Source: Labilibaculum antarcticum
GTDB lineage: Bacteria > Bacteroidota > Bacteroidia > Bacteroidales > Marinifilaceae
Reading direction: 5' to 3'
NCBI RefSeq assembly: GCF_002356295.1
Contig: NZ_AP018042.1
Location: 2,326,361-2,390,360, forward strand
Length of the DNA: 64,000 nt
Positions 1 through 64,000 of the stretch are shown in pieces. Both the position numbers and the translations under genes were made by a program. How positions within the stretch are numbered: position 1 is the first letter of the stretch; every line of letters begins with the position of its first letter. Under the pieces are notes generated by a model. The model searched no databases. It saw nothing but the letters and a program-made list of their open reading frames with translations, and was not told where the DNA came from.

Positions 1-120
1 TTCCAAAGATTTTAAAAATACCGGTTCGTTTAGATTTGCTCTAAGATCCATACCTGCAGATAATTCTGTGCTATATTTAGGCAGATCGTGTTTTGATTTA
101 TTAACGATTTTCACTTTCAT
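1..120 (-). CDS. dut: dUTP diphosphatase (dUTPase), N-terminal part only
   Basis: Partial gene cut by the window edge. The minus strand from the ATG at 120 reads MKVKIVNKSKHDLPKYSTEL followed by SAGMDLRANL, the N-terminal beta strand and conserved motif 1 (AGMDLRA) of trimeric dUTPases. These hydrolyse dUTP to dUMP and pyrophosphate, which keeps uracil out of DNA and supplies dUMP for dTMP synthesis. Only 40 codons are visible, so motifs 2-5 cannot be checked. A conserved ~75-nt leader element (141-214) ends 20 nt upstream of the start codon and recurs in front of the histidine kinase gene at 34712, so expression may be controlled through this leader. Confidence 0.85.
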   Translation of the reverse strand, partial: MKVKIVNKSKHDLPKYSTELSAGMDLRANLNEPVFLKSLE

Positions 121-140
121 ATGTTTATAATTGTATGTTT

Positions 141-214
141 TTGCCATATGGAACTTACCATGCTGAGATAATCATCTCCTTTATGTCAAAATCGCTTTGG
201 CATGGACGTTTCAT
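141..214 (-). promoter_or_regulatory. Conserved leader element, copy A (upstream of dut)
   Basis: Read on the minus strand, this 74-nt segment matches 34615-34689 (plus strand) at all but about eight positions plus a 1-nt indel. It ends 20 nt before the dut ATG. It contains CCATGC and a later GCATGG that can pair, a GAGAT-GATT-ATCTC hairpin between them, and a terminal palindrome CCATATGG. TGCCA near the 5' side could pair alternatively with the final TGGCA. A short reading frame starting MKRPCQSDFD is shared by both copies but the frame then diverges. I do not recognise a known riboswitch family. Confidence 0.5.
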
Positions 215-309
215 ATGAATGACAATTGCTTGAAGAATATTACACTTTTTTTCGAGTGGCTAAGATACATTTTTCAAAACTCTTATAAAAGGTTGAGAAA
301 AGGTCTTGA

Positions 310-1803
310 TTATTTTCTACTCTTGCTTACTCCAATCAGTTTTCCCAAAGAACCCCACAATCGCTCTTTTTGAATAACCACAACACCAAACAGCAATAGT
401 AATGGGGTTTTAGCGGCCATTTTTAGCCATTGATTTTCGATACCTATATAAGTGCTAGCGATAAAAACGACCAAAGCAAGAAATAAATAAAACAGAATTC
501 TCTTTAAATCGTACTGTACCGGATAATACTTTTGCCCAGCAAGGTAGGATATTACAGTTATTGTGAAAAAACAGGCGAGAACAGAATAAGCAGCTCCCAT
601 ATATCCAAACTTGGGGACCAGAAGAATATTTAAAACAACGGTGATTATTGTGCCAATAATTGCAATGTAAGCACCAAAACGCGTATTATCCGTTAGTTTG
701 TACCATAAGGATAAAGAGAAGAATATCCCAAAAAATAAATTTGCCAGAAGTACATATGGAACAATTTTAAGCCCCTCATGGTAACTGGAATCAATCAGAA
801 TTTTCACAATATCCAGATAAAACATTACGCTAAGGAAAATAATTAAACCAAATATTACGAAATATTTTAACACATCTGCATACACCTGTTTTGAATTTTT
901 CTCTTTTGCCTGCGAGAAGAAAAAAGGCTCAAAAGAATATCGGAAAGCCTGTATAAACAGTGTCATAATAACAGCAAGCTTGTAATTTGCACCATATATT
1001 CCGGTCTGATAAAATGGATTTTGAGCTTCAGGAATTAACTCAGGCATAATCATTTTATCCAAATTGATATTCAGAGTGCCGCAGATACTTACGATTAAAA
1101 TAGGTGAAGAATAACCAAGTATCTTAAAAAGCAATTTACGATCAAGCCTAAATTGAACCTTTAAAATATCCGGAAGTAATAAAAGTAAATTAATGAAGCT
1201 TGAGACAAATATTGCCAGAAAAATATATCCAATTCCAAATTCAGGATTCCATATTTTTGTAATTGGGAATTCAGGAAAATTATTGTAAATCCACGGACAT
1301 AATAGTAAGAAGAACAGATTGATCCCCAAATTGACTCCTATGTTGATCAGTTTTAAACCGGCATAACGAACAGCCCGGTTCTCCTGACGTAATTTTGCAA
1401 ATGGTAAAGATGTGATGGCATCGAAAGCCAAGGTTAATGCCAATAAAATAATATAACTCTTGTTTGCCGGAATATCCAAATAAAGTGACAGAGGATTTAA
1501 GAAGCTTGCAATTGCAATCAAAAACAATACACTTGTGACTATTAAGGAAATAAAACTTGTCGAGAAAGTCAGATCGCTCTCCTTCTCCTTGCTGGCAAAT
1601 CGAAAATAGCCCGTCTCCATACCATAAGTCAATACAACTAACAGTATTGCTACATATGACATTAAATTAGTGACAATACCATACTGTTCCGGGATAAACA
1701 GATTCGTATACAATGGTACCAATAACCAATTTAGTAATCGGCCGATTATAGAACTGGCGCCATATATCACGGTTTCACCGGCAAGTTTTTTAAGTGGATT
1801 CAA
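310..1803 (-). CDS. Polysaccharide/lipid-linked oligosaccharide flippase (Wzx/MATE-like, MurJ superfamily)
   Basis: A 497-residue integral membrane protein of the polysaccharide biosynthesis (Wzx-like) family. It probably flips undecaprenyl-linked sugar units across the inner membrane for O-antigen, capsule or exopolysaccharide assembly. The sequence shows about twelve to fourteen hydrophobic segments with the family's N-terminal pattern (LAGETVIYGASSIIGRLLNW, then VPLYTN near residue 30). The start is a TTG at 1803: the in-frame upstream stop is only a few codons away, no ATG lies between, and the next ATG (MSYVAILL, around residue 48) would remove conserved sequence. No glycosyltransferases are adjacent, so the sugar substrate cannot be inferred. 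It lies downstream of dut's promoter region in opposite-neighbour spacing, probably as a separate transcript. Confidence 0.85.
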   Translation of the reverse strand: MNPLKKLAGETVIYGASSIIGRLLNWLLVPLYTNLFIPEQYGIVTNLMSYVAILLVVLTYGMETGYFRFASKEKESDLTFSTSFISLIVTSVLFLIAIASFLNPLSLYLDIPANKSYIILLALTLAFDAITSLPFAKLRQENRAVRYAGLKLINIGVNLGINLFFLLLCPWIYNNFPEFPITKIWNPEFGIGYIFLAIFVSSFINLLLLLPDILKVQFRLDRKLLFKILGYSSPILIVSICGTLNINLDKMIMPELIPEAQNPFYQTGIYGANYKLAVIMTLFIQAFRYSFEPFFFSQAKEKNSKQVYADVLKYFVIFGLIIFLSVMFYLDIVKILIDSSYHEGLKIVPYVLLANLFFGIFFSLSLWYKLTDNTRFGAYIAIIGTIITVVLNILLVPKFGYMGAAYSVLACFFTITVISYLAGQKYYPVQYDLKRILFYLFLALVVFIASTYIGIENQWLKMAAKTPLLLLFGVVVIQKERLWGSLGKLIGVSKSRK

Positions 1804-1891
1804 ATCGAGCGAATTATTGTGTTAATGGTTGGCAAATATATGATAATTTTATTTTCCATTTTTTGAAAGTGTCTGAAAATGAATACATAGA

Positions 1892-1907
1892 TGTTCCACG
1901 TGGAGCA
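1892..1907. promoter_or_regulatory. parS-like centromere site
   Basis: The sequence TGTTCCACGTGGAGCA matches the perfect palindrome TGTTCCACGTGGAACA at 15 of 16 positions. That palindrome belongs to the widely conserved ParB/Spo0J parS family (TGTTNCACGTGNAACA). It is intergenic and lies about 22 kb from the proposed oriC, consistent with parS sites clustering near origins. Whether ParB binds it here is inference. Confidence 0.6.
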
Positions 1908-2116
1908 ATTTTTAATTTTCGATCAAAAAAAAGACCAACCGGTATTTATATCAAAACTAAATAAGGCTACACAAACGTTTTCGGTGGCTGTGTTTGATAA
2001 TTAAAGTCTTGTAACCGACTCAAACACTTTTTTATACCGATTATTTTTTTCACTTTTGTTGCCATACGCGTTAAGGAACGTTTATGTTAGTGTTTGTTGT
2101 TTAAGTATTTTGTGAA

Positions 2117-2148
2117 AATCCTGGCCTTTGGGTCAGGATTCTTTTTTT
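2117..2148 (+). terminator. Rho-independent terminator
   Basis: AATCCTG (2117-2123) pairs with CAGGATT (2134-2140), followed on the plus strand by C and seven Ts. It also lies just after the yccF stop on the minus strand, where the T-run is weaker, so it may work in both directions. Confidence 0.6.
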
Positions 2149-2174
2149 ATAGAAGTTTGTGTTTTCCAAAGCAA

Positions 2175-2543
2175 CTATCGGATACTTTTACCAAAAGGTG
2201 TTAAAGCGAAACCCGCCAACTTAACATGCTGCACTGCAAATGGAATCCCAATTATTGTGATTGCAAATACCAATGCAAATAACAAATGGGTTATCGCAAT
2301 CCATATTCCTCCGATTACAATCCATATCACATTCAATAAGATACTTAAGCATCCCCCTGCGTGTTCGTTGTACTCAACTTTTTGACCAAACGGAGCCAAT
2401 CCAAGTACTGACAGCTGAATGATTTTCAATCCGAAAGGAATACCAACGATAGTTAAACACATTAAAAAACCACAGATAATATATTCTAAGAAAATGAATA
2501 TTCCTCCAAAAATTATCCATATAATATTGCCAATTAAACTCAT
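2175..2543 (-). CDS. YccF-domain inner-membrane protein
   Basis: 122 residues made of two similar halves, each with a hydrophobic segment followed by the family signature: TIVGIPFGLKIIQLS near residues 31-45 and TIIGIPFAVQHVKLA near 95-109, each with a nearby (A/T)PFG. This is the YccF (DUF307) family of small inner-membrane proteins with about four transmembrane segments. The biochemical role of the family is unknown. It starts at the ATG at 2543, 20 bp after the preceding DUF3187 gene on the same strand, so the two may be cotranscribed. A terminator hairpin follows at 2117-2140. Confidence 0.85.
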   Translation of the reverse strand: MSLIGNIIWIIFGGIFIFLEYIICGFLMCLTIVGIPFGLKIIQLSVLGLAPFGQKVEYNEHAGGCLSILLNVIWIVIGGIWIAITHLLFALVFAITIIGIPFAVQHVKLAGFALTPFGKSIR

Positions 2544-2563
2544 AACTATATTATTTATATATA

Positions 2564-3556
2564 TTAAAACTGATATGATACTCCTACCTGCAGAACAAAA
2601 TCAGGTGCTGTATTAACAATGATGTCCTCCACAAAGGCAAAGGATATAGCTAAATCTTTTGCAACAAAATAATCCAGTCCGAGAACCAATTGTGCAGATG
2701 CCTTTCCTAATTGTTTGGTATATGACTTTTCGTACAGACTCGTATGAAAATCGAGTTGTGACTTTAAATACCAATTATCGTTCGCATTAAAAGCCAAACC
2801 AATACTTCCAAAACCAACGTTACGAGTTACTTTATTTGCTAGCAATGCTCCTGTGCCAATTCGTAAGTAACCTCCCGAATAGTAAAAGGAAAACTCTTTC
2901 CTTTCAGGAGTTGAATTAATCATTCCTGTAATCTGAAATCCAAAATCGCTGGTTCCACTACCCACTAAATTTGTTTTATTTCCGGTTGGCAACTTCAAGA
3001 AAGAACGAAAAGAAACATCGTGATTTGGATTTTGTACAATGGGTGTTCCCAAAGAAATACTAACATCTCCAAAACTAAGTTTACTTTCACTCATTTGGAA
3101 AACGATCTCTTTTTCTTCCATAAAAAAGTAATTTAAACTATAATATGGCATCAAATCCCTTGACTTCCCAGGTAAATTAAAAGCATCGTGCCAATTACTA
3201 ATAAAAGAATCCATAACCCCACTGGAATGTTTAACCACTGGAATAGCTATACCAATTTCCAACTTCGAAAACAGACCGTAACTTAGAAATAGCTCATTTC
3301 TGTACATTTCTCCATCCAGGTATATGGCTTCTTCATTTATTTGAGCACTTGTAGCATTATTAGCAATGCTAAAATAGTTACCGAACCAGAATGCATTTTT
3401 CTCGAGAATTGAACCTCCTGGATTGGTTGGAATCCCAAAAAAATGAACCAGAGGACTTTGATTATGAGTTTGAAACGGTTTCACCAATTTCTGACCAAGA
3501 GCGTAATTAGTGAGTAATATAAATCCAAGAAAAAGAAGTACCTGTGGCTTTCTCAT
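2564..3556 (-). CDS. DUF3187-type outer-membrane beta-barrel protein
   Basis: About 330 residues. I place the start at the ATG at 3556 because it gives a clean signal peptide (MRKPQVLLFLGFILLTNYAL then GQ); the reading frame stays open further upstream without one. The mature protein begins with a conserved region (SPLVHFFGIP, then NAFWFGNYF) resembling DUF3187 proteins. Alternating hydrophobic strands and a C-terminal VGVSYQF ending in Phe are typical of outer-membrane barrels. Function is unknown; a porin-like or structural role is inference. It is downstream of the ROK kinase on the same strand (48 bp gap) and may end that operon. Confidence 0.65.
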   Translation of the reverse strand: MRKPQVLLFLGFILLTNYALGQKLVKPFQTHNQSPLVHFFGIPTNPGGSILEKNAFWFGNYFSIANNATSAQINEEAIYLDGEMYRNELFLSYGLFSKLEIGIAIPVVKHSSGVMDSFISNWHDAFNLPGKSRDLMPYYSLNYFFMEEKEIVFQMSESKLSFGDVSISLGTPIVQNPNHDVSFRSFLKLPTGNKTNLVGSGTSDFGFQITGMINSTPERKEFSFYYSGGYLRIGTGALLANKVTRNVGFGSIGLAFNANDNWYLKSQLDFHTSLYEKSYTKQLGKASAQLVLGLDYFVAKDLAISFAFVEDIIVNTAPDFVLQVGVSYQF

Positions 3557-3604
3557 GTGTGTTTCTAGGCAGATTAATTTGATCAAAGGTATCAAATCTA
3601 TTAA

Positions 3605-4552
3605 TTATTCCACAACTTTCCATACCAAAGCCGCGGCTCCCATAACACCCGAATTTCCTTTTACTGAAGAAATTTTTAATTGTGTTTTTCCCTGAAAGAC
3701 AGAGAGTAGATTTTCTTCCATATGGTATTGTGTTGGCTTTAAAACTAAATCACCTGCTCTCGATAAACCTCCTGCCAGAAATATAGCTTCAGGATTATTT
3801 AATGCAACAACATTTGCCAATGCAATTCCCAAAATCTTACCTGTAAACTCAAAAGCTTCCAATGCAATTTGATCCCCGGCATAAGCTGCGGCAGCCAATC
3901 TTCTAGCACTCAAATTATTGAATGGTATATTTCTCAAATCACTTACACAACAATATTTTGCAAAAAGCTTACTTACAGTTCTTTTAATTCCGGTAGCCGA
4001 TACATAAGTTTCCAAACAACCCAATCTTCCACATCCGCAATGCCTGCCTTCCGGACGAACAATCATATGTCCCATCTCACCGGCAAAACCAGTATGACCA
4101 TATACTAATTCACCATTTACAACTATTCCAGATCCTAATCCTGTTCCTAAAGTTAAAACCATAAAATTTTTCATTCCTACAGCAGCACCAAACATCATTT
4201 CGGCCATAGCCGATGCATTGGCATCATTTGTAACGAAAACAGGGACATTAATTTTTTGATTGAGAAGTTTACCCAATTCAAATTTACCTTTCCAGGGTAA
4301 GTTGGGAGCATTTTGGATGCATTGGTCAAAATAATTTGCATTCGGAGCTCCCACTCCAATTCCAATCAACTCGCAATTTAATTTATTGGTAAGTCCGTTT
4401 ATCCTGTTGCACAACTCATCAATAAACACATCAAATAATTGGTATCGCTTGGTAAAAATAGAATCCTCGATAAGGATACTTCCATTTTTATCAACCAAAC
4501 CAAAAACTGTGTTCGTTCCTCCGATGTCTATTCCAACAGCAAGTCTTTGCAT
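3605..4552 (-). CDS. ROK-family sugar kinase (glucokinase-like)
   Basis: 315 residues. Visible family features are the N-terminal phosphate-binding motif DIGGTNT (9-15), the catalytic Asp in VTNDAN (Asp110), the LGTGLGSGIV loop (135-144), and the zinc site formed by His162 plus CGCGRLGC (Cys172, Cys174, Cys179). ROK kinases phosphorylate glucose or other hexoses and N-acetylated sugars with ATP in the cytoplasm. No DNA-binding domain precedes the kinase, so it is an enzyme rather than a ROK repressor. The exact sugar cannot be told from sequence. It lies 19 bp after the HlyD gene on the same strand; the link with export may only be positional. Confidence 0.85.
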   Translation of the reverse strand: MQRLAVGIDIGGTNTVFGLVDKNGSILIEDSIFTKRYQLFDVFIDELCNRINGLTNKLNCELIGIGVGAPNANYFDQCIQNAPNLPWKGKFELGKLLNQKINVPVFVTNDANASAMAEMMFGAAVGMKNFMVLTLGTGLGSGIVVNGELVYGHTGFAGEMGHMIVRPEGRHCGCGRLGCLETYVSATGIKRTVSKLFAKYCCVSDLRNIPFNNLSARRLAAAAYAGDQIALEAFEFTGKILGIALANVVALNNPEAIFLAGGLSRAGDLVLKPTQYHMEENLLSVFQGKTQLKISSVKGNSGVMGAAALVWKVVE

Positions 4553-4571
4553 AAAAAGTGATTTAATAAAA

Positions 4572-5864
4572 CTACAGACGTTCCTTAATCAACGATCGAA
4601 TTGGATTAAAAATACGTTGCAACAAGCGATAGTCTTCTGTAATTATTTCGGCCTGACCTTCAATTTGCTGTGCAAAATCCAACTCAATACCATAATTGGT
4701 CATTAGGCCGTTTGGAAAATCAACATCCAAACTGTATTTCTGATCTTCAGGTACTTTCGATATGGAGCGAATGGTTCCTTCCAGCATCCCGTATTCAAGA
4801 TAAGGATAATTATCAAGTTTTATATTCACCCTCTGTCCAATTTTGACCTTGCCGGCTCCCTGCACTCCCAATTCAACTCTGGCAATAATTTTAGTAGAGT
4901 CTGAAGGCAATACAGTAAAAACCCTCTCTCCTGTCTTCACATTTTGATTGGAGCTGTAAAAACGATTGAAACTAACCTTTCCATTAATGGGAGTAATTAA
5001 TACATACTTTTGTTCCCAAATGTTGATTTGAGCTTTTAGGTTATCGAAGGATTGAATGAGCAAATTCTGCAATTCCTTTCGCTCATTTTCCTTATTCAAT
5101 TCCAAATCTATAATTTGTTGATCCACTTCAGAAATACTAATCTGAGTAGAAGCCAATGAAGAACGGGTACCCTGAAAAGCATAACTCTGTTCCAAGTATT
5201 TTTTACGGGCATTTTGAAGGTCTGATTGCGAGATTACACCTCGCGTAAATAAGGATGAATCCCGGGTAAACTGCTTTTTTGAAATTGCCAATTCACTTTC
5301 AGAAATTACTTTTTGTTGGTATTGTCGATCGTAGTAAAGGTTGTATTTACTAATTTGATCACGGTAAGAGGCAATTTTTCGATCGTAATAATCCAAATCG
5401 AAAAAACGTTGGTAGTCAACATACGATTTTAAGAAACCATTGTAGTACGATTGTATTTCACCCAAACGAAAATTACCTTCCAATAAATTGGATTTAATGC
5501 CATCAACACCTGTTAGATGTTCATGAAATTCACTCATTTTCGTTTTCAAAACAAAAACATCATCATTAACGGCCGGATTCTCAATAATAGCCAAAAGATC
5601 TCCTTTTTTCACTTCCTGATTATCTGCAACATACAGGTTTTGAATCTGTCCCGACGATCTGGCAACCAATTCGGCAGGTGGATTCAAGGTTGTAAGAACC
5701 AATTTGGACTGTATAATATCCGGATAACGGAAAAACCAACTCCCAATTACCAAAGCAAAAATAACGACAAAGAAAAGAGTTGTTCCACTGCGAATGATCC
5801 AATTGGGCATTCGTTCCAAAATCTCTTTTACTTCATCTGATCGTAATTCTATGTTACTATCCAT
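4572..5864 (-). CDS. HlyD-family periplasmic adaptor of a peptide exporter
   Basis: 430 residues from the ATG at 5864 (a TTG lies one codon upstream). Residues about 28-46 form one transmembrane helix. Next comes a biotinyl-lipoyl-like half-motif (ELVARSSGQIQNLYVADNQE), a long coiled-coil hairpin region (about residues 90-280), the second lipoyl half (VLITPINGKVSFN), and a beta-barrel domain. This is the membrane-fusion protein architecture of type I secretion. The peptidase-containing ABC transporter lies upstream on the same strand, separated only by a four-helix-bundle cassette, so the two very likely form one exporter. A matching TolC is not adjacent; the nearest is at 46.4 kb in an RND operon. 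Confidence 0.88.
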   Translation of the reverse strand: MDSNIELRSDEVKEILERMPNWIIRSGTTLFFVVIFALVIGSWFFRYPDIIQSKLVLTTLNPPAELVARSSGQIQNLYVADNQEVKKGDLLAIIENPAVNDDVFVLKTKMSEFHEHLTGVDGIKSNLLEGNFRLGEIQSYYNGFLKSYVDYQRFFDLDYYDRKIASYRDQISKYNLYYDRQYQQKVISESELAISKKQFTRDSSLFTRGVISQSDLQNARKKYLEQSYAFQGTRSSLASTQISISEVDQQIIDLELNKENERKELQNLLIQSFDNLKAQINIWEQKYVLITPINGKVSFNRFYSSNQNVKTGERVFTVLPSDSTKIIARVELGVQGAGKVKIGQRVNIKLDNYPYLEYGMLEGTIRSISKVPEDQKYSLDVDFPNGLMTNYGIELDFAQQIEGQAEIITEDYRLLQRIFNPIRSLIKERL

Positions 5865-5865
5865 C

Positions 5866-5901
5866 AATTAATAATTAATAATGAGTAATTAATAATTAAA
5901 A
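5866..5901. repeat. Left terminal inverted repeat of the four-helix-bundle cassette
   Basis: An AT-rich segment whose core (AGTAATTAATAATTAAAA) reappears, inverted, at 6294-6326 as the complement of TTTTTAATTATTAATTCCC. The two repeats bracket the small gene at 5922-6287. Simple AT composition makes chance similarity possible, but the order of the shared blocks is the same in both. Confidence 0.4.
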
Positions 5902-5921
5902 CAGAACTCTCAAGCTCTCAT

Positions 5922-6287
5922 CTATTTATCCTGACTCAAATTACTTTTACTCGTTTCTATAATTTTCGACAAAAGCTTTAAAATCTCTTCGCAATCCAGA
6001 ATTAAAGATTCAAACATTTTATCGTCAATATATTCGGTATCTTTTAATAATCTTAACCAATAATGTGTTTCTCGTGCTTCCTTAAATGAGATATGTAATT
6101 TGGCAATAAAATCTTTTTTAGATATTCCGCCTAAAGCTTCTTCAATATTTGCACCAACCGATGTCCCACATCTTAAAATTTGCTTTGAAAGAACATATTC
6201 ATGCTTATTACTCTTTAAAAATTTATATAAATTAATAATACGAACACTAAATTGATAAGATTTATCATTAACAGGGTTCGGTTTCAT
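5922..6287 (-). CDS. Four-helix-bundle protein (23S rRNA intervening-sequence-protein-like)
   Basis: 121 residues, almost wholly helical, with family hallmarks: KSYQFSVRIINLYKFL at the N terminus, then LSKQILRCGTSVGANIEEALGG (the RSGTSIGANIEEA-type motif), KDFIAKLHISFKEARETHYWLRLL, and a final helix with EEILKLLSKII. Homologues form homopentameric four-helix bundles and are encoded in rRNA intervening sequences and in scattered intergenic positions; their molecular role is not established. Here the gene sits between the exporter's ABC gene and its adaptor and is flanked by AT-rich inverted repeats, which suggests insertion of a small cassette into an existing operon. Confidence 0.85.
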   Translation of the reverse strand: MKPNPVNDKSYQFSVRIINLYKFLKSNKHEYVLSKQILRCGTSVGANIEEALGGISKKDFIAKLHISFKEARETHYWLRLLKDTEYIDDKMFESLILDCEEILKLLSKIIETSKSNLSQDK

Positions 6288-6293
6288 ATTAAA

Positions 6294-6326
6294 TTTTTAA
6301 TTATTAATTCCCAATTATTAATTAAT
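6294..6326. repeat. Right terminal inverted repeat of the four-helix-bundle cassette
   Basis: Inverted counterpart of 5866-5901, lying just upstream of the four-helix-bundle start codon and immediately after the ABC transporter stop. Confidence 0.4.
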
Positions 6327-6328
6327 TT

Positions 6329-8557
6329 CTAGTTTCCCAGCTCAAGCTGATTCTTCACCAATTGATAATAGGCTCCCTTTAATTTTGTAAGATTCTCGTG
6401 AGTTCCCTCCTCAACAATTTTTCCCTTATCCAAAACGATAATTTTATCGGCACTTCGAACTGTACTCAATCGATGGGCAACAACAACAACGGTTCTTCCT
6501 TTATTAAATTCATCCAAATTATTCATGATTGCCTTTTCGTTGTTTGCATCCAAGGCATTGGTCGCTTCATCGAAGAACAAAAATTTTGGGTTTTTATAGA
6601 CTGCCCTGGCAATTAAAATCCGTTGCTTTTGCCCCTGACTTAAGCCATGACCGTTGGCACCAATTCTTGTGTTGTACCGCAATGGCAGACTTTCAATGAA
6701 CATATCGATACAGGCAACCTGAACGGCATACAACAATCTCTTTTTATCAATATTCTCAACTCCAACGGCAACGTTTTTAGCGATGGTATCCGAAAAGATA
6801 AAACCATCCTGCATAACCACACCGCAATTCTGCCGCCACATCGATGAACTGTAATTTTCGAGAGTGACTCCACCCAAGGAAATCCTTCCTTTTGTAGTTG
6901 GATAAAATCCCAACATCAGCTTAATTAAAGTAGTTTTTCCGCTACCCGATGCACCAACAATTGCAGTGGTTTTTCCATCTTCTATCTTCAAATTAACATC
7001 ATCGAGAACCATTTCGGAATGTGGACCTTCGTATTGGAAGAATACCTTTTCGATGTCAATGGCCTTTTCTTCGGGAATCTCTGTTAAGCGATCCTCATTT
7101 GGCATTTCTTCCTCCTTCATCTCGTGAATTTCACCCAATCGCTCGAGCGATATTTTAGCATCCTGCCACGAATGAATAAACTGCACCAAATTATCAAGCG
7201 GGGAATTCAATTGACCCAAAATGTACGACACCGCCAACATCATACCCAAAGTCATGCCGCCATCGAGTACCGACTTGGCCGCTAAAAAGGTGATGATGAT
7301 ATTCTTAGTTTCGTTGAAGAAAATGGAACCTGAAACCTGATACTGATTCAAAGCCAGACCTTTGGTTCTCACTTTAAACAATTCAGCTTGTATTTGCTCC
7401 CACTCCCAACGCTTTTGTTTCTCGCAGTTGTTCAGCTTAATTTCCTGCATTCCGGTGATTAACTGCACCAATGAATTCTGATTGTTCGAAAGTTGAGCAA
7501 ATCGTTTTCCATCCAATTCTCGGCGCTTTCGCAGAAAAAGATTCACCCAAATGATATACAAAAGCGATCCAACTACAAAAACAAAAAAGATTTGCATGTC
7601 GTAAATGGCCAAAACAATTCCAAAAATCACCAAGTTAACCATCGAAAACAGGATGCTTAAGGTTGATGATGTGAGGAAATTTTCGATTCGGGTATGATCT
7701 TGTATCCGCTGCAGCAAATCTCCAATCATCTTGATATCGAAAAAGCCAATTGGCAATTTCATTAACTTGATTAGGAAATCGGAGATCAATGAAATATTAA
7801 TTCGGGTTGATATGTGTAAGAGTATCCAGCTTCGAATGAATTCCACAGACATTCGCGAAATGAATAGTACCAATTGGGCAATCAGCACCAAATAGATAAA
7901 ACTCAGGTTCTGCGTATTGATACCTACATCGACAATGGATTGGGTAAGGAATGGAAAAATTAATTGCAGCATACTGCCAAACAACATTCCCAATACCAAC
8001 TGCACCAAAAATTTCTTGTAAGGTCTCAGATATTGAAGCAAAAAAGTAAAACTCTTTTTATGGGAAAGATCCTCGTCGCCCTGAGCGTAAAAATCGGGTG
8101 TGGTTTCAACCAACAAACACAATCCTTTTAGCTCTCCCTGACTTTGTGTACTTGCCCACGACTTAATAAATTCCTCTTTGGTAAATTTCAACAATCCGGA
8201 AGCCGGATCGGCAACATGAACCGTTGTTTTTTTCTTTTTTACCTCTATTTTGTGAACCACCACAAAGTGATTTTGTCCCCAATGGCAAATAGCTGGCAGT
8301 GCAGCGTCGTTTTGGAGCTGCTCGTAGCTGATGCGCACCCCCATGGTTCGCAGGCCAATGCTTTCCGCCGCATCGGCAATGCCCATCATCGAAACTCCTT
8401 CGCGGGTAATGTGCGATTTATCGCGTAAAGATTGAAGGCTGAAATTCTTACCAAAGTGAGCGGCAATCATACGCAGGCAAGTCGGGCCACAATCCATGGC
8501 ATCCAATTGGCGGAAATGGGGGAATTTTTTCTTCAAGGCAGAATGGTAATTAGTCAA
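6329..8557 (-). CDS. Peptidase-containing (C39) ABC transporter for double-glycine peptides
   Basis: 742 residues in the classic PCAT order. The N-terminal C39 peptidase has catalytic Cys23 in MDCGPTCLRM, His97 in NHFVVV and Asp117 in ADPASG. A six-helix transmembrane domain covers about residues 170-460, and an ABC ATPase follows with Walker A GASGSGKTT, signature LSQGQKQR, Walker B FLFFDEA and the H-loop AHRLS. Such proteins cleave leader peptides after Gly-Gly and export the core peptide. No ATG exists between the upstream in-frame stop and the conserved sequence, so the start is TTG, at 8557 or, seven codons later, at 8536. It is the obvious candidate exporter for the Gly-Gly peptides at 20.2-20.95 kb, although the distance makes that an inference. 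Confidence 0.93.
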   Translation of the reverse strand: MTNYHSALKKKFPHFRQLDAMDCGPTCLRMIAAHFGKNFSLQSLRDKSHITREGVSMMGIADAAESIGLRTMGVRISYEQLQNDAALPAICHWGQNHFVVVHKIEVKKKKTTVHVADPASGLLKFTKEEFIKSWASTQSQGELKGLCLLVETTPDFYAQGDEDLSHKKSFTFLLQYLRPYKKFLVQLVLGMLFGSMLQLIFPFLTQSIVDVGINTQNLSFIYLVLIAQLVLFISRMSVEFIRSWILLHISTRINISLISDFLIKLMKLPIGFFDIKMIGDLLQRIQDHTRIENFLTSSTLSILFSMVNLVIFGIVLAIYDMQIFFVFVVGSLLYIIWVNLFLRKRRELDGKRFAQLSNNQNSLVQLITGMQEIKLNNCEKQKRWEWEQIQAELFKVRTKGLALNQYQVSGSIFFNETKNIIITFLAAKSVLDGGMTLGMMLAVSYILGQLNSPLDNLVQFIHSWQDAKISLERLGEIHEMKEEEMPNEDRLTEIPEEKAIDIEKVFFQYEGPHSEMVLDDVNLKIEDGKTTAIVGASGSGKTTLIKLMLGFYPTTKGRISLGGVTLENYSSSMWRQNCGVVMQDGFIFSDTIAKNVAVGVENIDKKRLLYAVQVACIDMFIESLPLRYNTRIGANGHGLSQGQKQRILIARAVYKNPKFLFFDEATNALDANNEKAIMNNLDEFNKGRTVVVVAHRLSTVRSADKIIVLDKGKIVEEGTHENLTKLKGAYYQLVKNQLELGN

Positions 8558-8626
8558 TTTATTATCGTGAAGCTAAAAATAGGGAAAAATGTTGGAACGG
8601 ACTAAACAGTGAATTTATATTAGTCA

Positions 8627-8911
8627 CTAAAATGTAAATTCAAAAAATTTGTTTTTATACTCACCCCGTTTCCGGGGATTATTATTGATATAATTTGCGA
8701 TTCGAAGGTATTCCTGATCATCGCGAATGATGTGATCGTGAAATCGTTCCGGCCATTCAAAATCAGAATCTATTTTTCGCGCCTCTTTTCTTACGGCCGA
8801 TTTATAGGATCGGAGGATGCTAGCCAATGATCCTTTTTTTAGGGGATATGGCCGCCATTTTTTTATTTTTGGAATCCGATCCATCCTTTACAGACGTTGC
8901 ATGCAACGTCT
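8627..8911 (-). pseudogene. Duplicated C-terminal fragment of the neighbouring RAYT transposase
   Basis: The minus-strand reading frame at 8627-8884 repeats the last ~80 codons of the transposase at 8930-9478 (shared blocks KKGSLASILRSYKSAV, KEARKID, FEWPERFHDHIIRD, YINNNPRK) with roughly 90% nucleotide identity. The copy also includes the AGACGTTGCATGCAACGTCT palindrome at its edge (8892-8911). The N-terminal HUH half is absent, so it cannot be an active enzyme. It looks like a ~260-bp tandem duplication that ends at the palindrome. Confidence 0.8.
8892..8911. repeat. 20-bp perfect palindrome (RAYT/REP-associated), copy 1
   Basis: The sequence AGACGTTGCATGCAACGTCT is a perfect 20-bp palindrome. 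An identical copy lies at 9179-9198 inside the transposase reading frame. Such hairpins are the usual recognition sequences of REP-associated tyrosine transposases. Confidence 0.7.
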
Positions 8912-8929
8912 CTATCACGCATTTTGCAA

Positions 8930-9478
8930 TTATTCATTAAATTTATCATCGTCCCATTTCCGGGGATTATTATTGATGTAATTTTCGATTCGGTGGTATT
9001 CCGGCTCATCGCGAATGATGTGATCGTGAAAACGTTCCTGCCATTCAAAATCAGGATCTATTTTTCTCGCTTCTTTTGTTACGGCCGATTTATAGGATCG
9101 GAGGATGCTGGCCAATGATCCTTTTTTAGGGGATATGGCCGCAATTTTTTTATTTTTGGAATCCGATCCATCTAGCACAGACGTTGCATGCAACGTCTCT
9201 TCTGCAATATTCGATATTTCGATAATGCCATGCACATGATTAGGCATCACTACAAAGGCGTGCAATTTTACAAATGGGAAATGATTGGGAATCCCGAACC
9301 AAAATTGATGGGCCAGCTTGCCAATTTCAGATAATTCCATTTTCTGATCAGTAATAGAACCAAAAAACCACTGCCTGTTATGACTACAGATGGTCACGAA
9401 ATAGCTGCCTTCGTTGGAATAATTCCACCACACAGCACGAGCCGAGGGGATTCGGTATTTGTTTTGGAATTTTTTCAT
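8930..9478 (-). CDS. REP-associated tyrosine transposase (RAYT, IS200-like Y1/HUH)
   Basis: 182 residues, the usual length. The N-terminal beta core has GSYFVTICSHNRQWFFG, followed by the HUH metal-binding motif in MPNHVHGIIEI and a candidate catalytic Tyr in SYKSAV. The C-terminal YINNNPRKW is typical of the Bacteroidota subgroup. These enzymes nick single-stranded DNA and move REP-like palindromes. A perfect 20-bp palindrome (9179-9198) is embedded in the coding sequence between the HUH and Tyr halves. A truncated copy of the 3' half lies directly downstream. Intact as read, so possibly functional. Confidence 0.88.
   Translation of the reverse strand: MKKFQNKYRIPSARAVWWNYSNEGSYFVTICSHNRQWFFGSITDQKMELSEIGKLAHQFWFGIPNHFPFVKLHAFVVMPNHVHGIIEISNIAEETLHATSVLDGSDSKNKKIAAISPKKGSLASILRSYKSAVTKEARKIDPDFEWQERFHDHIIRDEPEYHRIENYINNNPRKWDDDKFNE
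9179..9198. repeat. 20-bp perfect palindrome (RAYT/REP-associated), copy 2, inside the transposase gene
   Basis: Identical to 8892-8911. It encodes part of the linker LHATSV in the transposase frame, so the palindrome seems to have been inserted in frame or to be tolerated as a linker. Confidence 0.7.
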
Positions 9479-9808
9479 TTTAATTATCTAATGGTAAAGT
9501 GCCCCATGAAAGTAAATATATTCCCAGATTCACCCAAATTAAAAATGCACATTAATGTTAATTGAACACAGTGTTATGGGTTAACAGAAATAAAAAGATC
9601 AGTGTTAATAATATTCGTAGATAATATTTTAAATTCGAATAGTACCTATTTGATAATTAAAGACTCTATACAATTGATCTGGTTCTTCGAACGTACTCGT
9701 TATTAATTGGTAAACTCGAAATCAGTTACTAATTGCTTTGGAAAAAACAATACAAAAAACCCCATCCAGGAAACCAGATGGGGTTGAAATATTTTTTAAA
9801 AACAGAGC
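9479..9808. other. Intergenic region, no gene seen
   Basis: AT-rich and without a convincing ORF. Apart from the terminator of the crp-like gene at its right end I see no structure. Confidence 0.5.
9758..9785 (-). terminator. Rho-independent terminator of the Crp/Fnr gene
   Basis: AACCCCATC (9758-9766) pairs with GATGGGGTT (9777-9785). On the minus strand the stem is followed by a T-run, 24 bp beyond the stop codon. Confidence 0.85.
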
Positions 9809-10513
9809 TTAAACGATACCGCCCACTTTTTTAAGTGCTTTACTGTTTATAATTTTAATTTTACGCCCGTTAAGTTCAATTAACTTGTCGGATTTAAACT
9901 CCGACAACAAACGAATTACCGATTCGGTTGCCGTTCCTACCATATTGGCAAGTTCTTCGCGGGTTAGAGCTATTTTAAGCGTACCCTCCGCGCTTAATCC
10001 AAAGGTTACTTCCAATTGAATTAAAATCTCGGCTAAGCGTTCGCGTACGGTTTTTTGAGCAATATCAGTAATATAGTCGTTTGCTTCACCCAGTTCTTTG
10101 CAAGTGATTTGCATTAATTCCATCGCAAACTCTGAATTTTCCCGTATCAACTTTGTCAATACATTTCCGGGTATAAAACAAACCACTGCATCTTCTATCA
10201 CTTTTGCTGAAGTGCAAGCACGCTCTTTACTCAACACAGAACGAAAACCGATTAAATCGCATTCTTTTGCAAACCGAATAATTTGTTCCTTCCCTTCCAA
10301 ACCTGTTTTAAAAACTTTTAAAACACCCGAAAAAAGAAAATAACATCCTTTGGCCGAATCACCTTCCGAATAGATAATACTACCTCTTTTATAAAAATGA
10401 ACATCTTCATCCCAAAACAATAGATTCTTATCTTCTACCTTCAGATTTTGAAATCTTTCACCGAACTTCTCGGCTAACTGATTGCAATTTGGAAGAATTG
10501 GATTCTGCTTCAT
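9809..10513 (-). CDS. Crp/Fnr-family transcriptional regulator
   Basis: 234 residues from the ATG at 10513 (a TTG lies three codons upstream). An N-terminal cyclic-nucleotide-binding-like beta barrel (GSIIYSEGDSAKGCYFLFSG) is followed by a long dimerisation helix and a C-terminal winged helix-turn-helix (LTREELANMVGTATESVIRLL). There is no N-terminal FNR-type four-cysteine cluster. Cys residues occur in the barrel (LACTSAKV region), but an Fe-S site is not evident. It diverges from the OsmC gene, and a perfect 12-bp inverted repeat lies between them (10633-10660), a candidate operator. The ligand cannot be inferred. Confidence 0.85.
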   Translation of the reverse strand: MKQNPILPNCNQLAEKFGERFQNLKVEDKNLLFWDEDVHFYKRGSIIYSEGDSAKGCYFLFSGVLKVFKTGLEGKEQIIRFAKECDLIGFRSVLSKERACTSAKVIEDAVVCFIPGNVLTKLIRENSEFAMELMQITCKELGEANDYITDIAQKTVRERLAEILIQLEVTFGLSAEGTLKIALTREELANMVGTATESVIRLLSEFKSDKLIELNGRKIKIINSKALKKVGGIV

Positions 10514-10632
10514 TAAATTCAAATTAAAACTGAAATCAATACTACTAATTCAATAACAATTCCTTTTCTCGAACTTCCACACACAACTAAATGTTTAAAA
10601 AATTATTTGGTTCGAAGGCTTTTTCCTACTTT

Positions 10633-10660
10633 TATTACAAATCGTTTTCGATTTGTAATA
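10633..10660. promoter_or_regulatory. Perfect inverted repeat, candidate operator between crp-like and osmC-like genes
   Basis: TATTACAAATCG and CGATTTGTAATA are perfect 12-bp arms around TTTT. The dyad lies 64 bp before the OsmC start and 119 bp before the divergent regulator start, a usual place for an operator. It could also be a hairpin in the OsmC leader. Binding by the neighbouring Crp/Fnr protein is inference. Confidence 0.5.
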
Positions 10661-10723
10661 AGGTCAAATATACAAATTTAGTTATACATATAGCACAGTT
10701 AAAAGGACAAAAATACAGCAATT

Positions 10724-11143
10724 ATGAAGCACAAAGTAGAACTATCATGGCTGGGAAACCTTGCCTTCGAAACAAATATGGATGGTCATAAAATGATTAC
10801 CGACGCTGGAATTGAATTTGGCGGTGAGGATAAAGGTCTTCGGCCAAAAAAGCTGATGCTAACCGCATTAGCAGGGTGTACGGGCATCGATACGGCGTTA
10901 ATTGTAAAGAAAATGAGGCTGGATATTACAGATATTAAAGTATCGGTAGAAGGTGAGTTAACCGAAAGTCAGCCCACTTACTATAAAAATATGCACATTA
11001 CCTATGAATTCTTTGGCAAGGATCTACCTCATAAAAAATTGGAGCGGGCCGTTAAAATTTCCGAAGAATCGCAATGCGGCGTAAGCGCAATGTACAAGCA
11101 GGTAATTCCTGTTACTTCCGAGATTATTTATCATGAAGAGTAA
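10724..11143 (+). CDS. OsmC/Ohr-family peroxiredoxin-like protein
   Basis: 139 residues. Both family cysteines are present: Cys52 in ALAGCTGID and Cys118 in ESQCGVSA. OsmC/Ohr proteins are homodimeric thiol peroxidases that reduce organic hydroperoxides. This sequence belongs to the short OsmC branch common in Bacteroidota, not clearly to Ohr. It diverges from a Crp/Fnr regulator and may be controlled by it, given the inverted repeat in between. Start ATG at 10724 is the only good choice. Confidence 0.87.
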   Translation: MKHKVELSWLGNLAFETNMDGHKMITDAGIEFGGEDKGLRPKKLMLTALAGCTGIDTALIVKKMRLDITDIKVSVEGELTESQPTYYKNMHITYEFFGKDLPHKKLERAVKISEESQCGVSAMYKQVIPVTSEIIYHEE

Positions 11144-11236
11144 AAAACATCTTGAAAGGTCTGGGAAAGTCGAAGCGTCCAATAGTCGAAAGGTCAAACA
11201 GTCCTTAGTTTTCTAATTAAGGTGTAATTGCAAAAG

Positions 11237-11512
11237 AAAAGCTCATTTATTCTTTTCCCCCTGGCTTTAGACCGGGGATTAATAAAAAAGGAAAACTTGA
11301 AAAGTGGAAGAGTTCAACAATCTAAAGGTCAGACAGTCCGTAGTATTCTATTGAAAAACTCGTTTATTCTTTGCTCCGTGGCTTTAGTCCGGGGATTAAT
11401 AAAAAAAGAAAACTTGAAAAGTCGAAGAGTCCAACAGTCAAAAGGTCAAACAGTCCGCAGCATACTATTGAAAAGCTCATTTATTCTTTGCCCGTGGCTT
11501 TAGCCCGGATTA
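11237..11512. repeat. 117-bp tandem repeat, about 2.4 copies
   Basis: Units start at 11237, 11354 and 11471. Each starts AAAA(G/A)CTC(A/G)TTTATTCTTT and carries TGGCTTTAG followed by CCGGG, then ATTAATAAAAAA, GAAAACTTGAAAAGT and CAGTCCG. The third unit is partial. The units differ by scattered substitutions, so this is not a very recent amplification. Confidence 0.85.
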
Positions 11513-11563
11513 TCTAGACAAAAGAGTCTCGAATAGTCCAATAGTCCAATAGTCCAAAAAATA

Positions 11564-11596
11564 AAAAAGTGCCTCTCCGAATGAAGGGCACTTTTT
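11564..11596. terminator. Bidirectional terminator between osmC-like gene and pheS
   Basis: AAAAAGTGCC (11564-11573) pairs with GGCACTTTTT (11587-11596). A- and T-runs on both sides allow function in either direction; pheS ends at 11645. Confidence 0.8.
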
Positions 11597-11644
11597 ATTT
11601 TTATCGTGTAAGATTATCTCAAGTCTAAAAACTCTATCCGTTTT

Positions 11645-12667
11645 CTAGAATCCTGCGGCAGAAAATTGTTCCAGGAAGCGAATGTCGTTCTCGAAGAACA
11701 AACGCAGATCTTTAATGCCGTATTTCAGCATGGTGATTCTTTCAATTCCCATTCCCAATGCAAAGCCTGTATATTTTTTATTATCAATTCCATTTAATTC
11801 CAAAACATTCGGATCAACCATACCGCAACCCAAAATCTCTAACCAACCGGTTCCTTTGCACACATTACAGCCCTTTCCGCCACAAAGTGAACAAGTAACA
11901 TCAACCTCGGCCGATGGCTCTGTAAACGGGAAGTATGATGGTCGCAATCTAATTTCTGTTTTCTCTCCAAAAAATTCTTTCGCGAAATAAGTCAATGTTT
12001 GCTTCAAATCGGCAAATGATACGTTCTCGTCGATATACAAACATTCAATTTGGTGAAAGATACAATGTGCTCGTGCCGAAATAGCTTCGTTACGAAAAAC
12101 ACGACCTGGCGTTAAGCAACGAATTGGCAATTCCATTTCAGACATATCATGCGCCTGAACCGAAGAGGTATGTGTACGCAAAATTACATCCGGATTTTTT
12201 TCGATGAAGAAAGTATCTTGCATATCACGTGCAGGATGCTCATCAGGAAAATTTAATGCCGAAAAGTTATGCCAATCATCTTCAATCTCCGGACCTTCGG
12301 AAATGGTGAATCCCAGGCGAGAAAATATTTCGGTAATTTCATTTTTCACCAAAGAAAGCGGATGGCGGGAACCCAACTTAACCGCATCTCCCGATAAAGT
12401 CAAATCCAAACCTGACTTTCCAAAATCAAGATTGGTGAAACTATCTTTAAGAGAATTTACTATATCCAAAGCAGTTGTCTTCAACTCGTTAAGAGCCTGT
12501 CCGACAGCTTTTTTCTGCTCGTTTGGAACATCCTTAAAATCTGCAAACAAAACAGCAATACTACCTTTTTTACTAAGGTGCTTGATTCTAAATTGTTCAA
12601 CTTCCTCTAGTGTAGTTGCCGAAAATCCATTCAACTCCTCCAATAAATTCTTTATTTTGTCTAACAT
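11645..12667 (-). CDS. pheS: Phenylalanine--tRNA ligase alpha subunit
   Basis: 340 residues from the ATG at 12667 (MLDKIKNLLEEL), the usual PheS length; an in-frame extension of 11 codons upstream has no support. The N-terminal coiled coil is followed by the class II catalytic core: motif 1 region GFTISEGPEIEDDWHNF, motif 2 RVFRNEAISARAHCIFHQIE and motif 3 GFALGMGIERITMLKYGI. A Cys-rich insert (CSLCGGKGCNVCKGTGW) occurs in Bacteroidota PheS. It charges tRNA-Phe together with PheT, which is not in the window. Minus strand, terminated at 11564-11596. Confidence 0.97.
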   Translation of the reverse strand: MLDKIKNLLEELNGFSATTLEEVEQFRIKHLSKKGSIAVLFADFKDVPNEQKKAVGQALNELKTTALDIVNSLKDSFTNLDFGKSGLDLTLSGDAVKLGSRHPLSLVKNEITEIFSRLGFTISEGPEIEDDWHNFSALNFPDEHPARDMQDTFFIEKNPDVILRTHTSSVQAHDMSEMELPIRCLTPGRVFRNEAISARAHCIFHQIECLYIDENVSFADLKQTLTYFAKEFFGEKTEIRLRPSYFPFTEPSAEVDVTCSLCGGKGCNVCKGTGWLEILGCGMVDPNVLELNGIDNKKYTGFALGMGIERITMLKYGIKDLRLFFENDIRFLEQFSAAGF

Positions 12668-12766
12668 ATTTTTAATCTTTTGAAATCCGATAGTCGGCAA
12701 AGTTACAAAAAGTTTTTTCTCCTTGTTACTGAGGATTCTATTTTAGACTGAAGATTCCTAAATTAT

Positions 12767-13591
12767 TTAGTATTCCAGAATTTTCACTTTCATTTTTACA
12801 TCCTGAAACGGTCGGTCATTTTCATCTGTTTCCAAATCAACAATCTTATCCAAAACATCCAATCCTTCTACTACTTCCCCAAAAACAGTATAATTCCCAT
12901 CAAGATGCGGAACACCGCCAATCGTTGTGTAGGCTTTCCGACGTGCCTCCGAAAATTCCAGTTTTAAATTGGAACTATTGTATGCAAATTCAATAGACCC
13001 CTTAATCGTCTTGGCAATGGCTCTAAACTCGTCAACTTTATCAGCTTTTTTCAAAGAATCCAAAACGGCCCTTTTATCTAAAGTTAAATACCGTTTAACG
13101 ATTCGCTTTCGCAAAGGAACATTCACTTCTTTCTCCATCAGTGTCAATTCCTCATCAGAAAAAACTCTGCCGTGAGCAATATAAAATTGAGAAATATCCG
13201 ATTCTTTAAAAATATTCACATTATCGGGCTTTCGAGGTGCAGCAATAGCTCCCTTTTTATGAAAAAACTTTTTATTAAACTCTGATTCAATGGTTCTGTT
13301 CGAACTACCATAACCAATCATCTTTCCTGCCGGTGCATTTCTGGAATCCTGCGAGCCACCCTGAGCCACAAAACCCTTTATCACCCGGTAAAACAGCGTT
13401 CCATCGAAATGACCGTTTTCTATCAATTGAAGAAAATTCTGCCGATGCTTTGGGGTTTCTTTGTAAAGCATCAATTTGATATTCCCCATATTGGTTTCAA
13501 TCAAAATAATCGAATTCGTAGCTTGCCCAAATGTTAGCTTAGTGATTAGAATAATTACAATTGCTAAAAATACTTTCTTACTGAAATTCAT
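12767..13591 (-). CDS. Secreted cyclophilin-type peptidyl-prolyl isomerase, paralogue 1
   Basis: 274 residues from the ATG at 13591, which has a good ribosome-binding site (AAGGAAATCA) and gives a signal peptide (MNFSKKVFLAIVIILITKLT). Cyclophilin motifs: FLQLIENGHFDGTLFYRVIKGF, VAQGG, SQFYI and a late GNYTVFGEVVEGLDVLDKI. Between SQFYI and the last block lies an insertion of about 90 residues rich in Lys/Glu, also present in the next paralogue. Probably a periplasmic folding catalyst. A tandem paralogue lies just upstream on the same strand (109 bp gap). Confidence 0.88.
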   Translation of the reverse strand: MNFSKKVFLAIVIILITKLTFGQATNSIILIETNMGNIKLMLYKETPKHRQNFLQLIENGHFDGTLFYRVIKGFVAQGGSQDSRNAPAGKMIGYGSSNRTIESEFNKKFFHKKGAIAAPRKPDNVNIFKESDISQFYIAHGRVFSDEELTLMEKEVNVPLRKRIVKRYLTLDKRAVLDSLKKADKVDEFRAIAKTIKGSIEFAYNSSNLKLEFSEARRKAYTTIGGVPHLDGNYTVFGEVVEGLDVLDKIVDLETDENDRPFQDVKMKVKILEY

Positions 13592-13700
13592 TGATTTCCT
13601 TCTTTTAAAATTTGCACTAAGATAAATATCATGCGATTGAAACCAAAAAAAGCTTTGCATTCATTGCAAAGCTCTTTCTTCTATCATTAAAACAGCAGGT

Positions 13701-14513
13701 TTATTTTAAAATTTTAATTTTCATTGATATGTCTTTCAATGGGCGATCGAAATCATCTTTCTCAACTCTTGCTATGGAATCAATTAAATCCATTCCCTCG
13801 ATAACTTCACCAAAAACCGTGTAATTTCCATCCAAATGAGGAATTCCACCAACAGTAGTATAGGCTTCAATTTGCTGTTTACTTAAAACAATTTTCTCCA
13901 AATTAAACATTGAATCAACTTCAAATTTAATGTGATCAATTGCCTCTGTCAACTTCTCCAACTCCCCTTCCATTTGACATTTGGAAAGAAATTCAGCTTT
14001 TTCCATTTGCACCTTCTTGAAAATAGAACTCCTTAGTTTTCCGTTCAGCTTCGTTTGTAAAGTATCCAATTCACCAACAGTGTAAACCTTTCCTTGTACA
14101 ATATAAAATTGGGAACCCGCTGATTTCTTTTCCGGATTCACATCATCACCTTCTCGTGCGGCAGCCAAAACCCCCCGCTTGTGAAATAAACCGTTTTTAA
14201 TTTCTGCAGGTATCTGATAGCCCGGACCGCCTTCGCCCAATCGCTCACCTGATTTTGCACTTTTTGAATCAGGATCCCCACCTTGAATCATGAATCCATC
14301 TATCACCCGATGAAATAGAGTACCGTCAAAGAATTTATCATGAGTTAATTTTACAAAATTATCTCGATGAACAGGCGTTTCATCATATAAACGAATTTTC
14401 AGATTTCCATATTCCGTTTCGACTTCAACAACTCTATCTTTTTTACCCAGCTCCAATTTTTTCTGGCAGGATATAAAAAGAAAAACAATAAAGATGTAAA
14501 TGAGATTTTTCAT
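13701..14513 (-). CDS. Cyclophilin-type peptidyl-prolyl isomerase lipoprotein, paralogue 2
   Basis: 270 residues. The N terminus MKNLIYIFIVFLFISCQKK has a lipobox (FISC), so it should be a membrane-anchored periplasmic lipoprotein. Cyclophilin core: FVKLTHDKFFDGTLFHRVIDGFMIQGGDP, then SAGSQFYIVQGKVY and, after a ~90-residue Lys/Glu-rich insertion, GGIPHLDGNYTVFGEVIEGMDLID. It is similar throughout to the downstream gene, insertion included, so the pair arose by duplication. Likely cotranscribed with the downstream paralogue. Confidence 0.9.
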   Translation of the reverse strand: MKNLIYIFIVFLFISCQKKLELGKKDRVVEVETEYGNLKIRLYDETPVHRDNFVKLTHDKFFDGTLFHRVIDGFMIQGGDPDSKSAKSGERLGEGGPGYQIPAEIKNGLFHKRGVLAAAREGDDVNPEKKSAGSQFYIVQGKVYTVGELDTLQTKLNGKLRSSIFKKVQMEKAEFLSKCQMEGELEKLTEAIDHIKFEVDSMFNLEKIVLSKQQIEAYTTVGGIPHLDGNYTVFGEVIEGMDLIDSIARVEKDDFDRPLKDISMKIKILK

Positions 14514-14544
14514 AGGTAATGATCAGTTTTTTTAATGTTTGTAT

Positions 14545-14907
14545 CTAGCGTTTATTTTCAGTTTCTAAATAATCGTTCTCTTTGAAATATTCTACAATCG
14601 AAGATTTAAGTAATAACTCTTCCTTTTCCTTGGAAAAAGGGGGAACCATTTTATTCTTTTTGAAAACCGGCCATTGATTTTCATCATACCCATCAATTTG
14701 ATAGTAATTCCACTTCATCAACAAAGTACAAGTTGCTAAATTGATATGATCCATCTTTTCGTCCTTTTCATACTTCTCCTGAAAGCCTTTTCCTCGCTCC
14801 TGTATCCCAATAAGTAGTAAAGTTCCATTTAAATCGGCATCCACATTAAAATCTTCAGAAATTTTATATAAAATTTTGTTCCAGTCGCTTTCTAAATTAT
14901 TATCCAT
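14545..14907 (-). CDS. Conserved Bacteroidota protein of unknown function
   Basis: 120 residues, no signal peptide or membrane segment, acidic and probably cytoplasmic. Recognisable blocks are LLIGIQERGKGFQEKYEKDEKMDHI and ATCTLLMKWNYYQIDGYDENQWPVF. I recall similar short proteins as conserved hypotheticals in Bacteroidota but know no function. It lies 31 bp upstream of the cyclophilin lipoprotein on the same strand and could be the first gene of that transcript. The start at 14907 is the first ATG. Confidence 0.7.
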   Translation of the reverse strand: MDNNLESDWNKILYKISEDFNVDADLNGTLLLIGIQERGKGFQEKYEKDEKMDHINLATCTLLMKWNYYQIDGYDENQWPVFKKNKMVPPFSKEKEELLLKSSIVEYFKENDYLETENKR

Positions 14908-15047
14908 AGTATCAATTTTTTATGAGTGTTAAAAGTAAAGATTTCTGTTCATAATGGCACCTCTAAAAAATATATTTTCACATTTTTAATTATTCTACTT
15001 GGAGATAAAATAATTCCATCCTATATTTGCATCGCTTTTAAGGGCAA

Positions 15048-15122
15048 GGGCGATTAGCTCAGTTGGTTCAGAGCACTTGGTTTACACCCAAGGGGTCATA
15101 GGTTCGAATCCTATATCGCCCA
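15048..15122 (+). tRNA. tRNA-Val (anticodon TAC), copy 1
   Basis: 75 nt. Acceptor stem GGGCGAT/ATCGCCC, anticodon stem CTTGG/CCAAG around TTTACAC (anticodon TAC, reads GTA/GTG), and T-arm ATAGGTTCGAATCCTAT. Discriminator base A; CCA is not encoded. Confidence 0.95.
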
Positions 15123-15151
15123 CTATAAAAAGCAAACTATTCCCAATATTC

Positions 15152-15226
15152 GGGCGATTAGCTCAGTTGGTTCAGAGCACTTGGTTTACACCCAAGGGGT
15201 CATAGGTTCGAATCCTATATCGCCCA
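15152..15226 (+). tRNA. tRNA-Val (anticodon TAC), copy 2
   Basis: Identical to the first copy, separated by 29 bp, with a strong terminator 4 bp after its end. Both copies are probably one transcript. Confidence 0.95.
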
Positions 15227-15230
15227 CGAA

Positions 15231-15269
15231 AAGATCAGATTTTCTAATGAAAATCTGATCTTTTTTTTT
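15231..15269 (+). terminator. Terminator of the tRNA-Val pair
   Basis: AAGATCAGATTTTC pairs perfectly with GAAAATCTGATCTT around TAAT, followed by a run of Ts. Confidence 0.9.
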
Positions 15270-15400
15270 ACCATAAATTGTCCATTCATAAATCTTTTTA
15301 TGACATCTACCGTATATAAATTCAAATTGATTAAAAAGTCAAACTTTTAGAAACATTTAAGTTTCTAAGAAAATTGTATATTGCGTCGATTTATGTTAAA

Positions 15401-15437
15401 AAATCATCATTTTTATTTAAAATCATCATTTTTATTT
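15401..15437. repeat. 19-bp direct repeat upstream of the ECF sigma gene
   Basis: AAATCATCATTTTTATTT occurs at 15401-15418 and again at 15420-15437. Short, AT-rich, of unknown meaning. Confidence 0.6.
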
Positions 15438-15507
15438 TAATTTTATTAATCACTTGATCAGTCACTTACACAGAAAAGTGCACTTTTTTTACTTTTTTTT
15501 ACTTTTT

Positions 15508-15547
15508 GAGGGTTACCTTTTAGTCAATAAGGGAATAAAGGGATAGG
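15508..15547 (+). promoter_or_regulatory. Shared two-block motif (putative ECF promoter) of the sigma gene
   Basis: GGGTTACCTTTT begins at 15510 and GGGAATAAAGGG at 15531. The same two blocks with the same 21-nt offset occur upstream of the peptide array (20094 and 20115). Taking GGTTACC as -35 and AATAAAG as -10 gives a 16-bp spacer, typical of ECF-sigma promoters. This would mean autoregulation by the downstream sigma factor with a very short 5' leader. Alternatively the motif could be an RNA element. Confidence 0.6.
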
Positions 15548-15551
15548 AAAT

Positions 15552-16118
15552 ATGGATTACACTACGGAAGCGATACTTGAGGGAATCAGCATGAGCAATA
15601 ATGATGTATTAAATTACATCTACAGCAAATTCTTCCCAAGTATTCGAAATTATATAGAAAACAATAACGGCAACGAAGAAGATGCAAGAGATCTTTTTCA
15701 AGAGGCCATTATCGTAATCTACCGTAAAATGAAAAAAGAACCGCTGGTTCTGAATTGTAATTTTAAAACTTATATCTATTCTGTTTGCAGACTTTTATGG
15801 TTGAAGCAACTTGAAAAAAGAAAAAATAGCAATGAAATTAGTTCAGAAGCTATTTTGGACAATAGATTGGATGAAGCAACAGAGACCTATGATCAAACCG
15901 AAAGGTATAGGCTGTATCAGAAACACTTCAAACTTCTTGGTCCTGATTGCAAGCAATTGCTTCAATTAACTCTTGAAAAAGTTTCCTTAAAGGAAATATC
16001 CGAAATTATGGGATATAAGAGTGAGAAGTATGCAAAAAAGAAAAAATATCAGTGCAAACAAACATTGATAGAAAGCATTAAAAGTGATAATGAATTTAAA
16101 GAAGTATATGATGGATGA
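15552..16118 (+). CDS. ECF-type RNA polymerase sigma factor (Bacteroidota family)
   Basis: 188 residues. Region 2 is recognisable (VLNYIYSKFFPSIRNYIE, then EEDARDLFQEAIIVIYRKM, about residues 20-60) and region 4 is at the C terminus (LGPDCKQLLQLTLEKVSLKEISEIMGYKSEKYAKKKKYQCKQTL, given here in parts: the helix-turn-helix covers about residues 133-178). The conserved NEEDARDLFQEA is typical of Bacteroidota ECF sigmas. The start at 15552 fits homologues, which begin some 12 residues before VLNYIY. It overlaps or abuts the next gene, an anti-sigma-like protein, so they are cotranscribed. A shared motif links it to the Gly-Gly peptide array 4.6 kb downstream. Confidence 0.88.
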   Translation: MDYTTEAILEGISMSNNDVLNYIYSKFFPSIRNYIENNNGNEEDARDLFQEAIIVIYRKMKKEPLVLNCNFKTYIYSVCRLLWLKQLEKRKNSNEISSEAILDNRLDEATETYDQTERYRLYQKHFKLLGPDCKQLLQLTLEKVSLKEISEIMGYKSEKYAKKKKYQCKQTLIESIKSDNEFKEVYDG

Positions 16119-16860
16119 CATGAATTTTGACCGTATCGAGGATTTTCTTGACGGTGATCTGACAGAAAACCAATTAAAGGAGTTCGAGAAAGACTTACTC
16201 GAAGACTTGGATCTTCAAATGGAGCTTGACCTTCACACGGAGGTTAATGAGGCCATAATAGAACAAGACGTTATGGATCTTAGAAGTAAATTAGAGGCGA
16301 TTGAAACCCCTCACAATCCTGCTGAAAAGCGAAAGCTGAAATTTTTGACTAAGTGGAATATTACAGCGGCATCTCTGGCCTTAGTAATTGGTTTGGGAAG
16401 TTTAATGTATATACTAAACAATCCATCTACTTATTCAAACGATAAAGTTTTTAGCAATTACTATAAGCCTTACAATGTTGTTGTCAACACTCGTTCGTCA
16501 GATGTCATGATTGATAATCTATTGGTAACGGCTTTAAAAAGTTATGAAACTAAAGATTATCGAACTGCATTAACTTTATTCAAGAAAATACTGGATAAAG
16601 ACAGTACGAACATCACCGGTAATTTTTATTCAGGTATCTCGAATATTGAAATTAATGAATATTCAAAAGCGAATAAGAACTTCACCAGAGTGCTAAAGCA
16701 TAAGAATAACCTGTTTATAGAGCAATCTGAATGGTATCTTGGTTTTTGTTACCTCATGACCAATGAGAAAGAAAAAGCTCTTAAGCAATTCCATGTAATT
16801 GCCCAGGGAAATAGTTTCTATAAGACGAAAGCTTTAGAAATAATCAACAGACTGGAATAG
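16108..16860 (+). CDS. Anti-sigma-like membrane protein with periplasmic TPR domain
   Basis: 250 residues if started at the ATG at 16108, preceded by AAAGAAG; 16111 and 16120 are alternatives, and all overlap or abut the sigma stop. The N-terminal ~75 residues (FDRIEDFLDGDLTENQL, then KEFEKDLLEDLDLQMELDLH) match the cytoplasmic sigma-binding region common in Bacteroidota anti-sigma proteins. A single transmembrane helix follows (about 84-103). The rest contains TPR-like helical pairs (ALKSYETKDYRTALTLFKKIL and EWYLGFCYLMTNEKEKALKQF). With N-terminus inside, the TPRs are periplasmic and could sense a peptide or partner protein. Anti-sigma activity is inferred from architecture and gene pairing. 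Confidence 0.75.
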   Translation: MMDDMNFDRIEDFLDGDLTENQLKEFEKDLLEDLDLQMELDLHTEVNEAIIEQDVMDLRSKLEAIETPHNPAEKRKLKFLTKWNITAASLALVIGLGSLMYILNNPSTYSNDKVFSNYYKPYNVVVNTRSSDVMIDNLLVTALKSYETKDYRTALTLFKKILDKDSTNITGNFYSGISNIEINEYSKANKNFTRVLKHKNNLFIEQSEWYLGFCYLMTNEKEKALKQFHVIAQGNSFYKTKALEIINRLE

Positions 16861-16890
16861 ATCACTTCATCATTCATCCAAATAAAGTAA

Positions 16891-16920
16891 GCCATCCAAT
16901 TAAATTGGGTGGCATTTTTT
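16891..16920 (+). terminator. Terminator of the sigma/anti-sigma operon
   Basis: GCCATCCAAT pairs with ATTGGGTGGC around TAA (one G-U type mismatch allowed), followed by A and a T-run. Confidence 0.85.
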
Positions 16921-17132
16921 ATGATGTTAAAAGCTTAGCAAAAAGCTAGTAGGATCGAGAAAATATCACAACACAAACTGATAAGTATGACCTTACAGAG
17001 TGTTTATTCATATTCCGTAACTTCTATATACTGAAGTAGAATTGAAGATACATAAGAAACAAAAGCAGTCTTAATAAATTTAAATACACTAAGCTTATGT
17101 TTTTTATCGTACAAAAAATGGGTTTAATAATA

Positions 17133-19976
17133 TTAGGCGACTGATTTACGTCTTAACTTCTTTCGGAATAGTAGTAGAAAAATGATTCCAACAGATCCAA
17201 ATGCAAAATACATTAGTTTATTTACCAGGCTATCATCGTATAATGGATCCACATCACCTAATGTCACATATCCCGACCAAAAATAAGGATGGGATTTTAA
17301 TGAATCGGCAGTTTTTAAATACTCCAATTTTGCTTGACGGAGCGCATCATCTTTGTGCAAGCCTTGAGATAAAAAAGTATAGAAGTTACTCATTAAATTT
17401 GATCCTGTCTTGTCCTCTACAGTCCACAAAGTCATGATTACACTTGGACAGCCGGCATAAAAGAAACCTCGCGCCAAACTCATTACTCCTTCTCCTTTCA
17501 ACAACTTACCATCTCCCGTGTTACATGCACTCAAAACAACCATTCTTGCATTAAAATTCATGTTATAAATTTCATGCGTATTTAAAAGACCGTCTTCAAT
17601 TGTATCTGAATTTTGCGTAAAAACCAATTTGGAATACATCGGATTTTCATCATCAATTATGGTATGCATTGCCAGATGTAATACATCGTAATTACTTGCA
17701 TTTGCTTTAAAATTAGCTTCGGTGGCCAAATCATCAACAAACAAATCTCCATGAATCACATTTGAAATATTATTAACCTCTTCCTTAACACCAGGCAATG
17801 GATATAATTTATCGCGGTAAGATCTTTCAGTAAATAATATTGAATCATTCACACCTTCGTAAGAAGGAGCAAAAGCCAAAACCGATTTGGAAGAAAAAAC
17901 ACCATAACTAGTAGAATGATTTTTAAAACCCAAAGTAGCCGAATTGTGATATGTAATTGTATTCTCTTTTATTAAATATTCCAGGTTTCTATAATTCATT
18001 GTTGTAGAATCGGCTTCCTTAGTTAAAAGAACACCAAACGGAATGTAAGCCATTTTATCATCAGGAACTATAAGAAGATTTTTACCTGAAAGCAGACTAT
18101 CTTTTCCACTCAATAAATACTGATACAATTGATAAGCCGATCTTGTATATCTTTTATAATAATCAGCACTATTATTAGAAAAATCATTCGTTTTTAAACA
18201 ATTACGAACTTCCTCAAGATGATAATCGAATGTATCTTTTACTATTTTTTGTCGCTCTAATTCAAAACTTGATTTGGAAATAATAAACGAAAATAAGGCA
18301 GAATCGGATATGGAATATTCAATAAGCACATCATTATCATCTAATCTACTTTGTAAGTCCTCAATAGTAATGGTTTTGGTATCATACTTTAAGGAATAAT
18401 ACTCCGGATAATCTTCCTCAAAATTCAAAACCATTTGATTGTATTCCTCATTTAAATTGAAAAGTACATTTTGCCATCCACTAATTGAATCACGATTTGG
18501 AGTTTGCTTTCTTTTTTCATCATGAACGAATTCACGGTATTTAGCAATATTCAGTTTTAAATCTCTTTCCTGCTCCTGCAATTCGATAGAAATACCCCCA
18601 AAATTTTTAGCATTTACATCATTCAAGGAAGATAGTAAACTAGCCGACTTTGATCGCTCAGCGTATCGAAAAGCTTTTTCTTTGTACTTTACATCTTTAG
18701 TAAGTTGATACAATTCAACAGCGATTTCGATAGCTTCGGTATACGTATCTTTTTCGTTTTTAGACAAAGCAAATTTGCTCTCTTCGTCCTGATAGGCAAT
18801 TCGAATGTTATCAATTATATCCAAACAAAGATCATAGGTCTGTAAACTGTAATCCAAATCAGGAATACTATTAGTCTTGCTATATAATTCCTGTAAAGTA
18901 TTTGCTTTGGGTTTTAAAATTTCTAAAATGGAAAGCTGCGGATCCAATTCATCCATGCTAGGATTGATATAAACAGTGCTGTTGTTAAAATTATCCGTTT
19001 CAGCAATTAAGGCCTTTTGATAATACTTTAAAGCATTTAAATGATCATTTCTTTTAGAATAATAATCCCCAAAATTCTTCAAGCAATGGGCAGTATCCGG
19101 ATGCTTTCCTCCAAAGTTTTTTACATATACATCATATGCAAGGTTTAGATAAGAAAGAACTTTATCACTATTTCCAATTTGATCCTGAAAAACAGCATAA
19201 TTCAAATAATAATCGCCTAATAAATAGAAATGAAACCCATTTATTTCTTTTACTTCAGAAATACTTTTTTGATAGTAACTATCAGCTTCTTCGTAATTTC
19301 CTAACTTTTTATAACAATTAGCAATAATATTTCTTGTAGTTGAAGTATTTCCTGTTTTTTGCTTTGTTTTTATATTTAATGTTTTCAATAAATACGTCAG
19401 AGCTTCAGAATAGAGTTTCTTTTTATAATATATTACTCCTAGGTTATGATATAATTGCGATTCCCATTTTGAACCATTTACTATATCAATCAGAGATAAT
19501 GATTTCTTATAATAATTTTCCGCCTTAATTAAATCTTCATAATCATTATAAATATTTCCTTTGTTAATGTAAATTGGAATTAATTTATTTGAATTTTGAC
19601 TATACTCAGCAATAGTAAAAATCTCTGCTTCATTATAAAACTCTATAGCCCTTTTTCTATCTCCAACTCGATTCAGTAAAACACCAAAGTTTACGTAAGT
19701 TCTATAAATCAAATTTTTATCAGACAAACCTCCCTTATTAATAGTAAGTATCGCATTCTCGAAAGATTGAATTGAAAAATCAAATTCACCCTTCTTTAAA
19801 AATCCAACCGCTCTATCAAACTGCACTTGCAGTAATGAATCAGGGTTCACTTTTTCAACTGGGAAATGCTTTTCTAAGTCTGAATTAGACTTAGAATTAG
19901 TGCTCCCACTAAAGAGAAAGAGAAGAAAAAGAGGAAAAAGAGGATAAATAAGAATTTTTTTTAGAAAATTTTTCAC
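17133..19976 (-). CDS. Membrane-anchored TPR-CHAT caspase-like protease
   Basis: 947 residues. An N-terminal hydrophobic segment (about 8-25) acts as signal or anchor. At least eight TPR units follow to about residue 350 (for example AIEFYNEAEIF, ALTYLLKTLNIK, ALKYYQKALIAE), then a helical linker. The C-terminal CHAT domain has the caspase-like dyad His771 (HLAMHT) and Cys818 (VVLSACNTGDG). A last transmembrane helix (921-937) is followed by a basic tail, so the protease should face the periplasm. The start codon is GTG at 19976. CHAT proteases elsewhere cleave specific protein partners (separase; Csx29, which acts beside an ECF sigma in type III-E CRISPR systems). Convergent with the sigma/anti-sigma pair and divergent from the Gly-Gly peptide genes. 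Target unknown. Confidence 0.9.
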   Translation of the reverse strand: MKNFLKKILIYPLFPLFLLFLFSGSTNSKSNSDLEKHFPVEKVNPDSLLQVQFDRAVGFLKKGEFDFSIQSFENAILTINKGGLSDKNLIYRTYVNFGVLLNRVGDRKRAIEFYNEAEIFTIAEYSQNSNKLIPIYINKGNIYNDYEDLIKAENYYKKSLSLIDIVNGSKWESQLYHNLGVIYYKKKLYSEALTYLLKTLNIKTKQKTGNTSTTRNIIANCYKKLGNYEEADSYYQKSISEVKEINGFHFYLLGDYYLNYAVFQDQIGNSDKVLSYLNLAYDVYVKNFGGKHPDTAHCLKNFGDYYSKRNDHLNALKYYQKALIAETDNFNNSTVYINPSMDELDPQLSILEILKPKANTLQELYSKTNSIPDLDYSLQTYDLCLDIIDNIRIAYQDEESKFALSKNEKDTYTEAIEIAVELYQLTKDVKYKEKAFRYAERSKSASLLSSLNDVNAKNFGGISIELQEQERDLKLNIAKYREFVHDEKRKQTPNRDSISGWQNVLFNLNEEYNQMVLNFEEDYPEYYSLKYDTKTITIEDLQSRLDDNDVLIEYSISDSALFSFIISKSSFELERQKIVKDTFDYHLEEVRNCLKTNDFSNNSADYYKRYTRSAYQLYQYLLSGKDSLLSGKNLLIVPDDKMAYIPFGVLLTKEADSTTMNYRNLEYLIKENTITYHNSATLGFKNHSTSYGVFSSKSVLAFAPSYEGVNDSILFTERSYRDKLYPLPGVKEEVNNISNVIHGDLFVDDLATEANFKANASNYDVLHLAMHTIIDDENPMYSKLVFTQNSDTIEDGLLNTHEIYNMNFNARMVVLSACNTGDGKLLKGEGVMSLARGFFYAGCPSVIMTLWTVEDKTGSNLMSNFYTFLSQGLHKDDALRQAKLEYLKTADSLKSHPYFWSGYVTLGDVDPLYDDSLVNKLMYFAFGSVGIIFLLLFRKKLRRKSVA

Positions 19977-20045
19977 GCTAGCGTAGAGTTTTATAATATT
20001 CTTATTAACAATTAATTACAAGGAAAACACAGGATTACAGAAGTC

Positions 20046-20053
20046 CAAATATA
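20046..20053 (-). promoter_or_regulatory. -7 promoter element of the TPR-CHAT gene
   Basis: On the minus strand TATATTTG fits the Bacteroidota TAnnTTTG box, about 70 nt upstream of the GTG start. No clear -33 TTG is seen at the usual distance, so support is partial. Confidence 0.4.
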
Positions 20054-20091
20054 GACCTTTTTTTTATTTTTTATTAAAAAAATTCTGTTTT

Positions 20092-20129
20092 CAGGGTTAC
20101 CTTTTTCAAAAAAGGGGAATAAAGGGGTG
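20092..20129 (+). promoter_or_regulatory. Shared two-block motif (putative ECF promoter) of the peptide array
   Basis: GGGTTACCTTTT begins at 20094 and GGGAATAAAGGG at 20115, matching the pair in front of the ECF sigma gene in sequence and in exact spacing. It lies 48 bp before the first peptide ATG. CCTTTT-TCAA-AAAAGG inside the motif could also form a hairpin here; the corresponding pairing is weaker in the other copy, which favours a promoter over an RNA structure. Confidence 0.6.
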
Positions 20130-20176
20130 TAATCAAAAAAACTTAAACAATCCAAATCTAACAAAAACAGATAGTA

Positions 20177-20278
20177 ATGAAAAACTTTGAAATAGTATCC
20201 CAAGAAGAATTACAAAATATCAAAGGTGGTTATAACGAAATGACAGATACATGTACTCTTGATGACTGCATCGTTTAA
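20177..20278 (+). CDS. Double-glycine leader peptide, tandem copy 1
   Basis: 33 residues. The leader MKNFEIVSQEELQNIKGG fits the class II bacteriocin/pheromone consensus exactly (Ser -11, Glu -8, Leu -7, Ile -4, Gly -2, Gly -1), so a C39 peptidase should cleave after Gly18. The predicted core is YNEMTDTCTLDDCIV: 15 residues, net acidic, with no basic residue and two Cys four residues apart that could form a disulfide after export. It is the first of five near-identical genes. The acidic core argues against a typical cationic bacteriocin and is more like a signal or a small modified peptide. No maturation enzyme (radical SAM, lanthipeptide synthetase) is nearby. A putative sigma-dependent promoter lies upstream. 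Confidence 0.85.
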   Translation: MKNFEIVSQEELQNIKGGYNEMTDTCTLDDCIV

Positions 20279-20344
20279 ATAAACTTATTGACCAAATCCA
20301 AATTTCCCAAGTAAACCTAGTATTGACCAATAAGACAAAATAGC

Positions 20345-20446
20345 ATGAAAAATTTTGAAGTAGTATCTCAGGAAGAATTACAAAATATTAAAGGTGGTTA
20401 TAACGAAATGACAGATACATGTACTCTTGATGATTGCATCGTTTAA
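20345..20446 (+). CDS. Double-glycine leader peptide, tandem copy 2
   Basis: Same as copy 1 with Ile6 replaced by Val in the leader (MKNFEVVSQEELQNIKGG); the core is identical. A synonymous GAT replaces GAC before the second Cys codon. It begins 168 bp after copy 1, and the 66-bp spacer is also nearly identical. Confidence 0.85.
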   Translation: MKNFEVVSQEELQNIKGGYNEMTDTCTLDDCIV

Positions 20447-20512
20447 TAACCTATTTTGACCAAATCCAAATTTCCCAAGTAAACCTAGTATTGACCAATA
20501 AGACAAAATAAC

Positions 20513-20614
20513 ATGAAAAATTTTGAAGTAGTATCTCAGGAAGAATTACAAAATATCAAAGGTGGTTATAACGAAATGACAGATACATGTACTCTTGATG
20601 ACTGCATCGTTTAA
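20513..20614 (+). CDS. Double-glycine leader peptide, tandem copy 3
   Basis: Protein identical to copy 2. Starts 168 bp after copy 2, which shows amplification of the whole gene-plus-spacer unit. Confidence 0.85.
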   Translation: MKNFEVVSQEELQNIKGGYNEMTDTCTLDDCIV

Positions 20615-20681
20615 ATAAACTTATTGACCAAATCCAAATTTCCCAAGTAAACCTAGTATTGACCAATAAGACAAAATAGCA

Positions 20682-20783
20682 ATGAAAAATTTTGAAGTAG
20701 TATCTCAGGAAGAATTACAAAATATTAAAGGTGGTTATAACGAAATGACAGATACATGTACTCTTGATGACTGCATCGTTTAA
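20682..20783 (+). CDS. Double-glycine leader peptide, tandem copy 4
   Basis: Protein identical to copies 2 and 3. The preceding spacer has one extra base (AATAGCAATG against AATAACATG), giving a 169-bp step. Confidence 0.85.
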   Translation: MKNFEVVSQEELQNIKGGYNEMTDTCTLDDCIV

Positions 20784-20849
20784 ATAAACTTATTGACCAA
20801 ATCCAAATTTCCCAAGTAAACCTAGTATTGACCAATAAGACAAAATAAC

Positions 20850-20951
20850 ATGAAAAATTTTGAAGTAGTATCTCAGGAAGAATTAAAAAATATCAAAGGT
20901 GGTTATAACGAAATGACAGATACATGTACTCTTGATGACTGCATCGTTTAA
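20850..20951 (+). CDS. Double-glycine leader peptide, tandem copy 5
   Basis: Leader differs by Gln13 to Lys (EELKNIKGG), which leaves all consensus positions intact; the core is again unchanged. The repeat homology stops about 30 bp after its stop codon (near 20982), marking the end of the array. Confidence 0.85.
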   Translation: MKNFEVVSQEELKNIKGGYNEMTDTCTLDDCIV

Positions 20952-21077
20952 ATAAACTTATTGACCAAATCCAAATTTCCCATAAAATATTTTATTCATA
21001 AAATTAGTACGTTTTGTTTTTAGTAGTGTAAAAACATAAAACTAATTGACTCTAATATTAAGACCAAATTCATTTGC

Positions 21078-21941
21078 ATGGAGAAACGTCCTACATATAA
21101 AGAACTGGAACAGTTGCTTGCAGAAGAAAAAGCGAAAACTGCCAAGGCAGAAGAGCTTAAAAATTCTTTTTTGGCAAACATGTCGCACGAAATTCGAACA
21201 CCCATGAATGCAATTATCGGTGCTTCAGAATTATTGCGTGATGATTCCCTTTCTAAAATTGAGCGCAATGAATTTACCTGCATTCTTAATTCCAGCAGTA
21301 AAGAATTATTAGATTTATTCAACCGAATACTTGAACTCTCCCAATTGGAAAGTGGCTCTATGAATTTCCATGAATCGGAACTTTCTATTCACTCTTTGTT
21401 CATTCAATTGTATTCTATATTCGGACAAAACATTAGCGAATCTCAGAAAAATTTAATCCTAAATTTTACTGAAGATGTTCAAGAAATTAAAATATTTACA
21501 GACCTTGACAAATTAACAAAGGTTCTAACATACCTCCTCGAAAATGCAGTTAAATTTACTGATAAAGGAGAAATTGATTTTGGTTGTGCAATTCAGGACA
21601 GAAATAATATTCTTTTCTATGTAAAAGATACTGGTCCTGGGATTAGCGTAGAAGAACAAAAAACAATATTTAAAAAATTCACTCAGGTGGATAATTCCTA
21701 CACTCGAATTTATTCTGGTGCCGGATTAGGTTTAAGTTTATGCAAAGAAATTGTAAATCTTTTAGGTGGCAAATTATTTATTGATTCGCATCTCGGGCAA
21801 GGTTCCATTTTTTACTTTACAATTCCTCTTAAATTTTCGGAATCTAACATTTTACTTAAAGAAAAAATAGAAGCTATTTTAAAGCTTAATATTAACGATA
21901 TATATTCTTTATCTACTATAAAAAAGAATATTGCTATTTAG
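21078..21941 (+). CDS. Soluble sensor histidine kinase without a recognisable input domain
   Basis: 287 residues. A short N-terminal coiled coil (KELEQLLAEEKAKTAKAEEL) leads straight into the HisKA domain with phospho-acceptor His37 (NMSHEIRTPMN), followed by HATPase_c with the N box (ENAVKF), G1 (DTGPGIS) and G2 (GAGLGLS). There is no membrane segment, PAS or receiver domain, and a ~25-residue C-terminal tail follows the kinase core. It is transcribed in the same direction as the Gly-Gly peptide genes and begins 126 bp after the last one. It might respond to the peptides only through another protein. The receiver at 23489-23884 is a possible partner. Confidence 0.85.
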   Translation: MEKRPTYKELEQLLAEEKAKTAKAEELKNSFLANMSHEIRTPMNAIIGASELLRDDSLSKIERNEFTCILNSSSKELLDLFNRILELSQLESGSMNFHESELSIHSLFIQLYSIFGQNISESQKNLILNFTEDVQEIKIFTDLDKLTKVLTYLLENAVKFTDKGEIDFGCAIQDRNNILFYVKDTGPGISVEEQKTIFKKFTQVDNSYTRIYSGAGLGLSLCKEIVNLLGGKLFIDSHLGQGSIFYFTIPLKFSESNILLKEKIEAILKLNINDIYSLSTIKKNIAI

Positions 21942-21960
21942 AAAAATTACTAGGTAATAT

Positions 21961-21991
21961 AAAAGGAGCTTGCTGGTCACAAGCTCCTTTT
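21961..21991. terminator. Bidirectional terminator between the kinase and the 109-residue membrane protein
   Basis: AAAAGGAGCTTG (21961-21972) pairs perfectly with CAAGCTCCTTTT (21980-21991), followed by more Ts. The facing genes end at 21941 and 21993. Confidence 0.9.
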
Positions 21992-21992
21992 T

Positions 21993-22322
21993 TTATTTTG
22001 TTTTAAAAGATATTTCTTTCAGATTAAGTAGGAGATCCAATACGATTGTTAGTATCAATAAATTAAATTTTTGATCCCAGTCGGTAAGAAATCCAAAACA
22101 AGCCACAATCATAAACAAGATATTTGCCAAACGCAGAACATCCATTATCTTGAAAATTTTTACACTGGCATAATTTAGCGTACTAAATCGGTAAACTACG
22201 TTTAAAAGAAGTCCCAGACTTAAAACAGCCAATCCATAAGCTTCCCCTTGCAGTATAAATAATGCGCCAACAATAATTAGTATTGTTGCAACGGTATAAA
22301 CAATTGGTAAAATTTTATTCAT
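21993..22322 (-). CDS. Small integral membrane protein of unknown function
   Basis: 109 residues with four hydrophobic segments (about 7-24, 29-44, 63-80, 86-103) and very few charged residues. No known domain is recognised. It follows ruvB on the same strand with a 12-bp gap, so it is probably in the same transcript. The start at 22322 is the first ATG. Confidence 0.65.
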   Translation of the reverse strand: MNKILPIVYTVATILIIVGALFILQGEAYGLAVLSLGLLLNVVYRFSTLNYASVKIFKIMDVLRLANILFMIVACFGFLTDWDQKFNLLILTIVLDLLLNLKEISFKTK

Positions 22323-22334
22323 TTATTTTCAATA

Positions 22335-23357
22335 TTAAAACAGACGTTCAGGATCACTATATTTACTTTTACCCAAATGTGAATACGCCAAAGGAGTAAC
22401 TTCTCTTCCGCGAGGAGTACGTTTAATAAACCCTTCTTTTATTAAAAAAGGTTCGTAAACCTCCTCTATCGTACCGCTATCTTCTCCAACAGCAGTAGCA
22501 ATAGTTGAAATTCCTACGGGACCTCCATTAAACTTGTCAATCATCGTATTTAGAATTCGATTATCCATCTCATCCAAACCATGTTTATCAATACTCAATG
22601 CTTCCAAAGAAAATTGAGTTATACTTAAATCAATATTTCCATTTCCTTTTACCTGTGCAAAATCGCGAACTCTTCGCAAAAGTGCGTTTACAATTCTAGG
22701 AGTTCCTCTGCTTCTTGAGGCAATTTCACCAGCTGCTTCTTGAGTAATTTCAACATCTAGTATTTTAGCAGAACGCTCTACAATTTTAGTTAAAACAGGA
22801 AGGTCGTAATACTCTAAGTGACAATTAATTCCAAAACGTGCACGTAAAGGTGCCGTTAATAAACCTGAACGAGTTGTAGCACCAATTAAAGTAAAAGGAT
22901 TTAATTCAAGTTGGATGGAACGCGCAGCGGGCCCCTTATCAATCATTATATCTATCTTGAAGTCTTCCATAGCAGAGTATAAATACTCCTCTACAATCGG
23001 ACTTAAACGATGAATTTCGTCAATAAACAACACATCATTCACTTCAAGATTGGTTAAAAGCCCTGCAAGATCTCCTGGTTTATCCATTACCGGACCCGAA
23101 GTAATTTTTAATCCTACTCCCAATTCATTCGCTAAAATATTTGAAAGTGTAGTTTTTCCCAATCCAGGAGGTCCATGAAGCAATACATGATCCAAGGCCT
23201 CTTCACGCATTTTTGCAGCTTTAACAAATATACTTAGGTTTTCAACCGTCTTTTTTTGACCACGAAAGTCATTAAATTCAAGAGGTCTTAACTTCTTTTC
23301 ATATTCTTTTTCGTTTTCTGAAAAATTATTTTCTCTGATATCCAGGTGATCTTCCAT
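22335..23357 (-). CDS. ruvB: Holliday junction branch-migration ATPase RuvB
   Basis: 340 residues from the ATG at 23357; a TTG three codons upstream is less likely. Walker [11 protein letters not shown] (61-70), Walker B FIDEIH (111-116), sensor motif [18 protein letters not shown] and the C-terminal winged-helix region ([18 protein letters not shown]) are all present. RuvB hexamers drive branch migration with RuvA, and RuvC then cuts the junction; neither ruvA nor ruvC is in the window. It lies between the peptide module and the proposed replication origin. Confidence 0.97.
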
Positions 23358-23488
23358 TAGAAGCAAGATTTGACTACATCATTTTAAATGATGCAGTGAT
23401 TTATACAAAAAAGAGTTACGAATTTCATTTGAAATTTATCTAAATCAGAATTAAAGCCTTTTAGATAAAATTGAAGTTGCAAATTTAT

Positions 23489-23884
23489 TTAAAGATTCAG
23501 ACTTTCGAGCATTTTAAACAAATTATCAATTTCAAAAGGTTTTGCGATGTGTCCATTCATGCCATTTTGAAGACACTTTTCTTCATTGGCAATCATGATA
23601 TCTGCTGTTAGGGCAATAATTGGAATGTCTTGTCCATTCACCAAACTACGTATGATTTTCGTCGCTTCTAATCCATCCATTTCCGGCATCATGATATCCA
23701 TCAAGATAAAGTCATATTTGCCTTCTTTGAACTTCTGGATAGCTTCAATTCCATTATTGGCCACATCAAGCAAGTAACCATATCGTCTTAAAGTAAATTT
23801 AACAACGGTTTGATTTAGCTTATTATCCTCAACTAATAAAATGGAATAGTTTTTTTTTTCCCAGCTCATACTCTGTTCATGCAT
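23489..23884 (-). CDS. Stand-alone response-regulator receiver protein
   Basis: 131 residues consisting of one receiver domain: acidic pocket VEDN (18-21), phospho-acceptor Asp63 (LMDIMMPEMDG), Thr in ALTAD and Lys in AKPF. There is no output domain. The sequence style (NKLNQTVVKFTL) is that of receivers found on hybrid histidine kinases, so it may shuttle phosphate for a kinase such as the one at 21078. An internal ATG at residue 6 (MSWEKKNYS) is an alternative start. Confidence 0.87.
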   Translation of the reverse strand: MHEQSMSWEKKNYSILLVEDNKLNQTVVKFTLRRYGYLLDVANNGIEAIQKFKEGKYDFILMDIMMPEMDGLEATKIIRSLVNGQDIPIIALTADIMIANEEKCLQNGMNGHIAKPFEIDNLFKMLESLNL

Positions 23885-24172
23885 TTTTCAATAGTATGCA
23901 AGATAATAAAATCATTGTAGAAATAAGAATTCGATAAACTATTCACTGAATTCTTAATCTTGAATAGAGAGAGTAATTAACGCTTATCAACAAGTCTATT
24001 ATTATTATTTGTTTTTTAAAATTTCTTAAAAGAATATGATGATTATAATATCCTGTTAATACTGTTGGTAAGAGTTTCGTTATTTTATTGATTTTTTTAA
24101 TTAAATGATCCTAGTAACAGGAAATTAACAGCTATTGTTAATTTTATGAGGTGTGATTACCAGTGAAGTAAT

Positions 24173-24201
24173 AAGGTTATTAACATGTTGTTGATAACCT
24201 T
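24173..24201. repeat. 29-bp dyad with DnaA-box-like arm
   Basis: AAGGTTATTAACA and TGTTGATAACCTT are 13-bp inverted arms with one mismatch around TGT. The right arm contains the DnaA-box-like TGTTGATAA. Confidence 0.75.
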
Positions 24202-24524
24202 GTGTATTGATAAAAAAGTAAGTTATTTATATTAACAGTCTGTTGATAACCTGTTGGGAGATGTTAATCTGTAAATGAAAAGTAAAGTTGGAATGAGTTA
24301 TTTTTTTTTCTATACAATCATGAAATTGGATCATCCTAAGAAAAGATTGTAAAATTTAGTAAGGAAAAATCAACAGTATGTTAACTGAATGTGAACAAAA
24401 TTGTTAATAGCAAGTATGAGTTGGTGTAAGTGTTAGACAATCAGAGTGATTGTGTCTTTTTGAAAGGGGGTTTTTTAAGAATATTTTAAAATCTGAATTT
24501 ATGTATCAAATGAGTAATTTTACT

Positions 24525-24532
24525 TAGTTTTG
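24525..24532 (+). promoter_or_regulatory. -7 promoter element upstream of rpiB
   Basis: TAGTTTTG fits the Bacteroidota TAnnTTTG box, 93 nt before the rpiB start. No TTG is seen at -33. Confidence 0.4.
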
Positions 24533-24625
24533 TAGCCTTAAATAACGAATAATTTGTAGCATATTATAAAGAATAGATTAAAAATTCAAAATTTATTAAT
24601 CTGCTTTTTTGAAAATTTTAGAGAA

Positions 24626-25066
24626 ATGAAAAAAATAAAAGTTGCGATTGCTGCCGATCATGCGGGATATCAGTTCAAGAATAAACTGGGCGAATTTTTA
24701 AAAGAAAATGGTTATTTGGTAACTGATTTTGGAACCAATTCAGAGGCAAGTATGGATTATCCTGATACAGCGCATCCATTGGCTGCTGCTGTTGCGGCAG
24801 AAGAATTTGATTTTGGATTTACTCTTTGTGGAAGTGGTAATGGCATTACAATGACTGCGAACAAGCATCAAAAGATACGTGCTGCTTTGTGTTGGAATTC
24901 TGAAATAGCTGAATTGGCAAGATTGCATAACAATGCAAATGTGTGTGGAATTCCTGCTCGTTTTATTTCCTATGAGGAGGTTGAGAAAATTGCGAAAATA
25001 TTTTTATCCACTGAATTTGAGGGTGGTAGGCATCAAAATAGAATTGATAAAATCCCTTTAAAATAG
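24626..25066 (+). CDS. rpiB: Ribose-5-phosphate isomerase B
   Basis: 146 residues, the normal RpiB length. It has the N-terminal IAADHAGYQFKN motif (DHAG, substrate phosphate binding), the catalytic Cys68 in TLCGSGNGITM, and the late HNNANVCGIPARF and GGRHQNRIDKI blocks. It interconverts ribose-5-phosphate and ribulose-5-phosphate in the pentose phosphate pathway, in the cytoplasm. It is the first plus-strand gene after the proposed origin. No transketolase gene is adjacent. Confidence 0.95.
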   Translation: MKKIKVAIAADHAGYQFKNKLGEFLKENGYLVTDFGTNSEASMDYPDTAHPLAAAVAAEEFDFGFTLCGSGNGITMTANKHQKIRAALCWNSEIAELARLHNNANVCGIPARFISYEEVEKIAKIFLSTEFEGGRHQNRIDKIPLK

Positions 25067-25144
25067 CCCATTATACTTTTTAATAAACAAAATCTAAATA
25101 AGGAATTAAAGAATTAAAGATGCTTAATTAGTAGTAAATATGAT

Positions 25145-25152
25145 TATATTTG
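25145..25152 (+). promoter_or_regulatory. -7 promoter element upstream of the Rrf2 gene
   Basis: TATATTTG fits TAnnTTTG and lies 44 nt before the ATG; the expected TTG at -33 is not evident. Confidence 0.4.
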
Positions 25153-25196
25153 TGCTGATTATTAGATGAATGTGAGAGTAAAATTAAAGAGAAAAG

Positions 25197-25640
25197 ATGT
25201 TATCGAATACCTGTAAATATGCAATACGTTCAGTAATTTATTTGTCCCTGAACGGCACAGAAGGAAAAAAAATTGGAATCAAAAAGATTTCTGAAGATTT
25301 AGAAATTCCTACCCCATTTTTGGGTAAAATATTGCAAAGTTTAGCCAAACAAAAATTACTTACTTCGACAAAAGGACCACATGGTGGTTTTGGAATGGGA
25401 AAAAAACCATCTGAAATTACTTTGATGAATATTGTGGAAATTGTTGATGGGTTAGATATGTTTGAGAATTGTTTAATTGGTATGAGACCTTGTAAAACGC
25501 CTACAAATAATCAATCCCCTTGTCCGGTTCATAACCAGTTTGGAAGTATTCGGAAAACCATTTATGAATTATTTAACGGTAAAACTATTGGTCAATTAAT
25601 AGATGAAATGGGAACAGCAGAAGAATTTATTAGTTTATAA
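25197..25640 (+). CDS. Rrf2-family transcriptional regulator with three-cysteine cluster
   Basis: 147 residues. The N-terminal winged helix (CKYAIRSVIYLSL, then KKISEDLEIPTPFLGKILQSL and KGPHGGFGMGK) is typical of Rrf2. The linker holds Cys in FENCLIGM, RPCKTP and SPCPVH, the three-cysteine pattern that binds a [2Fe-2S] or [4Fe-4S] cluster in IscR, NsrR and RsrR. It is therefore probably a redox-, iron- or NO-responsive regulator. Its targets are not adjacent: the next gene is convergent. Start at 25197 follows GAGAAAAG. Confidence 0.9.
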   Translation: MLSNTCKYAIRSVIYLSLNGTEGKKIGIKKISEDLEIPTPFLGKILQSLAKQKLLTSTKGPHGGFGMGKKPSEITLMNIVEIVDGLDMFENCLIGMRPCKTPTNNQSPCPVHNQFGSIRKTIYELFNGKTIGQLIDEMGTAEEFISL

Positions 25641-26063
25641 TATTTTCTTTAAAAAAGATATTTTATTCAAGGGCTTACTGTTTAGCAGTAAGTCCTTTTG
25701 TTTTTTTAACCAAGAATACATTATTGTGGCAAAAACTCCTCCTAAAACATCAGCGGTTAAATCCCAATAATCGCCACTTCTATTTATAAAATAATATTGC
25801 TGAAGAAATTCGATAAGGCCTCCGTAAATTGCTATTAATAGAAGAATGATTCCGGTTATAGTTATCCGTTTTAATTTCGTTTGAATACTAAGTTCGGCAA
25901 ATAGAAAGATTCCCATCACAAAGAACATTCCGAAATGAACAATTTTATCGAAGTGAGGTATTGCTATTAATGAGGTTTTGGGAAGATCATTTCCAGGAAT
26001 AGAGCAAAGAATGAAAATTACCATTGCCCAGATAATATTTCTCCAAAATAATTTAGTATTCAT
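25635..26063 (-). CDS. VanZ-family membrane protein
   Basis: 142 residues with four hydrophobic segments. VanZ-like landmarks are an N-terminal WRNIIWAMVIFILCSIPG, the IPHFDKIVHFGMFFVMGIFL segment and YGGLIEFLQQYY with SGDYWDLTADVLGG in the last loop. VanZ domain proteins are linked to teicoplanin resistance in enterococci, but in Bacteroidota their role is unknown. The 3' end overlaps the Rrf2 stop by 6 bp in convergent orientation. Confidence 0.87.
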   Translation of the reverse strand: MNTKLFWRNIIWAMVIFILCSIPGNDLPKTSLIAIPHFDKIVHFGMFFVMGIFLFAELSIQTKLKRITITGIILLLIAIYGGLIEFLQQYYFINRSGDYWDLTADVLGGVFATIMYSWLKKQKDLLLNSKPLNKISFLKKIL

Positions 26064-26209
26064 AATGTTATTTAGATTTTAGTCCAAAGGTAATACGCAT
26101 TTTTTAGATTTTTATTTTTTACATGGAATACTTTCTATTATTGTAGAAGAAGATAGATAAAAAAAAGAGACCATTTTGATCTCTTTTTAATATGTATGTG
26201 GTTTACTAA

Positions 26210-26929
26210 TTAGTACTTTTTTAAGCTTCCTAAAAAGGAAATATCACTGGTGACTTTAGGTTCTCCTTTGTATTTAACTGAGCCAATTCCTGAAATACTT
26301 ACCCGAAGATCATCTTCAACACAAACTTTACCACTTCCAACTCCGCTAATATCAATACTGCCTCGTTTTACAATTAAATCGTAGGCACTAACACTTCCTG
26401 CCCCCGAAATATCAATGGAAACCTCGTCGCATTTACCAGCTAATTTAATACTTGAAGCACCACTATTATCAATCCTTAATCGGTTTGCTGTAAGTTCTAA
26501 ATCGGCAGAAGATGCTCCGTTTATTTCAATATCCAACTCGTCGAAACGAAGCATTTGATCGCTTTTTAAGGAAATTGCACCATTGGCTTTTAATCCGCTA
26601 AGATGTTTAAAACCGATGTATAATTTCATTTCTTTCGATTTGTAGATACTTTTTTCTGTAGAGATATAAAGTACATCACCCTTTACTTTGGATTTAATAA
26701 TATCCAGAAGATTTTCATCTGCGACAACCTTTAAACTGTAATCATCATCCTGCGAAAGGTAAATGGTAAAAGCTCCACTCACTTTAATGGTTTCGAAATT
26801 GCCAACTTCTCTTTCCTCGGTTTGAACATTACCATTGCCTTTTATTCCATCAGCCTGAGCAGGTAGAATGGCTAAAAAACCGATGAATAAAATTAATACC
26901 GGAGAAACTATTCTTTTAATTAGATTCAT
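26210..26929 (-). CDS. Secreted head-GIN domain (DUF2807) protein
   Basis: 239 residues from the ATG at 26929, which gives a signal peptide (MNLIKRIVSPVLILFIGFLA then ILPAQA). The frame is open 36 codons further upstream, but that part is not signal-like. The mature protein starts GIKGNGNVQTEEREVGNFETIKVSGAFTIYL (in parts), the classic DUF2807 opening, followed by a right-handed beta-helix-like run of DISGAGS, DISGVGS and SISGIGS. Such proteins are common surface or periplasmic auto-transport-like adhesin/GIN proteins in Bacteroidota. Function unknown. Confidence 0.87.
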   Translation of the reverse strand: MNLIKRIVSPVLILFIGFLAILPAQADGIKGNGNVQTEEREVGNFETIKVSGAFTIYLSQDDDYSLKVVADENLLDIIKSKVKGDVLYISTEKSIYKSKEMKLYIGFKHLSGLKANGAISLKSDQMLRFDELDIEINGASSADLELTANRLRIDNSGASSIKLAGKCDEVSIDISGAGSVSAYDLIVKRGSIDISGVGSGKVCVEDDLRVSISGIGSVKYKGEPKVTSDISFLGSLKKY

Positions 26930-27119
26930 AATTATAATTTTTTGGTATTGGTTCAATTTAGCTTTGTTACTATAAAGACGTGTTAGGATTGCAAGTGTTG
27001 CATTTCTGTGAAATAGGTCTTTAATTTTAAGTAACAAAAGTTAGTGAGTTTTTTAATTATTTTCTCATCGTAGAGGAATTTTTATGAAATGAATCTACCT
27101 TGCAGAAAAATAGATTGAT

Positions 27120-28256
27120 ATGTCGGGAGTATATTTTCACATTCCATTTTGTAAACAACTTTGCCATTATTGTGCTTTTCACAAGAGTATTTCATTGCAG
27201 GCAAAAGATGATATGTTGGAATGCTTAAAGCAGGAATTAAAACTTAGAAAAGGATATTTAGGAGATACATCTTTAAATACCATTTATTTTGGAGGAGGAA
27301 CACCTTCAGTGTATCAACCCAAGGAAATTGAATCGTTAATTGATGAAGTGGCGAAGTATTTCACCATTGATTTGGATGCGGAAATTACCTTGGAAGCAAA
27401 TCCTGATGATCTCACCGAAAGCTATCTGAAGGAGCTGTGTAAAACCGGGGTAAACAGACTTAGTGTGGGTATTCAATCATTTCATGATGAAGATTTGATT
27501 CTAATGAACAGAAGACATACCGGTAAAGAGGCATTTGATGCTATTCGCAGGGCACAGGATTTCGGTTTTGATAATATATCAGTGGATCAAATTTATGGTG
27601 TTCCTGGCTTGAGTATGGAGAAATGGAAGGAGAATTTAGATCTGGTTTTTGACTTGAATGTTCAGCACATATCCTCCTATCATTTAATGTATGATCCGAA
27701 TACTATTTTTACGAAAAAACTGGAAAAAGGACAGCTGGTCGAGATGGATGAAGAAGAGAGTTTTGCGCAGTTTACTTATTTGATTGAGGCAGCCCGAAAA
27801 CATGGTTTTATTCATTATGAAATTTCCAATTTTTCGAAAGAAGGGTTTATTTCCAAACACAATTCGAGTTATTGGAAACAGAAAAAATACCTGGGAATTG
27901 GACCATCGGCTCATTCATACAATTTGGAAGAAAGAGAGTGGAATATTGCTCACAATTATAAATACATAAAAGCAATAAAAGAAGGCGGGAGTTTTTCTGA
28001 AAAGGAAGAACTTAGTGAATTCGATCGGTATAACGAGTTTGTCTTGACTTCGCTCAGAACTTATTGGGGAATGGATTTAGAATTGGTACGTAATCATTTT
28101 GGAGAAAAGCTTTATCAACACTGCGTATCAAAATCTGAAAAATATCTTTTATCAGATCACATGCGAAAAGAAGACAACAGAATTATTTTAAATGATAAAG
28201 GCGTTTTTGTATCCAACGATATTATGTCGGACTTTTTTTGGGTAGAAGATGAATAA
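27120..28256 (+). CDS. hemW: Heme chaperone HemW (radical SAM, HemN-like)
   Basis: 378 residues. The radical SAM CxxxCxxC motif is Cys11, Cys15 and Cys18 in HIPFCKQLCHYCAF, the form found in HemW (HemN has one more Cys). Next come FGGGTPS, EANPDD, NRLSVGIQSF and GYPG-like sequence YGVPGLSMEKW. The C-terminal winged region resembles HemW. HemW binds heme and transfers it to target proteins; older annotations call it oxygen-independent coproporphyrinogen III oxidase. It is followed after 48 bp by the rhodanese gene. Confidence 0.93.
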   Translation: MSGVYFHIPFCKQLCHYCAFHKSISLQAKDDMLECLKQELKLRKGYLGDTSLNTIYFGGGTPSVYQPKEIESLIDEVAKYFTIDLDAEITLEANPDDLTESYLKELCKTGVNRLSVGIQSFHDEDLILMNRRHTGKEAFDAIRRAQDFGFDNISVDQIYGVPGLSMEKWKENLDLVFDLNVQHISSYHLMYDPNTIFTKKLEKGQLVEMDEEESFAQFTYLIEAARKHGFIHYEISNFSKEGFISKHNSSYWKQKKYLGIGPSAHSYNLEEREWNIAHNYKYIKAIKEGGSFSEKEELSEFDRYNEFVLTSLRTYWGMDLELVRNHFGEKLYQHCVSKSEKYLLSDHMRKEDNRIILNDKGVFVSNDIMSDFFWVEDE

Positions 28257-28304
28257 TAGAATAGTAAAACATGCGTTACTAGAATATAAACAATCCTTTT
28301 TTAT

Positions 28305-28691
28305 ATGAAATCATTACTGACTTTTATAGCTCTTTTTCTTACAATTGGAACCACGTCGGTATTTTCACAAACCGATACGGTTCAGATTTTATCACCCAAT
28401 CATTTTAATCAGGTTTTACAGCTAAATCCTGATGTGGAATTAATTGATGTAAGCAGTAAAAAGGAATTTAAAAAAGGACACATTAAAGGAGCTCGTTTGG
28501 CTCAGAATTCGGAAGACTTGTATCGATTAATTGATTCTCTCGGGACATCGAAAGTGTACTTGCTTTATTGCAAGTATGGGGAGAGAAGCATTGATGCGGG
28601 GAAAATAATCTACGAAAAGTATAAGATCTCTGTTTGTTCTCTGGAAGGAGGATTAGACGCCTGGTTGCAAAGTGGCTTTGGAATGGAATAA
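28305..28691 (+). CDS. Periplasmic single-domain rhodanese
   Basis: 128 residues with a signal peptide (MKSLLTFIALFLTIGTTSVF). The rhodanese fold is seen in ELIDVSSKKEFKKGHIKGA, the active-site Cys89 in LLYCKYGERS and EGGLDAWLQSGF at the end. It likely transfers sulfur from a persulfide or thiosulfate in the periplasm. It is 48 bp downstream of hemW and probably cotranscribed. Confidence 0.88.
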   Translation: MKSLLTFIALFLTIGTTSVFSQTDTVQILSPNHFNQVLQLNPDVELIDVSSKKEFKKGHIKGARLAQNSEDLYRLIDSLGTSKVYLLYCKYGERSIDAGKIIYEKYKISVCSLEGGLDAWLQSGFGME

Positions 28692-28920
28692 GTGCCTTCC
28701 AGATAGCTAAAAAACACTTCTCGATGCTAAAAAGGGCCTTCTTATAGGTATAAATCGCCTTCCCAATGCTAAAAAGCGACTCTTTGTCAGACAAAGCGGA
28801 TTCTTGGACCCCCAAAGTGAATTCTTGATGGTTATAAGTGACTCTTTGTCAGATAAAACAGCTTCTTAATGCCTCAAAATGAATTCTTAACGACTCCAAA
28901 TGCTTTTCCGATGTTTAAAA
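28691..28920. repeat. Degenerate 21-bp tandem repeat, 11 units
   Basis: The intergenic sequence divides into eleven units of about 21 bp (the second is 20). Most carry a core like GTGA(A/C)TTCTTGATG with AA at the junction, for example AGTGAATTCTTGATGGTTATA and AGTGACTCTTTGTCAGATAAA. Divergence is high. The period equals seven codons, and on the minus strand one frame reads heptads such as KKALFSIEKCFLAIWKALI, but there is no start signal or gene context. Probably an old minisatellite. Confidence 0.65.
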
Positions 28921-28924
28921 AGTA

Positions 28925-28953
28925 AAAGGCAGATCCCCCAAAGATCTGCCTTT
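28925..28953 (-). terminator. Terminator of the lipoprotein/TonB-receptor operon
   Basis: AAAGGCAGATC (28925-28935) pairs with GATCTGCCTTT (28943-28953), 25 bp beyond the lipoprotein stop on the minus strand. Confidence 0.75.
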
Positions 28954-28978
28954 CCTGATTATCTGTATTTATAGTGAA

Positions 28979-31225
28979 CTATTCAACAATAGTAGTCCCG
29001 TTATAAGATTTGTTTAAAGCATCTGACAACCAAGTCGGTTTTGCTGTACCAGCACCTGCACCTGTTGCATTAGCACTTTCTGTAATGCTTAATCCAGCAA
29101 CAGCTTTAGTATCGTTACCAGTTCCCATCTCTACAAATTTAACATCGGTAATTGTAATATCACCAGCATTAATTCTTGCAGCAGCGTCAGCATCGCTTGA
29201 AGAAGTGTAAAAATAAGCTTGGCCTTTATCAGCAGCCAATCCACCAATTACAATGTTGGTGATTGTCATCTTTCCAGCTCCTTCTTTCATATAAAATGGT
29301 TTTTCGCCCATTCCATAAACAGTAAGGTTGTTTAAAGTAGCATTAGTCATTGGAGTCGCAGCACCGTTATCACCGTTGTTAGATCCTTCAATACCTGATT
29401 TGGTAGAATTGATAGAGATCCAGTACTCACCGGTTCCATTCCATCCGTCAGCAAAATCGATTCCATCGTCTTCGCTATCAACAGATACCAAGTGAGAAGC
29501 ATTTACTGTTCCACCGAAGAATTCCATTCCGTCATCACCACCTTTAAAAGAGACTACATAATCGATAGTAGTACCAGATCCAACACCGAAAAGAGAAAGA
29601 CCGTTGAATTCTTTGGTATCGGTATATTTATAGCCAGTATATTCTAAACGCAGGTAAGTAAGGCTTCCTGAATTGTCATCAGCAAGATCGCCACCATAAG
29701 TTAAACCGGAAACCTCAGCACCAGCACTTGCATCAGCTTTGTTGGTAGGAGCATATCCACAAATAACCAATCCACCCCAAGCTTCAGCTTCCTGCTTAGC
29801 ACAAGTCATAACAACAGGAGCATCAGCAGTACCATTCACATTAATTTTAGCACCTTGTTCAACTGCAATGTAACGTACATCTGTGTTTTCTGGAGTTACT
29901 TCAGAAGCGATAATAACTGTTCCTGCAGGAATCGTTAAGCTGGCACCATTTTTAACGATTACAGCACCATCTAAAATGTAGATGTTATTTGCATCCAATA
30001 CAAGATCGGTTGTGATATCACCTTTGAAAGATACATTTGCAACTACAGCATCACCAAAAACAGTGGTTGTAGCATCAACAGTATTCAATGCATTTGGCAT
30101 CCAGTCTGGCTTGTTTACGCCATTACCAGCACCATTAGCTTCCACATTTTCGCCAATGGTTAAGCCTGCAACACCTTTGCTTTGACCCGCTTTCATATCT
30201 ACAAAATTTGCGTTGGTAATTACAATATCACCAGCATTAATTCTTGCAGCAGCATCAGCGTCATCCGAAGAAGTATAAAAGAAAGCCTGAGCTTTATCCT
30301 CAATTAAACCACCAATTACGATATTGTTGATGTTCATTTTACCAGCACCTTCTTTCATGTAAAATGGTTTTTCGCCCATTCCATAAACAGTAAGGTTATT
30401 TAAAGTAGCATCAGTCATTGGTGTAGCACCTCCGTTATCACCGTTGTTAGATCCTTCGATACCTGATTTTGCAGAATTGATAGACACCCAGTATTCACCA
30501 GTACCTGACCATCCGTCAGCAAAATCGATACCGTCATCTTCACTGTCAACAGAAACCAGGTGAGAAGCATTAACAGTTCCACCAAAGAACTCCATACCAT
30601 CATCACCACCTTTGAAAGAAACAACATAGTCGATTACAGTTCCAGCACCTACACCGAACAGAGAAAGACCGTTGAATTCTTTTGTATCCGTATATTTATA
30701 GCCAGTGTATTCCAAACGTAAATACTCAACTACACCTGAGTTATCGTTTGGTTTGTCTCCACCATAAGTTAAACCGGAAACTTCAGCACCAGCACTTGCA
30801 TCAGATTTGTTAGTTGGAGCATAACCACAAATAACCAATCCACCCCAAGCTTCACTTTCCTTTTTTACACAGGTCATTACAACCGGAGCAGTAGCAGTAC
30901 CATTCACGTTTATTTTTGCCCCTTGAGCAACAGCAATGTAACGAACATCAGCATCGGCTGCAGTAGTGGCAGTAGCTTCAATTCTTGTTCCAGCTGGAAT
31001 TGTTAAAGTACCACCTGTTTGAACAAGAAAAGCACCTGATAATTTGTAGGTTTTGGTGGCATCCATTGTATAGGTTTCGCCATCTTTAATTTCACCTTTA
31101 AAATCTTCAGAATCGAACATTCCTGTTGGTTCTGGATTTGGAGTTGGTGTTACATCATCGTCATTAGAACAACTTGAGAAGGTAATCGCTGAGATTGCCA
31201 ACATCGCTAACAATAATTTTTTCAT
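28979..31225 (-). CDS. Large outer-membrane lipoprotein with two tandem ~345-residue repeats
   Basis: 748 residues. A lipoprotein signal (MKKLLLAMLAISAITFSSC) is followed by an acidic, Pro-rich linker typical of surface-exposed Bacteroidota lipoproteins (SNDDDVTPTPNPEPT). The rest is two copies of one domain (about 37-385 and 393-735) sharing VRYIAV.QGAKINVNGTA, EAWGGLVICGYAPTNK, YLRLEYTGYKYTD, GGDDGMEFFGGTVNASHL and GIEGSNNGDNG. The pattern suggests a right-handed beta-helix. It lies 40 bp downstream of a TonB-dependent receptor on the same strand and may be its substrate-binding partner in place of SusD. The Asp/Gly-rich SEDDGIDFADGW and GGDDGMEFF could bind metal. Substrate unknown. Confidence 0.85.
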   Translation of the reverse strand: MKKLLLAMLAISAITFSSCSNDDDVTPTPNPEPTGMFDSEDFKGEIKDGETYTMDATKTYKLSGAFLVQTGGTLTIPAGTRIEATATTAADADVRYIAVAQGAKINVNGTATAPVVMTCVKKESEAWGGLVICGYAPTNKSDASAGAEVSGLTYGGDKPNDNSGVVEYLRLEYTGYKYTDTKEFNGLSLFGVGAGTVIDYVVSFKGGDDGMEFFGGTVNASHLVSVDSEDDGIDFADGWSGTGEYWVSINSAKSGIEGSNNGDNGGATPMTDATLNNLTVYGMGEKPFYMKEGAGKMNINNIVIGGLIEDKAQAFFYTSSDDADAAARINAGDIVITNANFVDMKAGQSKGVAGLTIGENVEANGAGNGVNKPDWMPNALNTVDATTTVFGDAVVANVSFKGDITTDLVLDANNIYILDGAVIVKNGASLTIPAGTVIIASEVTPENTDVRYIAVEQGAKINVNGTADAPVVMTCAKQEAEAWGGLVICGYAPTNKADASAGAEVSGLTYGGDLADDNSGSLTYLRLEYTGYKYTDTKEFNGLSLFGVGSGTTIDYVVSFKGGDDGMEFFGGTVNASHLVSVDSEDDGIDFADGWNGTGEYWISINSTKSGIEGSNNGDNGAATPMTNATLNNLTVYGMGEKPFYMKEGAGKMTITNIVIGGLAADKGQAYFYTSSSDADAAARINAGDITITDVKFVEMGTGNDTKAVAGLSITESANATGAGAGTAKPTWLSDALNKSYNGTTIVE

Positions 31226-31265
31226 TTTGTTTTTAATTTAATTATAAAATGGAATTTGTTTCTAT

Positions 31266-33992
31266 TTAAAACGTGTAGGATAAGCCTACACTTAGTTTGA
31301 TGCCTTTTTTGTATGATTTTACAACCCAGTCCTGGGTTTCATTCTCCTGAATTCTTTCTATGTTGTTGTCAAGAAGATTTTTAGCAGATAAACTCAATCC
31401 CCATTTGTTGAATTTGGATTTGATAACAAAGTCTAAATTATGGATCTCCTTGTCGACCTGATTTCCTAAACTCGAATAACCTATCAGATTTAAACGGTCG
31501 GATACATATCCGTAAACCAAGCTTGATGTAATTGTGTTTTGACCTTCTTTCCAGCTGTATTTATAGCTTAAATTTGCATTGGCGATAAAGGGAGCAGCTC
31601 CTTGTAATTCTTCTTCTTTTTTGTTGAAATTGGCATTGAAATTTCCCTCTGTCTGCTCAACAATTTTATCTGTATTTAATTCTTGCTTAGTTTTCATGAG
31701 GGTAACATTAGCTGTAGCGTATAGCTTTTTGTTTGAATTCTCAGATCTCAGATTGAAAATATCTTTTTTAGCCTCGAATTCTATTCCATACAGATAAGCC
31801 CAATCGCCCGTATTGGCATAAGTAAATTCGTTACCTGCTGAAGCTCTTACAAATTTATTGATTGGGTCAACGATGTATTTTCCGAAGGCAGCAACTGAAA
31901 ATAATTCACTTGGTTTTGGAAAAAATTCCCATTTTAATTCTCCGTTGTAATTGGTTGATGGAGTTAAATATGGATTTCCTACTGTAACATCTGTAATTCC
32001 TTCGAAAAGGAAATAAGCTGTTTCCTTAAATTGTGGAAGGGTATAGGTAATTCCACTAGCAAATCTCAAATTAGCTCTCTTGGTAAGAGAGTATTTTAAT
32101 GAAATATTTGGAAGAACGTTTAGTTCTGTAAAATCTTGTTTGTCTTTCCCTAAAGAAGTATTCCATTTAATTTTTTGAAATACATTCTCAACACGAACAC
32201 CAAGAAGAGCAAGAAATTTTGGACTAAAATTATACTCCAAACTGGCAAAACCAGCATTAATAATTTGTTCTCCATCGTAGGTTGAAAGCGTTACGAAATT
32301 GTTGGATAGAACACGCAGATCAAAAAGATTATTCTGCTGATTTTCATTATTAAAATAAGAATCAATATCGCTGATATCTGTTAATCGGTTATCAATTATT
32401 TTATGATTAAACTGAGTGGATTCAAATGCTCTTGTTTTGTATTTGCCGTTGTAGCCAACGGTTAACTTTCCTTTGTATTCTTCGTCTTCAAAACCTTCGC
32501 CAAATTTCAAAGTAAAGTCAAAATTTGCAGCGATTTCATCTTCTGTTAGTTTGTGGAAATAGCGATTGTTGTTCCCGTCATCGTTAGTTGCAAAGAATTT
32601 CTCCGTATCAGTTCCGTTCTCGAGGGTATTGTGTCTTCGGTCGGGCACAATATTTTTAACATTATTATAAGCAATTCCCCAATTTAAATCCTTTTTTGAG
32701 TTGATTTTGTGCACTCCTAACAATTGATTTACAAGAACCGTATTTCTTTCGTATCCTGCTCTTCTTACGTAGGCGCCTTCATCGGCCAAATCAATAATAT
32801 TTCCCCGTAAATTTTTTAATGATTGTTCGGAGGTATTTAATAGAAAAGAATTGAAGAAGATATTGTTTGATTTCCACTTGTAATTTAAGTTGACCATTGC
32901 GGTCGATTGTGTTTCGTATTTGAATTGTTCTCCATTCAAATTGACACGCACATAATCACTGCCATTTACTTTTCGCTGCAATAATTCACTGTAACTGTAT
33001 TCGTTCTTGAAAGAAAGAGTTGCGAAAGCATTCAATTTTGAATTTTCGAATTCGAAAGTTTTACCTCCCGATAAGGATAATTCCAGATCTGGGTAAAGCG
33101 TTTTTTCTTCTGGATTCCACTTGCTTTCGAAATTGTAAGTGCTTAAATCATCAGAATAACTAAAATCATCGAAACCAAGCATTCCAGGACCATCGCCTAA
33201 ATAGAACTTGTCGGCATCAGAAATACTAGTGTTGAATCCCGATTTAATTCCTGCTTTTAGAAATGAATCACCGCTATGAACTTTCGAAACAATATTAATA
33301 TTCGCTCCGGCAAAATCACCAGAAAGCTTTGCCAAGGACACTTTCTGAACATCTACAAACTCAATAATATCGGTTGAAAAAAGTTCCAAATCAATATTTT
33401 TAAATTCTGCATTATTGGAAGGTAATGGCAAGCCGTTTAATGTTGTTGTGTTGTAACGATCCCCCAATCCACGAACATTTAAACCTTTGCTTCCTTCCTG
33501 CTTTGTAACTCCTGTAATTTTTGTGGCAGCTGTTGCAGCATCGGAAACACCTTGGTTGGCTAATTCCTGCGCTCCAATAGATTGTTTAATTACTGCAGAT
33601 TTTTTCTGATCCAACAGCAATATAACTTCCGATTCCCGTTTTGCTTTCGCGAAAACTTTTACATCGTTTAATTCTACTGTAGAAGATCCCAATACAAAAT
33701 CGATACTCACCGAGTTTCCCTCATTAATGGTGATGTTTTCTTTCGGTAAGGTTTCATAGGAGATAAAAGAACACGTAAGAGTTACGATACCTGTCGGAAT
33801 ATTGGATAGTGTATAATTACCATCAAAATCGGTTACGGTTCCTATAGTAGTGCCGTCTACATATACCGAGGCTCCAATTAATGTTTCTCCGGTTTTTCCA
33901 TCTTTCACATTTCCTGTTGCACTTCCCTTTTGCGCAAACGCGCCAATTGATAAAATGCTTAGTACTAAAACTAGGAATACTTGTTTAATCAT
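31266..33992 (-). CDS. TonB-dependent receptor with carboxypeptidase-like N-terminal domain
   Basis: 908 residues. Signal peptide (MIKQVFLVLVLSILSIGAFA), then a CarboxypepD_reg-like domain (about 22-105; GNVKDGKTGETLIGASVYVD), a plug domain (GVSDAATAATKITGVTKQEG, NVRGLGDRYNTTTLNGLPLP) and a 22-strand barrel that ends GLSYTF. It should import a substrate across the outer membrane using TonB/ExbBD energy. The partner is the duplicated lipoprotein just downstream rather than a SusD. A PhoR/PhoB-type pair lies 719 bp upstream on the other strand, so phosphate-related control is possible but unproven. Confidence 0.92.
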   Translation of the reverse strand: MIKQVFLVLVLSILSIGAFAQKGSATGNVKDGKTGETLIGASVYVDGTTIGTVTDFDGNYTLSNIPTGIVTLTCSFISYETLPKENITINEGNSVSIDFVLGSSTVELNDVKVFAKAKRESEVILLLDQKKSAVIKQSIGAQELANQGVSDAATAATKITGVTKQEGSKGLNVRGLGDRYNTTTLNGLPLPSNNAEFKNIDLELFSTDIIEFVDVQKVSLAKLSGDFAGANINIVSKVHSGDSFLKAGIKSGFNTSISDADKFYLGDGPGMLGFDDFSYSDDLSTYNFESKWNPEEKTLYPDLELSLSGGKTFEFENSKLNAFATLSFKNEYSYSELLQRKVNGSDYVRVNLNGEQFKYETQSTAMVNLNYKWKSNNIFFNSFLLNTSEQSLKNLRGNIIDLADEGAYVRRAGYERNTVLVNQLLGVHKINSKKDLNWGIAYNNVKNIVPDRRHNTLENGTDTEKFFATNDDGNNNRYFHKLTEDEIAANFDFTLKFGEGFEDEEYKGKLTVGYNGKYKTRAFESTQFNHKIIDNRLTDISDIDSYFNNENQQNNLFDLRVLSNNFVTLSTYDGEQIINAGFASLEYNFSPKFLALLGVRVENVFQKIKWNTSLGKDKQDFTELNVLPNISLKYSLTKRANLRFASGITYTLPQFKETAYFLFEGITDVTVGNPYLTPSTNYNGELKWEFFPKPSELFSVAAFGKYIVDPINKFVRASAGNEFTYANTGDWAYLYGIEFEAKKDIFNLRSENSNKKLYATANVTLMKTKQELNTDKIVEQTEGNFNANFNKKEEELQGAAPFIANANLSYKYSWKEGQNTITSSLVYGYVSDRLNLIGYSSLGNQVDKEIHNLDFVIKSKFNKWGLSLSAKNLLDNNIERIQENETQDWVVKSYKKGIKLSVGLSYTF

Positions 33993-34614
33993 TTTTAAAA
34001 AAATAAGTCAATACGTTTTTCTTTCTAAATCACAATGCGATGTTAGGAAAGAAGTATGATCAGAACGACAAGTGCGTTTTAAGTAAAAATTATCAAATTC
34101 AGCTACCCGTGTTAATTTTAGGTTAGGGATTGGTTCGTATGTAAATCAAACATGAAGAGACCGTTAAGTAGTGATTTTAATCGATGGGGTAAATTTACTA
34201 TAAGGGGCTATGGGCGAGTGTTGTATTTTTTATTGTTGCGGTATTATTACAATGAGTTTGCGGAAATATTACGATAATTTTCAGGAGTGGTTTTTTCCAA
34301 ATTTTATTTTTTTTCTGATAAAAAATGGTTCAAAATTAGTTCGGATTCATCCTCTTTTTTATGAGTTTACATTTTAAGTCTTAAATGATTTTATGTCTTA
34401 ATTATTAAGATTTCGTTAAAATTTAAACTCCTGACTCATAATAAGATTAATGAAAACTTAACATAGATATCCATTATTATCCTACTTTTATTTAAATATT
34501 TGTCAATCGGAATTTAAGTGCGCAATCAAACTGATTTAGTACAGTATTTATAAGTTTGACGACTCACTTTAAACGATATATTGAATAAGAATAACATCAA
34601 GATTTTAAGTAAAT
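33993..34614. other. Long AT-rich intergenic region between the TonB receptor and the histidine kinase
   Basis: About 620 bp without a credible gene. It must contain the divergent promoters of the receptor operon (minus) and the kinase operon (plus). I see TTAAAATTTAAAC-type AT blocks near 34410-34430 and AACTTAACAT near 34454, but no motif I can assign. Confidence 0.4.
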
Positions 34615-34689
34615 ATGAAACGTCCATGCCAAAGTGATTTTGATACACAGGGAGATGATTATCATAGCATGGTAAGTTCCATATGGCAA
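34615..34689 (+). promoter_or_regulatory. Conserved leader element, copy B (upstream of the histidine kinase)
   Basis: 75-nt counterpart of the element at 141-214. It ends 22 nt before the kinase ATG, almost the same distance as in front of dut. CCATGC/GCATGG pairing and the CCATATGG palindrome are kept. In this copy the short frame MKRPCQSDFD continues to 30 codons ending at 34706; in copy A a 1-nt shift ends it after 19 codons, so coding beyond the first ten codons is not conserved. Confidence 0.5.
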
Positions 34690-34711
34690 CTAAAAAACAA
34701 ATTGTAATCAT

Positions 34712-35749
34712 ATGAAATTGATTGAATCAAACAAGGTTAATATATATCTAAGCTTATTTGTAGTAGCACTAATTGTAGTCATATATTGCCTCACTTATTT
34801 TCTATCCTTTAACTTTCTGTATCTGTTCCTGTTTGCAATTGTGAGTGGATTCCTGGTATACTATTTTAGTAAGTATCTCGTAAATCGATTTTTATATTCA
34901 AAAATTAGAATGCTTTATAAGACGATTCATGATACTCAGATAATCGATAAGGAATTGGCTGATAAAGTTAAAAACACCGATGCTTTGCATGCAGTGGAAA
35001 TGGAAGTCATGGAATGGAGCGAAAACAGAGGATCCTTGGTTTCACAATTAACGAAACAAGAAAAATACCGAAAAGAATTTATTGGTAATGTTTCTCATGA
35101 ATTAAAGACACCAATCTTTAATATTCAAGGCTATGTTCTTACTTTATTAGATGGTGGCTTGGAAGATGAATCAATTAACAGGACTTATTTGGAGCGAACC
35201 GAGAAAAGTATCAATCGTATGATTACAATTGTGAAGGATCTTGAGGTAATTTCAAAACTTGAATCAGGTGAACTGAAATTGTGTTTTGAACGGTTCAATA
35301 TTATTGATTTAATAAATGAAGTTTTGGAAATGCAGGAAATGAGAGCCAAAAAGAATAATATCAAGCTTGTTTTTGCACAACAAAACGATAATTCTAAATT
35401 TGTTTATGCAGACAAAAAGGAAATTTTTCAGGTACTAAATAATTTACTCGTAAATTCGATTAAATATAGCCGACCTAAAGGAACTACTCATATTGAAGTA
35501 ATGAGTATGGATAAAACGTTTCTGGTTGAAATTCGGGATAACGGTATCGGGATTGAAGCAGATAATCTTCCCCGAATTTTTGAACGCTTTTTTAGAGTAG
35601 ACAAAAGCCGATCCCGAAATATGGGAGGTTCAGGATTGGGCCTAGCTATAGTCAAACACATTATCGATGCTCACAATCAAAGTATAAATGTGAGCAGTAC
35701 ATATGGGGAAGGAACCAGTTTTACGTTTACACTGGATAAAGCGAAATAA
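34712..35749 (+). CDS. PhoR-like membrane sensor histidine kinase
   Basis: 345 residues. Two transmembrane helices (about 11-31 and 35-52) with almost no periplasmic loop are followed by a linker, HisKA with His129 (GNVSHELKTPIFNIQGY) and HATPase_c (LLVNSIKYS, DNGIGIEADNLPRIFERFFRVD, GGSGLGLAIVKHI). The sequence style matches Bacteroidota PhoR-type kinases, which lack a real sensor loop. The partner response regulator follows after 25 bp. A conserved leader shared with dut precedes the gene. Phosphate sensing is inference. Confidence 0.88.
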   Translation: MKLIESNKVNIYLSLFVVALIVVIYCLTYFLSFNFLYLFLFAIVSGFLVYYFSKYLVNRFLYSKIRMLYKTIHDTQIIDKELADKVKNTDALHAVEMEVMEWSENRGSLVSQLTKQEKYRKEFIGNVSHELKTPIFNIQGYVLTLLDGGLEDESINRTYLERTEKSINRMITIVKDLEVISKLESGELKLCFERFNIIDLINEVLEMQEMRAKKNNIKLVFAQQNDNSKFVYADKKEIFQVLNNLLVNSIKYSRPKGTTHIEVMSMDKTFLVEIRDNGIGIEADNLPRIFERFFRVDKSRSRNMGGSGLGLAIVKHIIDAHNQSINVSSTYGEGTSFTFTLDKAK

Positions 35750-35774
35750 ACAAAACTAAATAACCAAAAGTATA

Positions 35775-36479
35775 ATGGAAAGTAGCAATTACAAGATTTT
35801 ATTGGTTGACGATGAATCTGATATTCTTGAGTTTTTGAGTTATAACCTAAAGAAAGAAGGTTTTCAGGTTGCCACAGCAGGAAATGGTGTTGAAGCCATC
35901 GAAAAAGCGAAAAAATTTCATCCCCATTTAATTATTTTAGATGTGATGATGCCAGAAATGGATGGAATTGAAACTTGTGAAAAAATTCGATCCATACCAG
36001 ATTTTCAGGATGTATTGATTTCTTTCTTAACTGCACGTGGAGAAGATTATTCACAAATTGCGGGTTTTGATGCAGGAGCTGATGACTATATCAATAAACC
36101 AATTAAGCCGAAGGTATTTATTAGCAGGGTAAATGCTCTTTTGAAGAGATCAGGACGAATTTCCGATGATACTTCTAATCCATCAACCAGATTGATTACG
36201 ATTGGCAATTTATCAATTGATAGGGAACGTTATCTTGTTATTCAAAACGGAAAAGAGTTTTCATTGCCAAGAAAAGAATTTGAATTGTTACTGTTATTGG
36301 TATCGCGCCCGGAAAAAGTATTTACCCGTGATGATATTTATGCTGCTATTTGGGGCGAAAAAATTATTGTGGGAGATCGCACAATAGATGTACACATTCG
36401 AAAACTACGAGAGAAAATCGGCGATCGTTTTATCCAAACCATAAAAGGGGTAGGATATAAATTTGTTGATGTAGATTAA
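35775..36479 (+). CDS. PhoB/OmpR-family response regulator
   Basis: 234 residues. The receiver has Asp56 (LIILDVMMPEMDG) and the DDYINKPIKP switch region, and is joined to a winged-helix DNA-binding domain (about 140-230; FSLPRKEFELLLLLVSRPEKVFTRDDI, then RTIDVHIRKLREKIG and IKGVGYKF, in parts). It is the cognate regulator of the upstream kinase. The receiver is closest in style to PhoB-type regulators of Bacteroidota. Possible targets include the adjacent TonB-receptor operon and the PiT transporter at 57 kb, by inference. Confidence 0.9.
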   Translation: MESSNYKILLVDDESDILEFLSYNLKKEGFQVATAGNGVEAIEKAKKFHPHLIILDVMMPEMDGIETCEKIRSIPDFQDVLISFLTARGEDYSQIAGFDAGADDYINKPIKPKVFISRVNALLKRSGRISDDTSNPSTRLITIGNLSIDRERYLVIQNGKEFSLPRKEFELLLLLVSRPEKVFTRDDIYAAIWGEKIIVGDRTIDVHIRKLREKIGDRFIQTIKGVGYKFVDVD

Positions 36480-36521
36480 GAAGTTGTTCAAAAATCCAAA
36501 GAATAAATTTTTAAACACCTT

Positions 36522-37226
36522 CTAGGCATATGCCAGGGTGGCGATACTAACTTTTGCCCCCTCGGCTTTTAATAAGGCATGAGCACACGATTCTAAGGTG
36601 GAACCCGTGGTTACAACATCATCTACCAATAGAATGTGTTTGTTAATTAGACTCGATGGCTCCACTAGTTCAAATATATTATCTACATTTTCCCATCTTT
36701 CTAATTTGTTCTTTTTAGTTTGTGATTCGGTATGAATCTTTCGAATTAAGTTATCGGAAACAATAGGTTTCTGCATCGATTGGCCAAGTCCGACAGCTAC
36801 TAATTTGGCTTGATTGTATCCTCTGATTTTTTCTTTCTTTGGATGAAGAGGAACAGGAATAATAACATCAATATCCTTAAAAAAATCTGTCTTTTTCAAG
36901 CTTTCTCCAAAGTGTTTTCCCAATGCAATTCCAATGTCTTGTTTATTGTGATATTTCAATTTATGAATCAATTTCTGAAATTGACTCCCTTTGCTGAAAG
37001 TATAATATGAAGCGGCATAATTAATAGTTACCCTGCCCCAGAATAGTATTGAAACAGGATTATTTTTATTTAGATGAAAATCAGTTTTTGGCAAATGAAA
37101 CAAACACCTGGTACATATTGTCTCTTCATTTTTAAACAGGTAATTGCCACAAGCCTCGCACAGTCTGGGATAAAATAAATTAACGAAGTCATTAAACCAT
37201 ATTGATATAGAGTCTTTTAAAGTCAT
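36522..37226 (-). CDS. ComF-family phosphoribosyltransferase-like protein
   Basis: 234 residues from the ATG at 37226 (an upstream in-frame TTG adds nine residues without support). An N-terminal zinc-finger double-CxxC (LCEACGNYL and CTRCLFHL) precedes a type I PRTase domain with the PRPP-binding loop HILLVDDVVTTGSTLESCA. ComF proteins are needed for DNA uptake in competent bacteria and are widespread beyond them. The catalytic substrate is unknown. Convergent with the response regulator. Confidence 0.88.
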   Translation of the reverse strand: MTLKDSISIWFNDFVNLFYPRLCEACGNYLFKNEETICTRCLFHLPKTDFHLNKNNPVSILFWGRVTINYAASYYTFSKGSQFQKLIHKLKYHNKQDIGIALGKHFGESLKKTDFFKDIDVIIPVPLHPKKEKIRGYNQAKLVAVGLGQSMQKPIVSDNLIRKIHTESQTKKNKLERWENVDNIFELVEPSSLINKHILLVDDVVTTGSTLESCAHALLKAEGAKVSIATLAYA

Positions 37227-37443
37227 ACAGTTTGGTTTGTAATATTTTCTCAATAAAAATTTAACTCATACTTAATAGTCTAATAAGCTTAGTCTAATCT
37301 CTTTTAGATGATACTGCCATACATTTGTTGGTGTAAGAGAATGGTAAATAAGATTGTTATTAATTACCTTCTAAAATTAGAAAATTAAGTTAATTAAAAA
37401 TATTGAAGATTAAATGTTCTTCTTAAACTGAAATCAAAAAAAA

Positions 37444-37815
37444 ATGAAAAAATTAGTATTCCTTTTTGTTACTCTACTTGTTTTAGGACTTGAAAGTCAG
37501 GCTGTAAAAGTAGTTACGCCTGTGGGCGATAAAGAAATGGAAGTTGCTGAGATGGCAACAATAACAACAACAAGTTTATCTGGTGTTGTTTTGGATACTG
37601 AAACCGGCGAAGCTTTAACAGGAGTTGCTATCCGTTTCGAAGGATCAAACGAAACAGTTTACACAGATTTTGATGGAAATTTTAAAATTACTAATGTGGT
37701 TCCAGGAAATTACAACATCTTATCAAGTTACATTTCTTATAAGGACAATAAATTAAAAAATGTGAATGTGAATGGTGTAAACAATGTTATTCGCCTGGTT
37801 CTTAAACAGGATTAA
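37444..37815 (+). CDS. Secreted single carboxypeptidase-regulatory-like domain protein
   Basis: 123 residues. Signal peptide (MKKLVFLFVTLLVLGLESQA), then one CarboxypepD_reg-like beta-sandwich (SGVVLDTETGEALTGVAIRF, TDFDGNFKITNVVPGNYNI). This is the domain normally found at the N terminus of TonB-dependent receptors, here alone with no barrel. Role unknown; it may bind a surface partner. The next gene starts 9 bp later on the same strand, so the two form an operon. Confidence 0.8.
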   Translation: MKKLVFLFVTLLVLGLESQAVKVVTPVGDKEMEVAEMATITTTSLSGVVLDTETGEALTGVAIRFEGSNETVYTDFDGNFKITNVVPGNYNILSSYISYKDNKLKNVNVNGVNNVIRLVLKQD

Positions 37816-37824
37816 TTTTTATAG

Positions 37825-38292
37825 ATGAGTAGAAAGTTAACAATTGTTTTAGGCATTTTATTTTGTCTGATTACAAATCACTCTATTTCCCAGGTGATTA
37901 AGGAAGTTGAAGGATTGTATTACAATACCTCGGGAGATCTGTATACCGGAACATATACCGAATTTTACGACAGCGGTAATAAGCGGATAGAAATGAATTT
38001 GTTTGAAGGAAAACGAAATGGAAAGATTACGCTTTTCTTTGAGAATGAAAAAATTCAAGAAGTTCGTTCTTATGATAGTGGTTTAATGGACGGAACCTGG
38101 ATAACCTGGAATGATAATTCTGTGAAAATTGCGGAGGCAGCTTACAAACGGAATAAGAAACATGGTAAATGGTATATCTGGGACGACAATGGTGTTAAAC
38201 GATATGAAATGGAATACAAGGAGGGTGAAAAAGTTGGAACCTGGTATATTTGGGATGAAGATGGAAACCTTCTAAAAGAACGTAAGTTTTAG
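37825..38292 (+). CDS. Secreted MORN-variant (YwqK-type) repeat protein
   Basis: 155 residues with a signal peptide (MSRKLTIVLGILFCLITNHS). The mature part is made of YwqK-type repeats: GLYYNTSGDLYTGTYTEFYDSG, KRNGKITLFFENEK, MDGTWITWNDN, KHGKWYIWDDNGV and KVGTWYIWDEDGN. Databases often call the family toxin-antitoxin YwqK antitoxin, but no toxin is seen here, and a periplasmic scaffold role fits better. It ends the two-gene operon, with a terminator at 38318-38346. Confidence 0.83.
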   Translation: MSRKLTIVLGILFCLITNHSISQVIKEVEGLYYNTSGDLYTGTYTEFYDSGNKRIEMNLFEGKRNGKITLFFENEKIQEVRSYDSGLMDGTWITWNDNSVKIAEAAYKRNKKHGKWYIWDDNGVKRYEMEYKEGEKVGTWYIWDEDGNLLKERKF

Positions 38293-38317
38293 TAAATTCA
38301 ATAATAATAGTTCTCTT

Positions 38318-38349
38318 AAGCCGCTTAATGATAAATTAAGCGGCTTTTT
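38318..38349 (+). terminator. Terminator after the YwqK-type gene
   Basis: AAGCCGCTTAAT pairs perfectly with ATTAAGCGGCTT (38335-38346), followed by Ts. Confidence 0.9.
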
Positions 38350-38452
38350 CTGTTTATTCTATTTGATTGTAAGGAATACATGAAAAATGTTAATAATTTT
38401 GTAAAAGAAGCGTTACTATAGTAATTGTAATGCGAAAACAGAATAATATTTA

Positions 38453-39277
38453 ATGAATTCCTTTTATCAAATAGTACGTAATGTAAAAAACTGGCTCGTT
38501 CAGTTTTTCAGCATGCTCTTATCAGAATTTATAGGCTTTTTAAGAAGGAATAAATATGGAGTTATGGGAACGATTTCTTTTCACATGCTCTTGATTATTA
38601 TCCTTTTGTCCTTTAAATTAAACACGAAGAGAGAATTTTTGGAATCGGAAATATTTTTTGATATCCCAGCAGAAATGGCGGAACAATTTTTGAAAGAAGA
38701 AAAGGAAAAGATGGAAGAAGCGATTGAAGAAAAAAATTCTGAAATATCTAAAAGTGTAGACGAACTTCTTCGATCAATTGCCGTAAACCAAAACGTTGCA
38801 AAATCGAACCCCGATCCTAAACAAAATGTCGAGAAGATGATTGAGGAGATTCGGAAGGATTTGGATGAGTATGGTTCCGATGATGCGCCTAATGGTTCCG
38901 AAGATTTAAAAGAATTTAAAAAGGATAGTTTGACAGCTGCTGAGGCGAAGGAAAAACAAAAACTTTTAGATGCCTTGGAGAGTATTGAATACAGTGGACC
39001 AAGCAGTGTTTATTATAGTTTAGAAGGTCGACATAAAATTTATTTGCCAATTCCTGTCTTTAAATGTGAAGGAGAAGGCTTAATTGTAGTTCAGATATGG
39101 GTTAGTCAAGCAGGTAGAGTAATTCAGTCTAAGATATTGGAAAAGGAGTCGGGCGTACAGGATGATTGTTTATTTGAGGCTGCACTAAATGCTTCCCGAA
39201 AAACCAGATTTAACGTAAGCCCTAGTAGTCCTGAGGAGCAAATTGGTAAAATAACCTATCAGTTTGTTAGGCAATAA
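38453..39277 (+). CDS. TonB-like energy transducer
   Basis: 274 residues. One transmembrane helix near residues 42-60 (ISFHMLLIIILLSF) follows an unusually long, amphipathic N-terminal stretch. A charged coiled-coil region (EEKEKMEEAIEEKNSEISK) replaces the usual Pro-rich spacer, and the C-terminal domain (GEGLIVVQIWVSQAGRVIQSKIL, then AALNASRKTRF) has the TonB-type beta-alpha-beta layout. It could couple proton motive force to receptors such as that at 31-34 kb, but the missing Pro-rich linker leaves room for another role. No ExbB/ExbD is adjacent. Confidence 0.7.
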   Translation: MNSFYQIVRNVKNWLVQFFSMLLSEFIGFLRRNKYGVMGTISFHMLLIIILLSFKLNTKREFLESEIFFDIPAEMAEQFLKEEKEKMEEAIEEKNSEISKSVDELLRSIAVNQNVAKSNPDPKQNVEKMIEEIRKDLDEYGSDDAPNGSEDLKEFKKDSLTAAEAKEKQKLLDALESIEYSGPSSVYYSLEGRHKIYLPIPVFKCEGEGLIVVQIWVSQAGRVIQSKILEKESGVQDDCLFEAALNASRKTRFNVSPSSPEEQIGKITYQFVRQ

Positions 39278-39383
39278 ATGGAATTCTATCAATGTCTTGA
39301 TGTAGCATAAAAATATATTATTGATTATTAAGCAATAATATTTAAATTGGGAACTCGTTTTTATTAAAAAAAATAATTTCACT

Positions 39384-40796
39384 ATGAACTTTTTTTTAGC
39401 ATACAAACTTCGTAAAGCTTCTGATACTGTAAGTGTTGAAAACAAAAGAGATGCACTTAGAAAGAACTTCGAGGAATTTGAAGCTTTTTCAATTTCAGAA
39501 GAATTAAAGGATTATTTTGATCTTGAAGCTTATGTTCTGTCTGAAAAATTTAAATCGAACAGAAAATTGATAGAAGGCAAGAGCTATAAAAAGAGTGAGC
39601 TTTTTAAAGACGAAAAAGATTTTAAACGTTTTCAAAGATCAAAGAAATTCAAAATCTATTTTCGATTGAAGGGATCGAGTGAATTATCTACTTTCGAACT
39701 GACGAAAGTATCACCGGAAATTGAGCGTTTTAAGGAATTGGATGCTCTTGTACACTCCGTTAATTTCAATAAAAAGGAACAAGCCGAGGAATTAAAGGAG
39801 TTTAAGCTGATAAAAAATTATCAGCACATTAAAGACTTCTTTAAATTTGAAAAATCGAAGTCTTATAAGATTTATAAAGAGCTTGAGGGTTCAAAAGAAC
39901 TGGAAGACTATTTAAAATTGGAAGAAAAGATTAGTTCCGACGAATTCCAGAAAGAAAAATTGGACTTACTGGATAAAAAAAGATTCGAAAAGACGGAAGA
40001 TTTTAAGAAACATCAGGAATATTTTAGATTAAAAGAATCTGATAAGTATAAAAAGTACTTTGCTCTTAAAAATAAAAATCCGTTTGGTGAATTGAAAAAA
40101 TGGGAATTAACCTTCTCCGATGAATTTGATTCTAAATCTTTAAACGAAGAGAAGTGGATTAATAAATATTTCTGGGGTGATAAGTTGTTGAATAAAGGAT
40201 ACAGTTTAAATTCCGATTTACATACGTTTACCGATGGTAAAAATATTGGTTATTCTGATTCTTCAATTGTATTGCAGGCACGAAAGGAGAAACACAATGG
40301 GTTGTTATGGAATCCTGCAATGGGTTTTGTTCCTAAAGAATTTGATTACACATCGGCCATTATCAATACTGGAAAATCGTTTCGCCAAAAATATGGTCGT
40401 TTCGAAGCTAAAATTAAGCTTACAAACCCAAATCAAGTGAGCCATTCATTTTGGATGGTAGCTGATAAAAATTTGCCTCATATTGATGTTTTAAAGACTT
40501 CGGGTGATGGTAAACTACTAATGGGGAACTATTGGGGAACTGATAATCAAATAAATTCGAAGCAGTTCAAAATAAAAGGAATTGACATTTCGAAAGGTCA
40601 CTTTATTTACAGTTTGGATTGGAATAAAAATGAGTTGGTTTGGAAGATAAATGATGTGGTCGTGAAAACACAGACCGAAGGAGTTCCACACGATCCAATG
40701 TATTTAAATTTTAGCATGGGGATTATCAAAGAACAACAAAGTGTGAATGCATCGCTCGAAATTGATTGGGTCAGATGCTATAAAATAAAGGAATAA
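39384..40796 (+). CDS. Helical-repeat protein with a GH16-fold domain lacking the catalytic glutamates
   Basis: 470 residues with no signal peptide, so probably cytoplasmic. Residues 1-235 are Lys/Glu-rich helices with a recurring pattern (FKRFQRSKKFKIYFRLKGS; KDFFKFEKSKSYKIYKELEG; HQEYFRLKESDKYKKYFALK). Residues about 240-470 follow the GH16 laminarinase/concanavalin-like plan (WELTFSDEFDSKSLNEEKW, YGRFEAKIKL, SHSFWMVAD, WNKNELVWKINDVVV, LEIDWVRCYK). At the catalytic ExDxxE position the protein has HIDVLK (366-371): both Glu are lost (His366, Lys371) and only Asp368 remains. It is thus likely a pseudoenzyme, perhaps a carbohydrate- or protein-binding domain. Confidence 0.75.
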   Translation: MNFFLAYKLRKASDTVSVENKRDALRKNFEEFEAFSISEELKDYFDLEAYVLSEKFKSNRKLIEGKSYKKSELFKDEKDFKRFQRSKKFKIYFRLKGSSELSTFELTKVSPEIERFKELDALVHSVNFNKKEQAEELKEFKLIKNYQHIKDFFKFEKSKSYKIYKELEGSKELEDYLKLEEKISSDEFQKEKLDLLDKKRFEKTEDFKKHQEYFRLKESDKYKKYFALKNKNPFGELKKWELTFSDEFDSKSLNEEKWINKYFWGDKLLNKGYSLNSDLHTFTDGKNIGYSDSSIVLQARKEKHNGLLWNPAMGFVPKEFDYTSAIINTGKSFRQKYGRFEAKIKLTNPNQVSHSFWMVADKNLPHIDVLKTSGDGKLLMGNYWGTDNQINSKQFKIKGIDISKGHFIYSLDWNKNELVWKINDVVVKTQTEGVPHDPMYLNFSMGIIKEQQSVNASLEIDWVRCYKIKE

Positions 40797-40826
40797 AAAA
40801 AGTGCCCCGGTTGTGGGCACTTTTTT
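40796..40826. terminator. Bidirectional terminator
   Basis: AAAAAAGTGCCC pairs with GGGCACTTTTTT (40815-40826), between convergent genes ending at 40796 and 40825. Confidence 0.88.
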
Positions 40827-41415
40827 AATTTAATGAAGTACCGACATTAAATACACTAAAGTAGTTATCTATTGAATCGGCAAGTTGAGATTTTAGGTCA
40901 TCCAATTCTTCTTTTTCCATTTCTTCTTCATCCCAATAAGTAAGAATGATATTAAGGTAGTCCTTAATTAGTCCGGGAGATGTTTCAAGATCTAAGTCGT
41001 CTCTAAGTAATAGATTGAACTCGGCAAACCACAGCAAGGCTATTTTGTGCTCGTGAACAGTCCCTTCAACAAAAGAACTTAAGGATTTGAACTCCAAAAA
41101 TTTCTTAATGGTTCTTTCTGAGGCTAAATAATACAATCTGGTTCCCAATTCTAAAAATTCTTTCTGTAGCTTTTTAAAATTGCTTTTACTCTTTTTTTCG
41201 CATAATATCTTCATGAAGAACGCATTGATTCGGAGAAACTCCTCACGTTTTTCGTTTGAATTGCTTTTTGATGGATGGGACTCGCTCGATTCATCTTTTA
41301 TTTCAATTTCACCAGAATCCCTTATGGTATTTCTCTTTTCCTGAATTAAATAGGAAATTACAAAAGCGAGTGCCGCCAAGCTTAATATCTGTAATATGAT
41401 CGAAGCGATTTCCAT
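40825..41415 (-). CDS. Single-pass membrane protein of unknown function
   Basis: 196 residues from the ATG at 41415, which starts directly with a transmembrane helix (IASIILQILSLAALAFVISYL); the frame is open 30 codons upstream without signal. After the helix come a charged, Ser/Lys-rich linker and a helical, acidic cytoplasmic domain with no family I recognise (NAFFMKILCEKKSKSNFKKL, EHKIALLWFAEFNLLLRDDL, ILTYWDEEEMEKEELDDL). Convergent with the GH16-like gene; their link may be only positional. Confidence 0.6.
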   Translation of the reverse strand: MEIASIILQILSLAALAFVISYLIQEKRNTIRDSGEIEIKDESSESHPSKSNSNEKREEFLRINAFFMKILCEKKSKSNFKKLQKEFLELGTRLYYLASERTIKKFLEFKSLSSFVEGTVHEHKIALLWFAEFNLLLRDDLDLETSPGLIKDYLNIILTYWDEEEMEKEELDDLKSQLADSIDNYFSVFNVGTSLN

Positions 41416-41800
41416 GTGTCGTATTTTATAAATATGGTTAATAAAGTGAAACCCTTGTAACAACTTTGTAATTAGAAATTTACAAATTCTAATTTTCTTA
41501 CACAAAACATGAATGTCTGTTTTTATTTATGCATGTTTTTGTTGGATAAACAGACTGTTTTTCAGGACTAAAAATTGATTTTAAGTTTTAATAACTAATT
41601 CAGTAAATTCAATAGAATCAGATCATTAAGAATAATGTTTGTCTATTTGAATTTTTATTATTTTTTTCGAAATTCAATTTAAATTTTAAGCTTGGAATAG
41701 ATCTGTTGATGACTTGGAATTAAATATTGCAAGATACGGTTTTTCAGTAAAAAAAAAAGACCGACTCTTTGGTCGGTCTTAATTGGGTTAATAATAGCAA
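41416..41800. other. Intergenic region, terminator only
   Basis: 385 bp of AT-rich sequence. Besides the terminator of the RND operon (41757-41780) I see no gene or repeat. Confidence 0.5.
41757..41780 (-). terminator. Terminator of the RND efflux operon
   Basis: AAGACCGAC (41757-41765) pairs with GTCGGTCTT (41772-41780). On the minus strand a long T-run follows, 20 bp beyond the operon's last stop. Confidence 0.9.
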
Positions 41801-44800
41801 CTATTTTTTAGAAAATAATGCATAGAAACGATGTTCTATTTGAACAGATAGTCGAAACATTACTGGTGCAATAATTAGCGTTAGAAAGGTTGCAAAACTT
41901 AGTCCAAAGATTATTGTCCATGACATTGGGCCCCAGAATGCTGTACTATCACTACCAAAAGATAAATGTGGATTGAATTCACTAAACAGAGTGAAGAAAT
42001 CGAAATTCATACCCAGTGCCAAAGGAAACAATCCCAGAACTGTTGTAATTGCAGTAAGCATAACCGGACGCAATCTGGTTTTACCGGCGCTGGCAATACA
42101 TTCAATCTCTTCAGCAGAAGTTAAGTATTTACGATTGCTCATATCTGTTGTTTCAATTTTCCGCTTCCGCAACAAATCAATGTAATCGATAAGTACAATT
42201 CCGTTGTTAACAACAATACCAGCCAAAGAAATAATACCAATTCCAGTCATTAGAATTACGAATGGCATGTTAAAAATTCCTAAACCAAGAAATACACCGA
42301 TGGTACTAAATAGTACGGTAATCATTATAATTAATGGTTTAATTGCAGAATTAAATTGTGATACCAATATCAAAGTGATTAATGCAAGGGCAATTAGTAG
42401 AGCCTGCGTTAAAAAAGCGGACGTTTCTTCCTGTTCTTCCTGCTCACCAGTTAATTTATGAGTGTAGCCTTTTGGCATTTCAAAATCGGCTAAAACCGCC
42501 CTTATTTTTGCATTTATTTCGTTGGCATTAAAACCTTCTTCTACATTTGAAAATATGGTAACAACACGAGTATTATCAATTCTATTGATTCGTTCGTAGG
42601 TTGAACCGTAGCTGTAAGTTGTAACTGCCGAAATCGGAATTTGAACCATTTGGTTGCTAATCGGACTCATCACATTTATTTTCTGATTCATTAAAGAAGG
42701 AACATCGTAACGATATTCATCAGCTAACCGAAGCATGATATCATACTCATCTTCGCCATCTTTAAATTTTGAAACTTCTAAACCATACAACGAATTACGA
42801 AGAGCACGTGCCACCTGGTTAGTTGATAAACCAAATCGTCTCACTTTATCACGATCGATATTAATAAGCATTTCGGGTTTTCCCTGATCTAGATCGAGTT
42901 TCAATTGCTCAACTCCGGCAATTCTTTCGTCATCTAATTTCTGTTTCACACGATTTGCCTGAATCAATAATTGTTCAAAATTATCACCAGAAACCTCAAG
43001 GTTAATTGGATATCCAACAGGAGGTCCGTCCGAATTTTTTTCAACGAAAATCTTTGCGCCAACAAAACCTTTAAAATTAGCAGTTAGTTTCTTCATTAAT
43101 TCTGAGGTACTAACTCCGCCTCTTTGTTTGTATTCAACGAAAGAAATACTTGTTAATGATTTATTTGCCGAACGGGAACCTTCAAACATCCCCCCTTTTC
43201 CAGATCCAACATTGGTGGAAATGGAACGAATGATATTCTTATATGGTTCCATTGTTTTTTTAACAATTTTTTCGATCTCAACAGAAATTTCGTTTGATTT
43301 ATGAATATCAGTTCCCAAAGGAAGTTCCATAGTTACATAAACAGACTTGGGCTCGTTATCGGGAAAGAAAACGACCTTAGGCGCACTGCCAATTTTGAAA
43401 TAGAACAGAATAGAAAAAATCATCAATAAAAATGTTCCCAGGAAGAAAAGCAAAGGTCGAATTCCTTTTAAGGCGTACCTAAGTGTTTTTTCATAAGAAT
43501 TTTCAAGTGCGACTAAAAATTTTAACTGGAACCAACGTGCGAATGGCTTTAACACCAATAAATTTACTAGTATAAGCATACCTATACACGAAAGCAGATT
43601 TGCCATTACAAAGGTATCTACCATTCCAAATGCTTTAAATGCATAAAATGGAATTGAAGCAACAAAGAAAGATCCTGAAAGAATTAGAAATTTTTTCGAA
43701 TTAATCTTTTTTGAAATATCATCAACTTTAACAAAAGTGGCTGTAAATACAGGATTTAAAATTAGTGCAACAAACAAAGAGGATGATAACACAATAATTA
43801 ATGTAATGGGTAAGTATTTCATGAACTCACCCATGATTCCACCCCAAAGTAGCAAGGGGAAGAAAGCCGCCAGAGTTGTTGCTGTTGATGAAATAATTGG
43901 TCCTGCAATTTCACTCACTCCTTGTTTGGTTGCTTCTAATTTCGATAATCCCTCTTCGTGCAGTCGATATACATTTTCAACCACCACAATGGCATTATCT
44001 ACCAACATTCCCAAAGCCAATATCAACGAAAACAGAATCATTTGATTGACTGTGTATCCCATTTGATTTAGTACAATAAATGAGATGAACATAGACATTG
44101 GAATTGCCAAACCAGAGAAGAGGGCATTGCGTAATCCCATAAATAAATAAAGAATGAGTATTACCAATAGCATACCCATAATAATGGAATTCTCAAGATC
44201 GCTCACCTGACCGCGAACATCTTCTGATGTATCATCGGTAACAATTACGATCAGGCCACTTGGCAAATTGCCTAACTCTTTCTCTTTTGCGATAATTTTG
44301 TAAATCTCATCGGTTGCCGCCAATAGGTTTTCACCTGATTTTTTCGAAATGGAAAGGGAAACAACAGGATTGTTATTCAATCTCGAAATGGATGAAAGTT
44401 CTTCATATCCATCCTCAACTTCGGCAACGTCTTTCAGATAAACCACTCTACCGTTTGTAACCTTTACAATGGTATTTTCGATTTGTTCCATATTCGTGTA
44501 ATCGGCACTTGTTCTGATACTACGTCTTGTGTTATCAGTTATTAAAGTACCGGCACTTACAGTTACATTTTCATCCTCAATTGCAATTTCAATATCATGA
44601 AACGAAACACCATTTGCTTCCATCTTGTGCAAATCGGCATTGATTCTTATTTCTCTTTCATCAATACCTTTGATATCAGCCTCAGATACTTCGGGTAAGG
44701 CTTCAAATTTATCCTGAAGATCTTCGGCAAATCCTTTTAAGTCGTCCAAACCAAAATCACCGGATAAATTGATATTTAAAATTGGAAAATCAGCTATATC

Positions 44801-45244
44801 AATGTCTTCAACTATTGGATCCACATCCAAATCGTCAGGCAATTCGCTTAAGGATTTATCTACCTTGTCTTTGGTGTCCTGCAGGGCTTGTTTTACGTTT
44901 ACATCGGTGTTAAATTCCACTACAATTACACTCATATCCTCGTAGGAGGCTGAAGACATTTTCTTAACTCCTTTCAGAGATTTTAATTCTTTTTCGATTG
45001 GTCTTGTCACCAAATTCTCGATATCAACTGGCGAATTCCCAGGGTAGGGAGTTGTTATCATGATATTTGGTATCACAACTTCGGGGAAGTATTCTCTTGG
45101 CATACTTTGGTACGAAAACCAGCCAAACATGCATAGAATCGCAGTAAGAATATAAATGGAATTCTTATTCTTTAATGCTCCAAATGTGGGTTTAAACTGC
45201 CTTTTATTGTGGTTGGCAGAGCTTGTATCTTTAATTTTATCCAT
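41801..45244 (-). CDS. RND-family efflux permease (AcrB/MexB-like, HAE type)
   Basis: 1147 residues from the ATG at 45244. It has the standard RND repeat of two six-helix halves with large periplasmic loops: an N-terminal helix then PREYFPEVVIPNIMITT, SVIVVEFNTDVNVKQALQDTKDKVD, GMLVDNAIVVVENVYR (helix 4) and GIISLAGIVVNNGIVLIDYID (helix 10). It is about 100 residues longer than AcrB, partly because of extra hydrophobic sequence between the halves (FLILSGSFFVASIPFYAF and MANLLSCIGMLILVNLLVL). It exports drugs or other amphiphiles with proton antiport, together with the adaptor and TolC genes upstream in the same operon. Confidence 0.93.
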   Translation of the reverse strand: MDKIKDTSSANHNKRQFKPTFGALKNKNSIYILTAILCMFGWFSYQSMPREYFPEVVIPNIMITTPYPGNSPVDIENLVTRPIEKELKSLKGVKKMSSASYEDMSVIVVEFNTDVNVKQALQDTKDKVDKSLSELPDDLDVDPIVEDIDIADFPILNINLSGDFGLDDLKGFAEDLQDKFEALPEVSEADIKGIDEREIRINADLHKMEANGVSFHDIEIAIEDENVTVSAGTLITDNTRRSIRTSADYTNMEQIENTIVKVTNGRVVYLKDVAEVEDGYEELSSISRLNNNPVVSLSISKKSGENLLAATDEIYKIIAKEKELGNLPSGLIVIVTDDTSEDVRGQVSDLENSIIMGMLLVILILYLFMGLRNALFSGLAIPMSMFISFIVLNQMGYTVNQMILFSLILALGMLVDNAIVVVENVYRLHEEGLSKLEATKQGVSEIAGPIISSTATTLAAFFPLLLWGGIMGEFMKYLPITLIIVLSSSLFVALILNPVFTATFVKVDDISKKINSKKFLILSGSFFVASIPFYAFKAFGMVDTFVMANLLSCIGMLILVNLLVLKPFARWFQLKFLVALENSYEKTLRYALKGIRPLLFFLGTFLLMIFSILFYFKIGSAPKVVFFPDNEPKSVYVTMELPLGTDIHKSNEISVEIEKIVKKTMEPYKNIIRSISTNVGSGKGGMFEGSRSANKSLTSISFVEYKQRGGVSTSELMKKLTANFKGFVGAKIFVEKNSDGPPVGYPINLEVSGDNFEQLLIQANRVKQKLDDERIAGVEQLKLDLDQGKPEMLINIDRDKVRRFGLSTNQVARALRNSLYGLEVSKFKDGEDEYDIMLRLADEYRYDVPSLMNQKINVMSPISNQMVQIPISAVTTYSYGSTYERINRIDNTRVVTIFSNVEEGFNANEINAKIRAVLADFEMPKGYTHKLTGEQEEQEETSAFLTQALLIALALITLILVSQFNSAIKPLIIMITVLFSTIGVFLGLGIFNMPFVILMTGIGIISLAGIVVNNGIVLIDYIDLLRKRKIETTDMSNRKYLTSAEEIECIASAGKTRLRPVMLTAITTVLGLFPLALGMNFDFFTLFSEFNPHLSFGSDSTAFWGPMSWTIIFGLSFATFLTLIIAPVMFRLSVQIEHRFYALFSKK

Positions 45245-45255
45245 TTCTTTCAAAA

Positions 45256-46377
45256 TTATTTGGTGCTAATCAACGATCCGTTCACAACTTGAGAATATCC
45301 TTCTGTAATGATCTGATCACCAAGTGAAAGTCCAGATTCGATCATTGATATATTGTTGTAAGTTTTAGATACATTCACATAGGTTTTTCTCGCCACAAGA
45401 TGTTTACCTTCTTGTTTAGCTACATATAAGTAGTTTCCTTCAAAGTCTTTTTTAATAATGATTGAAGGAACAACCCTGGCTTCTTTAACTTCATAATCTT
45501 TAATTTTCACTACTGAAATTAAATTAGGTTTGATCATGTGTTTTGGGTTGTTCAGATTAATCCTAATTTTAAAACTTCGGTTTCCCGGATCAATTACATT
45601 TGATGTTTGGTTAATCACAGCCTTGGTCTGATAATTAATAGCTGGGAAATCCAATTCAACAACTTCACCTGTTTTTATATAATTTAAAAAGCTCTCTGAA
45701 ACATAGCCTTCTACATAAACCTTATCGATATTTACCAACTGAGCAAATGCGATGGAAGGACTTGCTAACTCTCCTCTTTTCTGATGGATTTCATCAACAA
45801 TACCGCTAAAAGGAGCAGTAATAATCGCCATATCCTTTTGAGCTTCTAAGCCTTCTAAGTTACGCTCCAGTCCTTCTTTATTGGCTTTTGCCTGCAGGTA
45901 CTCTATTTCAGAACCAATTTTTTGATTCCATAAACGTTCTTGTCTTTCGAAGATCGTTGTGACTAAAGCAAGATTCGTTTTTACTTCATCAATACTTCTT
46001 TGTATCTGAGAAGTATTCAGTTTTCCTAAAATGTCTCCTTTGTTCACATGTCGACCTTCGATAACATCAATAGAAATAATATTTCCAGCTGTTTCCGGGG
46101 TAATTGTTATGTTTTTGTCAGCTTGAACATTACCGGTTACTTGTATAAAATGTTCGAATTTAGAAGTTGATAATTTCTCAATGGATACATTTATTGTTTC
46201 TTCCTCTTTATTGGTACTGCGAATTTCTGTTTCTAGATCAGAAATTTTTGTTTTTAATACAGCAAGTTCCGATTTATAGAGTTTTAATTGCTCCGGTTTG
46301 TCCATATCTTTTTCTGCATCTTTAGCAGAACAGGCAATAAGTAATGGAATAATGCAGGCGATTAGTAACTTTTTCAT
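45256..46377 (-). CDS. RND efflux periplasmic adaptor lipoprotein
   Basis: 373 residues. Lipoprotein signal MKKLLIACIIPLLIACSAK, coiled coil, lipoyl half-motifs (ITPETAGNIISIDVIEGRHVNKGD in parts; TAPFSGIVDEIHQKRGELAS) and a beta-barrel/membrane-proximal region. It links the inner-membrane RND pump to TolC. It sits 11 bp before the pump gene, and the TolC gene ends 29 bp before its start. Confidence 0.92.
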   Translation of the reverse strand: MKKLLIACIIPLLIACSAKDAEKDMDKPEQLKLYKSELAVLKTKISDLETEIRSTNKEEETINVSIEKLSTSKFEHFIQVTGNVQADKNITITPETAGNIISIDVIEGRHVNKGDILGKLNTSQIQRSIDEVKTNLALVTTIFERQERLWNQKIGSEIEYLQAKANKEGLERNLEGLEAQKDMAIITAPFSGIVDEIHQKRGELASPSIAFAQLVNIDKVYVEGYVSESFLNYIKTGEVVELDFPAINYQTKAVINQTSNVIDPGNRSFKIRINLNNPKHMIKPNLISVVKIKDYEVKEARVVPSIIIKKDFEGNYLYVAKQEGKHLVARKTYVNVSKTYNNISMIESGLSLGDQIITEGYSQVVNGSLISTK

Positions 46378-46406
46378 TGTATAATGGTTTTTGTAGGATG
46401 TTAGTA

Positions 46407-47753
46407 CTATAATTTACCCAAAGCTTTTTCGAACGCAATTTTCGAATTTAAAAGTGTGAGTGTTGAATTAATATATGCGGAATGTGAATCCAAGTATTGC
46501 TTTTCATTTTCAGATAATTCAGTACTTGTAGAAATTCCTTCTTTGAATTTTATTCGGGTTCTGTCGAAAATTCTTTTGGCAATTTCTAAACCTTCAACAT
46601 CATTTTCATATTTTTCCTGTGCATTCAACAAGTTCGAAAAGGAAAGAGTAGCATCCATTTTAAGATTCTGTTCCGTCATTTCCTGCTGATTTTCCAGTTT
46701 CATAAAATTAATTTTCGCTTGCTGCACTCTTGAGCGTTTTTGGCCTGCCGAAAAAATCGGCATTTTCAATTGAAATCCAAGTACGGATGATTTAAACCAT
46801 GGAACATCAGATTTGAAAACATTGGTGAAATCGGAACTGGTGTTTTTTCCATAGTTATAAAAGGCCGAAATAGTTGGTAAATAAGATGCCTTTTCATTTT
46901 TAATGATTAGCTCTTGTGCTTTTAATTGTGTTTCAACAATTCTAAAATCTATATGATTTGAGATGTCGAAATTTGATAGTACCGGTGATTCTGTTCTTGC
47001 AGGATCAACTAGTTCATCCAAACTATTTGTCAACTCAAGACCTTCATCAATTTCTATTCCTAAGCCAAATTTTAAAATGATGCGGGAAGTTTGAATTGCT
47101 CTTTTCGCATCTGCTAATTGATTTTTACTTGTATTTAGAAGCAAATGAATTTGATCTACATCCAACTCTTCTCTAAAACCATTCTGATAATATGCATTGG
47201 TTTCGGTTAAGAGTTTCTCATTAATTTTCAGATTTTCCTGAATGGTTATGTAATTTTCTTCGGCTACCAATACAGTAAAATATGCCAGAGAGATTGAATT
47301 TAGGATGTCAATTTCAGTTTTCTTTTTTTGATCATTGGAAAGTTGAACAAAAACTTTTGCGGCCATTGTTCCCACGATGTACGATCCGTCGAAAATTTTC
47401 TGACTCACACTAATGGATGCGGAACTAGTATATCGTTGACCAAATTTAATTGGAGTATAAGTTCCTGGTGTACCTCCAAAAAATTCAGCAGGAAGCAGAG
47501 ATACTGATAAATTAAGATTATTGTTGTAATCAACCGAGGCGTCAATTTGTGGTAAACCATCGGCAATTGTTTCCCAAACCTTTTTTCTGGCTACTTGTAC
47601 ATCATATTCAGTTCCCTTAACTGCATATGAATTTTCCAATGCATACTGTTGTGCTTCGGCCAAGGTGAATTTTAAATTGGATTCAGTTTGTGCTTTTGTG
47701 GGATTACTGAGACCAATAAAAATCACCATCAATGTGAATAGGATGTTTTTCAT
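46407..47753 (-). CDS. TolC-family outer-membrane efflux channel
   Basis: 448 residues. Signal peptide (MKNILFTLMVIFIGLSNPTKAQ in two parts: hydrophobic core, then cleavage near TKA-Q), then two OEP domains with long helical hairpins and barrel strands (for example YTSSASISVSQKIFDGSYIVGTMAA and VLGFQLKMPIFSAGQKRSRVQQA, shown in part). First structural gene of the RND operon after the TetR gene. The channel may also serve other exporters, such as the HlyD/PCAT pair at 4.6-8.6 kb, which lacks its own TolC; this is inference. Confidence 0.92.
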   Translation of the reverse strand: MKNILFTLMVIFIGLSNPTKAQTESNLKFTLAEAQQYALENSYAVKGTEYDVQVARKKVWETIADGLPQIDASVDYNNNLNLSVSLLPAEFFGGTPGTYTPIKFGQRYTSSASISVSQKIFDGSYIVGTMAAKVFVQLSNDQKKKTEIDILNSISLAYFTVLVAEENYITIQENLKINEKLLTETNAYYQNGFREELDVDQIHLLLNTSKNQLADAKRAIQTSRIILKFGLGIEIDEGLELTNSLDELVDPARTESPVLSNFDISNHIDFRIVETQLKAQELIIKNEKASYLPTISAFYNYGKNTSSDFTNVFKSDVPWFKSSVLGFQLKMPIFSAGQKRSRVQQAKINFMKLENQQEMTEQNLKMDATLSFSNLLNAQEKYENDVEGLEIAKRIFDRTRIKFKEGISTSTELSENEKQYLDSHSAYINSTLTLLNSKIAFEKALGKL

Positions 47754-47757
47754 TGTT

Positions 47758-48366
47758 TTATTTAAATTTATTTTTAAAATATTCTATTCCTTTTTGTGTA
47801 CATATTCCGTGAAGATGGTAAAGAGTTAATTCACGGTGCATGTCTTTGTTAAATACTTCGTCGGGAGTGAAAACTTGATACTCGATTGAATTTAGATTTA
47901 AGTAAAAGTTCACTAGGTTTTTACTTATAAAATTAATGTTTAATTCTGGTCGATAAAAACCTTCTTCAACACCCTGCTTTAAATTTATTATTAATTGATT
48001 TTGAAAGGCTATTATTCTTGTATTTTTGAATTTACTCCAAATTTCAGGATAGTATTTTTTAAAATCGTAATCAAGAGAATCACAACTTCGTTGTATTCTT
48101 TCATTTACAAAATTGAAAAATTTGAAATATTGATCCAATGCGTTCAGATTCTTTAATTCATTAACATTAAAAGAGAATTCAGGGTGATTCAATTTCCATC
48201 CACACGCCTGAGACACCAATTCTGTTTTATTTGCAAAGTATTTGTAAAGAGTCTTTTTAGAAATTCCCATTTTAGTAGCAATACTGTCCATTGTTACATT
48301 TTTGATACCAAATTGGAAAAACATTTCCCAACTGACTGCTAAAATTTTATCTTTTGGCTCACTCAT
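47758..48366 (-). CDS. TetR-family transcriptional regulator of the efflux operon
   Basis: 202 residues from the ATG at 48366 (MSEPKDKILAVSW). The N-terminal helix-turn-helix is FFQFGIKNVTMDSIATKMGI then SKKTLYKYFANKTEL, the TetR pattern. It is followed by a long helical ligand/dimer domain. It lies 4 bp upstream of the TolC gene, so it is the first gene of the operon and presumably represses it until an effector binds. The divergent outer-membrane gene at 48613 could be a further target. Confidence 0.9.
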   Translation of the reverse strand: MSEPKDKILAVSWEMFFQFGIKNVTMDSIATKMGISKKTLYKYFANKTELVSQACGWKLNHPEFSFNVNELKNLNALDQYFKFFNFVNERIQRSCDSLDYDFKKYYPEIWSKFKNTRIIAFQNQLIINLKQGVEEGFYRPELNINFISKNLVNFYLNLNSIEYQVFTPDEVFNKDMHRELTLYHLHGICTQKGIEYFKNKFK

Positions 48367-48555
48367 GATGTAAATATAAATCAATAAAAAACCTTGGAAA
48401 CTATTTTAGCATTAAAAGTTTCCGCGTTTCGAGTTAAATTTTAATATCCATCTAATGACAATAAAAGTAAATATCTTGTTCTTTTTTGACTCATCTTATT
48501 AGGTAACTATTGCAATTTTATCGGTAAATGGATTGCTGATGGGATTTGTGTAATT

Positions 48556-48586
48556 TTGATCTTTGAATAATAAAATTTTATTTTTG
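48556..48586 (+). promoter_or_regulatory. Bacteroidota housekeeping promoter of the 48613 gene
   Basis: TTG (48556-48558), a 20-bp spacer, then TATTTTTG (48579-48586) fit the TTG-N19-21-TAnnTTTG consensus, 26 nt before the ATG. Confidence 0.65.
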
Positions 48587-48612
48587 TGGTTATTAATGCA
48601 AAGCCAAATACG

Positions 48613-49467
48613 ATGAAAAATATTTTCTGTCTTCTTTTGCTGGTAATTCCATGCCAGATGTTTGCACAAGCACCTTTGATTGGAGGTAACCAGGTTGATT
48701 ATTATAGTTCATGGACTGAACGATCCGCAAAAGTTGTTCCTTATGGCGAGATTCATCTAAGTGCATTAGCTGTAAGTAGATATGGGAATTATCCTAAAAC
48801 GGAAATTAATTCTCAGTTACTACTTTTTCCATTTGCACCAAATATTGGAGTTAAACATGAATGGTTTGGTGAAAATACCATTGTCTCTACTCAGCATACT
48901 TTCTATTATCCTACTTTAGGTCTTAATTGGGCAAAAAATAGTGGTTTTCAAGATCAAATTCCGGAATCATCAGAGGTTCCTCACATTTTCACTTTTAGAA
49001 ATGAACTGATCGTAAGCCATATAATTAATCCACAGCCTAAAGATTGCTTTATTAAAGTTCCGGATTTAGTTCTGACAGGAAGACTTGGTTTTGATTTTTC
49101 GCTAGTCGCAGGTGACTCTCAGTTTCCACTTCTTGATTATCATTTTTTATATCACAGAACAGCATCCTATCACAATAGCCAAAAGCTTTATTTTATGGGA
49201 GTAGAGTTGGATGGCAACGCGTATAAGAATTTTAACTTTTCTATCAATGCAGATTATTATTCCATCGATTTTAATGGAGAGTGGGCTGCAGAAAGTCAAG
49301 GGAAAATTCATTGGCACCGTGATAGTAAGTTTTCCGTTTCGGGCGGCTATAAAATGTACTATTTAAGTAGCAACTACGGAACTCAGCTTTTAGCCATGCC
49401 GGTAATCGATTTTGTTTTTAAATTGAATCACCGAACCCGCTTACAGAATGGCTTGTTTAAAAAATAA
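48613..49467 (+). CDS. Secreted, probable outer-membrane beta-barrel protein of unknown function
   Basis: 284 residues from the ATG at 48613, giving a signal peptide (MKNIFCLLLLVIPCQMFA then QAP). The promoter at 48556-48586 supports this start. The mature part is rich in aromatic residues and alternating strands (VPYGEIHLSALAVSRYGNYP, TFYYPTLGLNWAKNSGF, FNFSINADYYSIDF), which fits a barrel of about twelve strands. No family is recognised. Divergent from the TetR gene, so it may be coregulated with the efflux operon. Confidence 0.65.
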   Translation: MKNIFCLLLLVIPCQMFAQAPLIGGNQVDYYSSWTERSAKVVPYGEIHLSALAVSRYGNYPKTEINSQLLLFPFAPNIGVKHEWFGENTIVSTQHTFYYPTLGLNWAKNSGFQDQIPESSEVPHIFTFRNELIVSHIINPQPKDCFIKVPDLVLTGRLGFDFSLVAGDSQFPLLDYHFLYHRTASYHNSQKLYFMGVELDGNAYKNFNFSINADYYSIDFNGEWAAESQGKIHWHRDSKFSVSGGYKMYYLSSNYGTQLLAMPVIDFVFKLNHRTRLQNGLFKK

Positions 49468-49468
49468 A

Positions 49469-49495
49469 AAAGTCATTCCGGTTAAGAATGACTTT
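49469..49495 (+). terminator. Terminator after the 48613 gene
   Basis: AAAGTCATTC pairs with GAATGACTTT (49486-49495) directly after the stop codon. Confidence 0.85.
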
Positions 49496-49591
49496 CTATA
49501 TTATACTATTTTAAATAATTAGTGAGCCATATCGAACGAAAAAAGCTCGGTCTAATATGTAACAAATAGCTTACTATTTATCCAATCGGTA

Positions 49592-51250
49592 TTATTCGTG
49601 ATACAAACTAGTGTATAAATATCGTTTTATATTTCTTTTAGGTGTTTTCTTAAATTCCTCTGGAAAAACAATTACTCTGGATATCTTCATATAAGCTGGA
49701 AAGCTTTTATTCAAAATCTGCGTGTCTTTATTAAGTGCTTCTGTAATTTCATCTTTGGTTAATCCTTCTGCATCGCAAGCTTCATAATCCGGATAAATCA
49801 GTGCAATTAACTTATGATCTTTATCATCGGTAATAATTGATTCCTGAATAAAGGGCATGTTGTTTAAACTTGCTTCAATTTCTTCGGGATAGATATTCTG
49901 CCCAGATGATCCAAGCAACATATTTTTACTCCGTCCTTTTATGTAAATATTGTTGTCCTTATCAATGATGCCTAAGTCGCCCGTACCTAACCAAGCATCT
50001 TTAGAAAGAACTTCTTTTGTTGCTTCTGGGTTTTTATAGTATCCTTTCATTACGTTGGAGCCTTTCACCTGAATTTCACCAACAATAGTGAACGGATCGT
50101 CAGACTTGATTCTAACTTGCATTCGGTCAACTATTTTGCCACAAGAATGAGAGCGAAAACTGGTATTTGGACTATAACTAATTAGCGGACCACATTCTGT
50201 CATTCCATAACCAATAGTAAAAGGAAATTCAATTTTCATGAGAAAATCTTCAACTTCTTTATTGAGAGCAGCTCCTCCAATTATTACTTCTATAAAATTT
50301 CCACCAAAGGTTTCTATTAGGGAATTTCTAATCTTTTTGTAGATTTTCTTTTCCAACAATGGGATCTTAAGCATCAGTTTCACTCTTCTGCTTTCCAATA
50401 CAGGCAAAATCCTTTTTTTATAGATCTTCTCCATAATAAGAGGAACTAAACAGATTAACCGAGGTTGTACTTCTTGAAAAGCCTTCGTAATTAATTGAGG
50501 AGTTGGGACTCTTGAAAGGAATGTAACATGACAACCACAACAAAATTCAGTTAAGAATTCGAACAAACAGCCAAAAACATGCGCCAGGGGTAAAAAAGAA
50601 ACCACCTTGTCTCCAGGTCGTAAATCAATATAATCGAAACCTATTTGTACATTAGAATACAGCGATTCGTAAGCTAACATTACGCCTTTTGAAAAACCAG
50701 ATGTTCCTGATGTGTAGGATAAAACTGCAATATCTTCATTTTTCGGATTGGCATAATCCAGTTTGTCTTTATTTAGCTCTTTTTTAAGTGATTCTTCCTT
50801 GGATTTTGTAACTGCTTTTTTCAATTTATCACAGGAAGAACAAAATACTTCAAAGTCATCCAATGAAATAATGCCTTTTAGTTTTTCAATTTTTGAATCG
50901 TCAATTTTATTGAAAATATTTTCAGTCGTAAAAAGTAATTTCGATTCCGAATGATTTATGATATGGTGAATATCACTGGAATTAAAATCGGGTAGAATAG
51001 GCACAATAATAGCTCCATAGGTAATGGTTCCTAAATAAGTAACCGCCCAATTGTTCAAATTACGACCAATAACTGCAATTTTATCTCCTTTTTTAATTCC
51101 TAACTCTTTAAAAAGGAGATGCATCCATTGTATTCTTTGGGCAACTTCCTGGTAAGTTATGGTGTCTTTTTGATAATTGGTAAAAGCTGGTTGTTCCCAG
51201 TTTTTATCTATAGTTTTGCTAATTGAATGTATTAACTTATTCTGATTCAT
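49592..51250 (-). CDS. AMP-forming long-chain acyl-CoA ligase / acyl-adenylating enzyme
   Basis: 552 residues. The ANL-superfamily motifs are present: P-loop SYTSGTSGFSKGVML, GGAALNKEVEDFL, GYGMTECGP (A5), WLGTGDLGIIDKDNNIYIKGR (A7/A8) and a C-terminal Lys in FKKTPKRNIKR. It should adenylate a fatty or other carboxylic acid and transfer it to CoA. Chain length cannot be inferred. The gene stands alone between convergent and divergent neighbours. Confidence 0.92.
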   Translation of the reverse strand: MNQNKLIHSISKTIDKNWEQPAFTNYQKDTITYQEVAQRIQWMHLLFKELGIKKGDKIAVIGRNLNNWAVTYLGTITYGAIIVPILPDFNSSDIHHIINHSESKLLFTTENIFNKIDDSKIEKLKGIISLDDFEVFCSSCDKLKKAVTKSKEESLKKELNKDKLDYANPKNEDIAVLSYTSGTSGFSKGVMLAYESLYSNVQIGFDYIDLRPGDKVVSFLPLAHVFGCLFEFLTEFCCGCHVTFLSRVPTPQLITKAFQEVQPRLICLVPLIMEKIYKKRILPVLESRRVKLMLKIPLLEKKIYKKIRNSLIETFGGNFIEVIIGGAALNKEVEDFLMKIEFPFTIGYGMTECGPLISYSPNTSFRSHSCGKIVDRMQVRIKSDDPFTIVGEIQVKGSNVMKGYYKNPEATKEVLSKDAWLGTGDLGIIDKDNNIYIKGRSKNMLLGSSGQNIYPEEIEASLNNMPFIQESIITDDKDHKLIALIYPDYEACDAEGLTKDEITEALNKDTQILNKSFPAYMKISRVIVFPEEFKKTPKRNIKRYLYTSLYHE

Positions 51251-51557
51251 ATAGTTACTAGATTATTTGCAGGGGCTAAAGATACTAATCCTATTAAAAA
51301 ATCATAACCATAGTCCTATTAAATTCCTTTCAGATACAAATAAGTGTCATCAAATCAATCGTTTGCATCGAAGTTTTAATGTTGAAAAAAATAGCTATTG
51401 CAGATTCTAAAAAGAAAAACACCTGGTATACCTTACGATTTTAGGTGATTATTTATTTAATAAGACCATAATTGAATCCATTTTTATATTTTTGTAAGCT
51501 TATTGTCTGATCTGATGATCAAACAACAGTTATTATCTCATTAAGTATATAATAAAA
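51251..51557. other. Intergenic region with asnS promoter element
   Basis: About 300 bp between divergent genes. TATTTTTG at 51487-51494 matches TAnnTTTG, 64 nt before asnS. Nothing else stands out. Confidence 0.4.
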
Positions 51558-53003
51558 ATGGAACAGAAAAGAATTAAGATCAAGGATCTATTGGCTTCGA
51601 ACGAAGTTGGTAGTGAGGTAAATGTGAAAGGTTGGGTTAGAACAAAGCGCGGGAATAAGCAAATTAATTTCGTAGCTTTAAATGATGGTTCTACTATTAA
51701 TAATCTTCAGATTGTTGTTGATGTTCCAAATTTTAATGAGGATTTACTAAAGAAAATTTCTACCGGAGCAGCTATTTCTGTTGTTGGAGAAGTTATAGCA
51801 TCTCAAGGAAGCGGCCAAAACGTTGAAATTGCAGCAAAAGAAATTGAGGTTTTAGGTGTTGCCGATCCCGAAAAATATCCGCTTCAACCCAAAAAACACT
51901 CTTTGGAGTTTTTAAGAGAAAAAGCACATTTGCGTTTCCGTACCAGTACATTTAGTGCAATTTTTCGTATTCGCCATGCAATGGCTTTTGCTGTGCACGA
52001 ATTTTTTAATAAAAAAGGATTCTTCTATATGCATACGCCACTTATTACCGGTTCGGATGCTGAAGGTGCTGGCGAAATGTTTAGAGTAAGTACTCTAGAT
52101 CCTAAAAACCCTCCTTTGAACGAGGATGGAAGCATAAATTATAAAGAAGATTTTTTTGGTAAAGAAACTAATCTAACAGTTTCTGGTCAGTTAGAAGGCG
52201 AGCTTGGTGCAATGGCCTTGGGCGAGATTTATACTTTTGGTCCTACATTCCGAGCTGAAAATTCAAATACAACCCGTCACTTGGCCGAGTTTTGGATGAT
52301 TGAACCGGAAATGGCATTCTATGATATCACCGATAACATGGATTTGGCTGAAGAGTTTTTGAAGTATATGATCAAGTATGCTTTGGAAAACTGTATGGAA
52401 GATCTGGAATTCTTAAGCAAGAGATTGATAGAAGAGGAAAAAGGGAAGAAAGCTGATGAGCAATCAATGGAATTGATTGAGAAATTGAAATTTGTTTTAG
52501 AAAACGATTTTGTTCGTTTAACTTATACTGAAGCAATTGAAATTCTTCGTAATTCTAAGCCAAATAAGAAGAAGAAATTTAAATATGTGATTGATGGTTG
52601 GGGAGCTGATCTGCAGTCGGAGCATGAGAGATATTTGGTAGAGAAGAAATTCATGAAACCAGTTATTCTTACCGATTATCCAAAGGAAATTAAATCGTTT
52701 TACATGAAACAAAACGAGGATGGAAAAACGGTTGCTGCTATGGATATTCTATTCCCTGGAATTGGTGAGATTATTGGCGGATCGCAGCGTGAGGAAGACT
52801 ACGATAAATTGGTGACTCGAATGAAAGAAATGGGAGTGCCTACTGACGAAATGGACTGGTATTTAGATACCAGAAGATTTGGAACAGCCACACATAGTGG
52901 TTTTGGATTGGGATTTGAAAGAATGCTGTTGTTTGTTACCGGAATGGGTAATATTCGTGACGTAATTCCTTTCCCTAGATCACCCAAAAATGCTGAGTTT
53001 TAA
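51558..53003 (+). CDS. asnS: Asparagine--tRNA ligase
   Basis: 481 residues. The N-terminal OB-fold anticodon-binding domain ([25 protein letters not shown], in parts) is followed by the class IIb catalytic core: motif 1 [16 protein letters not shown], motif 2 [28 protein letters not shown] (in parts) and motif 3 [27 protein letters not shown] (in parts). The Asn-specific features (EFWMIEPE rather than the aspartyl-type loop; short insert) favour AsnRS over AspRS. It charges tRNA-Asn in the cytoplasm. A terminator follows at 53027-53060. Confidence 0.97.
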
Positions 53004-53026
53004 TAATTAAAACCCAATGATATATA

Positions 53027-53060
53027 AACCGTATTACTTCATGTAGTACGGTTTTTTTTT
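53027..53060 (+). terminator. Terminator of asnS
   Basis: AACCGTATTAC pairs with GTAGTACGGTT (one mismatch; right arm ends 53053), followed by a run of Ts. Confidence 0.9.
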
Positions 53061-53228
53061 GTTTCAGGACTTTCTTTTTGGATTTGACTTTCGCAATTTA
53101 TGTGAATCTTTCATATCATTTAAGTGATATTTTGTTGAGTCATTTATAAAAAAATTAGCTGCGAAAGCTTACTATTTTGATTCTTTTTCCCCAGCCTTTT
53201 ATCCTTAAGATTTTGATACTTACCTATT

Positions 53229-53245
53229 ATGGCTTGAAAATTGCT
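53229..53245 (+). promoter_or_regulatory. Sigma-54 (-24/-12) promoter upstream of rpoN
   Basis: ATGGCTTGAAAATTGCT aligns with the sigma-54 consensus TTGGCACG-N4-TTGCT. The invariant GG (positions 3-4) and GC (15-16) are in exact register and TTGCT is complete; only the CACG part differs. Start of transcription would be near 53256, about 65 nt before the rpoN ATG, implying autoregulation. Confidence 0.6.
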
Positions 53246-53320
53246 ACTTGTGCACTGATCTTCTTGTAAGTTCACTACAGAATATGTATCTTGCTTCATT
53301 CAAAAAAGAACGGAAACAGT

Positions 53321-54775
53321 ATGCTAAAGCAGAGTTTACAGCAAAAATTACTACAAAAATTATCACCGCAACAAATACAGGTGATAAAATTGTTGGAGCT
53401 TCCAACTTTGCAACTCGAAGAGCGAATTAAAAAGGAGTTGGAAGAGAATCCTGTTTTAGAAGAAGGAAGCAATGAAGAGGAATATCAAGAGGAAAATTAC
53501 TCGGATGAGACTCCTGAAAAGGACAAAGATAAAGATGAATTTTCCTTGGAAGATTATATGAATGATGAAGACACTCCATCTTATAAACTTTCGGCACAAA
53601 ATTATTCCGCAGACGATAAACATGAAGAAATTCCTTTTTCGGGAGGAACTACTTTTCATGAATTACTGATATCACAATTAGGCTTACGTATTCTAAGTCC
53701 GGAGAAGCATGCTTTAACTGAGTATTTGATTGGGAATATTGATGAAGATGGATATCTGCGAAGAGAAATTGAAAGTATTGTAGATGATTTGGCATTCTCT
53801 ATGGGAGTCGAGACTTCCTATGAGGAATTAGTGGAATTGTTGCGCGTGATCCAGGATTTTGATCCTGCAGGAGTTGGTGCTCGTGATTTGCAAGAGTGTT
53901 TGCTGCTACAAATTGAACGCAAAGGAAAATTTAATCCGGATGTTAAATTAGCTCAGTTGATTCTGAAAAAGAATTTTGAAGAGTTCACCAAAAAGCATTA
54001 CGATAAAATTCAGAAAAGAGTGGGTGCTACTGATGAAGATTTTAAATGTGCTGTTGACGAGATTTTAAAATTAAATCCAAAGCCGGGTAGCACATTTAGT
54101 AACCCTTTAGATAAAGCTTCGCCTACTATTATTCCGGATTTTATTCTGGAAGAAGAAGACGGTGATTTACTATTGAGTTTGAATTCCCGAAATGTTCCCG
54201 AATTGCATATTAGTAGATCATATTCTGAAATGATCGAGGATTATTCCGGCAATAAAAAAAATCAGTCGAAAGAGAATAAGGATGCCGTTATGTTTGTGAA
54301 GCAAAAGCTTGATTCGGCAAAATGGTTTATTGATGCGATCAGACAAAGACAAAATACTTTGCTGCAAAGTATGAATGCAATTATTCAGTATCAGCGTGAA
54401 TATTTCATCGAAGGGGACGAGCGTAAGTTGCGCCCAATGATTCTGAAAGATATTGCTGAGATCACCAATCTAGATATTTCGACCATTTCAAGAGTATCAA
54501 ATTCAAAATACATACAGACTCATTTTGGTATATTTTCTTTGAAGTATTTCTTTTCAGAAGGTTTGCAAACCGATTCGGGAGAAGAGGTATCAACACGGGA
54601 AATTAAAAAGATATTACAAGAGTGTATTGATAAGGAGGATAAGAAAAAACCACTGACAGATGATAAGTTAGCTGTTATCTTGAAAGAAAAATCGTACTTG
54701 ATTGCTCGAAGAACTGTGGCAAAGTACAGGGAACAACTTAATATTCCTGTGGCCAGATTAAGAAAAGAATTATAA
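53321..54775 (+). CDS. rpoN: RNA polymerase sigma-54 factor
   Basis: 484 residues from the ATG at 53321 (MLKQSLQQKLLQKLSPQQIQ); upstream in-frame codons are unsupported and GGAAAC precedes this ATG. Region I is Gln-rich (QKLLQKLSPQQIQVIKLLELP), region II acidic, the core-binding domain has FDPAGVGARDLQECLLLQ, and the C-terminal RpoN box is ARRTVAKYREQL. It directs transcription from -24/-12 promoters and needs AAA+ activators, none of which is in the window. A sigma-54-like promoter in front of its own gene suggests autoregulation. Confidence 0.96.
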   Translation: MLKQSLQQKLLQKLSPQQIQVIKLLELPTLQLEERIKKELEENPVLEEGSNEEEYQEENYSDETPEKDKDKDEFSLEDYMNDEDTPSYKLSAQNYSADDKHEEIPFSGGTTFHELLISQLGLRILSPEKHALTEYLIGNIDEDGYLRREIESIVDDLAFSMGVETSYEELVELLRVIQDFDPAGVGARDLQECLLLQIERKGKFNPDVKLAQLILKKNFEEFTKKHYDKIQKRVGATDEDFKCAVDEILKLNPKPGSTFSNPLDKASPTIIPDFILEEEDGDLLLSLNSRNVPELHISRSYSEMIEDYSGNKKNQSKENKDAVMFVKQKLDSAKWFIDAIRQRQNTLLQSMNAIIQYQREYFIEGDERKLRPMILKDIAEITNLDISTISRVSNSKYIQTHFGIFSLKYFFSEGLQTDSGEEVSTREIKKILQECIDKEDKKKPLTDDKLAVILKEKSYLIARRTVAKYREQLNIPVARLRKEL

Positions 54776-54934
54776 TGCAGAGTAGTAAAAATACGATAAC
54801 AGTAGTGCAAGGAGAATTATCTTTGCACTTTTATTTTACCAACAGATGAGAAGATTAATGGTGTGAATGAACAAGTATTTAAAGTTTACTTAGAACATCA
54901 GAAATCTTTAATCTCAAATCTCATAAAATATAAA

Positions 54935-55543
54935 ATGAATTTTTCTCGAATAATATCAGGGGTAGCGCATCCAATGCTAATGCCACTAATTTCAGTATTT
55001 GTAATATTTCACTCAGGAACCTACCTCGACTTTACACCCCATCAGTTGGTACGCGTAATTTATATGATTGTGGCAATTTCGACCATATTACTACCCATTA
55101 GTATTTTGCCTTTACTGAAGAACCAGAATCTAATTTCTGATATTGGATTGGAAAAACGCCAGGAGAGACTCCTTCCCTTGGTTTTAACAATTATATTCTA
55201 CTTTTTGGGCTATTACATGTTGCTTAAATTTCCAATTACCAAAATAATTGCTCACCTGCAACTCGCAGCAATTATCTCCATATTTATTGTTACTCTTATC
55301 TCACTAAAGTGGAAAATTAGTTTGCACATGGCAGGTATTGGTGGTTTTTTGGGAATGCTAATAGCATTTACAATTCTTTACTCCAGTTCTTTAAAATTCG
55401 TATTTATGATAGGAATTATTTTTGCTGGCTTAATTGGCTATTCCCGATTAAAATTAAACCTGCATACTCCATCTCAGGTTTACGCAGGTTTTATTGTGGG
55501 TTTAGTAACAATTTGTTCATGTTTGTTGCTGATGCAAATTTAA
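54935..55543 (+). CDS. PAP2-superfamily membrane phosphatase-like protein
   Basis: 202 residues from the ATG at 54935; a GTG 24 codons upstream would add a non-membrane stretch. Six hydrophobic segments. The C-terminal blocks KISLHMAGIGGFLGM and YSRLKLNLHTPSQVYAGFIVG match the PAP2 active-site region (SxH and RxxxxxHxxxD-type), with His in SLHMAG and LHTPSQV. The final Asp is replaced by Gln-Val, as in many Bacteroidota members. It may dephosphorylate lipid phosphates such as undecaprenyl pyrophosphate, with moderate confidence. 159 bp after rpoN on the same strand. Confidence 0.78.
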   Translation: MNFSRIISGVAHPMLMPLISVFVIFHSGTYLDFTPHQLVRVIYMIVAISTILLPISILPLLKNQNLISDIGLEKRQERLLPLVLTIIFYFLGYYMLLKFPITKIIAHLQLAAIISIFIVTLISLKWKISLHMAGIGGFLGMLIAFTILYSSSLKFVFMIGIIFAGLIGYSRLKLNLHTPSQVYAGFIVGLVTICSCLLLMQI

Positions 55544-55544
55544 C

Positions 55545-55964
55545 TTACTGATGCAACAACCATAAATCAGGTGTTTTATTCAATTTTCGTAATCGAATCA
55601 ATTCTTTTAGTGCAGTTTCTTTTTTATTGAATGACTGCATTACAACCCGGAACTTTCCTTTTTGTTCCAGAACAAGACTTGGATATCCTTTCTTGTACAA
55701 TCTATTCTTAAAATTGTTCGCTTGAGTTATATTATTGTAACTAGCGGCTACAATGTGATAATCAAATGAATTTCTACTTTCTGCAATTTGTTCGGTTGTC
55801 AGTTTTGGTTCTGGTTTTTCCGGTGCTGGTGTTAATTCTGGAACCGATTTTTTTACTGTCTGTTCAGCAATATTACCCTTTTCAACCGGAGTTACTGTTT
55901 TTTTATCTTTACATCCGGAAAAAAGAAGAAATACAAGAATTAAAAAGAAGTTAAATTTTACCAT
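55545..55964 (-). CDS. SPOR-domain lipoprotein, paralogue 1
   Basis: 139 residues from the ATG at 55964, which gives a lipoprotein signal (MVKFNFFLILVFLLFSGC). A Pro/Lys/Glu-rich spacer leads to a C-terminal SPOR domain (FDYHIVAASYNNITQANNFK, then RFRVVMQSFNKKETAL-type sequence). SPOR domains bind denuded peptidoglycan at division sites. It is followed upstream on the same strand by a second SPOR lipoprotein, 19 bp away. Confidence 0.85.
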   Translation of the reverse strand: MVKFNFFLILVFLLFSGCKDKKTVTPVEKGNIAEQTVKKSVPELTPAPEKPEPKLTTEQIAESRNSFDYHIVAASYNNITQANNFKNRLYKKGYPSLVLEQKGKFRVVMQSFNKKETALKELIRLRKLNKTPDLWLLHQ

Positions 55965-55983
55965 TTCGAGTTTGAGTTTCAAA

Positions 55984-56412
55984 TCATCGTTTAATATAAA
56001 GCCAATGTTCTTTAGTCTTTTCAGATGCTCTTTCTGATTTTAGTTCTTGAAAAGCACTATTTCGATCTGAAAAAGCTTTGTAAGAAACTCTGTGAAACCC
56101 ATTTGCGGCATCAAATACTTCAGAGTTATAACCCTCTTTAGTTAATTTCTGCTGTAAGCGATCGGCATAGCCTATATTTTGAAAGCTAGCTACAATTAAG
56201 AAATATTTGTTGGGTACCTGTTCAACCACTGGTTCTAGTTTCTTCTTTGCAACAGTTTCTGCCTTTGGTTTAGGCTTTGCAGTCTCTTTCTTGGGTTTCA
56301 CTTTTTCAGTTACTTCTTTTTTTACAGGAGTTATTGCTTCATCTTTACACGACGATACTCCAACCGAAAGAATAAGTGAAACAATAAATACAATTTTAAT
56401 ATATCTTCTCAT
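55984..56412 (-). CDS. SPOR-domain lipoprotein, paralogue 2
   Basis: 142 residues. Lipoprotein signal (MRRYIKIVFIVSLILSVGVS then SC), Lys/Pro/Glu spacer, and SPOR domain (KYFLIVASFQNIGYADRLQQ; GFHRVSYKAFSDRNSAFQEL). Same design as the downstream gene, so a tandem duplication, presumably cotranscribed. Peptidoglycan or septum binding is inferred from the domain. Confidence 0.85.
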   Translation of the reverse strand: MRRYIKIVFIVSLILSVGVSSCKDEAITPVKKEVTEKVKPKKETAKPKPKAETVAKKKLEPVVEQVPNKYFLIVASFQNIGYADRLQQKLTKEGYNSEVFDAANGFHRVSYKAFSDRNSAFQELKSERASEKTKEHWLYIKR

Positions 56413-56615
56413 AAGGCTAGGATTAATATTATAGTAACAAATTTACAATTTTATTAATGATTTCAATAATACTTTGTTTATTTGTTCTTTCAATTGCGAT
56501 GGATCGATTCATCCAAGTTGAGTATTGGTTTACATCGTTTAAATATAACACAAATATTATAGTGAAACACGAAGAAAAGTATGAGCTATTGAATCTTAAA
56601 AAGATTATCAAGTCA

Positions 56616-56623
56616 TACTTTTG
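56616..56623 (+). promoter_or_regulatory. -7 promoter element upstream of mgsA
   Basis: TACTTTTG fits TAnnTTTG and lies 41 nt before the start codon; the -33 TTG is not at a standard distance. Confidence 0.4.
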
Positions 56624-56663
56624 TGAAATATATTAAATTACTAATCAATTAAAAAATAAATTT

Positions 56664-57041
56664 ATGAAGACAATCGCTTTGGTTGCTCACAATGAAAAGA
56701 AGAGTGTAATGCTTGCTTGGGTTAAAAGACATAGAGATGAGCTAAAAAAACACAAGTTAATTGGTACTACGAATACATCAGAATTACTTAATTCAGTTTT
56801 AGATCTTGAAGTTAAAGGTTTTGGTCATGGTCCTAATGGTGGTGATATTCTTCTAGCTGCTCAAATATTGGAAGGAAAAGTAGACGAAGTAATCTTTTTA
56901 ATTGATGCTGAAACACCACACGGTCATGAACATGATATTCAAACTTTAATAAGAACATGTGTGATAAATAATGTTCCAATGGCACTAAATGAAGCTACTG
57001 CGGATTATCTGGTAAAGCTGAACATATCCGAAACGAAATAA
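56664..57041 (+). CDS. mgsA: Methylglyoxal synthase
   Basis: 125 residues. The N-terminal IALVAHNEKKSVMLAW holds the phosphate/substrate residues, the family block is HGPNGGDILLAAQI (GPxGGD with the catalytic Asp), and the C-terminal block is ETPHGHEHDIQTLIRTCVINNVPMALNEATADYL (in parts). It converts dihydroxyacetone phosphate to methylglyoxal plus phosphate, a glycolytic overflow route relieving phosphate limitation. The adjacent phosphate transporter on the same strand fits this role. Confidence 0.88.
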   Translation: MKTIALVAHNEKKSVMLAWVKRHRDELKKHKLIGTTNTSELLNSVLDLEVKGFGHGPNGGDILLAAQILEGKVDEVIFLIDAETPHGHEHDIQTLIRTCVINNVPMALNEATADYLVKLNISETK

Positions 57042-57104
57042 AATTTTAACATTAACTTAACACAAAGATAATGTTTCCGAAATATTAGGGTCTCCATGTG
57101 TTAG

Positions 57105-57112
57105 TATGTTTG
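57105..57112 (+). promoter_or_regulatory. -7 promoter element of the PiT gene
   Basis: TATGTTTG fits TAnnTTTG. It lies 25 nt upstream of the ATG at 57137 and inside the longer possible reading frame, which supports 57137 as the true start. Confidence 0.5.
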
Positions 57113-57136
57113 CGAAGAATTTACGAACTTAATATC

Positions 57137-59419
57137 ATGGAGAACTTTTATTTAATTATTGTAGTAGTGCTTTTCGCGCTGGCTATTTCTGACCTTATTG
57201 TTGGGGTTAGTAATGATGCCGTGAATTTCCTAAACTCTGCATTTGGTTCTAAGGCAGCCCCACGTTGGGTGATTATGACAATTGCCAGTCTTGGAATTTT
57301 GGTTGGAGCAACCTTCTCTAGTGGAATGATGGAAGTAGCCCGTAAAGGGATATTTCACCCTGATCAATTCTACTTTGCAGAAATCATGATTATTTTTATT
57401 GCAGTTATGCTGACAGATATTATTCTGTTGGATTTCTACAATACCATTGGTTTGCCAACATCAACAACCGTATCGATTGTATTCGAATTACTAGGTGCTG
57501 CTGTGGCTGTGGCTATGGTGAAAATCATGAACTCTTCCGATCAAACAATGCTTGATTTGGGAAGTTACATCAATTCTGCTAAGGCGTTAGCGATTATTAC
57601 GGGTATTCTGCTGAGTGTTGTAATAGCATTCTTATCCGGATCTCTCGTACAGTATATTAGTCGCCTGATTTTCACTTATAAGTTTGATAAAACTTTCAAG
57701 TATTTCGGAGCCATTTTTGGTGGATTTGCAATTACTGCAATTACCTATTTCATTTTAATTAAAGGAGCGAAAGGTTCTTCTTTTATCTCGAAAGAAACTC
57801 TTAGCTGGATCAAAGACAATACATTAACCATTATTCTGGTTTGTTTTGTAGGATGGACTGTAATTCTGCAAGCTTTGGTGTGGTTTGTTCGTTTAAACAT
57901 TTTAAAAGTAATTGTTCTGGTAGGAACCTTTGCTTTGGCAATGGCTTTTGCGGGTAACGATTTAGTAAACTTTATTGGTGTTCCTTTGGCGGGATTTAAA
58001 TCTTTCCAGGCATTTATAGCTACTCCGGGAACGGATCCTTATGGAATGACGATGGAGATACTAAGCGACAAAGTAAAAACAGAAACCTACTTGCTGATCA
58101 TTGCTGGTTTAATAATGACAATTACGTTGTGGTTTTCTAAAAAAGCCCGAAATGTTACCGAAACAGAAATCGGATTGAGTAGTCAAAATGAAGGAGTGGA
58201 AAAATTTGGATCTTCATTTTTTGCCCGTCTTTTGGTTCGACGTTCTTTGTCTGCAAATAGTAGCTTTAAAAATATTTTACCTGTTAAGTTTCAAGAAGGT
58301 ATTCAGAAACGATTTGAGAAGGCTCCTGCTCCTGTTGGAATAGATAAAAAAGATGTACCTGCTTTCGATATGATTCGTGCTTCGGTAAATCTTACGGTAG
58401 CAAGTATCTTAATTTCTATTGGAACCTCATTAAAATTACCATTGTCAACCACTTATGTAACTTTCATGGTAGCTATGGGATCCTCACTTTCAGATAGAGC
58501 TTGGGATAGAGATTCAGCCGTATATCGTATTACTGGAGTACTTACCGTAATTGGAGGTTGGTTTTTCACAGCCTTTAGTGCTTTTACCGCAGCATTTGTA
58601 TTCGCTAGTTTAATTAACTGGTTAGGAGGATATGCAATTGCTGGGTTGTTGACTATGGCTATCATTTTTGTTGTACGTTCTCACGTATTTCATAATCGCA
58701 AATCTCAAAATCTGGAAAAAATGATGGAAGCTGATGATGAAGATGCTTCAATCATTATTAAAGGTGAATTACTAGAACAACTTACTCATGCAGTAGCCGT
58801 TGTGACAATTAAAATACCTAAAGTATATGCTAAAATTGTGAACGGATTGGCCTTTGAAGAACGGGATACACTAAAAGAATCTCTAAAAAAGGTAAGAAAA
58901 CTCGACAAAGAAGCTAAATCATTAAAGGATCAAGTGCCTTTGGTTGTTCAAAAATTAACCGAAGACAGTATCTCAACGGGTCCATTCTATGTACAGCTGA
59001 TTGATTATCTTCGGGAAATTGCTCACTCTATTAATTTTATAGCCGAACCTGTTTTCGAATATGTGGATAACAATCACAAATCATTGGTTCCCGAGCAAAT
59101 TGAAGAGTTAAATACTATTCATGCTAAGCTGGAAGATTTCTTTAAGACGATTAATCGCTTGTTAAAGGACAATAACTATGAGTTGGATCAAATCGAGCGT
59201 GCATTCTCTAAACAGGAAGATTTATTGAAATCTTTACGCAAGTATAGAAAAGAGCAAATTAGAAGAATTAAGGCTGAAAAAGTAGGAACCAGAAATTCTG
59301 TTCTATATTTAGGTATCATTAATGAAACTAAGAACCTTGTGCTTTACTCAGGTAATCTTCTGAAGGCATCACGAGATTTCACCACAATGAACGGTGAAGA
59401 GACATATGAAGACATCTAG
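57137..59419 (+). CDS. PiT-family inorganic phosphate transporter with PhoU-like C-terminal domain
   Basis: 760 residues. The N-terminal half has the duplicated PiT signature: VGVSNDAVNFLNSAFGSKAA (about 20-39) and MAFAGNDLVNFIGVPLAG (about 270-290), with TSTTVS and LSTTYVT sequences in both halves. About ten transmembrane helices are followed by a ~220-residue helical cytoplasmic tail (from KMMEADDEDASI) resembling PhoU/DUF47 proteins, which regulate or bind phosphate transporters. It imports phosphate with cation symport. PhoU-like fusion to PiT occurs in Bacteroidota. Confidence 0.92.
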   Translation: MENFYLIIVVVLFALAISDLIVGVSNDAVNFLNSAFGSKAAPRWVIMTIASLGILVGATFSSGMMEVARKGIFHPDQFYFAEIMIIFIAVMLTDIILLDFYNTIGLPTSTTVSIVFELLGAAVAVAMVKIMNSSDQTMLDLGSYINSAKALAIITGILLSVVIAFLSGSLVQYISRLIFTYKFDKTFKYFGAIFGGFAITAITYFILIKGAKGSSFISKETLSWIKDNTLTIILVCFVGWTVILQALVWFVRLNILKVIVLVGTFALAMAFAGNDLVNFIGVPLAGFKSFQAFIATPGTDPYGMTMEILSDKVKTETYLLIIAGLIMTITLWFSKKARNVTETEIGLSSQNEGVEKFGSSFFARLLVRRSLSANSSFKNILPVKFQEGIQKRFEKAPAPVGIDKKDVPAFDMIRASVNLTVASILISIGTSLKLPLSTTYVTFMVAMGSSLSDRAWDRDSAVYRITGVLTVIGGWFFTAFSAFTAAFVFASLINWLGGYAIAGLLTMAIIFVVRSHVFHNRKSQNLEKMMEADDEDASIIIKGELLEQLTHAVAVVTIKIPKVYAKIVNGLAFEERDTLKESLKKVRKLDKEAKSLKDQVPLVVQKLTEDSISTGPFYVQLIDYLREIAHSINFIAEPVFEYVDNNHKSLVPEQIEELNTIHAKLEDFFKTINRLLKDNNYELDQIERAFSKQEDLLKSLRKYRKEQIRRIKAEKVGTRNSVLYLGIINETKNLVLYSGNLLKASRDFTTMNGEETYEDI

Positions 59420-59448
59420 GCAAATTCAGATCTTTATACAACATCATA

Positions 59449-59477
59449 AAAAGGGTATCCAAATTGGATACCCTTTT
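59449..59477. terminator. Bidirectional terminator after the PiT gene
   Basis: AAAAGGGTATCC pairs perfectly with GGATACCCTTTT (59466-59477), between convergent genes. Confidence 0.9.
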
Positions 59478-59494
59478 ACTTTCCCGCTGATCTT

Positions 59495-60016
59495 TTATTT
59501 TATTTTTCGTTCGATAACCCCTTCTACTTCAAAAGCTTTTTCAAATTCTTTAGGGTGGTTTTCAATGTATTTCTGGAAGCTTAATGAATTTGTAAAAGTC
59601 TTGCTAAATAGATCTTTTGATAGAAAGAAGACCTTATAACGATTCCCGGAAATAGATTTGAAGCGATAAATCATAAAGTCTTTTTCGCTGTCGGAACCAA
59701 CAAACTGTAAATTCAAATAAATATCTTTATTTATCTCCGACGAAAACATACGAATGTTGATAATGGATTCGATATATTGAGTAGAATCTTTAATTTCTTT
59801 TAATTGAACAAGGTATTCTGTATCATTAAAAGGAAGCACTTCAAGATAACCCGATGTGTCATCTTTCTTATTTTCGGAAGTTAAAATCCACTCTCCTAAT
59901 AAAGCCTTTTCGATAACAGAATTGTCCGAAGAGGAAATTGGTACTTTCGATTCATAATGATTACAAGAAGTCAAAACTAATAGTCCGAATAATAGTAATA
60001 GCATCTGTCTTTTCAT
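59495..60016 (-). CDS. Lipoprotein of unknown function
   Basis: 173 residues with a lipoprotein signal (MKRQMLLLLFGLLVLTSCNH). The mature part is a mixed beta protein with GEWILTSENKK near the start and DIYLNLQFVGSDSEKDFMIYRF in the middle, somewhat like lipocalin-type or DUF-type Bacteroidota lipoproteins, but I do not recognise the family. It overlaps the sirtuin stop by 4 bp (ATGA), so the two are translationally coupled. Confidence 0.65.
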   Translation of the reverse strand: MKRQMLLLLFGLLVLTSCNHYESKVPISSSDNSVIEKALLGEWILTSENKKDDTSGYLEVLPFNDTEYLVQLKEIKDSTQYIESIINIRMFSSEINKDIYLNLQFVGSDSEKDFMIYRFKSISGNRYKVFFLSKDLFSKTFTNSLSFQKYIENHPKEFEKAFEVEGVIERKIK

Positions 60017-60711
60017 AACACAACGTTTTTTAATGTAAGAAGTTCGAATAGTTTTTCCATTCCAACACTTGCTTTTTCTCTAATATAAGTAATATTTTTG
60101 CTTGAGTGCAATGCTGGCTGATTAGGATCAATGACATAAACAGGAGTTTCATCAGGAATATAATCGATTAAACCGGCAGCCGGATACACATTTAATGATG
60201 TACCTATAATCAGGAACACATCGGCTTCAGATACAATAGATGCAGCTTCGCTAATAGCTGGAACACTTTCACCAAACCACACAATGTGAGGCCTTAATGG
60301 GGAACCTTTTTCACAGGTATCATTTAATGTGAGTTCCCAATGATCCAATTCATAAATTAATTCAGGATCACATGTGCTACGTGCTTTTTTTAATTCACCA
60401 TGCAAATGCAATACATTTGAACTGCCCGCACGTTCGTGCAAGTCATCAACATTTTGACTTACAATTTTAAGCTCAAAGTATTTTTCCAGTTCAGCAATAA
60501 GCAAATGACCTTTGTTCGGTAAACAATCAAACAACTGTTTACGGCGTTCGTTGTAAAATTGGTGCACTAAATTAGGATTTTTTTCCCATGCAGTAGGGCT
60601 CGCAACTTCCATAACATCGTATTGCTTCCAAAAGCCGCCCATATCCCGAAAAGTTAGGATACCACTTTCAGCACTCATGCCAGCTCCACTTAAAACAACC
60701 AACTTTTTCAT
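60013..60711 (-). CDS. Sir2-family NAD-dependent protein deacylase
   Basis: 232 residues. NAD-binding motifs GAGMSAESGILTFR (9-22), QNVDDLHERAGS and GTSLNVYPAAGL, and the catalytic His in LHLHGEL. The usual four-Cys zinc site is reduced: only CDPEL and TCEKG remain as single Cys positions, as in many short Bacteroidota sirtuins, so zinc binding is doubtful. It removes acyl groups from lysines using NAD. It is translationally coupled to the downstream lipoprotein gene. Confidence 0.92.
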   Translation of the reverse strand: MKKLVVLSGAGMSAESGILTFRDMGGFWKQYDVMEVASPTAWEKNPNLVHQFYNERRKQLFDCLPNKGHLLIAELEKYFELKIVSQNVDDLHERAGSSNVLHLHGELKKARSTCDPELIYELDHWELTLNDTCEKGSPLRPHIVWFGESVPAISEAASIVSEADVFLIIGTSLNVYPAAGLIDYIPDETPVYVIDPNQPALHSSKNITYIREKASVGMEKLFELLTLKNVVL

Positions 60712-60821
60712 ATCGTAAATATCGCTTTTCGACCCAATTTAATCCTAAAATTAGACTGTTCAAAATTATCAGTTCTAGTATTTTTACGCTTAAATATAAA
60801 ATGAGGGATTATATTCGAAAT

Positions 60822-61667
60822 TTACCTTGCTAATTTTCTAAAGTCACTCAGTAAAAAACTGTCAGTTTGCTTTCCTTTTACCATATGGTAATCGAAATAA
60901 TAAAACATTGCGTCGCCTGCACCAATTAGTATTTTAAAGCATCGGGCTTTGTTCTTTGTGTTCTCAGGACCAACCTTATGCAAAAAAATCACATTAGTGT
61001 CCTTATTTTTAATTGCGTTCTCTATTTCTTCAACTTCTACCAATTTTACTTTCCCAGGATATACGTTTCTTATTTTTTCTAAAGAGTTAATGTCGTATTC
61101 CAACTCGTTCTTTAGTACATAAATAGTTTTGTCTTTAGTCTCCGCATTGTTTTTATTGTAATATCTAAGAACATTTTCCGAAATAATTTGTGGGTTTGCA
61201 CTCACCAATGCAATATGGTTTTGCATAAATTGAACCAAAGCCGTTAGTTTATAAATGTAATTTTTTTCATCAACCTGAACATACGATAAGGGAATGGAAC
61301 AAAGATCGGGCATATCTCCAATTTGTTTTGCCTGTCCACCCAAAACTAGACTTAAGAAATTATACTTGGCTTTGGTTTTGTCTTTATTAAAAGTAACAAT
61401 GCTTGTTACTAAAAATGAATACTTAGGATCGAATCGTTGCTTTTGAAATTCTGCGTTTGAAATAAATTCATACTCGGTAAGAGTCCAGTTTTGTTTAACC
61501 GCTTCTTTTATCTTGTCATTAAAATCAGAAAACAGCTTATCCTCCAAAACTACCAGGGTTTTGGTTTTATAAAATCTGGTGTAATCAGATGCAGTTGGCA
61601 GATGTGCCTGAGAATATAGAGTGAAGCCTGCAAAACAGATTAATATTGTTACAATTATCGTTTTCAT
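60822..61667 (-). CDS. Secreted conserved protein of unknown function
   Basis: 281 residues with a signal peptide (MKTIIVTILICFAGFTLYSQ). No known domain recognised. Recurrent blocks are SDYTRFYKTKTLVVLEDKLF, NWTLTEYEFISNAEFQKQRF and KARCFKILIGAGDAMFYYFDYH; the pattern resembles other Bacteroidota hypothetical periplasmic proteins. Solitary gene 110 bp upstream of the sirtuin on the same strand and divergent from dnaG. Confidence 0.65.
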   Translation of the reverse strand: MKTIIVTILICFAGFTLYSQAHLPTASDYTRFYKTKTLVVLEDKLFSDFNDKIKEAVKQNWTLTEYEFISNAEFQKQRFDPKYSFLVTSIVTFNKDKTKAKYNFLSLVLGGQAKQIGDMPDLCSIPLSYVQVDEKNYIYKLTALVQFMQNHIALVSANPQIISENVLRYYNKNNAETKDKTIYVLKNELEYDINSLEKIRNVYPGKVKLVEVEEIENAIKNKDTNVIFLHKVGPENTKNKARCFKILIGAGDAMFYYFDYHMVKGKQTDSFLLSDFRKLAR

Positions 61668-61900
61668 AGTCTTAATTTTTTTTCCAACAATACGATTCGC
61701 ATTTCTCTATTTTTGCGTCAAAAGAAAATTTATTAATTGAAATTAATCAATTTAATTATGTCCATCAAAAAATAGAACGTTTTGTTGTTTCTAATAGTAC
61801 TGATCTCCCAAAATATTTATAATGAGCTGTTTTTATGTCTTGTTATAATTTAGAATTTTTAAAATCTGCGAATCTTTCGATTTATATCAATCTTGTTTCC

Positions 61901-61908
61901 TATTTTTG
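61901..61908 (+). promoter_or_regulatory. -7 promoter element of dnaG
   Basis: TATTTTTG fits TAnnTTTG and ends only 5 nt before the ATG at 61914, so if used the mRNA would be leaderless or nearly so. No -33 TTG at the standard distance. Confidence 0.3.
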
Positions 61909-61913
61909 TTGGT

Positions 61914-63869
61914 ATGATTGATCAGTCAACAGTTGCACGAATATTCGATTCTGCTGAAATTTCCGAAGTAGTTTCCGATTTCGTGACTCTTAAAAAAAGA
62001 GGCGTTAATTTCTTGGGATTGTGCCCTTTTCATAACGAAAAGTCACCATCCTTTACCGTTTCTCCTGCCAAAGGCATTTACAAGTGCTTTGGTTGCGGAA
62101 AAGGTGGGAATCCTGTGAACTTTATTATGGAACACGAGCATCTCGATTACGTTGGTGCATTAAAATATCTGGCAAATAAATACCACATCGAAGTGGTTGA
62201 AAAAGAACTTTCGCCCGAACAGGAAAAGAAAAAGAACGATCGCGAGAGCATGATGATTGTGAATTCTTTTGCACAAAAATCATTCACTGAGAATTTACAT
62301 GAGAATTCGCAAGGTATCGCCATTGGGATGGGATACATGCGGGAACGTGGATTTCGTGACGAAATAATTAAGAAATTTCAGGTTGGTTATTGTTTGGAAG
62401 GATGGGATGCATTTTCGAATCATGCTCAAGAATGCGGTTTCAAAAAAGAATACCTGGTAACAACCGGATTAAGTATCGAAAAAGAAAACCGATTACTCGA
62501 TCGCTTTCGTGGCAGAGTGATTTTTCCAATTCATGGTATAGCAGGCCGGGTTCAGGCATTTGGAGGAAGAATTCTTAAGAACGATAAGAAGTCCGCCAAG
62601 TATCTGAATTCACCAGAATCCGAAGTCTATTCCAAAAGCCGAATATTGTACGGTATTTTTCAGGCTAAGAAATCCATTGTTCAAAACGAAAAATGTTTCT
62701 TGGTAGAGGGATATACCGATGTACTTTCATTCCACCAGGCAGGAATCGAAAATGTTGTTGCTTCATCAGGAACCGCACTAACTGCCGATCAAATTCGCCT
62801 GATTAAAAGATTCACCAATAACATTACTATTATATACGATGGCGATGCGGCAGGTATTAAAGCCTCTCTTCGCGGAATCGATTTGGTGTTGGAACAAGAA
62901 GTAAATGTAAAAGTTCTGCTGTTGCCACAAGGCGAGGATCCTGATTCTTTTTCGCGAACCATGGGTGCTAGTGAATTAATGGAATACATCGAAAAAAACG
63001 AAAGCGATTTTATTGTATTCAAAACCAATCTGCTTTTAAAAGACGCAAAAGACGATCCGGTGAAGCGGGCCAATCTTATTATTGAAATCGTTCATTCCAT
63101 TGCAATAATTCCCGATGGTATTATTCGGGCAGTTTATGTGAGAGAATGTAGTAATATTCTAAACGTTGATGAAAGAGTATTGTATACCGAAATCAATAAA
63201 ATAATTCATAAAGTAAAAGCAGATTCCTGGAAGAACGAACAGAGATCTAACTTACCTTCAGATCAGGAGCGGGAGAAGTTACCAGATAATTCAGCATTTC
63301 TTCGTTCGGCCAATGAATGCGATGGGGAAGAACGGGCATTGGTTCGTACCTTGCTTAATTTTGGTTCTGAAATTCTGTTTAGCCAAAAAGATGAAGCTGG
63401 AAATGAGGAGAAATTATTAGTAGGACAGTATATTATCGCTGAGTTGACCAATGATGAATTGGAATCTATTAATCCATTGTATCAATTGGTATTCGATCAA
63501 TATGGTGAAAACATGGAAAAGGAAACTTTCAATGCAAAAACATTCTTTCGCGATCACTCCAACGAAAAAGTGAACCAGTTAGCTGCTGATATCCTAAGTG
63601 AACCCCATCAACTAAGTGGTTTATGGACTCGCAAGGAAAGCGTTATTGAAACCGAGGAAGAGAAGTTGGTTTTAATTGTTCCTAAATTGGTGAATGAATA
63701 CAAAGGAAAAAAGGTTCGTCTTTTAATGAAAGATGTAATGCAGGAAATGCAGAAAGCTCAGGACACCGGTAATTCCGATCGAATGATGGAGCTAATGAAG
63801 CAAAAAATGGTGTTGGATCAAATTAAAAATGCCATTTCAAAAGAACTGGGAAATCGAACCATATCATAG
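61914..63869 (+). CDS. dnaG: DNA primase
   Basis: 651 residues from the ATG at 61914 (MIDQSTVARIFDSAEISEVV); an upstream TTG would add seven unsupported residues. N-terminal CHC2 zinc ribbon (Cys37, His40, Cys58, Cys61 in CPFHNEK and KCFGCGKGG), RNA-polymerase core with FRGRVIFPIHG, and the TOPRIM domain (FLVEGYTDVLS, IYDGDAAGIKA). It makes RNA primers on single-stranded DNA at the fork with DnaB. The C-terminal helicase-binding part is present (KAISKELG region). Confidence 0.97.
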   Translation: MIDQSTVARIFDSAEISEVVSDFVTLKKRGVNFLGLCPFHNEKSPSFTVSPAKGIYKCFGCGKGGNPVNFIMEHEHLDYVGALKYLANKYHIEVVEKELSPEQEKKKNDRESMMIVNSFAQKSFTENLHENSQGIAIGMGYMRERGFRDEIIKKFQVGYCLEGWDAFSNHAQECGFKKEYLVTTGLSIEKENRLLDRFRGRVIFPIHGIAGRVQAFGGRILKNDKKSAKYLNSPESEVYSKSRILYGIFQAKKSIVQNEKCFLVEGYTDVLSFHQAGIENVVASSGTALTADQIRLIKRFTNNITIIYDGDAAGIKASLRGIDLVLEQEVNVKVLLLPQGEDPDSFSRTMGASELMEYIEKNESDFIVFKTNLLLKDAKDDPVKRANLIIEIVHSIAIIPDGIIRAVYVRECSNILNVDERVLYTEINKIIHKVKADSWKNEQRSNLPSDQEREKLPDNSAFLRSANECDGEERALVRTLLNFGSEILFSQKDEAGNEEKLLVGQYIIAELTNDELESINPLYQLVFDQYGENMEKETFNAKTFFRDHSNEKVNQLAADILSEPHQLSGLWTRKESVIETEEEKLVLIVPKLVNEYKGKKVRLLMKDVMQEMQKAQDTGNSDRMMELMKQKMVLDQIKNAISKELGNRTIS

Positions 63870-63889
63870 AATCTATTAAAATTATATAA

Positions 63890-64000
63890 ATGAAGACCAT
63901 ATTTATTGAATCCAAAGTACAAATCGACGAAATCATTAACTCATGCGATACCTGTTTTTTGGGAGTAATTGATCCTGAAAATAAGCCATATGTTATACCA
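63890..64000 (+). CDS. Pyridoxamine 5'-phosphate oxidase-family flavoprotein, N-terminal part
   Basis: Partial, 37 codons cut by the window edge, starting 20 bp after dnaG. The sequence MKTIFIESKVQIDEIINSCD then TCFLGVIDPENKPYVIP matches the N-terminal beta strands of FMN-binding pyridoxamine-oxidase-like or nitroimidazole-resistance proteins (pattern CxxxxxGxxxxPYVxP). Enzyme activity cannot be judged from the part seen. Confidence 0.65.
   Translation, partial: MKTIFIESKVQIDEIINSCDTCFLGVIDPENKPYVIP

Follow-up and report, generated by a model that had tools for sequence, protein, structure and literature searches.

Five tandem double-glycine peptide genes beside an ECF/TPR-CHAT unit in Labilibaculum antarcticum: a candidate secreted signal

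What is the function of a short peptide that is encoded five times in a row, almost without change? The window analysed here, a stretch of 64,000 nt (2326361-2390360 of the one-contig, complete 5.72-Mb genome of Labilibaculum antarcticum), contains five forward-strand ORFs of 102 bp (33 codons) at 20177..20278, 20345..20446, 20513..20614, 20682..20783 and 20850..20951, with start spacings of 168, 168, 169 and 168 bp. Tandem Repeats Finder reported for 20177-20982 a period of 168 with 4.8 copies, 96% matches and a score of 1503. Together with the ORF coordinates, this confirms the arrangement described in an earlier note on this DNA, i.e., near-identical 102-bp ORFs in units of 168-169 bp with an unchanged core. 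Copy 1 reads MKNFEIVSQEELQNIKGG/YNEMTDTCTLDDCIV (leader/core). The 15-aa cores of the five copies are identical as protein, their sole DNA difference being a synonymous change (GAC to GAT) in copy 2, and the leaders vary exactly where the note placed the variants, at position 6 (I/V) and position 13 (Q/K; Q13K in copy 5). Besides these five copies, no precursor match at E≤10 was obtained in the whole 5.72-Mb genome.

The leader passes the NCBIfam model TIGR01847 (bacteriocin double-glycine (GG) signal; cut-off 15.7 bits) with 19.2 bits for copy 1 and 19.1 bits for another copy, which bears out its suggested suitability for C39 processing. The GG leader of the Bacteroidota type is common to the array and to the TIGR04149 precursors of rSAM-modified RiPPs, but membership in that family was rejected at 16.0 (copy 1) and 18.8 bits (copy 5), below the cut-off of 25. 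A GG-leader scan of the genome returned only the five array ORFs at low E (about 5e-4), followed by two others at 0.76 and 5.4. The sole Peptidase_C39 match in the genome (115 bits, cut-off 22) belongs to an ABC exporter encoded at 6329..8557 on the reverse strand, 11.6 kb from the array. The GG leader, the single genomic C39 and the lack of any other low-E GG leader suggest that this exporter would cut the leader after GG and export the 15-aa core. Its neighbour is a gene for an HlyD-type adaptor (4572..5867, reverse strand; TIGR01843, 102 bits, below the cut-off of 208.65). A gene for a 23S rRNA-intervening-sequence-type protein (PF05635; 5922-6287) lies between the two in the window, and just 133 bp separate exporter and HlyD in one relative (L039).

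Homologous arrays were found in 20 of the 56 genomes of the family Marinifilaceae, 15 of which (G427-G435, G438-G443) had no precursor search and were covered by the motif search described below, with one positive (G438). When one precursor was searched against 59 genomes (own and relatives), 15 matched strongly and 6 weakly (E>0.05, unused), 21 in all; the total of 20 consists of the 15 strong genomes, three of the Ancylomarina type (G424-G426) and, from Marinifilum, G436 and G437 (equated by motif positions with loci L110 and L109, respectively). None of the array matches of this search contains an internal stop, the kind of decay that the earlier note had named as evidence against its reading. 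Selection for dosage, also proposed there, is no more than possible: copy number ranges from 1 (L125) to 6 across relatives, the counts in several draft genomes being lower bounds because contigs end inside the array. Two 8-residue ECF patterns, searched against named genomes, yielded 19 loci, all in Labilibaculum, Marinifilum, Ancylomarina or other Marinifilaceae, and the array was absent from the fetched stretch in two of them (L119, L120). At the level of the order, a profile of 37 precursors matched, among 393 genomes, the own genome and two leader-only cases (E about 0.006), one of which (in G231) is a GG-leader ORF directly before an anti-sigma homologue.

To which part of the peptide does conservation point? 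Twenty arrays, a set that overlaps with the 20 array genomes without being identical to it, gave 80 precursors, or 79 copies with 35 distinct cores once one nested start had been dropped (a cut copy of G008 was excluded); as these copies were chosen as intact ORFs, they cannot show the absence of broken ones. The C-x4-C arrangement emphasized in the earlier note is present in the window copies and in 7 of the 35 distinct cores, but a Cys pair is no constant of the family: of the 79 copies, 27 have no Cys, 26 have one, 20 have two and 6 have three, and the copies with none or one rule out a disulfide as the defining trait. The conserved element of the family is instead the C-terminal [DE][DE]x[IL]V, found in 79/79 cores. 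All 35 distinct cores are 12-15 aa long with a net charge of -2 to -5, in agreement with the description of the core as short and acidic, and none is cationic, unlike what is expected of a class II bacteriocin.

Among type-A copies of the same array, pN/pS was 0.13 for the leader and 0.15 for the core (95 pairs), supporting purifying selection on the array genes. The final copy frequently carries another leader, called type B (12 arrays). Type-A and type-B cores of the same array differ with pN 0.084 and pS 0.82 (41 pairs, which are non-independent, with type B assigned by leader prefix), and the pN between cores of different arrays was 0.296 (A-A), 0.257 (A-B) and 0.148 (B-B). Cores are thus mostly alike inside an array and different between species. 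Since they are alike within a strain despite saturated synonymous sites, selection is favoured over recent copying, on average, and recent gene conversion is unlikely as the sole cause. A strict rule by which the type-B core follows its own array is contradicted in 9 of the 12 arrays, where a type-B match in another species, mostly a close relative, equals or beats the own type-A cores (strictly better in 6). This weakens the argument from species matching. In addition, L. filiforme and L. manganireducens have more than one core among their type-A copies.

The genes around the array provide the next clue. An ECF sigma factor of 188 aa is encoded at 15552..16118 on the forward strand (TIGR02937, 62.4 bits vs a cut-off of 42.9), followed on the same strand at 16120..16860 by a putative membrane anti-sigma factor of 246 aa (start codon uncertain) with one TM segment (81-99) and then a TPR-like part; the anti-sigma role is suggested by position and layout. 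The TPR-CHAT protein (947 aa; 17133..19976, reverse strand; PF12770, 199 bits) comprises an N-terminal hydrophobic stretch (4-22), TPR (about 41-330), CHAT (612-908) and a C-terminal TM segment (917-935), a layout that would place both TPR and CHAT on the periplasmic side. His771 and Cys818, which we take to be its putative catalytic pair, are invariant in 20/20 aligned proteins (the interrupted protein of G007 not being among them), and the Asn at TPR position 6, presumably the residue of the asparagine ladder, is invariant in 5 of 7 repeats in our own repeat register. In the predicted model, the TPR part is of good quality and most of the CHAT core scores below 50; in a Foldseek search, the modelled TPR part resembled LGN, solved with peptide ligands. 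The predicted model of the anti-sigma factor was poor (mean pLDDT 58) and left unused. Two irregular cases of the TPR-CHAT gene were noted: in the one-contig genome G007 (L041, about 6530-9370), it is interrupted, through an error or a real loss, in the presence of an unbroken array and ECF gene, and one Ancylomarina genome (G024:C14:35379-41459, partly in L048) carries a tandem duplication.

A histidine kinase gene (HisKA and HATPase_c; 21078..21941, forward strand) starts 126 bp after the last copy and possibly shares the array transcript; its product has no TM segment by hydropathy and no other recognised domain. The sole terminator-like hairpin found in 19900-22100, at 21961..21991 on the forward strand, is a weak signal (1 vs 0.9 expected). 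A receiver-only response regulator (23489..23884, reverse strand; PF00072, 97 bits), a conserved neighbour by synteny, is a possible partner of the kinase. The order TPR-CHAT, array and kinase gene was held wherever the contig reaches, and at the Ancylomarina loci some outer neighbours, e.g., RuvB, are no longer detected. Between these three, no further gene is kept across loci, such as a dedicated immunity gene, as judged from the adjacent positions. TPR-CHAT (E≤1e-20) is present in 20/20 array genomes (in two pieces in G007) vs 3/36 others, and at least one C39 gene in 20/20 vs 14/36, 15 of the 36 being genomes without precursor search. PADLOC assigned TPR-CHAT, ECF and anti-sigma factor to no known defence system, and kinase and exporter matched models that share general domains.

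If the peptide were bound by the TPR part, this part might be expected to vary with it. Among nine pieces compared, the TPR part of TPR-CHAT was the least conserved, with mean identities of 0.678 in Labilibaculum and 0.648 in Marinifilum; the corresponding values were 0.956 and 0.913 for the TPR-like part of the anti-sigma factor and 0.950 and 0.936 for the ECF factor. Such rapid change would fit a binding surface, but also relaxed constraint. Groove-facing positions as the variable specificity surface found no support in Labilibaculum (p 0.90; 0.33 within helix A), and their excess variability was weak in Marinifilum (0.25; 0.03) and Ancylomarina (0.05; 0.06). Partial Mantel correlations between core and TPR distances, computed on few taxa, were likewise weak (Labilibaculum r 0.40, p 0.047, n 8; Marinifilum r 0.30, p 0.16, n 7). 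In the former genus, two other pieces, the kinase and the TPR-CHAT middle region, did no worse than the TPR part.

A connection between the array and the ECF gene emerged from their upstream regions. The element AATAAAGGG precedes both, and the 32-bp motif GGTTACCTTTT-N9-RRRAATAAAGGG occurs at exactly three sites in the 5.72-Mb genome, compared to none for the reversed pattern. One site (20095..20126, forward strand) lies 50 bp before copy 1 and is the predicted ECF promoter of the array, conserved in relatives; another (15511..15542, forward strand) lies 9 bp before the start codon of the ECF gene, suggesting autoregulation, and the third precedes a gene for a 184-aa lipoprotein-like protein elsewhere in the genome. 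Allowing up to three mismatches added one genomic site. The genome-wide search placed no motif at the C39 exporter gene. Wherever a fetched stretch of a relative includes the start of the ECF gene or that of the first array copy, the motif stands before it with 0-2 mismatches; at one mismatch it was detected in 24/56 family genomes, the reversed control giving 0 in 56/56. Based on these promoter and linkage results, we assign the peptide with good confidence to the predicted ECF regulon.

Besides three array regions, 17 further regions of relatives with extra motif sites were examined. In G002, G006, G007, G016 and G026, such sites precede a C25-type gene with similar N-termini; the G002 copy (L093, 318-3269; 983 aa), the one subjected to a domain search, encodes a gingipain-type peptidase (C25) that carries a propeptide as well as a type 9 secretion tail. 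Other sites precede lipoprotein-like genes that share their N-terminal part and diverge in the C-terminal one. Two such genes are neighbours behind motif-like sites in G007 (L091, 585-4079); the C-terminal part of one has a SprT-like match that is weak and below cut-off, and the design of the pair resembles that of polymorphic secreted proteins. By eye, a drug/metabolite transporter-like gene and small HTH-like genes were found behind further sites, and at L090, L100 and L103 other GG-leader precursors follow the same ECF motif, two of them after small HTH-like genes.

The gene set extends well beyond the family. The anti-sigma profile matches 130 of the 393 genomes of the order, from which 40 loci were fetched, one per genome and mostly from the better-scoring matches, with several on very short contigs omitted. 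TPR-CHAT is present in 36 of the 40, and in most of them ECF and TPR-CHAT lie beside the anti-sigma gene. Scanning 1.2 kb per locus (60 bp only in L154), we found a GG-leader ORF divergent from TPR-CHAT in 16/36 loci by pattern, or 15 after the one in L169 was judged to be chance; the reverse strand gave 3/36 and shuffles led to 1.2 expected. A GG ORF accompanies the exporter homologue wherever one lies in the stretch (12/12 loci), vs 3/24 loci that have none there (Fisher p 3.6e-7). Exporter homologues were recognised here by BLAST similarity to the protein of the window rather than by their C39 domain, and same-genus loci are non-independent. The cores are unrelated in sequence to that of the window; many have an acidic stretch followed by hydrophobic residues, PP occurs, in our reading, in the GG peptides of 12/15 loci, and precursors are arranged in tandem in L139 (four copies) and L136 (two). 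A motif related to that of the window occurs at -36 to -44 of the ECF gene in 19/39 loci of other families vs 0.03 expected from shuffles, a count that is partly tuned because the pattern was written after viewing the ECF upstream stretches. Among the 15 GG loci of other families, it precedes both ECF and peptide gene only in L136; by this pattern neither carries it in the remaining 14, with a partial form before the peptide gene of L150. The gene set is widespread, and a secreted peptide would be its trigger if our reading holds. In four loci of one genus (L137, L138, L144, L150), TPR-CHAT is flanked by two anti-sigma homologues, the second of which has no neighbouring ECF gene and adjoins the GG peptide.

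Taken together, we tentatively read the array, at slightly below even chances, as encoding the secreted signalling peptide, probably an autoinducer, of an autoregulated ECF/TPR-CHAT envelope circuit. Shared regulation and export are the well-supported parts of this reading, and sensing is its conjectural part. In the proposed scheme, the ECF factor would transcribe its own operon and the array, perhaps also the kinase gene, from a common promoter type, a step well supported by the motif. The TPR-CHAT protein, presumably anchored in the membrane and facing out of the cytoplasm, may then bind the mature peptide in extended form in its TPR groove. The acidic EEVD C-terminus is known to dock to TPR domains of Hsp90 co-chaperones; it is this resemblance of the acidic peptide C-terminus, along with the LGN-like TPR fold and the position-6 Asn, from which we infer sensing by TPR-CHAT. 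Binding would switch the CHAT protease, which may act on the membrane TPR anti-sigma factor and so set sigma activity, by analogy with Csx29, Csx30 and CASP-sigma. The net effect would be autoinduction, with species-differing cores resembling pheromone types; more speculatively, the kinase could add a cytoplasmic branch. Against this circuit we count the type-B mismatch, the mixed type-A cores, the TPR variability and weak correlations, the interrupted gene of G007, the motif-less exporter, and the scarcity of the motif in GG loci of other families. A more far-reaching proposal, which we regard as possible yet doubtful, is that of a new Bacteroidota autoinducer type: a C39-exported acidic peptide with the invariant C-terminus would be sensed outside the cytoplasm by the TPR-CHAT (caspase-like) protease, this would set free the ECF factor, and the ECF factor would then drive the amplified peptide genes. 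Versions of unrelated core, some of them amplified separately, would occur in several families.

The same regulation and adjacency would also be expected if the peptide were a feedback inhibitor or pseudosubstrate of TPR-CHAT in the producer's own envelope, with no signal between cells. The invariant acidic C-terminal motif suits this idea, as do the several copies, given stoichiometric inhibition. It would require periplasmic retention, yet the exporter has an HlyD-type neighbour, and species-differing cores are explained more easily by cell-cell specificity; we therefore consider it unlikely. A similarly low probability, below that of a signal, is given to an antimicrobial, i.e., a class II-like bacteriocin whose multiple genes would serve dosage and be activated by the ECF factor. 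The TIGR01847 leader and the C39 exporter are what such a peptide would have, and the C25 peptidase, variable lipoprotein-like genes and other GG peptides behind the motif sites of relatives would suit competition, but the short acidic cores, the retained locus position across the clade, the C-terminal end as the most conserved core part and the lack of a further gene kept between TPR-CHAT, array and kinase argue against it. Finally, that the peptide merely shares promoter type and neighbourhood with ECF/TPR-CHAT, being an exported effector among several and having a target of its own, agrees with the unrelated secreted proteins behind the other motif sites and with the 20/36 order-wide TPR-CHAT loci that have ECF and anti-sigma homologues but no GG ORF by pattern in the scanned stretch, and is nevertheless improbable, because a chance neighbourhood would hardly be maintained with GG ORFs of unrelated cores divergent to TPR-CHAT in several families.

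How does the signalling circuit that we favour relate to known systems? The Gram-positive pheromones ComC and BlpC have a GG leader, a C39 exporter, a kinase gene downstream and cores that differ between strains or species. The window locus shares the GG leader, the C39 exporter, the downstream kinase gene and the species-differing cores, but it departs from them in its several peptide copies, ECF-type promoter and Gram-negative host; moreover, the adjacent kinase, lacking a TM segment, is not a membrane receptor as in ComC/ComD, and the ComC model NF033214 gave 13.8 bits vs a cut-off of 50. Among Bacteroidales, GG-motif precursors and C39 transporters are found in clusters for bacteroidetocins and other GG-motif RiPPs, described in the accessible part of the source as bacteriocin or modified-peptide clusters, with signalling considered for some (PMC10352776). 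The core here differs in being acidic and 12-15 aa long, and the word "sigma" is absent from the available text of that paper.

For the protease branch, the closest parallel is the output branch of Craspase (type III-E CRISPR), which, according to the available sections of its description, consists of the TPR-CHAT protease Csx29, the inhibitor Csx30 and the ECF factor CASP-sigma; the locus itself carries predicted CASP-sigma sites (PMC10028731). Both have a TPR-CHAT protein, here with invariant His771/Cys818, near an ECF factor and an inhibitor candidate, and the Craspase TPR-CHAT chains 7xss_C and 7y8t_B were recovered by Foldseek at E 2.2e-7, ranked 42-43 behind plain TPR proteins. As far as those sections go, the protease there works with an RNA-guided effector, whereas the protein here carries a hydrophobic stretch near its N-terminus and a TM segment near its C-terminus; the inhibitor candidate here is a TPR protein of the membrane, and the role of the RNA trigger would fall to a secreted peptide. 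In the ECF54 group, CHAT proteins also occur in the context and, in the portion of the source at hand, control by proteolysis without anti-sigma factor is discussed (PMC8999054); the ECF gene here likewise adjoins one for a CHAT protein but, unlike in ECF54, has an adjacent anti-sigma candidate. Among open-licence papers (including PMC10352776, PMC10028731, PMC8999054 and PMC12325347), the accessible text describes neither this peptide nor any link between a GG peptide and an ECF/TPR-CHAT unit. If true, the circuit would show the TPR-CHAT/sigma logic of Craspase put to a second use.

Additionally, two repetitive features were observed elsewhere in the window: a tandem repeat of 117 bp with 2.3 copies at 11236-11508, and, at 28979-31225, a gene for a 748-aa protein that by eye consists of two long, very similar halves.
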